A stretch of DNA of 30,635 bases from a virus. Location: positions 1 to 30,635 of IMG/VR virus record IMGVR_UViG_3300025695_000067. One strand, 5' to 3'. The notes beneath the pieces were generated by a model that did not search any database, was not told the DNA's origin, and saw only the letters and a list, made by a program, of their open reading frames with translations. The position numbers and the translations under genes are program-made. This document shows positions 1 to 30,635 of this stretch, piece by piece (the stretch's first letter is position 1; each line of letters opens with the position of its first letter).

Positions 1-33
1 TTGTAATGTTAAATATTTATCATTTATCTCCAC
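1..33 (-). CDS. Terminase large subunit, N-terminal fragment at contig edge
   Basis: These bases repeat the first 11 codons of the terminase large subunit encoded complete at the other end of the window, from the GTG start (complement of 31-33). The gene is cut by the contig edge, as expected if the sequence closes on itself with a period of 29,623 bases. Confidence 0.85.
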   Translation of the reverse strand, partial: MEINDKYLTLQ

Positions 34-313
34 GAATAGAGTTAATTAGTTCCTTGAAATTTATACCGCCTTCTACTTGTGCGTTTAAATCTAAACTTTC
101 TTTTGGTTTTCCTAGCGTGTACTCTAAAACCATCTGCATCGCTTTTAAACGGTCTTTATCTTCGCTTAGAGCGACTTTTACCGCTTGGCTAAGTAAAGCC
201 TTCACATCATCATAAGAAACCGCCTCAGAGATAGCCTTTCTATATTCGTTCTTTCTCTTGTCTATTCCTTTTGCTTTGGTGCTATGCCCTCCGTTTTCTT
301 TTCTCTTATCCAT
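20..313 (-). CDS. Small terminase-like DNA-packaging protein (left copy)
   Basis: A 97-residue basic protein encoded immediately before, and overlapping by 14 nt, the terminase large subunit. The N-terminus is Lys/Gly-rich (GGHSTKAKG), followed by a helical part with a run of alternating Ala, Val and Leu and the segment LEYTLGKPKESL. This layout resembles the DUF5681-type proteins found beside TerL in many phages (family knowledge, not verified here). It would recognise phage DNA and load TerL. The protein is identical in both copies although the DNA differs at four bases. Position is the strongest argument; a non-terminase DNA-binding role cannot be excluded. Confidence 0.6.
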   Translation of the reverse strand: MDKRKENGGHSTKAKGIDKRKNEYRKAISEAVSYDDVKALLSQAVKVALSEDKDRLKAMQMVLEYTLGKPKESLDLNAQVEGGINFKELINSIRGDK

Positions 314-325
314 AATTAATAGAAA

Positions 326-703
326 TTAACTTTTAATTATTTTAGCCTCGTTTATGTTTAGTAGGGTTACTATCTTTTCTACTTTTCTATTGTCTTTAAA
401 TTCAGTAGTTTTTTTGTATTTCCCTTTAACCCATTTTGGTTTTAAGTTGTTTATGTTAAATGAGTATATTCCTTGTGGAGTTTGGTTAATGTAGTATATT
501 TTTGCTTTATCCTTATGCACTATTAACTTATCGTATTTGTGTTTCTCCATTATTAAGTTATCATAGTGTATAGGTCTGCATTTTAATTCTATTATTGCTT
601 TGTGCTTTTTAGAGTAGCAATCGTAGCCACAATATTTACCTGTTGACCTTTCTAAGTCAGGTACAATGTTTTTAAGTATACGATATAACTTATACTCATT
701 CAC
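326..703 (-). CDS. PD-(D/E)XK nuclease-like protein (left copy)
   Basis: A 125-residue protein. Residues about 21-46 carry a pattern typical of PD-(D/E)XK nucleases: an acidic residue in CGYDCYS followed by the beta-strand motif AIIELKCRP, where E and K would be catalytic. The rest is Lys- and Tyr-rich with no membrane segment or signal. It ends 13 nt before the small terminase-like gene and overlaps the upstream gene by 8 nt, so it belongs to the packaging operon. It might be an endonuclease acting on DNA during packaging or recombination. The family call is an inference from one motif. Both copies encode the same protein. Confidence 0.5.
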   Translation of the reverse strand: MNEYKLYRILKNIVPDLERSTGKYCGYDCYSKKHKAIIELKCRPIHYDNLIMEKHKYDKLIVHKDKAKIYYINQTPQGIYSFNINNLKPKWVKGKYKKTTEFKDNRKVEKIVTLLNINEAKIIKS

Positions 704-1136
704 TATCTATCTGCTTTAGTTTTCTTTGCGCCCACTCTATACCTTCATCTCCTCCCCAAGCTAACCACATTAAACGACCGCATCCATCTCCTAGTTCTTT
801 ATTTGAGTTTTGTCTATGTCTTTCAAATGCTGCCATTCTTGCTATGGTATCTCTTGAGATAGCCTCTCCTTTTGCTAGTTGGTTGGCTCTTTGCTTTCCT
901 ACTGGAGTGCCACAAGAACCCCATCCATTCTCCTCTGCCCATCTTAAAGCTACCTTAGCGTTTTCACTTGCTGCTTTAGGGTAATCTGAGTAAGATTCTA
1001 GTTCTACTAGTTTTTGTCTACATACTGCGTAGCGTTGATCTCTATCGGGAAATTCATTACCCATAGTTTCATCACTCATACATCGTTGTATAAACTCTTT
1101 TTCTTTTTCTCCTTTTCTTCTCTTTGGTAGTGGCAT
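696..1136 (-). CDS. Conserved phage protein, 146 aa, near packaging genes
   Basis: The N-terminus (MPLPKRRKGEKEKEFIQRCM, then EFPDRDQRYAVC) is a pattern I associate with head-related phage proteins. The C-terminal half has Trp/Gly-rich blocks (RWAEENGWGSCGTP, RLMWLAWGGDEGIEWAQRKL). I do not know its function. Its ATG overlaps the stop of the previous gene (TAATG), so the two are probably translationally coupled. A second copy at the right end lacks the N-terminal half. Confidence 0.8.
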   Translation of the reverse strand: MPLPKRRKGEKEKEFIQRCMSDETMGNEFPDRDQRYAVCRQKLVELESYSDYPKAASENAKVALRWAEENGWGSCGTPVGKQRANQLAKGEAISRDTIARMAAFERHRQNSNKELGDGCGRLMWLAWGGDEGIEWAQRKLKQIDSE

Positions 1137-1306
1137 TATAGTTTGTTAAATTGTTCTCTAGTAAGTTCTTTTATTTCTACGTCTTTTATGTTGTAGACGA
1201 AATCTATTTTTAGCTGATTCGGTAGAGGGTACTTTCTTACTATTTCGTTATAAGTATTTCCGTTTATTTTACTTGGATTCATTTTTATGTGCCAGTACCT
1301 TCTCAT
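1136..1306 (-). CDS. Small protein, 56 aa, unknown
   Basis: An open frame from ATG at 1306 to TAA at 1136, beginning MRRYWHIKMNPSKING. Its start overlaps the stop of the upstream 148-residue gene and its stop overlaps the ATG of the downstream gene (TAATG), so it fills the gap exactly, which is the main evidence that it is real. Mixed charge, no membrane segment. A second in-frame ATG at codon 9 is an alternative start. No function recognised. Confidence 0.7.
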   Translation of the reverse strand: MRRYWHIKMNPSKINGNTYNEIVRKYPLPNQLKIDFVYNIKDVEIKELTREQFNKL

Positions 1307-1752
1307 TAAGCAGACTCGTAAGCCTCTAGATATTTCTTTAATTTATGGATTACTTCTCTAAAACAAGAGGCACAGTTAGTAGGTCTTTGGTTGTATCTTA
1401 ATACTCTATTATAGATTTTTAATAGTTCAGCTTGTTCGGTAGGTCGTACCGTTATTCTATTCTTGCTAAACCATTCTTTTAGAAAAATGTACTCTTCTTC
1501 TTCTAGGCATAGTGGTTTATTAGCGGGGAAGATTTTATTTAACTTCTCTTTTCTTTCATCGCATCCACAATCTTCGCCAACTACCATTTTAACGAGTTTC
1601 TTAATTCCCGTTTTTTCCGTGATCGTTTCTACTACATCTCCTAAACCATCAGGTGTAGATTCTTGCTCTTTCTCAAATGAGGCTACCCATTCTTTATACT
1701 CTTTAGTTCGCTTGTCTAAAGACTCGTAGTATTCGTTATCTTTTTCTACCAT
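1306..1752 (-). CDS. Conserved hypothetical protein with Cys motifs, 148 aa
   Basis: An acidic N-terminal third rich in Glu, Lys and Tyr is followed by the segment GEDCGCDERKEKLNK and a C-terminal NCASCF, so four cysteines in two CxC/CxxC-like pairs could bind a metal. I have an impression of similar CGCDERKEKLN proteins in other Bacteroidetes phages but cannot name the family. It overlaps the upstream 55-residue gene by 17 nt and the downstream gene by 1 nt, so it is part of one tightly packed operon leading to the packaging genes. Confidence 0.75.
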   Translation of the reverse strand: MVEKDNEYYESLDKRTKEYKEWVASFEKEQESTPDGLGDVVETITEKTGIKKLVKMVVGEDCGCDERKEKLNKIFPANKPLCLEEEEYIFLKEWFSKNRITVRPTEQAELLKIYNRVLRYNQRPTNCASCFREVIHKLKKYLEAYESA

Positions 1753-1903
1753 TGTTATGTTCTTTTATTAGTTGCTCTATTACTATTACTCTATCTAGCC
1801 AATGCTTTACCAAGACTAAATTAGCGTCCTCTTTTTGCATTTCATTTGCCCACATAATGTAAGCCTTATCTTTTTCGTTCTGTAAGTATGCTTTTATATT
1901 CAT
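1736..1903 (-). CDS. Small protein, 55 aa, unknown
   Basis: The frame runs from ATG at 1903, which overlaps the sigma factor stop (ATGA), to TAA at 1736, inside the start of the next gene. The protein begins MNIKAYLQNEKDKAY, is strongly helical in appearance and ends in a basic tail (NGRKR). It closes an otherwise empty 147-nt gap with overlaps at both ends. No function recognised; it might be a partner of the sigma factor because of coupling, but nothing in the sequence shows this. Confidence 0.7.
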   Translation of the reverse strand: MNIKAYLQNEKDKAYIMWANEMQKEDANLVLVKHWLDRVIVIEQLIKEHNNGRKR

Positions 1904-2412
1904 ATTAGTTCGTATTCTCCGTTAAAGTAATCTTCTATATCTTCTCCTATATTTTCTTTTAAACGATCTCCCGCCCTTCTTAACGTGTAGTGTACGCTTC
2001 CTAGTTTTATTCCGCTCTCCTCGCTTATGTCACGTTGGGAGTAATCGTTATTCACGTATAAGTTAAACATCTTTGCATCGTACCAATGCCACCCCTTTAT
2101 CTCTTCTTCTATTTTATCGTATATTTTTTGTAGTGCCGTAACTTTATCAATATTTGATTTATGAGTTAAAGGAATGTCATCTACTGGTACTTTTTCTATG
2201 TTCTTCTTTGCTCTATTTAAGTCTACTGCTAACGAACGTAAAATACAATAAACGTAAGTAGTTAACGTTTCTTCTTTTACCGTTCCTCTTTCAATGTACT
2301 TATGTAGCTTTAAGTACATCTCCTGAACTATATCCTCAGCATAACTAGTAACGCCAAAAGTGTAAACAACTCTTAACCAATAATCGTGCTTTTTTGCTAC
2401 TTCTTCTAACAT
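1900..2412 (-). CDS. Sigma-70 family (ECF-like) RNA polymerase sigma factor
   Basis: A 170-residue protein with the two-domain plan of small sigma factors. Residues about 25-39 (AEDIVQEMYLKLHKY) match region 2, which binds core polymerase and the -10 element. Residues about 119-150 (YSQRDISEESGIKLGSVHYTLRRAGDRL) form a region 4 helix-turn-helix for the -35 element. The length fits the ECF group. It lies between the early genes and the packaging/structural operon, so redirecting host polymerase to late phage promoters is a natural role. That role is an inference; a host-takeover role is also possible. Confidence 0.75.
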   Translation of the reverse strand: MLEEVAKKHDYWLRVVYTFGVTSYAEDIVQEMYLKLHKYIERGTVKEETLTTYVYCILRSLAVDLNRAKKNIEKVPVDDIPLTHKSNIDKVTALQKIYDKIEEEIKGWHWYDAKMFNLYVNNDYSQRDISEESGIKLGSVHYTLRRAGDRLKENIGEDIEDYFNGEYELI

Positions 2413-2431
2413 TACTTTTATTATACGTTTT

Positions 2432-2638
2432 TTATTCTATTTCGTTTAAAGGAGTAGTTAGTATGTAGTCAACGTTTGCCCAATTCAATGTTAACCTTTC
2501 TGCCGTATCGTCATTCAAAAACGTTACTCTGTTCCTTAGATCGTCCTCATAGTAATCGTTAAAGAAAAAACGTTTCTCGAATAGTTCACTTCTAGTCTTA
2601 TAAACTAGTAATTGTATAGGCATTAACTCCTCGTCCAT
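2432..2638 (-). CDS. Small acidic protein, 68 aa, unknown
   Basis: Begins MDEELMPIQLLVYKTRSELF and is rich in Asp, Asn, Leu and Tyr. It overlaps the upstream MazG-like gene by 16 nt and ends 20 nt before the sigma factor gene. No domain recognised. Confidence 0.65.
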   Translation of the reverse strand: MDEELMPIQLLVYKTRSELFEKRFFFNDYYEDDLRNRVTFLNDDTAERLTLNWANVDYILTTPLNEIE

Positions 2639-2808
2639 TTGCTTTTTAGTTTCTCAATATACAAAATAGCATCCATTAACTCCTCTTGTAAGTGGTTTAG
2701 GAAGTCATCAGCATTATTCTCTTCTAAGGTAGTGCCATACTTCTTAATCCCTACTTCGCTTCTTTGTTGGAACTTCTCTACTACTTGCTTTACTATTTTG
2801 TCTTCCAT
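2623..2808 (-). CDS. MazG-like NTP pyrophosphohydrolase-type small protein
   Basis: A 61-residue all-helical protein. The middle (RSEVGIKKYGTTLEENNADDF) and the following HLQEELMDAILYIEKL resemble short phage proteins of the all-alpha NTP pyrophosphohydrolase group, in which the ExxxD-type acidic residues of the second block bind Mg2+. If active it would hydrolyse nucleoside triphosphates and modify the pool during infection. It is much shorter than a complete MazG, so it may work as a multimer or be regulatory. It overlaps NinG by 16 nt. Confidence 0.55.
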   Translation of the reverse strand: MEDKIVKQVVEKFQQRSEVGIKKYGTTLEENNADDFLNHLQEELMDAILYIEKLKSKWTRS

Positions 2809-3326
2809 TCTTTTATCTTCTGTTTGTAAATATAGATAATTTCTTTGAGTTCTTCTACTGTGTACTTTGCCGTTCCTTGTGATAGGTTGTTTAAGGTTTC
2901 TAGTCTTTCCTTTCCTATTCTCTTCTCGAGTCCTTTCTGATAAGCTATAAGGTTTCCGTGCTTGTGTTGGTTACACGCTACGCATTGGCCGTGTACGTTA
3001 TCCTCGTTGAACGTTACCGCTTTATGCCCTCCGCTTGAATAGAAATGTCCAGCATCAAACTTGCCCTTTAGAACTGAGCCACACGATATACATTCCTTCC
3101 CTGAATCTCTTAACCGTATAAACTCGTTAAATACTTTCTGAGCCTCCTTAGTCCAATCCTGTACGGTCTTTAGTTCCTCCTTTAGTTTCGCCTTTCGTTG
3201 CCTCCATTGTTTCTCTTTCGCTACCCTTACCCACTCTTCTACGCACTCAGGTTTTAGGCAGTAGTGTTGTAGTGGTTTGTCAGGTCTAAAATACGATTTA
3301 CAATTTCGGCACTTTTTACGGTTCAT
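2793..3326 (-). CDS. ninG: NinG/Rap-type recombination nuclease
   Basis: A 177-residue protein with the layout of lambda NinG (Rap), a structure-specific nuclease of the recombination pathway. An N-terminal zinc-binding cluster (C6, C9, H21, C23, C28) is followed by a basic helical linker. The core then has CISCG (C79, C82), DAGHFYSSGGH (D91, H94) and HGQCVACNQHKHGN (H112, C115, C118), an HNH-like metal site. It would resolve branched DNA made by the ERF recombinase and the flap-type exonuclease encoded upstream. One copy of a 28-bp direct repeat lies directly before its ATG. Confidence 0.85.
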   Translation of the reverse strand: MNRKKCRNCKSYFRPDKPLQHYCLKPECVEEWVRVAKEKQWRQRKAKLKEELKTVQDWTKEAQKVFNEFIRLRDSGKECISCGSVLKGKFDAGHFYSSGGHKAVTFNEDNVHGQCVACNQHKHGNLIAYQKGLEKRIGKERLETLNNLSQGTAKYTVEELKEIIYIYKQKIKEWKTK

Positions 3327-3354
3327 TCTACTTGTTTAAATACTTTGGTTTAAT
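3327..3354 (-). repeat. 28-bp direct repeat, copy 1
   Basis: A stretch of 28 bases identical to 3589-3616. It begins 1 nt upstream of the NinG ATG and covers the end of the 83-residue gene. The two copies are read in different frames, so the identity is at DNA level. On the minus strand it contains TTAAACCAAAG, related to the AAACCAAAAC core of the array repeat at 4.2-5.0 kb. Confidence 0.9.
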
Positions 3355-3587
3355 AAATTGTAGTAAGACTTAGCCAATAACTCTTTATCCTCAGCGTCAT
3401 ATTGCAAGTAATCTTCTCCTTGTTCTAAACCAGCAATATAAGCCTCCTTAACAAGTTCCTCACTTTGTTGTTGGTCTTGGGTTAAGAGTTCATCTATCTT
3501 TTCAAATATCGCGCTGTCTTTTATCATTATCCTTCCTTCAAATGAAGAGTCCTGAAGATAGTTTTTTAATTCTTCTATTGCTGTCAT
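3336..3587 (-). CDS. Acidic hypothetical protein, 83 aa, in a repeat-flanked cassette
   Basis: Begins MTAIEELKNYLQDSSFEG. Rich in Glu, Asp, Gln and Tyr, no membrane segment. A 28-bp direct repeat lies directly before its start and again across its stop, so the gene and one repeat form a 262-bp unit. No function recognised. Confidence 0.7.
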   Translation of the reverse strand: MTAIEELKNYLQDSSFEGRIMIKDSAIFEKIDELLTQDQQQSEELVKEAYIAGLEQGEDYLQYDAEDKELLAKSYYNLLNQSI

Positions 3588-3588
3588 A

Positions 3589-3616
3589 TCTACTTGTTTA
3601 AATACTTTGGTTTAAT
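3589..3616 (-). repeat. 28-bp direct repeat, copy 2
   Basis: Identical to 3327-3354. Here it covers the last codons of the 62-residue gene (KPKYLNK, stop TAG) and ends 1 nt before the ATG of the 83-residue gene. Confidence 0.9.
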
Positions 3617-3778
3617 TACTTCGTTGTAGTGGTCTTCTGCATCTAAATGTAATGCTTTTTCATCTTCTTCTGATAGTGGTGTTTGTTCTTTATTCATATC
3701 AATGTATTCATATGCTTTGATTCTTTCCTTTTCTATTTCTTCTTTTGAGAGTAATTTAAATTCTTCTTCTTTACTCAT
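3590..3778 (-). CDS. Glu/Lys-rich small protein, 62 aa
   Basis: The start MSKEEEFKLLSKEEIEKERI and its leader (AACAAAAGATATGAGTAAAG) resemble the start regions of the repeat-linked small genes at 4.2-5.0 kb, with one insertion. The body is highly charged and helical. The final codons lie in the 28-bp direct repeat. Function unknown; probably another member of the small-gene array. Confidence 0.65.
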   Translation of the reverse strand: MSKEEEFKLLSKEEIEKERIKAYEYIDMNKEQTPLSEEDEKALHLDAEDHYNEVIKPKYLNK

Positions 3779-3786
3779 ATCTTTTG

Positions 3787-4155
3787 TTATTTAATTTTAT
3801 TTAGTAATTCTTGTATTTGTTTTTTTAGTGAAGGATTAACATCATCTAAATCTATATGCAGTAATACTCTATCCAACATATCAACACAAGCATTCAGTTT
3901 CTCAGATAGTTTAGTTTTTTCTATCTTCAAAACTTTAACAATATCATCATTGATTTGGTTATAATATGTTATATCTTCTGGTGGTAACTTAAAATCATTA
4001 TTTTTATCTACAATTAATTCATTATTCATTTTTTCTCGTAAAATGTTAATTATCTTAGTTAATTCTTTTTTATTATAAGGTTTCCATTTGTCAGTAAATG
4101 ATTTTCTATAATTTAAAATTCCATTAATGACTGTTTCTTCGTGATGTGTATTCAT
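3787..4155 (-). CDS. Hypothetical helical protein, 122 aa
   Basis: Begins MNTHHEETVINGILNYRKSF. Alternating Ile/Leu and Lys/Glu/Asp suggest helices; there is no signal peptide or cysteine cluster. It follows a vestigial array unit and is the longest gene in the very AT-rich tract 3.8-5.0 kb. No function recognised. Confidence 0.65.
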   Translation of the reverse strand: MNTHHEETVINGILNYRKSFTDKWKPYNKKELTKIINILREKMNNELIVDKNNDFKLPPEDITYYNQINDDIVKVLKIEKTKLSEKLNACVDMLDRVLLHIDLDDVNPSLKKQIQELLNKIK

Positions 4156-4162
4156 ATTATTT

Positions 4163-4201
4163 TTATTTTACATATTTATATGACTTTAATTTTTCAGTCA
4201 T
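4163..4201 (-). pseudogene. Vestigial 12-codon unit of the small-gene array
   Basis: The sixth copy of the array repeat supplies an ATG at 4201, followed by ACT GAA AAA as in neighbouring units, but the frame stops after 12 codons. It looks like a decayed array member, or an array end marking where genes are gained and lost. It might still be translated as a short peptide. Confidence 0.45.
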
Positions 4202-4379
4202 CTTTGTTTTGGTTTAATGGTTGTAGACCAACTGTACCAATACTCTTTTCTGTAACTTCAATCCCATAATCTCTCATACAAATAAAATATTCTACACCTT
4301 CATCTGTTTTTAGAACAATAGGATTATAAACTTCTTCTAATTCTATTAAGTAATCTTCTCTTATTGTTATTTTACTCAT
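4194..4379 (-). CDS. Array small protein, 61 aa, with homologue at right contig end
   Basis: I choose the ATG inside the array repeat (4379, MSKITIREDYLIEL) rather than an ATG six codons upstream, because all other array genes start there. The core VEYFICMRDYGIEVT is shared with the partial gene at the right end (VEFYICQRDYGIEVT), so this is a real family. It ends NQNKDD in the next repeat copy. Unknown function. Confidence 0.75.
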   Translation of the reverse strand: MSKITIREDYLIELEEVYNPIVLKTDEGVEYFICMRDYGIEVTEKSIGTVGLQPLNQNKDD

Positions 4380-4527
4380 CTTTGTTTTGGTTTTCAATAT
4401 TGGTCCTTAACTTATCCCATTCACTCAATAGTTTATATGGGTTATAATTCTTAGTTCTATTTTCTACTAACAACTTAGCGACACCTTCATATAATTGATG
4501 GTATTTCTTTTTATATTCTTCACTCAT
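4372..4527 (-). CDS. Array small protein, 51 aa
   Basis: The frame runs from the repeat ATG at 4527 (MSEEYKKKYHQLYEG) to TAA at 4372, overlapping the next gene's start. It ends IENQNKDE, the last five residues from the repeat. Lys/Tyr/Glu-rich and helical. Unknown function. Confidence 0.7.
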   Translation of the reverse strand: MSEEYKKKYHQLYEGVAKLLVENRTKNYNPYKLLSEWDKLRTNIENQNKDE

Positions 4528-4753
4528 CTTTGTTTTGGTTTATATAATTATGTAATCTCTCTAATAGCTCTTCTGATGGTTCAAAATAATGAAATCCACT
4601 AACCAAAGGATCATCATAATGTTTAAATTTAAGAACATTCAAAAAGTGTTTATAGTTATATTCTTCTAATGGGTGTTTGATTATTTCGGTTATTTTATAT
4701 ACATCATCACCGTCTTTAATGTTATATACTCTTTTCTCAAAAGTTATTTCCAT
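4520..4753 (-). CDS. Array small protein, 77 aa
   Basis: The frame starts in the repeat at 4753 (MEITFEKRVYNIKDGDDVYK) and ends NQNKDE in the following repeat. It is the only array member whose start does not continue as MSKE or similar. Mixed alpha/beta appearance with several Tyr, Phe and His. Unknown function. Confidence 0.7.
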   Translation of the reverse strand: MEITFEKRVYNIKDGDDVYKITEIIKHPLEEYNYKHFLNVLKFKHYDDPLVSGFHYFEPSEELLERLHNYINQNKDE

Positions 4754-4883
4754 CTTTGTTTTGGTTTAAAAGTATTGTGTTTTCTTCTAGAAATTTCTTC
4801 ATATATATTAACTTTCTTCTGATACTAACTTTGTCTGCCTTAAGTAAGCTTAATAAAAAATCATCTAATTCTTCTTTACTCAT
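4737..4883 (-). CDS. Array small protein, 48 aa
   Basis: The frame runs from ATG at 4883 (MSKEELDDFLLSLLKADKVS) to TGA at 4737. It reads through the next repeat as NQNKD and then adds GNNF, because the downstream gene continues with GGAAAT rather than AGTAAA. Helical and charged. Unknown function. Confidence 0.7.
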   Translation of the reverse strand: MSKEELDDFLLSLLKADKVSIRRKLIYMKKFLEENTILLNQNKDGNNF

Positions 4884-5013
4884 TTTTGTTTTGGTTTAAA
4901 ATATACTGTATAGTCTCTTTAATATATGTTATATCAACAAAAGAATCTTTAGATGTCTCATTTATTTCATCCAATATATCCTTAAGAGATTCTATTATAT
5001 CTTCTTTACTCAT
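4876..5013 (-). CDS. Array small protein, 45 aa
   Basis: The frame runs from the repeat ATG at 5013 (MSKEDIIESLKDILDEINET) to TAA at 4876, ending NQNKNE. Acidic and helical. The start is strongly similar to that of the 48-residue gene after it because the repeat extends past the ATG. Unknown function. Confidence 0.7.
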   Translation of the reverse strand: MSKEDIIESLKDILDEINETSKDSFVDITYIKETIQYILNQNKNE

Positions 5014-5077
5014 CTTTGTTTTGGTTTCTTCTAGTTGGACTATTATACATTCTTTTACTTTTATTATCTCTAGGCAT
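5006..5077 (-). CDS. Basic 23-residue leader-like peptide at head of array
   Basis: A short frame from ATG at 5077 to TAA at 5006, MPRDNKSKRMYNSPTRR followed by NQNKDE from the repeat. It opens the array, uses the same coupled stop/start arrangement as the other units and is strongly basic. It may be a leader peptide that starts the coupled translation of the array. It is too short for certainty. Confidence 0.4.
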   Translation of the reverse strand: MPRDNKSKRMYNSPTRRNQNKDE

Positions 5078-5099
5078 TTTTGTAGCTTTTGTTATTTAC

Positions 5100-5113
5100 G
5101 TCAGTATGCTGAC
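5100..5113 (-). other. Small inverted repeat upstream of the array
   Basis: GTCAG-CATA-CTGAC on the minus strand, a 5-bp perfect stem with a 4-nt loop, in the 41-nt gap between the 85-residue gene and the leader-like peptide. There is no T tract, so it is not a simple terminator. It could be an operator or an RNA processing site. Confidence 0.4.
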
Positions 5114-5118
5114 TTGGT

Positions 5119-5376
5119 TTACGTTAATTGTGTCATTATGCTATTTCTTAGCTTATGCTCCTTTATGAATGTTCTTCTTTGTCTTGCTCTTTGCCTAATA
5201 TACAACTTTTCGCAGAATGTTACAATGTTCTTTCCTTCTGCTTCTGTGAACTCGATAACTCTATCAATTAGGTAAAGTTTGTAACCTACTCCGGTCGGCT
5301 TCTCTAACATAGCAAAAGGAATACCCTCTGCTAATACTTCTGCCTGTATTTCGTTAATCTTATTTATCGTGACCAT
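5119..5376 (-). CDS. Hypothetical protein, 85 aa
   Basis: Begins MVTINKINEIQAEVLAEGIP. An alpha/beta first half is followed by a basic patch (YIRQRARQRRTF) that may bind nucleic acid. It overlaps the upstream 58-residue gene by 17 nt, in the replication gene cluster. No family recognised. Confidence 0.65.
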   Translation of the reverse strand: MVTINKINEIQAEVLAEGIPFAMLEKPTGVGYKLYLIDRVIEFTEAEGKNIVTFCEKLYIRQRARQRRTFIKEHKLRNSIMTQLT

Positions 5377-5536
5377 CTTCTAAGTTTTCAATTATATTCT
5401 TTGCCTTAAAAAGGTTTTCTATGTGTTCTTGTATTCGCTTAGTGTCCTTTCCTCTGTCATCCATTAAATTCCTTACGTCTATTAAGTACATTAATGCTCC
5501 AGTTAGATAGGTGTTTGCATCTCTTAGTTCTTTCAT
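5360..5536 (-). CDS. Small protein, 58 aa, unknown
   Basis: The frame runs from ATG at 5536 (MKELRDANTYLTGALMYLID) to TAA at 5360, inside the next gene. It fills the gap between the helicase and the 85-residue gene, starting 11 nt after the helicase stop. Helical, mixed charge. No function recognised. Confidence 0.7.
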   Translation of the reverse strand: MKELRDANTYLTGALMYLIDVRNLMDDRGKDTKRIQEHIENLFKAKNIIENLEDGHDK

Positions 5537-5546
5537 AGTTGTTTAT

Positions 5547-6503
5547 TTAAAAGGGTAATTTATCCCCCTCGTTTTCAAATGTACTAAAATTTTGGTTAAG
5601 GCTTATCTGCTCTCCTACTTTTATGTCTACGTCTTTCAATGCACTAATGCCATCAAAATAATATCTATTCTCTTTTCGCTTAAAGTCTATTCCCCAAACA
5701 TCGCCTGGAATACCTACCAACTTCTGCTTCTTAATTTTCTGACTACCTACTACAACCTCAGTATTCGAAAAGTCTATCGCTCTCTCAGGTCTCCAAACAT
5801 AACAAACATTGTCAGCACCGTCAGCAAACGCTCCACCTCCCTTAATATAATTTAAATCGGGTTTAACATACTTTCCTTTGTCATCTTTCCTAGCAGTCAA
5901 TTGATGGGCTACTAATTGAAAAGCTACCTTATAGTCTATTGCGAAACGTTTACACTCAGTCATAAAATTACTTACATAAACATCGCCTCGCTCCCCATTA
6001 AGTGAATGGTAGATTTTGTTGTATGGGTCTATTGTAACAGTATCTACGTTTTCGTCTGTCTTTAACTCCTTAAAGCATTCCAGTATATTCTCAATAGTCC
6101 AAATGTCATCAGGGTAAACAATAAAGAAATGCTTATCTACAAAATCAATTGCAGTCAAGTACTCAGATTCACTCATCAGGTTGTTTGCATAGTGTGGGTC
6201 ACAACTCTTTCCTATCAGCATCTCTATGATGTTATCGTAGAAGTCTGTTACAGGGACGTTCTCAGGACTAAACACTCCGTGCTTCCATCCATCAAAGTAA
6301 CTCTTTAACGTCATTAACTGCTCCATAAACAAACTCTTTCCCTCGTTTTGGTATCCCGTCCAAATAGTCAGGTCTGTCTTTCTCCAAGTCCAAACGTCAT
6401 CCACTCGTTTAATATGAGTAGTAGAACCTCTCTCTTTTCCGTTTCTGTATCCGTGCAACATTTCGTCTTTTACATCGGATGCTCTGTATATCTTCTTACT
6501 CAT
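5547..6503 (-). CDS. RecA-fold replicative helicase (DnaB/Twinkle-like ATPase domain)
   Basis: A 318-residue protein with a Walker A motif at 50-57 (GYQNEGKS) and a Walker B strand ending in Asp159 (VDTVTIDP). The later QLVAHQ is like motif 3 of DnaB-type helicases. It lacks the DnaB N-terminal domain and any primase zinc finger, so it is a helicase-only core. It follows the replisome-organiser gene with an 8-nt overlap, as helicase follows loader in many phages. The last residues (EGDKLPF) resemble the C-terminal tip of bacterial SSB and recur in the phage SSB-like protein. Role: unwinding DNA at the fork. Confidence 0.8.
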   Translation of the reverse strand: MSKKIYRASDVKDEMLHGYRNGKERGSTTHIKRVDDVWTWRKTDLTIWTGYQNEGKSLFMEQLMTLKSYFDGWKHGVFSPENVPVTDFYDNIIEMLIGKSCDPHYANNLMSESEYLTAIDFVDKHFFIVYPDDIWTIENILECFKELKTDENVDTVTIDPYNKIYHSLNGERGDVYVSNFMTECKRFAIDYKVAFQLVAHQLTARKDDKGKYVKPDLNYIKGGGAFADGADNVCYVWRPERAIDFSNTEVVVGSQKIKKQKLVGIPGDVWGIDFKRKENRYYFDGISALKDVDIKVGEQISLNQNFSTFENEGDKLPF

Positions 6504-7122
6504 ACAAATCTTTTAACTTCTTTGGTTTTTGCAGTCCGTTGTTTATTGGTTGTTTAGGTAAATGTGTCATAGTATTTAGTAGGGTGCTTTTCCAATTCTT
6601 TATTGGTTTATCGTACCCGTTCTTCCATCCGTTCTCTACCCAACTATCATATTTATTCTTTAGTGCATCCAAAGAGATAGACTCATCTTTACTCAATGCG
6701 TAAGCTTTAAAATCCTCAAACGCAGGTATATTATCTTTATCTTTATCTTTATCTTTATAGCTAGAGTTTTGCTTTAGCTTTGCTTTAGCATTGCTAGACT
6801 TTTGCTTACCTCCTTTTCTTCCTGCTAACTGCCTGACTTTCCGCTTATTAGAAAGCACATCAAACTGCTCATCTAAAAAACTAATGGTAACATTGTCGTT
6901 ATTATCCACTTTTAAGATACCTAATTTAACTAACTCGTTTAGTTCTGTTTTAGCATCCCTAAATTTCTTTCCTAGCATTGCTTTAGTTATGCTACAATTC
7001 TGCACCCAGTAATAAGCACAAATATCAATATACAATCCTTTCAAGTGATAACTCTCTAGGCTTATCAATCCGTTTTGCCACTCTTGCGAAGTGAATCTAA
7101 AGTATGGTAGTTCTTTTGCCAT
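6496..7122 (-). CDS. Replisome organiser / helicase-loader-like protein
   Basis: A 208-residue protein. Residues 1-95 (PYFRFTSQEWQNGLISLES, then KGLYIDICAYYW) resemble the winged-helix N-terminus of DUF1376-type phage replication proteins. Residues 96-131 are a basic low-complexity linker with a KDKDKDKD run encoded by a hexamer repeat. Residues 134-190 (FEDFKAYALS, then KYDSWVENGWKNG) resemble the C-terminal helical domain of DnaD-like or loader proteins. It would bind the origin and bring in the helicase encoded next. A structured RNA with a T7 tract ends 4 nt before its ATG, so it is a likely target of attenuation. Confidence 0.7.
   Translation of the reverse strand: MAKELPYFRFTSQEWQNGLISLESYHLKGLYIDICAYYWVQNCSITKAMLGKKFRDAKTELNELVKLGILKVDNNDNVTISFLDEQFDVLSNKRKVRQLAGRKGGKQKSSNAKAKLKQNSSYKDKDKDKDNIPAFEDFKAYALSKDESISLDALKNKYDSWVENGWKNGYDKPIKNWKSTLLNTMTHLPKQPINNGLQKPKKLKDLYE
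6734..6757. repeat. Hexamer microsatellite (TCTTTA)x4
   Basis: Four tandem copies of TCTTTA (TAAAGA on the coding strand) encode KDKDKDKD in the linker of the replisome-organiser protein. Slippage would add or remove KD pairs without a frameshift. Confidence 0.9.
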
Positions 7123-7125
7123 AAT

Positions 7126-7228
7126 AAAAAAAGCTAGAGCCTTTCGGGGTAGTGGTTTCCCTACTCAGCTACTAGCCTTGTTAATTTCATTTAATACCTG
7201 CCACTACTCAGGTTGGTACGGGCGTACC
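7126..7228 (-). ncRNA. Structured leader RNA with competing helices (candidate attenuator)
   Basis: The 147-nt gap upstream of the replisome-organiser gene holds, in RNA order: hairpin GGTAC-GCCC-GTACC (near 7228-7215); hairpin CCTG-AGTAGTGG-CAGG (7212-7197); then GCTAG (7176-7172), GTAGGGAAACCACTAC (near 7164-7149), CCGAAAGG (7147-7140), CTAGC (7137-7133) and seven U. GCTAG/CTAGC close a terminator-like domain. CCACTAC (7155-7149) can pair locally with GTAGG, or over seven bases with GTAGTGG (7207-7201) in the loop of the second hairpin. The two rival strands are near copies (CTGAGTAG each). No known class recognised. Confidence 0.55.
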
Positions 7229-7269
7229 TATTACATAGACGTAAATTTAATCAAAAGGTTGCTTAATAT

Positions 7270-7683
7270 CTAAACAAATTGCTTTCTATTTTCAACCAAT
7301 CTGTTAAAAGCGTCCGAGTATCTTTCGCTCTCTTTCTTTATTTCTTTAAGGTAGTCGTAATCTGATTTATAGATCGTAACTCTTTTATAGTTCCTGTCAT
7401 CTAGTTTAAGACTGTTTTCGTTGAAGTATAACATCTCATCTAGTGGATTTACCAAAAGTAGAAAGTAGTCATCTTCTTTATACATATCGAAAACCTTAAT
7501 GTAATGAAAACAAGTAGCGTGATTCTTGTCTAGCATATCTCCTATCTTTTGAAATGCTATTCCGTAGCTTCTCAGGTACTTAGTAAGGAACGCTCTTTTA
7601 TAGACTAGTTCTCGCTTTCTACTTTTACTTCTTAAGTCGTACTCTTCTATTATCTGTAATGCTTTTTCTATCTCGTTATTCAT
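7270..7683 (-). CDS. DnaA domain-IV-like DNA-binding protein
   Basis: A 137-residue protein. Residues about 21-66 (RKRELVYKRAFLTKYLR, then FQKIGDMLDKNHATCFHYIK) fit the pattern of DnaA domain IV, in which a basic helix is followed by a helix-turn-helix containing IG and an (R/N)HAT-like signature that reads the DnaA box. The AAA+ ATPase domains are absent. The C-terminal half (KSDYDYLKEIKKESERYSDAF) is helical. In DnaA the signature is DHTTV or DHATV; here it is NHATC, a relaxed match. It could mark the phage origin or compete with host DnaA. It is immediately upstream of the leader RNA and replisome organiser. Confidence 0.6.
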   Translation of the reverse strand: MNNEIEKALQIIEEYDLRSKSRKRELVYKRAFLTKYLRSYGIAFQKIGDMLDKNHATCFHYIKVFDMYKEDDYFLLLVNPLDEMLYFNENSLKLDDRNYKRVTIYKSDYDYLKEIKKESERYSDAFNRLVENRKQFV

Positions 7684-7697
7684 AGCGTTTTAAATTA

Positions 7698-7718
7698 GGG
7701 GAGAGTTAACCCCTCCCC
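7698..7718 (-). other. GC-rich hairpin in leader of the DnaA-like gene
   Basis: GGGGAG-GGGTTAACT-CTCCCC on the minus strand, a 6-bp perfect stem in the 42-nt gap between the SSB-like gene and the DnaA-like gene. It is followed by TAATTTAAAACG rather than a U tract, so termination is doubtful. It may stabilise the upstream message or limit ribosome access to the next start. Confidence 0.5.
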
Positions 7719-7725
7719 GTAGTTA

Positions 7726-7992
7726 CTAAAATGGTAGTCCGTCCCCGTCATCTTCTTTAGAGATTCCCTCGATTGATTGAGCGTCAGGCTTCCAAGTGTC
7801 GACCGTAATAGATACGTCTTTGCCGTACTGGTCTGCTTGATCTTTTACGTTGATATTAACCTTTACGTAAGTCTTCCCGTTATACTCGAAAGTATGCTCT
7901 TTAGGAATGTCTGATAAGCATAGGCTACTCTTTAGCCAGTTATCCTTTTGCTTTTTACCGTTACCGATGTAGATTGTTTTTTGCTCTGTCAT
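7726..7992 (-). CDS. Single-stranded DNA-binding-like protein
   Basis: An 88-residue protein with a beta-rich middle (HTFEYNGKTYVKVNINVKDQ and YGKDVSITVDTW) compatible with a small OB fold, and an acidic C-terminus DDGDGLPF. That tip matches the SSB C-terminal motif (acidic residues then I/L-P-F) through which SSB recruits replication proteins. It sits between the flap-type exonuclease and the DnaA-like gene and overlaps the former by 4 nt. It would coat single strands during replication and recombination. The OB fold is inferred, not shown. Confidence 0.55.
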   Translation of the reverse strand: MTEQKTIYIGNGKKQKDNWLKSSLCLSDIPKEHTFEYNGKTYVKVNINVKDQADQYGKDVSITVDTWKPDAQSIEGISKEDDGDGLPF

Positions 7993-8804
7993 AGCTTCAT
8001 TAATTTGATATTATTTCTGAGTCTTTTACTATCTCCATACACTTCAACTACGGCTCTCAGTTTTCCGAAGTTGTTGCGTTCCTTTAATAACTTTTTAGCT
8101 TTTACTTTTCCAATACCTTTTACTCCTTTTATGTTGTCGCTCGTATCGCCTATTAAGAGCATCTCTAAGAGCATTTCGCGACCCTCTTGGGGTGTAGTAT
8201 AAGAAAAGCCACGAAAGTCCGTTAGAACGTTTCCCTGTTCGTCTTCGCCTATCTTCTTTTTGTAGTAGTCGAAATGACAAGTGGGTATTTGCTTTAGGTC
8301 TTTGTCAATACTCGCAACTATTGGGTAGTGTTGTTCTATCACTTCTACGGCTTCTGCTATTAAATCGTCAGCTTCTAGAGTGTCGGAGTATTTAACATTC
8401 TCCCCTTCTGATTCCAGTACACTAATTACATACCATTTAAAGTGTTTAACTATTTCAGTTAACGGAGTCTTCTCACGGTTTGCTTTGTACGTTGGGTCTA
8501 TCTCATAACGAAAGTTATTAGAGCAAGTCGAAAAGAAGTGAATAGTATAATCAATTACAAAGTTATCCTCTTCTATGGTATTAACTATCTCTCTAACTTG
8601 TGTATGGTAGTCTTCATACATAACCTCGAAGTCTTGTTCTTCTTGGTGGTAGTGCGCTACTTTAAATAGTATGCTATCCGCATCTAATAAAAGGCACTTG
8701 TTACGTTCTGAAAGGAAACCTTCTAGGAGGTCACGTCTTACCGCATCCTCCTTAGAAAGTTTAATGTAGCCTTTCAAGTAATTTAATTCCTCTTGTAACT
8801 TCAT
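7989..8804 (-). CDS. 5'-3' exonuclease / flap endonuclease (FEN family)
   Basis: A 271-residue protein of the PIN-like FEN family (T7 gp6, T4 RNase H, Pol I N-domain). Metal-binding acids appear in order: LLLDAD (D41, D43), LEADDL (E144, D146, D147), SIDKDL (D167, D169) and GDTSDN (D220, D223). A helix-hairpin-helix-type block follows (GVKGIGKVKAKKLL, 227-240). It removes RNA primers and 5' flaps or resects ends for recombination. It is coupled to the ERF recombinase by a 1-nt overlap, giving the exonuclease plus annealing-protein pair common in phages. Confidence 0.85.
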   Translation of the reverse strand: MKLQEELNYLKGYIKLSKEDAVRRDLLEGFLSERNKCLLLDADSILFKVAHYHQEEQDFEVMYEDYHTQVREIVNTIEEDNFVIDYTIHFFSTCSNNFRYEIDPTYKANREKTPLTEIVKHFKWYVISVLESEGENVKYSDTLEADDLIAEAVEVIEQHYPIVASIDKDLKQIPTCHFDYYKKKIGEDEQGNVLTDFRGFSYTTPQEGREMLLEMLLIGDTSDNIKGVKGIGKVKAKKLLKERNNFGKLRAVVEVYGDSKRLRNNIKLMKL

Positions 8805-9343
8805 TACGCTAGTTGTTTAAGTTGATCAGGAGTCAAAGTAAAGTTACTCTTTAAAGACTCCGCATCGTAGTTACCTTCTTTAATTGCGTTAAGCGACTTT
8901 TGGAAACGCTCATCTGTTAAGGTAGGCTTTCCTTTTGGTTTAGGTTGCCCTTGTGCATCTGTATCCTTATCGGTAACAATACCCAAAGCACTAGACAAAG
9001 TATAACGTCTAAAGTAGGTCAAGGCACTACCGTATGACTGATAAATGTTCATACCTCGTAACTCTTGAACTGGTATGTCTGCACGTGATGCTCTCCACTC
9101 TCCACTCTCTACGTGAAAGATAGTAGTAACTAAAGCACCTCCGTCTAGTTCCTGCGTGAATCCTAAACCGTGCTTTTTAAGTAGTGGATTGATCACTTCA
9201 AAGATAGTCGGCAAGTCTGCATAGGAGTAGTTATGTCCTTTCGTGCCTTTGTGAATTACTGGGCATTCTTGCTGAAAGTCTGCCAACGCTTTAAATAGTG
9301 TTTTGCTTTGTGGGATTACGTCCACGATTTCTGCATTTTTCAT
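8804..9343 (-). CDS. erf: ERF-family single-strand annealing recombinase
   Basis: A 179-residue protein. Its core (KHGLGFTQELDGGALVTTIF, then YQSYGSALTYFRRYTLSSAL and GIVTDKDTDA, residues 58-130) is the diagnostic ERF pattern. A short basic Pro/Lys linker (GQPKPKGKPT) leads to a small helical C-terminal part. ERF proteins anneal complementary single strands and help circularise terminally redundant genomes, which fits the circular permutation suggested by this contig. The partner exonuclease follows directly. Confidence 0.85.
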   Translation of the reverse strand: MKNAEIVDVIPQSKTLFKALADFQQECPVIHKGTKGHNYSYADLPTIFEVINPLLKKHGLGFTQELDGGALVTTIFHVESGEWRASRADIPVQELRGMNIYQSYGSALTYFRRYTLSSALGIVTDKDTDAQGQPKPKGKPTLTDERFQKSLNAIKEGNYDAESLKSNFTLTPDQLKQLA

Positions 9344-9349
9344 AGCTTA

Positions 9350-9544
9350 TTATTTATTGAATTTAAGTTTATTACTTTCTCTATGAGCGTTTATAAATAC
9401 CTCGTTAAAGGTTGCCTCGCTCTCAGGCTTTACGGTTTTAGATACTCGAATAGGTTGTTTAGTTGGTGTATATTCGTTATCTGTTTGCTTACCTCTCATT
9501 CTCTCGGGGAGAACTGCGTATAAAAATTGCTTACTTATTTTCAT
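9350..9544 (-). CDS. Small basic protein, 64 aa, unknown
   Basis: Begins MKISKQFLYAVLPERMRG. Basic, Pro/Thr-rich middle, no membrane segment. It overlaps the preceding gene by 4 nt and ends 6 nt before erf. Function unknown. Confidence 0.65.
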   Translation of the reverse strand: MKISKQFLYAVLPERMRGKQTDNEYTPTKQPIRVSKTVKPESEATFNEVFINAHRESNKLKFNK

Positions 9545-9990
9545 CTTTCTTCGTTTAATCGTTCTACTTCGTTTTCTATTTGGTTGTTTATCTCACGGGT
9601 TAACTCATCCGATAAACCTAACTCATTAAGTGAAGAGTCAAATATACTAACATTGTCAGCTTCCCACTTAGATACTTGCTCCCATATCACTATACCGTGT
9701 GGGGTTACATCTTTCTCATACTGGTAATGCTCCTCCTCTAAGATAAAGTCTACTACTGCGATAGTTTCAAAGTCCTCATTCTTTAATGAGATTTCTCCGA
9801 GTTGTTCCCAAGTGCTAACCTGACCTTGTACTAGTTCCTCTCCGTTAATGTAAAAGAAGTTAAGAGGATTAGCATTTGATAACTTAGCCTTTTCTAATAC
9901 GGCGTAATCGTAAGACTCGTAACAACCTACTATCCTATCGTGATAGCCTCCGTTACTCTTTGCTCGTTCTGTTAAAATGTAAATTTTCAT
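9541..9990 (-). CDS. Hypothetical acidic protein, 149 aa; first early gene
   Basis: Begins MKIYILTERAKSNGGYHDRI. The N-terminal part looks alpha/beta; the C-terminus is a strongly charged helix (REINNQIENEVERLNEER). It is the first gene after the predicted early promoter and terminator region, so it is likely expressed very early and might act on the host. No family recognised. Confidence 0.7.
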   Translation of the reverse strand: MKIYILTERAKSNGGYHDRIVGCYESYDYAVLEKAKLSNANPLNFFYINGEELVQGQVSTWEQLGEISLKNEDFETIAVVDFILEEEHYQYEKDVTPHGIVIWEQVSKWEADNVSIFDSSLNELGLSDELTREINNQIENEVERLNEER

Positions 9991-10013
9991 AGTTTTGTTT
10001 TTTAATTATGGTG

Positions 10014-10044
10014 TAAAGATACATAAGTTTTCGACAATTCCAAA
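10014..10044 (-). promoter_or_regulatory. Predicted early promoter (Bacteroidetes-type)
   Basis: On the minus strand TTTG (10044-10041) is followed after 19 bases by TATCTTTA (10021-10014), close to the Bacteroidetes -33 TTTG and -7 TAnnTTTG elements. It lies between an intrinsic terminator and the ATG at 9990. The last base of the -7 element (A, not G) is off consensus. The AT-rich tract around it also has TTATCAACA (plus strand, 10047-10055), one base from a consensus DnaA box, and the palindrome ATCGCGAT (10076-10083). Confidence 0.6.
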
Positions 10045-10090
10045 CTTTATCAACAAAAATATTAAATTATTTTGAATCGCGATATGCAAT

Positions 10091-10120
10091 AAAAAAAGAC
10101 GCACCCCTAGAGATACGCCT
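10091..10120 (-). terminator. Intrinsic terminator after the lysis/exonuclease operon
   Basis: On the minus strand AGGCGTATC pairs with GGTGCGTCT (9 bp including G-U pairs) around a 6-nt loop and is followed by seven T. It ends the late transcription unit 36 nt after the exonuclease gene and insulates the early promoter. Confidence 0.8.
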
Positions 10121-10155
10121 TTAAACTATGAAAAAAGATTGATGCGTAAATATAC

Positions 10156-10938
10156 TTATTTAATTCCGTTTACTAGCTTATATTGGATATAATCTTGATA
10201 AGTTTTATTGTTTACTTTGAATTGAGTCCTGCACTCTTTTCTATCCGAGCATTGTAGATAGTGTTGGATAGTACCAGTAGCAGTTGTATACATACTCTTA
10301 TAGTGTGGTAAGTTTCCGCACTCTGGACAATGAAACTTAGTTTCTCCACGTAATACCGCATACTGCATATTAGGCTTAACGTAAGGACGTAGCTTATTAA
10401 ATACTGCTTCAAGGCTTACTATATCCCCATCTCCGTAGTAAAGTAAATGGTCTAAAGCGTCTTTGTCTTTATGATATACCACGTTAACCCAAGTATCTAT
10501 ACCTCCTGCATCTTTCTTTGCTTCGAGTCCGTAGTAGTCACAAACGTTCTTTAGTGAGTAGCTAGGTAGGTTTAAATACTTCTTAGCTAGTTTGTAGGTA
10601 TCTATCTCGTTTAAGGTATGAGGAAAGTCTAAGCCGTGGTAAATTGCTCTAGTCCTGAGCCAAGGAGTATCGAATCTCTTACCGTTATGTGTGATCACTT
10701 CGTCCGCTTTGCGTAGTTCCTTAATAAACTTCTTTAGTAAGGATTTATCACATTGTTTATTTAATCCCCAGTCAAGGTTATGTACTTGTTCCTCGCCTTC
10801 CCACTTCCAATGTATAGAGATAATCTGAGCGTGTTTAGTTATTTGGTGCGGGTGTATTGTTTGGTTCCATCCCGCCCTCCAAAAATGTCCTTGACAAAAG
10901 CTAGTTTCTATATCGTAGAAGAGTCTTTTATGTTTCAT
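10156..10938 (-). CDS. DEDD-family 3'-5' exonuclease with C-terminal zinc ribbon
   Basis: A 260-residue protein of the RNase H-like DnaQ group. Exo I is FYDIETS (D9, E11), Exo II ITHNGKRFD (D90) and Exo III YGDGD (Y168, D172), giving a DEDDy-type active site. Residues 204-236 add four cysteines (CPEC, then C230 and C236), a zinc ribbon likely to bind nucleic acid. It acts as a proofreading-type or RNA/DNA trimming nuclease. There is no DNA polymerase in the window, so it does not proofread a phage polymerase. It is odd that it lies in the lysis operon upstream of the terminator rather than with the early replication genes. Confidence 0.8.
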   Translation of the reverse strand: MKHKRLFYDIETSFCQGHFWRAGWNQTIHPHQITKHAQIISIHWKWEGEEQVHNLDWGLNKQCDKSLLKKFIKELRKADEVITHNGKRFDTPWLRTRAIYHGLDFPHTLNEIDTYKLAKKYLNLPSYSLKNVCDYYGLEAKKDAGGIDTWVNVVYHKDKDALDHLLYYGDGDIVSLEAVFNKLRPYVKPNMQYAVLRGETKFHCPECGNLPHYKSMYTTATGTIQHYLQCSDRKECRTQFKVNNKTYQDYIQYKLVNGIK

Positions 10939-11417
10939 CGTGTAGGTATATTTTTAAACGCTCCTATAATAGTTAGAATAGGTTGTAATACATAACCTAC
11001 TACAATACCTATAAGCAACCATAGCCACCATTTACCTTTTGCTCGTTCAGTACGTACTATCGTTTTACCTTCTATACGCTTCTCTTTTACTACGGTCTTT
11101 ACGCTATCCTTATACATCGCTTTAACCGCCTTTAGAGAGTCTTTAAATCGCTTATAGTCGTATCTTACCTCGTACTTGGTTACTACGTTTGTATACGTTC
11201 TTATGATTAGTGAATCTCTAGGAATTATGATAGTATCGTTTGACGTTACTATTGTATCGTATATTGTAACGGTGTCTACGTCACAAGTAATCTTACCGCC
11301 TTTCTTTTTGTATTTCTTTAAGTGGTAGTCAGGAGAGCAAGAGTTAGCAAGAAAGATAATCCCTATTAGTGCTACACTCCAAAATAAAAATAGTGCTAAT
11401 GCTTTGGTTTTTTTCAT
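10935..11417 (-). CDS. Candidate unimolecular spanin (u-spanin)
   Basis: A 160-residue protein. The N-terminus is a lipoprotein signal (MKK, hydrophobic residues 6-24, then LANSC with Cys27 as likely lipidation site). A long periplasmic, charged segment rich in Thr, Asp and Lys follows. The C-terminus is a membrane segment (WWLWLLIGIVVGYVLQPIL, about 130-148) with a basic end. One protein anchored in both membranes is the defining layout of u-spanins, which fuse the inner and outer membranes at the end of lysis. It follows holin and endolysin. The lipobox is loose by E. coli rules but acceptable for Bacteroidetes. Confidence 0.7.
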   Translation of the reverse strand: MKKTKALALFLFWSVALIGIIFLANSCSPDYHLKKYKKKGGKITCDVDTVTIYDTIVTSNDTIIIPRDSLIIRTYTNVVTKYEVRYDYKRFKDSLKAVKAMYKDSVKTVVKEKRIEGKTIVRTERAKGKWWLWLLIGIVVGYVLQPILTIIGAFKNIPTR

Positions 11418-11426
11418 AGCGTTTTA

Positions 11427-11455
11427 TTTGCAATATACAAATATTATTATATTTG
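11427..11455 (+). promoter_or_regulatory. Possible plus-strand promoter
   Basis: TTTG (11427-11430) and TATATTTG (11448-11455) are separated by 17 bases. The second is a perfect TAnnTTTG element; the spacer is at the short end of the Bacteroidetes range. It points away from the u-spanin gene toward a plus-strand terminator 25 bases on. No plus-strand gene is nearby. Confidence 0.4.
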
Positions 11456-11460
11456 CCGTG

Positions 11461-11509
11461 CGTTTATAAGTTTTAGGTTAGGGAGTGAGAAAGTCTTGCT
11501 CCCTTTTTT
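11461..11509 (+). ncRNA. Possible ~50-nt plus-strand small RNA ending in a terminator
   Basis: The plus strand has AGGGAGTGAGA (11480-11490), loop AAG, TCTTGCTCCCT (11494-11504), then a T6 tract. The 11-bp stem includes two G-U pairs that become C-A mismatches on the minus strand, and only the plus strand has a T tract after the stem, so it is built for plus-strand RNA. With the promoter-like site upstream, an RNA from about 11461 is predicted. It sits antisense to the junction between the amidase stop and the u-spanin leader. The hairpin could instead simply stop antisense transcription. Confidence 0.4.
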
Positions 11510-12113
11510 AGTACCCTTTCAACTCAATTATGCTACAAGCGTCTACAATAGATTTAACTGCTCTACGCTTCCAGTCTTCGCCCTCCATCAACTTTAACTC
11601 TTCACGGTTAGTATGGAAGCCTAATTCAAATAATAAAGCAGGACAAGACGTATTTCTAAGTATGTAAAAGTTCGCTTCCTTAATTCTTCTGTCAGGACTA
11701 ATCCCATCGAAGTTACAAGCTAACTCTTGATGAAACCACCGAGCAAGTATATCGCTCTTTGTTTCGCCTTTTGAAGTAAATATGGTTATTCCTTTAGGAC
11801 TAGTCCACTCTATACCATTACCGAAAGCGTCAGAATGTATGCTTATAAGGAAACTCTTTTTTTCTTTATGGAGTTCGTTTGCTTTGCGTACTCGCTCAGA
11901 TAGTGGTACGTCCTTCCAGGTGTCTACCAACTTAACTACATCGAAGCCGTTATCTTTTAACGCATCGTAAATCATATCTACTAGAATACGATTGTTAACA
12001 CCTTCGTAGAATTGTGTTCCATCCTCTTTTTTAGGGGAGCGTTTTCCTGCCGTTACATACTCGTTATTAAACGGACTTACGCCTCCGTGTCCTGCGTCTA
12101 AGATTATCCTCAT
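11508..12113 (-). CDS. N-acetylmuramoyl-L-alanine amidase (endolysin)
   Basis: A 201-residue protein made of one Amidase_3 domain. Zinc ligands and catalytic residues are visible in order: LDAGHGG (H9), FYEGVN (E37), SIHSDAF (H93) and LFELGFHTNREE (E163). It cleaves the bond between muramic acid and the stem peptide of peptidoglycan. There is no signal peptide, so it depends on the holin encoded immediately upstream (4-nt overlap). Full length for a phage amidase without a cell-wall-binding domain. Confidence 0.9.
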   Translation of the reverse strand: MRIILDAGHGGVSPFNNEYVTAGKRSPKKEDGTQFYEGVNNRILVDMIYDALKDNGFDVVKLVDTWKDVPLSERVRKANELHKEKKSFLISIHSDAFGNGIEWTSPKGITIFTSKGETKSDILARWFHQELACNFDGISPDRRIKEANFYILRNTSCPALLFELGFHTNREELKLMEGEDWKRRAVKSIVDACSIIELKGY

Positions 12114-12415
12114 TTTTTCAGTTTACCTGTTAGCCAACCTTTAACAAGTTCGTAAGCGTCCTTAACGGTATCATCTAAAACATCTGTGATCTCATTAGCT
12201 ACCCAACCAACGGCAAAAGATACAAGCATAATAACTTTAGGCTCAAGCGTTCCGAAGAACATATCTATAATACCAAGTGTACCCCAAGCAAGTACACCTC
12301 CTGTTATCAAAGCTATCATTAACTGTTGACCGTTTAGCTTTCTTTTGATTCCTTTCATAAGTGAAGCTATTGTACCTACAAGCACCGCCCATAGGTCTGT
12401 ATTATCTTTTATCAT
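12110..12415 (-). CDS. Holin
   Basis: A 101-residue protein with two hydrophobic segments, about 34-53 (LMIALITGGVLAWGTLGI) and 61-77 (VIMLVSFAVGWVANEI), and a charged C-terminus ending KLKK. The N-terminus may add a weak third segment (LWAVLVGTIASLM). Size, topology and position directly before the amidase with ATGA overlap indicate a holin that triggers lysis by making inner-membrane lesions. Confidence 0.75.
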   Translation of the reverse strand: MIKDNTDLWAVLVGTIASLMKGIKRKLNGQQLMIALITGGVLAWGTLGIIDMFFGTLEPKVIMLVSFAVGWVANEITDVLDDTVKDAYELVKGWLTGKLKK

Positions 12416-12504
12416 ATCGCAAAATCTTGTAGTCTTTCATTTACTCGAAGTAGTGGGTTTTCCTTTCCCTCGTAGTTTAAGTTGCTTACTTGCCTTTTAG
12501 TTCG
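12412..12504 (-). other. Open -1 frame between the 51-aa gene and holin, without a start codon
   Basis: In the -1 frame relative to the 51-residue gene an open stretch reads RQVSNLNYEGKENPLL and RVNERLQDFAI. Its TGA overlaps the holin ATG exactly (ATGA), as at most real junctions in this genome. It has no ATG, GTG or TTG. It overlaps the last codons of the 51-residue gene (CTA AAA GGC), where a slip at AAA would join the frames. It may be a frameshifted C-terminal extension, a sequencing indel, or decay. Confidence 0.35.
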
Positions 12505-12641
12505 TTAAGTTCAGCGTATATCTTCAAGAGTTCAGCTTCCTTTTCTGTTATCAATTCTTCTTGTGTTGGTTCATCTACTTCGATAAACTTCACTTCGACA
12601 AGCCCATTGTCGTCATATATTTCTTCTCTTATTTGTGTCAT
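12486..12641 (-). CDS. Small acidic protein, 51 aa, after tail fibre genes
   Basis: I choose ATG at 12641 (MTQIREEIYDDNGLVEVKFI); an upstream in-frame ATG at 12746 lies inside the fibre gene. The second half is a charged helix (EELITEKEAELLKIYAELNE), probably a coiled coil. Similar short Glu-rich proteins often follow tail fibre genes in Bacteroidetes phages, from memory. It may be a fibre chaperone or accessory. Confidence 0.65.
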   Translation of the reverse strand: MTQIREEIYDDNGLVEVKFIEVDEPTQEELITEKEAELLKIYAELNELKGK

Positions 12642-12654
12642 ATTTTTATTTTTT

Positions 12655-13374
12655 TTATGGTTGAATAAGTACCGCCGCCCAAGGGCCAAAATCAAATGTG
12701 TTAACACCCGATACACTTGGCGCACCAAGTGAATACGCTCTACCAATTTGTTTCAAAATAGTCACTATATTAGAACTAAAATATCCAACAGGAATCAAAT
12801 TTTCCTTTCTTAACCCTCTTACAGTAACAGTACAATCTGCTTGAAAACCTAACCAATAAATTTCACCTGCGGTAAAAGTAAAAGCTGTTGTTGCGGTTTT
12901 TATTCCCGTTGTTGACATATCTAAATCAGTACTTGAATACAATAAGTTTCCAGGTCTTTTGTCGCCACTTGTTGGATGGTTGTTGTCGTATACCATTATT
13001 CTGCCCAATCCCGTTTGTGCTGTTTGAACATCAATTTTAAATGATGTTGTTGTAAATGTTGACATCGGTATATACTGAGTAAACAACATTTCATCCACTT
13101 GCATAGTGTTATTTTGAAAAGTACCCCCAGTGATAGCTGCTGAAGTTGGCCAATTAAAAATCGTTCCGGGATTTGGAGTTTGAAGTCCACCCGCAGAACC
13201 ACCACCACCGCCTGATGCTCTAATTTCTATTTGTTCATTTCCCCCTGCATTTACTTTAGTCAAATTAATATTAGCGCCTGCAACTAATTTATTTTCTAAA
13301 AAATCAGTTGTTGTGTCGGCTGATGAAATTTTAACCTTTTCTCCGTTACTCGCTTGTGCCTTTATGTATTCCAT
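12655..13374 (-). CDS. Tail fibre / receptor-binding-like protein
   Basis: A 239-residue protein. The N-terminal part (TDFLENKLVAGANINLTKVN, then GGNEQIEIRASG) is a beta-rich motif recurrent in phage fibre proteins. A Gly/Ser linker (GGGGGSAGG, about 55-63) leads to a C-terminal beta-rich domain of about 170 residues rich in Thr, Phe and Gly, probably the receptor-binding head. It lies after the other fibre-like gene with ATG/stop overlap. The two parts look modular, as expected where fibres swap tips. Exact receptor unknown. Confidence 0.65.
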   Translation of the reverse strand: MEYIKAQASNGEKVKISSADTTTDFLENKLVAGANINLTKVNAGGNEQIEIRASGGGGGSAGGLQTPNPGTIFNWPTSAAITGGTFQNNTMQVDEMLFTQYIPMSTFTTTSFKIDVQTAQTGLGRIMVYDNNHPTSGDKRPGNLLYSSTDLDMSTTGIKTATTAFTFTAGEIYWLGFQADCTVTVRGLRKENLIPVGYFSSNIVTILKQIGRAYSLGAPSVSGVNTFDFGPWAAVLIQP

Positions 13375-13724
13375 TATTTAGTAGTGTTTAAGATTATTAC
13401 TCCTGCAACGTCTACCGTTACCGTTATTAAATCGCCTTGTGAAATAGGATCTGTTAAAGTGTAAGCACTTCCATTTAACTCTAAAGTAGTAGTAGGAGAG
13501 TTAACGATATTCGTTACACTATCTATACTCATCGCAAATGGAGCGTAAAAATCTACCGTAGTATCATCTATTAATTCTACAACAAATTTAGGCTCACTTT
13601 GCACGTATGTTTTAATATCTCTTGCCGTAGTTTTTACGGTAGATGAACCTTGTACTGCTGGAACTTGCTCTGTACCATCTAAAGCACTAGCACTACTTAA
13701 TTCACTTATTTTTACGTCTGCCAT
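13374..13724 (-). CDS. Tail fibre-associated protein
   Basis: A 116-residue protein starting MADVKISELSSASALDGTEQ, continuing VPAVQGSSTVKTTARDIKTY. This opening is common in fibre and appendage proteins of marine and Bacteroidetes phages and probably attaches them to the tail. The rest is a beta-rich domain (VDFYAPFAMSIDSVTNIVNS, and so on). It may be the base of the fibre whose tip is the next gene. Confidence 0.6.
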   Translation of the reverse strand: MADVKISELSSASALDGTEQVPAVQGSSTVKTTARDIKTYVQSEPKFVVELIDDTTVDFYAPFAMSIDSVTNIVNSPTTTLELNGSAYTLTDPISQGDLITVTVDVAGVIILNTTK

Positions 13725-13800
13725 TATTCTCTATTTTTTTAAGTAATATTTTTAATTTCTCTATGTTCTTATCTTTTGGCTTATATTTTAAATGTACCAT
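13702..13800 (-). CDS. Possible 32-aa basic peptide between connector and fibre genes
   Basis: The frame from ATG at 13800 reads MVHLKYKPKDKNIEKLKILL, then KKIENNGRRKNK, and ends at 13702. It starts inside the end of the connector gene and ends inside the start of the fibre gene, filling the 63-nt gap. Strongly basic helix. Short and possibly chance, but composition and overlaps are suggestive. Confidence 0.4.
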   Translation of the reverse strand: MVHLKYKPKDKNIEKLKILLKKIENNGRRKNK

Positions 13801-14300
13801 CCGCTAAAGTTAGTGTCCGTATCGGGGTGCATATCCCCGTTAGTATTAGAATTGTATTCAGGAAAAGTAGAAGTATTGAAACAGATATAATCTATAAACC
13901 TTTGCGTGTAATGTTGTGCTATATCTCTCTGCTTTTCTATTAGAAAATCTACCTCGAACTTTTCCGCATTTGTTGAGTTCTCCGATAAGTGCTTAAATAC
14001 ACCCTTATTAGCTACCGAGTAAGCTGCGAAAGGTAAATATTCGACCATCGCCCAATGAATAAGCATATCTTTTACGTAATCCAAAAGAAGTGCTTTGTAA
14101 TCTGCGTTCGCTACATCGTCCAAAGTTCCCGCAGTAATTAAACTCTCGAACTTCTCTAGTAAATCCGTACCTAAGTAGTTTTGTATATGCGTATCTTGAG
14201 CGATCTTTACAAACTGAATAAATAAATCAGTATCTACGTTACCATTTAACGCAGTCTTCTTTACTATATCGTCTCTAGTTATTAATAATGCTTGTGCCAT
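13788..14300 (-). CDS. Head-tail connector-like protein (DUF6712-like)
   Basis: A 170-residue helical protein. The segments MLIHWAMVEYLPFAAYSVAN and KGVFKHLSEN, and the C-terminal FPEYNSNTNGDMHPDTD, are patterns I associate with a Bacteroidetes phage family probably equivalent to DUF6712 and head-tail adaptors. It directly follows the portal gene, where the adaptor gene is usually found. It would form the ring beneath the portal. Named from memory of the pattern. Confidence 0.6.
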   Translation of the reverse strand: MAQALLITRDDIVKKTALNGNVDTDLFIQFVKIAQDTHIQNYLGTDLLEKFESLITAGTLDDVANADYKALLLDYVKDMLIHWAMVEYLPFAAYSVANKGVFKHLSENSTNAEKFEVDFLIEKQRDIAQHYTQRFIDYICFNTSTFPEYNSNTNGDMHPDTDTNFSGWYI

Positions 14301-14302
14301 AA

Positions 14303-16042
14303 TTATCCTCTATAATCGGGGTGGTGTCCTTGTCTCGGCATATCTTTTGGCATCATAGCAACCTCTTTCGGGTTACGTACACGATAACCAAACTTCTCCG
14401 CCTTATTTGTGCTTACTTGGTTTGTTTTAGGAGAGCCTATCGGTGCTTTTTTATCGAAACTTACATACGTTTGGCGTACCCATTTGTGGTGGCAATTTAC
14501 ACCGCCTTTGTATAAGAAAATATCATAAGGTAAACCTTTATGCCCGTGCGATTTATTTATACCCGCATTGCTCATCTTTTGAATATCCTCTTTTCGGTAA
14601 ACCTTACTCGCTCTCATCATAGCACGGCAAAAGTCACGCTCGGGAGAATCGTTACCAGTATATTTGTAGCGAACCTTAAAATAAAAGCCATCTACTTCCT
14701 TATCTTGTGAACTTGATTTATTAGGCGTTGCTCTACCCGTTCCGATAAGTTCTATTAATTTGCTTAAAGTAGTTTTTTTAGGTTTTAGTGATTCCTCCCA
14801 CTCTTGAACCTCTAAATCTAATTCTTCTTCTAGTTCGTAATTTACTTCTCGCTCATCTATTAACTCCCAATCTTCTCCAACTTCTTCGCCTAATTCATCT
14901 AACAATTTCTCTAGTTCAGAACTAAACGCTACTCTTTCCTCTTCCTGTTGTTGTTTCTCTTCGATATCCTCTAAAAGATTAAGTCTTCTAAAGTACAAGT
15001 CTAAAGCAATAGAGTTAAACGCTAATATCTTATCAATAGCATCTATAATAAGTTCTTGAAATGGCTTAATAGCAATGTTATAGAAATACTTACTAGCAAC
15101 CTCTATCTCGTCCGCATTTGAACTAAAACCCTGATTATCGGTAGTAACCCCCACCAACATAGGAGAAACTACATTATGCCCTACTAATATCTTTTGTTCA
15201 CACTCCTTAGATAAGTATTCGTAATGCTCGGGAGCATCGTTTAAAGGAATATCGTCTACCGTAGTTTTACTTTCTTGATTATTGTTGAATGCTACGATCA
15301 CTTTTTGCCCTCGTGAACCTGTTAACTTATTAAGTACCTTTCTAGAGATTATGTTTTGTTGTTCCTCAGTAGGAACGCCATTATTAAAGTTAACTACTTT
15401 AGTACCACTAAAACCGTTTTGAACCTCATTGATTAAGTAATCGCCTATCTCCTCTTCTAGTACAGTATAAGGTAAGCACCCTTGGTAATCTAATTCACTA
15501 AAATACTTCATTCCTACCGAGTAACTCCCCATTTGTAGGATTTCTATTTTTTCTTTAGAAGTACCAAATTTTGGTATTCTCTTGGGTTCGTATTTTTTAG
15601 TATCTGACCAGTCATCTGAATAGTAATAACCTTCTACCTCTCCATCTTTATTACACTTCTCGGGGCGTATTAAATTAGTAGGTATGTGGTAAGCCTTTAC
15701 TACTTTAGTGTGATTCTCATCGTAATGAACTTGAAAAGAAGCCGTACCGAATAACTTAACATCTAGTGCAACCTTACGTAAACAGTCATTACTTATAATA
15801 GTTTTGAACTGAGCGTAATCGTTTGCTCTTTTACTAGCGTTCATTGCGTGTAATCCCTTACCGTAAATAAGCCGTGCAATATTGTTTATTACGGCATTAT
15901 TCGTAGGGGAGTTTCTATAACGATCTATTAACCAATTATAGTATAAATTATCCTCTCCGTATTCTACCCAATTTTCTCGCTTTGATTCTTTAATCGTTGG
16001 GGGTTCGTAAGAAGCTAGTTCTAGTATTTTAACTTCACTCAT
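14303..16042 (-). CDS. Portal protein with MuF-like C-terminal domain
   Basis: A 579-residue protein. Residues 1-370 have portal features: N-terminal GEDNLYYNWLIDRYRNSPTN, a clip/stem region and a helical segment with VVSPMLVGVTT. An acidic Glu/Leu-rich linker (about 370-420) follows. The C-terminal part (YFKVRYKYTGNDSPERDFCR, then AMMRASKVYRKEDIQKMSNA and YDIFLYKGGVNCHHKWVRQT) resembles the end of SPP1 gp7/Mu F-type minor head proteins, usually a separate gene. The portal forms the dodecameric DNA gate at one capsid vertex. The fusion call rests on motif memory. Confidence 0.75.
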   Translation of the reverse strand: MSEVKILELASYEPPTIKESKRENWVEYGEDNLYYNWLIDRYRNSPTNNAVINNIARLIYGKGLHAMNASKRANDYAQFKTIISNDCLRKVALDVKLFGTASFQVHYDENHTKVVKAYHIPTNLIRPEKCNKDGEVEGYYYSDDWSDTKKYEPKRIPKFGTSKEKIEILQMGSYSVGMKYFSELDYQGCLPYTVLEEEIGDYLINEVQNGFSGTKVVNFNNGVPTEEQQNIISRKVLNKLTGSRGQKVIVAFNNNQESKTTVDDIPLNDAPEHYEYLSKECEQKILVGHNVVSPMLVGVTTDNQGFSSNADEIEVASKYFYNIAIKPFQELIIDAIDKILAFNSIALDLYFRRLNLLEDIEEKQQQEEERVAFSSELEKLLDELGEEVGEDWELIDEREVNYELEEELDLEVQEWEESLKPKKTTLSKLIELIGTGRATPNKSSSQDKEVDGFYFKVRYKYTGNDSPERDFCRAMMRASKVYRKEDIQKMSNAGINKSHGHKGLPYDIFLYKGGVNCHHKWVRQTYVSFDKKAPIGSPKTNQVSTNKAEKFGYRVRNPKEVAMMPKDMPRQGHHPDYRG

Positions 16043-16364
16043 AAGTTATGTAATCGTTATCGCTTGAGTAGCTTGTGTACTCGTTATTATTTACCGTAAA
16101 GTTCTCTATTACTTGGTTAGTGCAAAATACCTTGTCTTTGTAGACTATTTCACTACCATTACTTACGGTTAACTTGTAAAAGTTGTTTTCCTTTAAATCT
16201 AATACTTCATCTATAACGGCGTAGTAATCTAGTTGGGTTATAGATATATCGTAAATAGTTTCTTCTCCAGTAGTTTCGTTTACTAAAGTAAGCGTATCGG
16301 CGTTCATTGAACGAGGTATAATCTTGAACGTCTGAGAAGATGCCGTTTCTTTTAAAACTATCAT
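16035..16364 (-). CDS. Conserved hypothetical protein, 109 aa, before portal
   Basis: I choose ATG at 16364 (MIVLKETASSQTFKIIPRSM), not the upstream one at 16433. An intrinsic terminator lies in between, and CGTAAAATA-N3-ATG, shared with three other genes, precedes 16364. The protein is beta-rich, with NETTGEETIYDI and FCTNQVIENFTVNN, and ends SDNDYITYE. Such short beta proteins recur in Bacteroidetes phage head regions. It overlaps the portal start by 8 nt. Function unknown, perhaps a minor capsid or neck component. Confidence 0.7.
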   Translation of the reverse strand: MIVLKETASSQTFKIIPRSMNADTLTLVNETTGEETIYDISITQLDYYAVIDEVLDLKENNFYKLTVSNGSEIVYKDKVFCTNQVIENFTVNNNEYTSYSSDNDYITYE

Positions 16365-16367
16365 ATC

Positions 16368-16376
16368 TATTTTACG
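16368..16376 (-). promoter_or_regulatory. CGTAAAATA start element (portal operon gene)
   Basis: CGTAAAATA ends 3 nt before the ATG of the 109-residue gene, with the same spacing as at three other starts. It supports the chosen start and may be a translation signal. Confidence 0.5.
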
Positions 16377-16398
16377 CAAAAAGTATTTTTTGTTCAAG

Positions 16399-16426
16399 AA
16401 AAAAGGGTAACCCGATAAGATTACCC
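16399..16426 (-). terminator. Intrinsic terminator after the 108-aa coiled-coil gene
   Basis: On the minus strand GGGTAA(T) pairs with (G)TTACCC around a loop and is followed by TTTTTT. It lies 58 nt after the 108-residue gene and 35 nt before the next start. Confidence 0.7.
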
Positions 16427-16484
16427 ATTGCAAAAGAGTTATAATATTACTGTGGTGAAATACAGTTTATATATTATTGGTAAA

Positions 16485-16811
16485 TTATCCGAATCTCATT
16501 TTATCCAAAAGTGCTTGTAGTTCTTTCCTTAAACCTTGCAGCTCTTTTTGTTGTGGGAAGTCTTTGGGGTTTATACCAAGGTCACTAGCTCTACTCCCAA
16601 ATTCTGCTAAATCTTTATACGAAGCCTTTAAATCTGTTCTTGATTGGGTTTTTATTTTATCAAACTTAGACAATATATCTTTAAGCTCTTTAATATTAGT
16701 AGTGATAATACCGCTCCACTCAGATAACTTTTTAATATTTTCAAGTTCTACAATCTCAGAAGATAACTCTACCTTCTTAAACATCTTGTCATATAATTCT
16801 GTTCCCGTCAT
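16485..16811 (-). CDS. Coiled-coil structural-region protein, 108 aa (paralogue of 143-aa gene)
   Basis: The N-terminal VELSSEIVELENIKKL and the later DLGINPKDF match VELSSEVVELANIKEL and ELGINPSEI of the protein encoded at 19097-19528, so the two are paralogues. The rest is a Lys/Glu/Leu helix. It sits between two terminators downstream of the tail tube gene. It could be a small structural or scaffold-like protein. No named family. Confidence 0.65.
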   Translation of the reverse strand: MTGTELYDKMFKKVELSSEIVELENIKKLSEWSGIITTNIKELKDILSKFDKIKTQSRTDLKASYKDLAEFGSRASDLGINPKDFPQQKELQGLRKELQALLDKMRFG

Positions 16812-16823
16812 ATCTTTTAAATT

Positions 16824-16852
16824 AAAAAACCCCCACCGAGTGGGTAGGGGTT
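16824..16852 (-). terminator. Intrinsic terminator after the tail tube gene
   Basis: On the minus strand CCCAC-TCG-GTGGG, extended by outer AACC/GGTT pairing, is followed by TTTTTT. It lies 20 nt after the tail tube gene and 13 nt before the next start. Confidence 0.75.
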
Positions 16853-16872
16853 AAAGTTAGTAAATTATTGAA

Positions 16873-17412
16873 TTAAGAACCCGCTACGATCGTAAATCCT
16901 GCCGTTCCTAGTCCTGCCTCGTCCGAAGCATCAATAAAGTTCGCAGGTACTCGCTCCATTGCAGAAAGTGTTAAGGTATAACCTGAAAGGTCTCCCATAG
17001 CACCACCCGTAACGATAGAACCTCCCGTTACTTCTGCTCCGTGTTCTTTACCCATCAAAAAGAAATTGTCGTTGTTATCTTTAACGATTACGTGAGGTCT
17101 ACCCCAAGTAAGTAACTTTAGTTCTTTATGTGAGTCAATATCTAGTTTCTTAAGTGTTACGCTTAAAGTTTGCTCAAAGAAAGAAGTTCCATTTTCCGTA
17201 CTAGAGTTAATAGTAGTCTCGAAAGATGAGTTTCCTTTTAAGTCGAATTTATAAGCGTTTGGAGAACCCGTTACCGAAGCGATCACATCTGTATCTGTTA
17301 CGTCCATCGTGAAAGCGGTAATATCTCCCTCATTGATTATGTAGATAGCGTCTAAACCTCCTACCGAGTCTTTACAAGGTTCGATTCTACCCATTGAAAT
17401 ATCACAAGCCAT
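16873..17412 (-). CDS. Major tail (tube) protein
   Basis: A 179-residue protein. It starts MACDISMGRIEPCKDSVGGL and is beta-rich and Thr/Gly-rich, with FFEQTLSVTLKKLD and SGYTLTLSAMERVPANFI, the pattern of tail tube proteins in Bacteroidetes siphoviruses. It has its own terminator on each side, right after the major capsid gene, consistent with a very abundant product. It would form the stacked rings of the tail tube. The tube call rests on position and pattern. Confidence 0.65.
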   Translation of the reverse strand: MACDISMGRIEPCKDSVGGLDAIYIINEGDITAFTMDVTDTDVIASVTGSPNAYKFDLKGNSSFETTINSSTENGTSFFEQTLSVTLKKLDIDSHKELKLLTWGRPHVIVKDNNDNFFLMGKEHGAEVTGGSIVTGGAMGDLSGYTLTLSAMERVPANFIDASDEAGLGTAGFTIVAGS

Positions 17413-17435
17413 TTTATTTAATTTTTTAAGTTCAT

Positions 17436-17466
17436 AAAAAAAGGGAAGGCATTTTACCTCCCCTTT
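17436..17466 (-). terminator. Intrinsic terminator after the major capsid gene
   Basis: On the minus strand AAAGGGGAGG pairs with CCTTCCCTTT (10 bp, one G-U) around loop TAAAATG and continues into TTTT. It separates capsid and tail tube genes. Confidence 0.8.
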
Positions 17467-17485
17467 CTAGTTTTTCATTCAACTA

Positions 17486-18448
17486 TTAGTTAGCTGCGTT
17501 CGTGATTCCGTAAGTAACGATATCTTCAACGTTTGCATATTGAACACCCGCAGTCGCTCTCATAACTACACGTACATTTTGAGAACCGTCAAGGTCTGCC
17601 ATATCCAAAACTTTAACCTCTTGGTGGTCAGAAAGAAGTCCAGTACCGAAGTAAAGGTTTTCTTTGTAAGTAAGGATAGCCGTATCAGCACTCATTCCGT
17701 TACACATTGCTACAGGAATACCATCAAAAGTAAGTGCTTGTCCTGAAGTGTACCAAAGGTTTCCTTTGTTCTCAACTCCATTTGCACCTACACCCGAAGC
17801 ACCAAATCCACCCAAAGCACGTACATACGCTTTGAAGATGTTTTGCGATACATACAAGTAAAGGTCTTCACGTCCATAGATAGAAGCAGGCATAGCGTCT
17901 ACGATCGCTCCTAGTTCATCTACTACGTTAGAAGCGTCTACTCCACCTGCTGCTGCTGCTACTTCTTGTGCTGCTGGTAAGTTAGCGTCTACTGAAAGCA
18001 AAGTTTCAAATCCGTCGAACTCTCCTGTGTTAGTGTCATCTCCTGCCCAAATGTTTTGCTCGATTTTTTGAGCCACTTTAGACGCTACGTGAGCGATAAG
18101 GAAATCAGAGAAGTTTTTAGGTAGGTTATCGTGTGCAGAGTAACCCATTTGTACCGCTTCCCAATCTGAACGGAAATCTTGTTTACAAAGTTCAAGGTTC
18201 ACTTGGAACTCAAGAGGTTGTAGAATACGCTCAGTTAGTGTAAGTGTACTAGTAGAAGTAAAATCGCAAGAAGCATCTTTAAGGATAGCGTCCGTAGATA
18301 CTTTCTTAAGAACCTCTTTGTACTTTACGTTTGGTTTAACAGTAATTAAACTGTTTTCGATAGTTGATGCACTCAAAAGTGCTGCTGCTACATACTTGCC
18401 CGCAAATTCTCCTGCGTAAGTTGTAGTAATGTTTGTTGTTGTTGCCAT
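17486..18448 (-). CDS. Major capsid protein (HK97 fold)
   Basis: A 320-residue protein. It has features of HK97-type capsid proteins: a Thr/Ala-rich start (MATTTNITTTYAGEFAGKYV), an E-loop-like region, PLEFQVNLELCKQDFRSDWE, YLYVSQNIFKAYVRALGG and a C-terminal RVVMRATAGVQYANVEDIVT. It is preceded by a probable scaffold gene and followed by a strong terminator. No large N-terminal delta domain is seen, in line with a separate scaffold. It forms the icosahedral shell. Confidence 0.85.
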   Translation of the reverse strand: MATTTNITTTYAGEFAGKYVAAALLSASTIENSLITVKPNVKYKEVLKKVSTDAILKDASCDFTSTSTLTLTERILQPLEFQVNLELCKQDFRSDWEAVQMGYSAHDNLPKNFSDFLIAHVASKVAQKIEQNIWAGDDTNTGEFDGFETLLSVDANLPAAQEVAAAAGGVDASNVVDELGAIVDAMPASIYGREDLYLYVSQNIFKAYVRALGGFGASGVGANGVENKGNLWYTSGQALTFDGIPVAMCNGMSADTAILTYKENLYFGTGLLSDHQEVKVLDMADLDGSQNVRVVMRATAGVQYANVEDIVTYGITNAAN

Positions 18449-18466
18449 TTTTTTATTTATTAAATG

Positions 18467-19084
18467 TTATTTACTTAGTTTAGCGAATACTCTATCAAGT
18501 GTAGAAGCACCGTTTTTCTTATTTGCATATTTGAACATCTCTACCTCTTTCTCATTCTCAGGGTTATGAGTAATTGGTTTAGAAAGTTCTACTTCTTCGT
18601 TAACCTCTTCTACTTTTTCGCTTTCCTCTTCGCTTGGTTCAGCTTTAAGTTCTGCTACTTCTGCTTTTAGGTTAGTGATTTCTTGGCGTAGTGCTTCAAT
18701 TAATGATTCATCAGCAGAAAACTTAGTTTCTTTAGTTACTGATTCAATGATAGTTTTTGGTAAAGGTTGCTCATTTGGAGTGTCGTTAGTTGCTACTTCT
18801 TCGGTAGTTTCCTCTTCCATTGGCTCCTCTTCTACTTCTTCTTTCATTTCCTCGTAACTAGCAATAATACCTTCTTCTTCTACGATAAGCATAAAGCCGT
18901 TATCTAGTTTGTATTCTCCTACGGGTACTGGAATACGATCTTCTTCGTTAACGATAAATACGTTTTCTCCCGCTTCGAATTTATCCGCTTCTAGTGTAGC
19001 TTCTCCTTCGCCTGTTGTAATTTGCTCTAGTGCTACTGCTTTTAATCCTACTGCTTTAAGTAGTTCGTTTATTTTTTCTTTCAT
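18467..19084 (-). CDS. Probable capsid scaffold / head maturation accessory
   Basis: A 205-residue very acidic protein. Residues about 75-105 are a Glu run (EEMKEEVEEEPMEEETTEEV). A heptad-like coiled coil follows near 130-150 (LIEALRQEITNLKAEVAELK), and the end is basic (KYANKKNGASTLDRVFAKLS). A charged coiled coil with a basic C-terminus directly before the capsid gene is the usual plan of scaffold proteins. It would be cleaved by the XkdF-like protease. Confidence 0.65.
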   Translation of the reverse strand: MKEKINELLKAVGLKAVALEQITTGEGEATLEADKFEAGENVFIVNEEDRIPVPVGEYKLDNGFMLIVEEEGIIASYEEMKEEVEEEPMEEETTEEVATNDTPNEQPLPKTIIESVTKETKFSADESLIEALRQEITNLKAEVAELKAEPSEEESEKVEEVNEEVELSKPITHNPENEKEVEMFKYANKKNGASTLDRVFAKLSK

Positions 19085-19096
19085 TTTATTTATTTA

Positions 19097-19528
19097 TTAT
19101 TTAAGATAGCTTTTCGCTGTATTAATAAAGCTGTCTATTGTTTCTTGTGTTCCCTCTACTTCCTGAACTACTGAAACTAATTTTCTAACATTATCAATTT
19201 CGCTAGGGTTAATACCAAGTTCTTTTGCTTGTTTTGAAATTTGTTCTGCTAGTTTTTCAGCTGATTTTATTCCTACCTCAACCGCTTTTTTATTTTCTAC
19301 TGCTGTATTATAATTCTTTCTTAAATCTCCTATAACAGATTCAATTTCTCTTAAATTACCGCCTAGCTTGCTTCTATTGTTCTTTATCTGTCCTAGTGCT
19401 TTCTCTAGGTTAGCCACAAAAATATCTAGCTCTTTAATATTTGCCAACTCAACAACCTCCGAAGAAAGCTCTACTTCTTTTGGTTCTATATTCTCGAAAT
19501 GCTTGAGAACCGATTTTAGTGTATTCAT
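19097..19528 (-). CDS. Coiled-coil protein, 143 aa (paralogue of 108-aa gene)
   Basis: Shares VELSSEVVELANIKEL near the N-terminus and KELGINPSEI near residue 105 with the protein encoded at 16485-16811. Long helices dominate. It is preceded by CGTAAAATA-N3-ATG. Its place before the scaffold suggests a head role; function not known. Confidence 0.65.
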   Translation of the reverse strand: MNTLKSVLKHFENIEPKEVELSSEVVELANIKELDIFVANLEKALGQIKNNRSKLGGNLREIESVIGDLRKNYNTAVENKKAVEVGIKSAEKLAEQISKQAKELGINPSEIDNVRKLVSVVQEVEGTQETIDSFINTAKSYLK

Positions 19529-19531
19529 AAC

Positions 19532-19540
19532 TATTTTACG
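19532..19540 (-). promoter_or_regulatory. CGTAAAATA start element (143-aa gene)
   Basis: CGTAAAATA, then GTT, then the ATG of the 143-residue gene; same sequence and spacing as at 16368, 21172 and 28419. Confidence 0.5.
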
Positions 19541-19564
19541 TTTTAATTATTATTTGTTCAAAAT

Positions 19565-19750
19565 TCAATTTCTTGTTATTGTTCGTGTAGTATCTACGTT
19601 CGTTACATTACTTGTATTTCCGCCCGTTAAACTACCTATACCCTGCGCCTGTAATGAACCATCGCAACACTCTCTAGAGTAAGTGCCATCTTTACACATA
19701 CAACCTCTAGTGCCTCCCTTTGGACTTGTTTTACTTGGTGTCTTTTTCAT
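19565..19750 (-). CDS. Small Cys-rich protein, 61 aa
   Basis: The core GCMCKDGTYSRECCDGSLQA has four cysteines in 13 residues, followed by QGIGSLTGG and a Thr/Asn tail. I recall this GCxCKDGTYSxxCCDGS pattern as a conserved small protein in head-region operons of Bacteroidetes phages. It may be a metal-binding or disulphide-stabilised virion component. It starts 1 nt into the end of the previous gene. Confidence 0.7.
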   Translation of the reverse strand: MKKTPSKTSPKGGTRGCMCKDGTYSRECCDGSLQAQGIGSLTGGNTSNVTNVDTTRTITRN

Positions 19751-20373
19751 TAGTCGTTATGTTTTTGAGTTCGTTGTATAAAGTAAATTACATCGTATAT
19801 TTCCCCATCATTGCTAGGTAATATCTTAACGCTTAATCCGTTCGTTACTACATCGCTATCGGCGTAAAATTGAAATTGTTTAGTGTAGGTATGTTCTACG
19901 TTGTTTCCTTTAGGGAATACCACCATATCCGATACCCTAGTATAAGGAGTACCATTACCACCCTCTAAGTATAATTCTAAGTAACCGTTAGCGTTCGATA
20001 TCTTAGACTTAAAAGCTACCGTAAGCAAATAAACATCATTAGCAAATTCAGCGAATAACTTGCTCCCGTTGTAATAGTCAATACCTGAATGTATGTGATC
20101 ATCTATAACACTACCCGCATTATTAGGAACGATAAACGGCGTACTAGCACTAAACGCATAAGAACTCGCACTAGTGTACTGAGTATCATCGTATCTTGCC
20201 CAACCCAAACCTAAAGAAGAAGCCTCTTGAGGGTACACCTTAACCATTTGGTCGTTAAACCCCATAAATAACGCTTCATCCGTTACAAGTAATCCACCTT
20301 GCTCTATGTTTACGTTATCTACTTCGGTTTGTGTTACCGTTTCTACCTTTACTTTGTAAGCAGTATTTTTCAT
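19750..20373 (-). CDS. Putative virion decoration / head-associated protein
   Basis: A 207-residue beta-rich protein, rich in Tyr, Ser, Asn and Asp (SSYAFSASTPFIVPNNAG, YLELYLEGGNGTPYTR), with the look of a jelly-roll or lectin-like fold. No motif lets me name it. It lies between the protease and scaffold genes, so a capsid decoration or head fibre role is plausible. Confidence 0.5.
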   Translation of the reverse strand: MKNTAYKVKVETVTQTEVDNVNIEQGGLLVTDEALFMGFNDQMVKVYPQEASSLGLGWARYDDTQYTSASSYAFSASTPFIVPNNAGSVIDDHIHSGIDYYNGSKLFAEFANDVYLLTVAFKSKISNANGYLELYLEGGNGTPYTRVSDMVVFPKGNNVEHTYTKQFQFYADSDVVTNGLSVKILPSNDGEIYDVIYFIQRTQKHND

Positions 20374-20591
20374 CGCTCCAGTAGTGTTTTTGAGTTATAA
20401 CTTTTATCGTAAACAGAACCCCAACTATTAGAAATGGTTAGCATTTCTGCTATTATTAATTTATCATCTTCGGCAATTAAAAAAGAATTTTTTTCACTTA
20501 AAATATTAATAGTTTCATTGCCGTCTCTTTTCCCATCTGAACCAAAGCCAATTTGATTTAAAACAGATTCTCCCCAACTATTTTGACTCAT
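20370..20591 (-). CDS. Small hypothetical protein, 73 aa
   Basis: Begins MSQNSWGESVLNQIGFGSDG and ends ISNSWGSVYDKSYNSKTLLE. The two NSWG elements near each end look like a duplicated motif. It overlaps the protease gene by 14 nt and the next gene by 4 nt. No function recognised. Confidence 0.65.
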   Translation of the reverse strand: MSQNSWGESVLNQIGFGSDGKRDGNETINILSEKNSFLIAEDDKLIIAEMLTISNSWGSVYDKSYNSKTLLER

Positions 20592-21168
20592 CTATTAATT
20601 CTTTTAGTTGTTTAAGAATATCGTTCTCTTCACTCATTTTTAAGTTCTCGAAGCCTTGATAAATACCCTCGATAGAGAAGCCTTTATATTCGCCACCTTT
20701 AACTTTACTCCACTCCTCATCGTTGTAGATTTTCATCATAATTGCCCATCCGCCTAACTGTGGCTTAATATCGTAAAGGTTAATCTTATCCATCTTTTCA
20801 TTCTCCGTAACCCAACTCTCTATAACCGTTGCACCTTGTACGGGTTTCTCGTGTTCGCTAGTTACGTTGTTTAGGTTAAGATTACGCATATAAAGTTCTT
20901 GAGTCTTTGAAATCGTTTCCTTAGAGAAGTAAATGTTAAACTCAATAGGCTCATCTGCTCCCTTTGGTTTCATTCTACGATAAATACGCTTCTCAGGTAT
21001 TAAGGCATAACCTACAACTATACGGCGTTCTTCATCTATTACCTTTAAGTTTATTTCATCCTTAGACAAAGCAATAAAGTTCTCTTCGATCGCAGGAGAT
21101 TCTACTAACGAAACGGCAAATACTCCGTCCTCGTTTTCGTCCTTTATAAATAATTCTATTTCTTGCAT
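20578..21168 (-). CDS. XkdF-like prohead protease
   Basis: I choose ATG at 21168 (MQEIELFIKDENEDGVFAVS), supported by the CGTAAAATA-N3 element before it; an ATG 11 codons upstream lies in the tape measure gene. The 196-residue protein has VVGYALIPEKRIYR, then EHEKPVQGATVIESW, GGWAIMMKIYNDEEW and KGGEYKGFSIEGIY, the pattern of XkdF-type serine proteases of phage heads. The His of the EHEK segment and the Ser of GFSIEG are candidate catalytic residues. It would cleave scaffold and capsid parts during maturation. It precedes the scaffold and capsid genes. Confidence 0.7.
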   Translation of the reverse strand: MQEIELFIKDENEDGVFAVSLVESPAIEENFIALSKDEINLKVIDEERRIVVGYALIPEKRIYRRMKPKGADEPIEFNIYFSKETISKTQELYMRNLNLNNVTSEHEKPVQGATVIESWVTENEKMDKINLYDIKPQLGGWAIMMKIYNDEEWSKVKGGEYKGFSIEGIYQGFENLKMSEENDILKQLKELIDESK

Positions 21169-21171
21169 ACT

Positions 21172-21180
21172 TATTTTACG
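21172..21180 (-). promoter_or_regulatory. CGTAAAATA start element (protease gene)
   Basis: CGTAAAATA, then AGT, then ATG at 21168. It lies in the short gap after the tape measure stop and supports the chosen protease start. Confidence 0.5.
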
Positions 21181-21181
21181 T

Positions 21182-23152
21182 TTAAAGTGTCGATTGTTCA
21201 ATTTTATTACGTTCTAAACTTTGAGCAGTTGTAACATCTCCCGCTACTACATACGCTTGCATAGGAGAACTTCCTAAAGTTTCCGCTAATTGGTTAACTC
21301 CCGTATTACCTACTACGTTAAACGTAGGTGCTTGTGTAGGTGCATTAGGAACGGAGGCTACCGAACTAGAACCGCCACCGCCACCGCTAGGATTAAATTT
21401 AGTTCTAGCAATACTCGCTATTTGTGCTGCTCCCGCCGTTGCTGCAATACCCGCCTCTACGAATTGAGCACCAGTAGCCAACTTAATAGGGTTACCTCCC
21501 GCCGTTAAAGCAGCCGTAATCGCTTGAGCCGTGTTCATTATAGCTTGCCCCATACTTACCGCCTTATTGATGTTGAACGCTCTTCTTTGTGCTTCTTCGT
21601 TATCTCCCGCAAAAGATGTTATTAACTCTCCTATTGCTCCGAGTGCATCTTGAGCCATTTGTAACTGTTTATTCCTTTTTTCTTGTTCGTCTGCTATCTC
21701 TTTCTCGTCCGCTTCTTTTTTCTTTGCGTCCGCTTCCGCTGCGTATCTGTCGTTTATGGCTTTTATATCTGCGTTCTGTTGCTCTGTTAAAGCCTTTTCA
21801 AGTTCTGCGTTTCCTTCAGCTAGAGCATACTTCGCTTCATAGGCTTCTACTAGTTCAGCTATTTCGTTTTCTTGTTCGCTGTTTCTTATTTCCTGAAGCA
21901 TTTTATATTGAAGGTCTTCTAATTCTATCTGCTCCAATCTAGCTTGTTCTTCAGCTAACCTTTTTTCTTCTGCTAATCTTTTAAGTTCTTCGTTCTTTTC
22001 TTTCTCCGCTTCAACTGCTGCTTGTGCCGACTCCTTATACATATTGCGCTTTTCGGTTTCTTTCTCGGCGTTGAAAACCTCTAAATCTACCCTAGCACTC
22101 TGTAACGTTTGGTAAGTCTCCTTAGTAGTTTCTATTTGAGTACGTAAGGCATCTAAAGCGTTCTTCTTAGTTTCTTCGTCTAATTGTCCTAGTGCTGCCT
22201 TTGCTAAAATTTCATCACGTAAAGCAAATGCTTTCTGCTTTTGTAATGCTAGTTCTTTTTCAGCAGATTCAATAATGAACTTCAACTTCTTACGTTCTAT
22301 CTTTTCTATCTCCTGTTTAGATTTACCCTCTGCTTGTGCTAATCGTATAGCATCATCAAATTTCTTAGTCTCTATGCCGTTCGCACTCTTTAACGCTTGT
22401 ATTTCGGCTTCAATAGATCGTAACTTGTCCTGAGATACTTTTAATTGCTCCGTTGCTAGTTTCTTAGTTTCTTTTAGTTGCTCTATGTTCTTTTGTTGAG
22501 CGGGTAATAAATCGCCTACTACCGTTAAACTAAAGTCCTCTAATAGTTTCTTGTATTTATCCCAGTTCGCTATTAACTCGCCTAGTAAAACAATAATAGC
22601 ACCGATACCCGTACCAATTAACGCTTTCTTAAACGTGCTTAATGCCTTAACCGAAGAAAGAGTATTTTTACTAAATAACTTAACACTAGAAGCTAAACCT
22701 CTAAAACTTGGTATCGCCTCGCGTATGCCTTGAAAACCTTGAGAGATAGCCATAGCAGATTGCACCTTTAGTAGTGCCTCTTCTACTTGTGAACTTTCTA
22801 CACCGAAAGTAGCCATAGCACCCTGAGCAAGTTCAAAACCACTCGCTAAACCACCGATAGAACCGCCTACTTTTTGGGCAACAGTTTGGCTCATTCCATC
22901 CAATACCATATCGGTATCTATGATTACTTTTTTCATTCGAGCGACTTCCTCGCTCATTTCAACGAACAGTCGAGAAGAAGTATCTCCCGCGGAAGCCATT
23001 TCGTAAAGGCGATCTTCTAACTCCCCTATGGCGAAGTTCAAAGGTTGTAAATCTTCCTTCTCTAACCTTTCAGCAGTTAGCCCAAACTTCTCTAACGCTT
23101 TTATACCCTCCGAAGCGTTAACGTTTAAATCTACAGTTTTTTCGATTGCCAT
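21182..23152 (-). CDS. Tape measure protein
   Basis: A 656-residue protein. Long helical and coiled-coil segments (around 40-110 and 210-490, rich in Glu, Lys, Ala and Gln) flank a hydrophobic segment near 178-196 (ALIGTGIGAIIVLLGELIAN). A C-terminal hydrophobic/Gly region follows (INKAVSMGQAIMNTAQAITA, then GGGGGSSSV). Size, composition and place among tail genes identify the protein that sets tail length and may help DNA cross the membrane. It is short for the family, so the tail should be short for a siphovirus, roughly 100 nm at 0.15 nm per residue. Confidence 0.85.
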   Translation of the reverse strand: MAIEKTVDLNVNASEGIKALEKFGLTAERLEKEDLQPLNFAIGELEDRLYEMASAGDTSSRLFVEMSEEVARMKKVIIDTDMVLDGMSQTVAQKVGGSIGGLASGFELAQGAMATFGVESSQVEEALLKVQSAMAISQGFQGIREAIPSFRGLASSVKLFSKNTLSSVKALSTFKKALIGTGIGAIIVLLGELIANWDKYKKLLEDFSLTVVGDLLPAQQKNIEQLKETKKLATEQLKVSQDKLRSIEAEIQALKSANGIETKKFDDAIRLAQAEGKSKQEIEKIERKKLKFIIESAEKELALQKQKAFALRDEILAKAALGQLDEETKKNALDALRTQIETTKETYQTLQSARVDLEVFNAEKETEKRNMYKESAQAAVEAEKEKNEELKRLAEEKRLAEEQARLEQIELEDLQYKMLQEIRNSEQENEIAELVEAYEAKYALAEGNAELEKALTEQQNADIKAINDRYAAEADAKKKEADEKEIADEQEKRNKQLQMAQDALGAIGELITSFAGDNEEAQRRAFNINKAVSMGQAIMNTAQAITAALTAGGNPIKLATGAQFVEAGIAATAGAAQIASIARTKFNPSGGGGGSSSVASVPNAPTQAPTFNVVGNTGVNQLAETLGSSPMQAYVVAGDVTTAQSLERNKIEQSTL

Positions 23153-23289
23153 TTTTTAATTCTTTGCTTTTGTTTAACTAGACCGTTTACCGTTTCCTCT
23201 AGCTTATATCTTCCTTTTGCGAACTCTATAAATTCTCCTTCATTATAAAACTCGTCTATCTCTAATAACTTTAATACTAGTTCGATCAT
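23131..23289 (-). CDS. Small protein, 52 aa, between tail protein and tape measure genes
   Basis: The frame starts at ATG 23289, overlapping the upstream stop (ATGA), and ends inside the tape measure gene. It reads MIELVLKLLEIDEFYNEGEF, then an Arg/Lys-rich end (KQKQRIKKWQSKKL). It exactly fills the 133-nt gap with overlaps at both ends, so I consider it real. Position just before the tape measure suggests a small tail chaperone-like role, but nothing confirms it. Confidence 0.65.
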   Translation of the reverse strand: MIELVLKLLEIDEFYNEGEFIEFAKGRYKLEETVNGLVKQKQRIKKWQSKKL

Positions 23290-25685
23290 ACCTTTATTCT
23301 ATTTGCATCTTCCGTTAATAAATAACCACCATCCTCAGTAAGTAAGAAACCGCTTGTACTATCCTGAATAATGTATATCTTTTCCTCTTCCGTTGTGCCG
23401 TTAGGTCTATAATACGTCAACGTAAATTCAGCCGTTCTACTACTTCCCGTTGTATTTTCTCTTATGTTAAATTCTACGATTCTTTCATTTGTAAAAGTGA
23501 ACGGAGTAACTACGCTAGGCGTAACAAATGGAGAAGAACCCGATAAAACAATAGTACCTCCTAAATGTGGCTTAATTGGCTTTATAGGAACGCTTATAAC
23601 ATCGCCCGTACTTGGAATAGTAGGTATTACTATTTTTCTTCTGCTTTTAATCCAATCGCTTATCAAAACTAACTCAACTTCTCCAGTAGTTAAGTTGGTA
23701 CGCATATCGTTAATTCTATACTTCTTATCTCGAATTATTATAGCATCGTCTAACGACAAGTAATTTAGTAGGCGTAATGGTAGAATAGTTTTAACCGTTA
23801 CTATTCGTGTTTTATCACTAAATAAATTCTTTAAGTAAGGTAGATAGTATGTAATGTAAAGTGAATTACTTACACCGTTCAAAGTAAGTGAACTTATCTC
23901 CTCGTTAAAGTTTATAGAATAGTCCTCAGTATTATAAACTATCTCCTGCCCGAAAGGAACGTAACTCGTTATGTTTTGTGGCGTTGTACCATCATCTACG
24001 TAAAAGCTAACGTTAGTAGTTTGTTCATTATACAAGTATAACATTACAGGATTAGGAACGTACGGTTTGTAATCAGGTGCTTTAGTAAGTGAATAACCTA
24101 CTTGTAAATTAGTGTTTTCAAATTTGTTAAATAGTAACGTTTCAAAAGGTAACTCTATCTTGAAATCACCACCATCATAACCAAAATACTCACGTAATGA
24201 ACCGTAAGGCTTATTATTTATTTCTAAGTAAGCCTCATTCATAAACGATTTACTCTCCTTATACTTAAACTCTATTTCTTTGTATAGCTTCGGACGATCT
24301 ACTTTTATAGAATCCATATCTACGTAAGGCGTAATATTTAATTCATCGCCCATAGCGTACCAAGTCTCTAAAGGTTCAATCTGAAAGTTAAACTCATCAT
24401 CTAAAGGATAGCAAGTTAGATTAAACATCTTTAACACTCCTGAGAAGTATTCACTTACTAGAATATCGGGAGCAGTTAGATTAAAGTTTATGTAATCAAA
24501 ATTAATTACAACAGAAGATACGTTATCTATGTGTGAATAATCTAGAGTAGCGGGTATTGGGTTGGGTACATCTTGTTCTAAGTAAAAAAGCGTATAAATA
24601 TAGTCTATTTGAAAATCAAAAGTAAAGCCGCCAACAGAACGTACCTTAAAAGTATAAACATCATTTAAACCGAATACATTAGGGATTGCACAAGCTAAAT
24701 CACTAGAAGTAAAAAAGGTGTTACCAGTTGCTTGATGCGAATTTATTAATACTCCATTTTTATAAGTATCTACCCAATAAGTGTCACTAGAAGAAACGTT
24801 ACCCACGTATATTTCTACTCTATGAGTACCCGCACCATTTTGCCCTGCGTAACCAACAGGAAGAGGAGTAAACGAAAAGTAATCAATGTATTGAATGTTT
24901 ACTTGATTTACCGTATTTACTATCGGATAAGTTGAGTCACTAGAAGAAGCAGTACTAGTAAGGTCAAATTCTAACGGAGTTCCCTCCGTAGGGAATACCG
25001 CGTTATCTTTATTCTTCCACCAAGTATAAAGTTTCTTAAATCTTTGATCGTCTAAAAAGTTTCCATTAAAGGAAACCCCGTATGTATCTTCTATCGCCTC
25101 AAATACTTTTGCTACACGAACCGCAGGAAATAAATCGGTGTAATCTATCGCTTGTGTTGAGTTGGAAATATCGCCTACTCCCGAAGTACCATACTGCCAA
25201 ACTGTCTCACTACTAATCAAGGGGAAGCGAACATCTAGTAAAGCCGTACTTGTAATAGTGTTTATAATATCAGTAGCATCTATCTCAAATTGTAAGTTAT
25301 AATCTAAGTCTCTTAGCTTATCATCTCCGAACAAGTCTTTTAACGTTACTACATCGCCGTAAAAAGTAATCTTATAACTTTGTGCCTCGCCCTTTATTAG
25401 TTCCGCTCCCTCTAGTTGTATCTTACCTCTTCTAAATGGTGTGTAGTTAATTTCTATTCTTGCGGGTTGCCTCTCTTTTGCTACAAATCCATCTAAATCG
25501 TTATTATAGTAGTGCTTAAATATTGCATTATTAGTAGGAGAAGCGGGAACGGTAAACGTTTGGCTAAAGTCGGTGTAAACCTTGCTTATATCCGTTATGT
25601 TCTGAACACTACTAGTTACCTGTATTTGTTCATCATCGAATAAATCTAAACGCTCATCATTTATGTATAGTTGTACCGATCTCAT
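23286..25685 (-). CDS. Large distal tail / baseplate protein with BACON-like domain
   Basis: A 799-residue protein. The N-terminus (MRSVQLYINDERLDLFDDEQ) and the following VYTDFSQTFTVPASPTNN suggest a baseplate or tail-hub protein of Bacteroidetes phages. The middle is beta-rich with many aromatic residues. Residues about 729-776 (FTNERIVEFNIRENTTGSSR, then TAEFTLTYYRPNG and IYIIQDS) resemble a BACON domain, a beta-sandwich linked with carbohydrate or mucin binding. The end has a doubled LLTEDG motif (FLLTEDGGYLLTEDANRIKV). It probably contacts the host surface glycans at the tail tip. Confidence 0.65.
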   Translation of the reverse strand: MRSVQLYINDERLDLFDDEQIQVTSSVQNITDISKVYTDFSQTFTVPASPTNNAIFKHYYNNDLDGFVAKERQPARIEINYTPFRRGKIQLEGAELIKGEAQSYKITFYGDVVTLKDLFGDDKLRDLDYNLQFEIDATDIINTITSTALLDVRFPLISSETVWQYGTSGVGDISNSTQAIDYTDLFPAVRVAKVFEAIEDTYGVSFNGNFLDDQRFKKLYTWWKNKDNAVFPTEGTPLEFDLTSTASSSDSTYPIVNTVNQVNIQYIDYFSFTPLPVGYAGQNGAGTHRVEIYVGNVSSSDTYWVDTYKNGVLINSHQATGNTFFTSSDLACAIPNVFGLNDVYTFKVRSVGGFTFDFQIDYIYTLFYLEQDVPNPIPATLDYSHIDNVSSVVINFDYINFNLTAPDILVSEYFSGVLKMFNLTCYPLDDEFNFQIEPLETWYAMGDELNITPYVDMDSIKVDRPKLYKEIEFKYKESKSFMNEAYLEINNKPYGSLREYFGYDGGDFKIELPFETLLFNKFENTNLQVGYSLTKAPDYKPYVPNPVMLYLYNEQTTNVSFYVDDGTTPQNITSYVPFGQEIVYNTEDYSINFNEEISSLTLNGVSNSLYITYYLPYLKNLFSDKTRIVTVKTILPLRLLNYLSLDDAIIIRDKKYRINDMRTNLTTGEVELVLISDWIKSRRKIVIPTIPSTGDVISVPIKPIKPHLGGTIVLSGSSPFVTPSVVTPFTFTNERIVEFNIRENTTGSSRTAEFTLTYYRPNGTTEEEKIYIIQDSTSGFLLTEDGGYLLTEDANRIKV

Positions 25686-26716
25686 TAGATAACGTAGTTT
25701 CTTTGTTCGTGTGAGTATTCAAATTCTAACTCATAGTTAATTAACTTCTTCGTGATATGCTCCTGAAGTTCTACCGACTGAGTTCTTAGCTTTACGGGTT
25801 CATCATCTATTAATATTTTTTCGCTTAATAGAAGTTGCTTCATTACGTTTTTATAACTCTCAGGAACGAAGCCAGTATTACCCTTAATACTTCTTATTGC
25901 ATTTCGGTTAAATGTTTGTCTACGGTTATCTTGAACGTTGTAATCTAAATCGCTTGGCATTAAATTAAACTCCGTTCCGCTAGCTTCGAAGTTTTGTCTA
26001 CTCGCCTTGAATAAAATTAGCCTTTGCCAACTTCCGTACTTGTTTACGAAATCACATTTTAAAGGTGTGTACTTAGGTTCGCATACCTCCTCAAAAGTAA
26101 ACGTCTTTTGTAGTACCGAGTTTTTGAATATCTCTAAAGTATTTCCCTCGCCTTGATAGGTTGGATGTATGTAAGGAATATAATTATAGTCGGCATCTAA
26201 AGTGAAAGTAGTAGTGCCTCCCGTACTTAACCCCGTGTATGTAGCCTCCCAAGTATCTATACCATCATCGTAATAGTATAAACCACCACTATTAACGTTT
26301 TCTTGAATATAATAAGTACCCTCATCTAAAAAGACGCTTCCGTTATCGGGGTTGTAACCATCCTCGTAATATCCGAAACCATCGAACGCTACAAAGTAGT
26401 TATTGTTTACTAGTGCCGTTCCGTTTATCTTACGAACGATCATACAATAACAGAACTCCTCACTATCTCCAGTAGTCATCGCCGTTACCTCATTATATGA
26501 AGTGTGCTTTATGAACTCCCGACAATAAGGCGAAACATCATAGTTAACCGTAAGTACGTTCGGACTTGGTATAGGTTTACTTAAAGTGTAGGTAGGAGAA
26601 GAAGGTATAGAACCGCCGTGATTCCATAAATAAACGTCTATGCTAGTAGTATCTCCGTTCGTTGCCGTTATGCTTATAAAGCGTGGACTTCTTACAAATA
26701 TCTCTTCGTATGCCAT
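25685..26716 (-). CDS. Putative minor tail protein, 343 aa
   Basis: A beta-rich protein that begins MAYEEIFVRSPRFISITATN, with an SPYCREFI segment and many Tyr and Asn. It lies between the gp10-like gene and the large tail protein, with a 1-nt overlap on each side. Its place fits a distal tail protein joining tube and baseplate. I do not recognise a named family. Confidence 0.5.
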   Translation of the reverse strand: MAYEEIFVRSPRFISITATNGDTTSIDVYLWNHGGSIPSSPTYTLSKPIPSPNVLTVNYDVSPYCREFIKHTSYNEVTAMTTGDSEEFCYCMIVRKINGTALVNNNYFVAFDGFGYYEDGYNPDNGSVFLDEGTYYIQENVNSGGLYYYDDGIDTWEATYTGLSTGGTTTFTLDADYNYIPYIHPTYQGEGNTLEIFKNSVLQKTFTFEEVCEPKYTPLKCDFVNKYGSWQRLILFKASRQNFEASGTEFNLMPSDLDYNVQDNRRQTFNRNAIRSIKGNTGFVPESYKNVMKQLLLSEKILIDDEPVKLRTQSVELQEHITKKLINYELEFEYSHEQRNYVI

Positions 26717-27222
26717 TATTCAAATGTGTTTTTTAATGTGTATTCTAAGAACTCCTCTACATCTAATCCGTAAGAGAGTAGCAATGCTTCAGGTAGTTTC
26801 TTAAATTCCTTTTCAAATGGTTTAGTAAAAAATAAAGTAGGCTTAATTCCTTTCTTGAATATTGAACGTGCGATTAAGTAAGTTAAACTCTTTCTACTTA
26901 GAAACTTTCCGCCCTCATCTCTAGGTGCTATCCCCTTTCGTATTACCCACTTATCGAAAGCCTTTGGAGGAGGCATCTTATTAGTGTATGAGTAAGGCGT
27001 ATTGTACTTTCTATTCTTACCACTTACTCCCTTATCTTGATAGTTCCCGTATTCATTCATTAAGAACTCTAAAGAGAAACTATTTTTACTTACGTTAAGA
27101 CGAGAAGTTAACGACTTAGCAAGATCGCCCGAAGCACTATGTTTTTGAGCGTTCTGCCGTGCCTGTTTTATCACTTGCCTACGGAAAGCCTCTAAACTCT
27201 TTTTAGTTTCCTCGTTTAACAT
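26716..27222 (-). CDS. HK97 gp10-like tail completion protein
   Basis: A 168-residue basic protein. The N-terminal helix (EAFRRQVIKQARQNAQKHSA, then SGDLAKSLTSRL) and the strand LEFLMNEYGNYQDKGVSG match the plan of gp10-like proteins, in which a YGxxxDxGV-like motif is common. A basic loop (SGKNRKYNTPYSYTNK) and an RxxLxYLIARSIFKKG segment follow. It would sit at the head-tail junction. It overlaps its neighbours by 7 nt and 1 nt. Confidence 0.6.
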   Translation of the reverse strand: MLNEETKKSLEAFRRQVIKQARQNAQKHSASGDLAKSLTSRLNVSKNSFSLEFLMNEYGNYQDKGVSGKNRKYNTPYSYTNKMPPPKAFDKWVIRKGIAPRDEGGKFLSRKSLTYLIARSIFKKGIKPTLFFTKPFEKEFKKLPEALLLSYGLDVEEFLEYTLKNTFE

Positions 27223-27665
27223 ATTGTCATTCTATTAGGTACTAGAACATCGAACGTAATCGCCCACCCCGCTAAGTAATTCTCGAAGCGTTCGGTAAAA
27301 GGCTCAAAGGTTGGATTACCATCTAACGTAAATCGCTTCTTATTCTCTCCCCTCTCAAATACTTCTAACATTCTTAAACCTACCGCTAACTGGGTGTTAA
27401 GTACATCTTGTTCGTTATCGTTTCCTCTAAATACATCCGTAGTCTCGTCCGAAGTTTTATCTACTATATCCATACACATAACCGTAACGTTAAATCTTAA
27501 GGCGTGTCCTTCCTTAGTTACTTGATTTACTATTATGTGAGATAAAGGAAAAATAGTTTGCTTTCCTAAATCTATCTCGAATATATCTCCTTCGGTTACC
27601 GTATTAACAAAAGCGTCTAACTCTAGTTGGTCTTTTATCGTAGTGGTTATGTTATAGAACTCCAT
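27216..27665 (-). CDS. Putative tail terminator protein, 149 aa
   Basis: Begins MEFYNITTTIKDQLELDAFV; beta strands VTVMCMDIVDKT and WAITFDVLVPNRMTIC. The block DVLNTQLAVGLRMLEVFERG and the ending LAGWAITFDVLVPNRMTIC are a pattern I associate with tail genes in flavobacterial phages. Size and position suggest a tail terminator that caps the tube. Not verified. Its start lies inside the end of the frameshifted chaperone frame. Confidence 0.55.
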   Translation of the reverse strand: MEFYNITTTIKDQLELDAFVNTVTEGDIFEIDLGKQTIFPLSHIIVNQVTKEGHALRFNVTVMCMDIVDKTSDETTDVFRGNDNEQDVLNTQLAVGLRMLEVFERGENKKRFTLDGNPTFEPFTERFENYLAGWAITFDVLVPNRMTIC

Positions 27666-28415
27666 TTTTGTAACTCTTTCTTATTAGTTTATTCTCTAGC
27701 GTCTGCTTTTGTGATTCATAGGTTAAGTATGTAAGTGCCGTTGCCAATCTAAGTTTAGTAATTTCATCGAATCGCCTAACGTCTCCCTGAGCAAGTTGAT
27801 AGATTGTAGAATACCATCCCCATTGTTTATTAAATTGGCTTTGTTCTGAGAAGTCTCCTTTTCTATCATCTCCATCTGTTTCGCTAAATAAAGTGGGATA
27901 GCTTTCAGTAACTCTATTCCTAAATGATAAAAAAAAACCATCGCACCCATAGCACACGATAACGGCATTAACTTCATTAACTCAGAATATTTATCCGAAC
28001 TTTCATACTCCTCTATTATGTAATTACCGTTTTTAGTCTTTATGATAGGGCGAAATAAAACCGCCATAGCCTTGTGCATCTTATCCCAATCGCTTATGTA
28101 GTTATCTAAGTCTACATATTCGCCGTAAGTCATCTCCTCCAAACTAGGAATAAAGCCGAACGATTTACCATCTATTGTAAACTTTGGAATAAACGGATAA
28201 TCATTCTTAAACATACCGTCTAAGATCGTGCTAAACTCTTCGACATCAGCACGAGAAAAAGCCTTTACTAATTCCTCGTCTACTTTGCAGAATACCGAAA
28301 CCATTTTAGTTTTTAAGTCGTTACCCTCTAATCCTTCCGAAACTTTTAGGAAGTGTTGGTATTGTGCTAAACTAATCTCGCTTAAGTTTGTAGGTACTAT
28401 AATACGTCCTTTCAT
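27652..28415 (-). CDS. Tail assembly chaperone, predicted -1 frameshift product (254 aa)
   Basis: The -1 frame is open from just after a TGA at 27982-27984 to TAA at 27652 and has no good start of its own. It encodes FNKQWGWYSTIYQLAQGDVR, then RFDEITKLRLATALTYLTYE, a conserved-looking block. A run of nine T (plus-strand A 27929-27937) lies where the frames overlap. Slipping back one base there (GTT TTT TTT then TTA) joins 162 codons to 92. The -1 stop overlaps the next gene start by 14 nt, whereas the zero-frame stop leaves a gap. This matches the lambda G/GT plan. Confidence 0.7.
27723..28415 (-). CDS. Tail assembly chaperone, zero-frame product (230 aa)
   Basis: A 230-residue protein. Begins MKGRIIVPTNLSEISLAQYQ. 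Helical with LTTL-free but conserved-looking blocks such as FIPSLEEMTYGEYVDLDNYI and AMGAMVFFYHLGIELLKAIP. Gene order (just before tail completion genes and upstream of the tape measure) and the overlapping -1 frame identify the tail assembly chaperone, which covers the tape measure before the tube polymerises. It is preceded by CGTAAAATA-N3-ATG. Confidence 0.75.
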   Translation of the reverse strand: MKGRIIVPTNLSEISLAQYQHFLKVSEGLEGNDLKTKMVSVFCKVDEELVKAFSRADVEEFSTILDGMFKNDYPFIPKFTIDGKSFGFIPSLEEMTYGEYVDLDNYISDWDKMHKAMAVLFRPIIKTKNGNYIIEEYESSDKYSELMKLMPLSCAMGAMVFFYHLGIELLKAIPLYLAKQMEMIEKETSQNKANLINNGDGILQSINLLRETLGDSMKLLNLDWQRHLHT

Positions 28416-28418
28416 ATC

Positions 28419-28427
28419 TATTTTACG
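28419..28427 (-). promoter_or_regulatory. CGTAAAATA start element (tail chaperone gene)
   Basis: CGTAAAATA, then GAT, then the ATG at 28415; the same element and spacing as at 16368, 19532 and 21172. It lies in the 38-nt gap after the TerL stop. Confidence 0.5.
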
Positions 28428-28453
28428 TTAAAATTAAAATTCGTTCGGGTGCT

Positions 28454-29656
28454 TTACTTAATAAAGTATTCTCCTCTAGTTGGGTTATCTAGTTGGTAGC
28501 TTACGGCATACCTAATAGCGTCTATCGCGTGGTTAAAGTCATCTACTGGAGTACTACTCTTTCTTTCTAACCAACAATAGTTATTTAGTTCCTTTATTAG
28601 TTCGGTACTATCGGGGTGTATAACTAAATCGTAATCTTGCATTATGCTTATACCATAGGTTACCGAACCTTGCCCCTTTATAGTTGGTAAGATGTTATTA
28701 CCCTTTGCTTTTAGTTCGCTTATTAAACGTGGCTCTGCTGAGTCGGCAATGATTAAACCATCTTTCGCTATACGTGTGTTTAGTTCGGATATTTGCGTAG
28801 TAGTTAGGTTTGGCTTATAGTAATGTAACTTAAGGTATATCTTTTTACTAGCCTTATCTATGTTCGTTTCTACTAAGGTTGTAGGATCAACACTAAAACC
28901 GAAATCTTGCCCGAAGACCGATTTACCTACGTGCTTAAACTCGCCTATACTCCAATTCTCGAATATAACGCCCTCCGCTTTATCTAGCCAACCTCCGAGT
29001 ATTTGGTGCTTATACTTCTTTGGTCTACGCTTCCTAATATCATCTATTTGATTTAGGTAACTCTCTGAGAGGTTGTTTATATTGTCTAAGTAGGTAGTAT
29101 GTATGTATGTAGTATCTCCTCTAGTTTCATTAACTCCCTCGTTTACTCCCTTTGCTTCAAAGAAACGTTGGTAAATAAAATGCTCTTTCGTAGTCGGGTT
29201 AAGTATAAGTATTACCCTATTCTGTAAACCTTTTTGCCTTACCGATAAATCAATAGTATCAAATATAGTCTCGTCTACTAGTTCCTCAGCTTCATCTAGT
29301 ACCCACGTTGTAACGCCTTGTAACGATTTAAGGTTGGCTACCTGATTACCCGAACTAGTTTTAATACCTCGAAAGAGTATTTTACTTCCCGTTCGTTTAT
29401 TTATTACTTCATCTTTAGTAATATTGAAATCGTTTCCTCTATCAAGAAGTTCAATCTTCTCAATGAACTCAGGAATGATTGAGATCGACGCTGACCGTAG
29501 CGTGTACCGAGTAAACAATATAGTATGACCGCTTTCGTAAGTAAGTAACAAAAGTAAGGTGTTAATAGCAAAAGACTTCCCAGAGCCTCTACCGCCCGTA
29601 ACAATGTAATAACGACTTTCATCTTGTAATGTTAAATATTTATCATTTATCTCCAC
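28454..29656 (-). CDS. terL: Terminase large subunit
   Basis: A 400-residue protein with ATPase and nuclease domains. Walker A is at 21-29 (GGRGSGKSF), Walker B at 117-122 with catalytic Glu (TWVLDEAE), and the coupling motif is ILNPTTKEH (151-159). The RNase H-like nuclease shows FGQDFGFSVDP (D251), IIADSAEP, and DDFNHAIDAIRYAV near the C-terminus. It drives DNA into the prohead and cuts the concatemer. The start is GTG at 29656 because no in-frame ATG lies between it and an upstream stop. It overlaps the small terminase-like gene by 14 nt. Confidence 0.95.
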   Translation of the reverse strand: MEINDKYLTLQDESRYYIVTGGRGSGKSFAINTLLLLLTYESGHTILFTRYTLRSASISIIPEFIEKIELLDRGNDFNITKDEVINKRTGSKILFRGIKTSSGNQVANLKSLQGVTTWVLDEAEELVDETIFDTIDLSVRQKGLQNRVILILNPTTKEHFIYQRFFEAKGVNEGVNETRGDTTYIHTTYLDNINNLSESYLNQIDDIRKRRPKKYKHQILGGWLDKAEGVIFENWSIGEFKHVGKSVFGQDFGFSVDPTTLVETNIDKASKKIYLKLHYYKPNLTTTQISELNTRIAKDGLIIADSAEPRLISELKAKGNNILPTIKGQGSVTYGISIMQDYDLVIHPDSTELIKELNNYCWLERKSSTPVDDFNHAIDAIRYAVSYQLDNPTRGEYFIK

Positions 29657-29936
29657 GAATAGAGTTAATTAGTTCCTTGAAATTTATACCGCCTTCTACT
29701 TGTGCGTTTAAATCTAAACTTTCTTTTGGTTTTCCTAGCGTGTACTCTAGTACCATCTGCATAGCCTTTAAACGGTCTTTATCTTCGCTTAGAGCGACTT
29801 TTACCGCTTGGCTAAGTAAAGCCTTCACATCATCATAAGAAACCGCCTCAGAGATAGCCTTTCTATATTCGTTCTTTCTCTTGTCTATTCCTTTTGCTTT
29901 GGTGCTATGCCCTCCGTTTTCTTTTCTCTTATCCAT
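29643..29936 (-). CDS. Small terminase-like DNA-packaging protein (right copy)
   Basis: The same 97-residue protein as at 20-313, identical in sequence, with four synonymous differences (codons for V, L, A and K near residues 57-63). This copy lies in front of the complete terminase large subunit gene. Confidence 0.6.
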   Translation of the reverse strand: MDKRKENGGHSTKAKGIDKRKNEYRKAISEAVSYDDVKALLSQAVKVALSEDKDRLKAMQMVLEYTLGKPKESLDLNAQVEGGINFKELINSIRGDK

Positions 29937-29948
29937 AATTAATAGAAA

Positions 29949-30326
29949 TTAACTTTTAATTATTTTAGCCTCGTTTATGTTTAGTAGGGTTACTATCTTT
30001 TCTACTTTTCTATTGTCTTTAAATTCAGTAGTTTTTTTGTATTTCCCTTTAACCCATTTTGGTTTTAAGTTGTTTATGTTAAATGAGTATATTCCTTGTG
30101 GAGTTTGGTTAATGTAGTATATTTTTGCTTTATCCTTATGCACTATTAACTTATCGTATTTGTGTTTCTCCATTATTAAGTTATCATAGTGTATAGGTCT
30201 GCATTTTAATTCTATTATTGCTTTGTGCTTTTTAGAGTAGCAATCGTAGCCACAATATTTACCTGTTGACCTTTCTAAGTCAGGTACGATATTTTTAAGT
30301 ATACGATATAACTTATACTCATTCAC
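29949..30326 (-). CDS. PD-(D/E)XK nuclease-like protein (right copy)
   Basis: The same 125-residue protein as at 326-703. Two base differences change AAC ATT to AAT ATC and leave the protein unchanged. Described under the left copy. Confidence 0.5.
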   Translation of the reverse strand: MNEYKLYRILKNIVPDLERSTGKYCGYDCYSKKHKAIIELKCRPIHYDNLIMEKHKYDKLIVHKDKAKIYYINQTPQGIYSFNINNLKPKWVKGKYKKTTEFKDNRKVEKIVTLLNINEAKIIKS

Positions 30327-30519
30327 TATCTATCTGCTTTAGTTTTCTTTGTGCCCACTCTATACCTTCGTCTCCTCCCCAAGCTAACCACATTAAACGA
30401 CCACATCCATCTCCTAGTTCTTTATTTGAGTTTTGTCTATGTCTTTCAAATGCTGCCATTCTCGCTATGGTATCTCTTGAAATGTTTTCTCTATTTGCTA
30501 ATTGGCTGGCTCTTTGTTT
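30319..30519 (-). pseudogene. Truncated copy of the 146-aa phage gene
   Basis: The frame matches the last 66 codons, counting the stop, of the gene at 696-1136. Upstream it reads KQRASQLANRENISRD against KQRANQLAKGEAISRD, then meets a TAA at 30522-30520. The N-terminal half is missing. An internal ATG at 30459 (MAAFERHRQ) could still give a 46-residue product. The part nearest the breakpoint has amino-acid changes, unlike the rest of the repeat. Confidence 0.75.
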
Positions 30520-30635
30520 TTAAAGGTTTGTTCGTCTATATACTTTGTTACTCCATTACAAGTAACTTCAATACCATAATCTCTTTGACAGATGTAGAAC
30601 TCAACACCATCTACTGTTTTAATTACAATCTCATT
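30498..30635 (-). CDS. Partial homologue of the 61-aa array protein at contig edge
   Basis: A frame open from the window edge to TAG at 30498 encodes 45 residues, including VKTV- and VEFYICQRDYGIEVT-like segments that match VEYFICMRDYGIEVT of the array gene at 4194-4379. The homology ends after GIEVT; the tail (YIDEQTFKNKEPAN) runs into the truncated 146-residue gene. The start is beyond the window. It is a diverged relative, not a copy, of the left array gene. Confidence 0.7.
   Translation of the reverse strand, partial: NEIVIKTVDGVEFYICQRDYGIEVTCNGVTKYIDEQTFKNKEPAN

Follow-up and report, generated by a model that had tools for sequence, protein, structure and literature searches.

A repeated junction that probably serves as start, all-frame stop and crossover site of small-gene cassettes in phages

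In T4-type phages, the PeSL elements attributed to Arbiol et al. in 2010 and Comeau et al. in 2014 are reportedly intergenic and combine an early promoter with a stem-loop. The boundary sequences of lambdoid phages vary from boundary to boundary within one phage group. These boundary or linker sequences are short and conserved, lie at gene boundaries and have been proposed to target homologous recombination, as cited in PMC3029335, and the PeSL promoter-terminator cassettes recur as short elements between small phage genes, where they mediate the shuffling of genes (PMC4503421). PeSLs and lambdoid boundary sequences are the closest published mechanisms of exchange to the system described here, and its closest published pattern is that of SAS and ESAS in cluster K mycobacteriophages, which Pope et al. 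(2011, PMC3203893) describe as short, highly conserved and asymmetric repeats, essentially on one strand, that mark where non-structural genes of unrelated families begin. SAS is a 13-bp sequence, GGGATAGGAGCCC, which contains an SD core, is found in one phage cluster, lies 3-7 bp upstream of the start and has been proposed as an initiation or binding signal. SAS copies sometimes hold the stop of the upstream gene and are nearly missing from host genomes, and their function is unproven (PMC3203893).

The junction studied here occurs as a repeat in the window, which is the whole stretch of 30,635 nucleotides of viral DNA that was analysed (IMG/VR record IMGVR_UViG_3300025695_000067). Its consensus, TTAAACCAAAACAAAGATGAGTAA, has no SD and includes the ATG inside the repeat, and the aligned unit extends to TTAAACCAAAACAAAGATGAGTAAA, about 20-25 nt. 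From sequence comparison, and with a probability of about 0.77, it is read as the start, the all-frame stop and the crossover site of a small-gene cassette system shared among phages of SD-less hosts, probably Flavobacteriia. As with SAS, the copies keep one orientation and stand at the starts of many unrelated families, 336 protein families being found at junctions. Unlike SAS, the junction is SD-less, has another consensus, includes the ATG, has a stop in each of the three frames, joins one gene straight to the next, occurs in many lineages and falls at the breakpoints of exchange. It resembles the PeSL elements in being a recurrent short element between small phage genes that is tied to shuffling, and differs from them in being a translation stop and start with little predicted structure, no intergenic space and no stem-loop in the three copies folded. 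The lambdoid boundary sequences, as they are cited, share with it the exchange of modules with breakpoints at short shared sequences at gene boundaries; the junction differs from them in that a single sequence serves dozens of boundaries and recurs in unrelated phages.

Integron attC arrays are also similar, since in both cases mostly uncharacterised, promoterless small genes move as units between repeated sites. The junction arrays differ from integrons in that no integrase was found (0/20 records, which are fragmentary), that there is no attC-like hairpin and that the junction is the start codon of the next gene. No description of such a gene-exchange arrangement, nor any paper with AACCAAAACAAAG, was found in the open-access literature, and no system known to us unites the roles of start, all-frame stop and crossover in a single sequence that recurs in many lineages. 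The preliminary description of this DNA knew of no described system of this form; the arrangement belongs to repeat-directed modular exchange in phages, which is already known.

In the window, six copies of the 16-base repeat AACCAAAACAAA(G/A)ATG are located on the minus strand between 4199 and 5026, five of them perfect and one with a single mismatch, with start-to-start spacings of 178, 148, 226, 130 and 130. When up to three mismatches are allowed, the window has 9 matches, against a mean of 0.86 in shuffled sequences, and 0 of 100 shuffles reached 9. The GC content of the array tract is 0.23-0.28, compared with 0.33-0.41 in the surroundings. The number, strand, single mismatch and 130-226 spacing of the copies, as well as the AT-rich character of the tract, had been recognised before and were borne out by these coordinates and controls. 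The 16-base repeat is confined to these six places within the 30.6 kb record, so it is not a general start signal of the window phage.

The upstream edge of the array is a 23-codon ORF (5006..5077, minus strand, as are all features of the array), whose own start has no junction and which ends in junction copy 1 (MPRDNKSKRMYNSPTRRNQNKDE). Copy 1 (AACCAAAACAAAGATG, 5011..5026) closes this ORF and opens cassette gene 1, of 45 codons (4876..5013). It is followed by copy 2 (AACCAAAACAAAAATG, the one with the mismatch, 4881..4896) and cassette gene 2, of 48 codons (4737..4883), by copy 3 (4751..4766) and cassette gene 3, of 77 codons (4520..4753), by copy 4 (4525..4540) and cassette gene 4, of 51 codons (4372..4527), and by copy 5 (4377..4392) and cassette gene 5, of 61 codons (4194..4379). 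Outside the window, cassette genes 3 and 5 were seen only in L002, a contig of the same phage. The ATG of copy 6 (4199..4214) opens a 12-codon stump, MTEKLKSYKYVK, at 4163-4201. All six ORFs, including the one of 23 codons, have at their C-terminal ends NQNKD or NQNKN, followed by a few more residues, in a single relative frame. Each repeat had been thought to supply the ATG of one gene and the NQNKD or NQNKN end of the gene before it; the endings are present in all six cases, and the ATG opens a gene of at least 45 codons at five of the six copies, the last one leading to the stump.

The array makes part of a variable block of about 1.8 kb (3330..5137, minus strand), which also includes three further small genes. 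In the segments that align around this region, the nearest relative, L001, has about 80-93% identity to the window. Its gene matching 5119-5376 runs straight to ninG, so that L001, rather than keeping the gene order with a degraded repeat, is without the whole block, which makes the array accessory DNA. Neither outer edge of the block is a junction. Beside the corresponding site, L001 has a DNA methyltransferase-like gene (~7149-8307), which suggests that this site may be a hotspot. NinG lies directly downstream of the block (2793..3326, minus strand; PF05766, E 3.3e-46), and the same strand encodes a 5'-3' exonuclease (7989..8804; PF02739, E 9.7e-14) and an ERF-family single-strand annealing protein (8804..9343; PF04404, E 5.8e-27), a candidate agent of short-homology recombination. 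A sigma-70-like protein of 170 codons (1900-2412; PF04542, PF08281) may direct transcription of phage genes.

The closest relatives of the large terminase among isolates are those of Nonlabens phages, with 56% identity, so the host of the window phage is probably a member of Flavobacteriia. No T4-type capsid gene was found in the window. The two ends of the record, 1-897 and 29624-30520, match at 97.8% (20 mismatches). The record thus probably represents a nearly complete genome of about 29.6 kb whose terminal or circular overlap was assembled from variant strains, even though an exact end repeat is missing. The window has in addition a 33-bp direct repeat (97%), ATTAAACCAAAGTATTTAAACAAGTAGA(T)ATGA, at 3323-3354 and 3584-3616 on the minus strand, which flanks an 83-codon gene (3336-3587). 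In either copy, the stop of one gene and the start of the following one both fall inside the repeat, in two different frames, and the copy opens with ATTAAACCAAA, as does the array junction. The insertion of one gene seems to have left this repeat as a second, local seam; L159 has a relative of the 83-codon gene with a similar seam. This 33-bp seam was tested as another widespread junction sequence and proved local.

The array junction itself is widespread. At least 120 stretches with the 16-mer are present in IMG/VR, many of them with 3-7 exact copies; loci were mostly gathered by the junction motif itself, and counts from motif scans of IMG/VR are lower bounds. In the loci fetched from IMG/VR, 638 junctions were scored by PWM, against 2 in reversed sequence. 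Consecutive junctions less than 1.5 kb apart hold exactly one ORF in 313 of 418 pairs, with a median spacing of 193 nt and a median ORF of 61 codons in the fetched loci. Arrays on a single strand reach 30 copies and occur in otherwise unrelated phages, including T4-type phages, the T4-type capsid gene being found in 7 of 20 array-bearing records. In whole records the copies are essentially limited to one strand and clustered, a pattern almost nil in the reversed control: a 242 kb record has 24 copies, nearly all inside 5.5 kb, and a 380 kb record has 21 copies in two clusters. The 80 loci with at least three junctions fall into 44 groups of DNA similarity, a rough grouping since many of the records are fragmentary, and the number of independent lineages is thus an approximation. 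Among L166, L182, L072, L060 and L143, some arrays have two adjacent or nearby cassettes of one family, and some junctions carry a 3-nt insertion before the ATG (AACCAAAACAAAGAAGATG).

A search of 84,980 bacterial and archaeal species genomes gave no match to the junction 23-mer and four scattered single matches to the 20-mer, so the junction is not a chromosomal feature. Among isolate phages, no match was obtained by megablast of the first 12 kb of the window or by distant blastn of the variable block or of the L143 array, tblastn of 17 cassette families found none in 50,697 isolate phage records, and the 37-nt consensus gave weak scattered matches only. Few of 140 proteins from cassette loci have Pfam names, which are those of thymidylate synthases, a C5 methyltransferase, PD-(D/E)XK nucleases and parts of DnaB and DnaA. 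In L142, L090 and other loci, a small number of longer cassettes encode thymidylate synthases, a cytosine methyltransferase and PD-(D/E)XK nucleases; the junction is thus not limited to tiny genes without a named family. The position between replication and recombination genes, together with the turnover of the cassettes, makes accessory roles in host interaction a natural guess, and the cassettes may provide exchangeable functions in host takeover or counter-defence.

As a start, the junction precedes real coding genes. Its ATG opens an ORF of at least 30 codons in 86% of cases, compared with 31% for random ATGs, and the pooled data of 25 cassette families (pN 0.068, pS 0.312, dN/dS 0.18, with an excess of third-position changes) indicate that the cassette frames are under purifying selection as protein. 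The earlier proposal that the repeat is a translation start agrees with these figures, and each ATG would be used for initiation in vivo. The repeat has A at -3, -6, -12 and -13, the four upstream positions at which this base favours initiation in Flavobacterium johnsoniae, whose mRNAs have no SD sequences (PMC6847099). It also fits the general start of Bacteroidota genes, an A-rich SD-less leader; the full 16-mer is not found at other genes. Other long ORFs of the same contigs are without the motif and the window record has six sites only, which argues against a general start signal placed at most genes.

As a stop, the junction receives upstream genes in all three frames, with 152, 91 and 82 genes at 325 junctions, which mostly stop at +8, -12 or +4 relative to the A of the ATG. 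The three stops are a TAA just before the core, a TGA within ATGA and a TAA at +6 to +8, and the upstream genes end, according to frame, in NQNKDE*, at the TAA just before the core or in KPKQR*. Regardless of the frame used, the pre-core TAA is retained in 74-87% of junctions, ATGA in 87-96% and the stop at +6 to +8 in 60-69%, and control starts have the same three at 13%, 55% (A at +4) and 16%. Each stop has about the same frequency regardless of which one the upstream gene uses, and the junction therefore closes a gene arriving in any frame and opens a single frame downstream. The constant relative frame noted in the window therefore holds inside the window and not in other phages, which use three upstream frames. 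The NQNKD tail is best read as a by-product of the all-frame stop, and the tail in the window would be its frame-0 case. Upstream genes arrive in frame 0, the one that adds the NQNKDE tail, in 47% of cases (152/325) instead of one third, and this over-representation leaves room for a weak preference for the tail.

Comparison of loci shows that cassettes move. The only DNA that the window shares with L083, L110 and L181 is a segment of 159-162 bp that runs from junction to junction, comprises cassette 1 with both of its junctions (4869..5027, minus strand) and is 95%, 95% and 91% identical, respectively. Cassette 1 is mobile and occurs in four independent contexts, the window, L083/L110, L181 and L034/L068/L137, whose alignment ends at the junctions on both sides; this number refers to the strict 45-codon family, the looser single-linkage group of 12 loci being formed by two subfamilies. 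Over all homologous cassette pairs, both flanks are unrelated in 161 of 249. In the matched comparison, which uses non-overlapping ORFs of 40-110 codons, both flanks are unrelated in 101 of 165 pairs of junction-started genes (61%) and in 8 of 191 pairs of same-size genes without junctions on the same contigs (4%); in a cruder control with larger ORFs the count was 53 of 512. Because pairs from one family depend on each other, position-wise identity was computed with one pair per family for 30 families. It falls to background at about -15 on the left and about +4 to +12 on the right, which are the edges of the junction.

Gains and losses have the same limits. L125 and L200 differ by exactly one 334-nt cassette, and their alignments overlap by the 20 nt of a single junction; L057 and L151 have two differences of one cassette each, with overlaps of 18 and 20 nt. 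Four cassettes common to L146 (a 156 kb contig) and L071 (a 380 kb contig) are in scrambled order. For families fetched by protein and not by motif, genes are junction-started in 7 of 7 cases (strict 45-codon family), in 4 of 8 close relatives of a second family and in 3 of 4 cases of a third, and the linkage to the junction is thus strong, not absolute. The search of related phages and metagenomes proposed in the preliminary description found the repeat widespread and the cassettes shuffled between loci. The pattern of flanks, breakpoints and order supports its view that unrelated short genes would be exchanged as units bounded by the junction.

The adenines at all known upstream determinants of Flavobacterium initiation, the location of the repeat exactly at starts and the occurrence of some homologues without the junction would also be expected if it were a strong initiation signal only, selected repeatedly in SD-less phages, with mobility due to ordinary mosaicism in which small early genes are the most mobile. 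This explanation is unlikely, being weakened by the low frequency of unrelated flanks in the matched control, by breakpoints at the junction edges, by clean gains and losses that retain exactly one junction of 18-20 nt and by the other long ORFs without the motif on the same contigs, as well as by the conserved cytosines at -11, -10 and -5 and the stops in all frames, for which initiation has no known need. The junction could instead be a regulatory site for an RNA- or DNA-binding factor of phage or host that co-ordinates early small genes, with exchange as a side effect, and its fixed position, single strand and clustering, a pattern as that of SAS in cluster K, agree with such a site. No such factor is known and the three-frame stops, kept irrespective of use, are left unexplained, which makes it improbable that regulation accounts for the junction. 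A regulatory role is nevertheless compatible with the cassette reading as an added function.

Exact units, scrambled order, some neighbours of the same family and many singletons, as in integron arrays, would also fit a dedicated site-specific recombinase that recognises the junction, in a phage counterpart of integron cassettes. For the families tested, the 20 other array-bearing records share no recombinase. They yielded no tyrosine integrase (0 of 20, control 14 of 14; the records are fragmentary), neither ERF nor RecT, and weak RecA-like matches, and a serine resolvase turned up in 1 of 21 records. The junction is asymmetric and without inverted repeat, and RNA folding of three window junctions gave an unpaired or weakly paired core with no common structure, so that such a recombinase is quite improbable. 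Folding of these three copies also led to the rejection of a conserved RNA structure at the junction. The preliminary description proposed that the repeat adds a common C-terminal tag, and all six ORFs of the window carry it. That this peptide (NQNKD/E) has a function of its own is very improbable even with frame 0 over-represented (152/325); as a general rule the tag is contradicted by more than half of the upstream genes elsewhere, which end in the other two frames without the tail.

Under the preferred reading, the junction would first provide the translation start of the downstream gene and would then close the upstream gene in whatever frame it arrives. Being identical everywhere, it would be the sole homology between unrelated arrays and hence the site of crossover. 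Neighbouring cassettes share only the junction, so recombination there would insert, delete or replace a whole cassette and leave its neighbours with a valid stop and start. The agent would be ordinary short-homology recombination or annealing during phage replication, with no dedicated site-specific recombinase, and such recombination is the most likely route of exchange given that no tyrosine integrase was found in 20 array-bearing records. The junction and the shared first codons often give 25-40 nt of near identity; the minimal pairing segment is 23-27 bp for Red beta and 31-34 bp for RecA, and phage recombinases of the Rad52-like type use short homologies and promote mosaic exchange (PMC3945230). 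As the other records have no detectable ERF, RecT or integrase, the pathway may differ among phages. A wider and more tentative proposal is that unrelated SD-less phages exchange tiny genes in an open economy by means of one connector that might be selected for exchangeability itself, possibly with a specific protein that recognises it, in an arrangement that would be integron-like without an integrase.

How small uncharacterised accessory genes are gained and lost by phages is a long-standing question. Boundary-directed recombination has been proposed, yet conserved boundary sequences have seldom been seen (PMC3029335). One connector at hundreds of gene boundaries in many phage lineages, with visible breakpoints, would make boundary-directed recombination testable. 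The junction may also serve as a tag to find and correctly annotate tiny phage genes that gene callers may miss, and as a route to pools of candidate genes for host takeover or counter-defence. Its frame-independent stop and start would be a natural version of a standard part that joins genes in any order.
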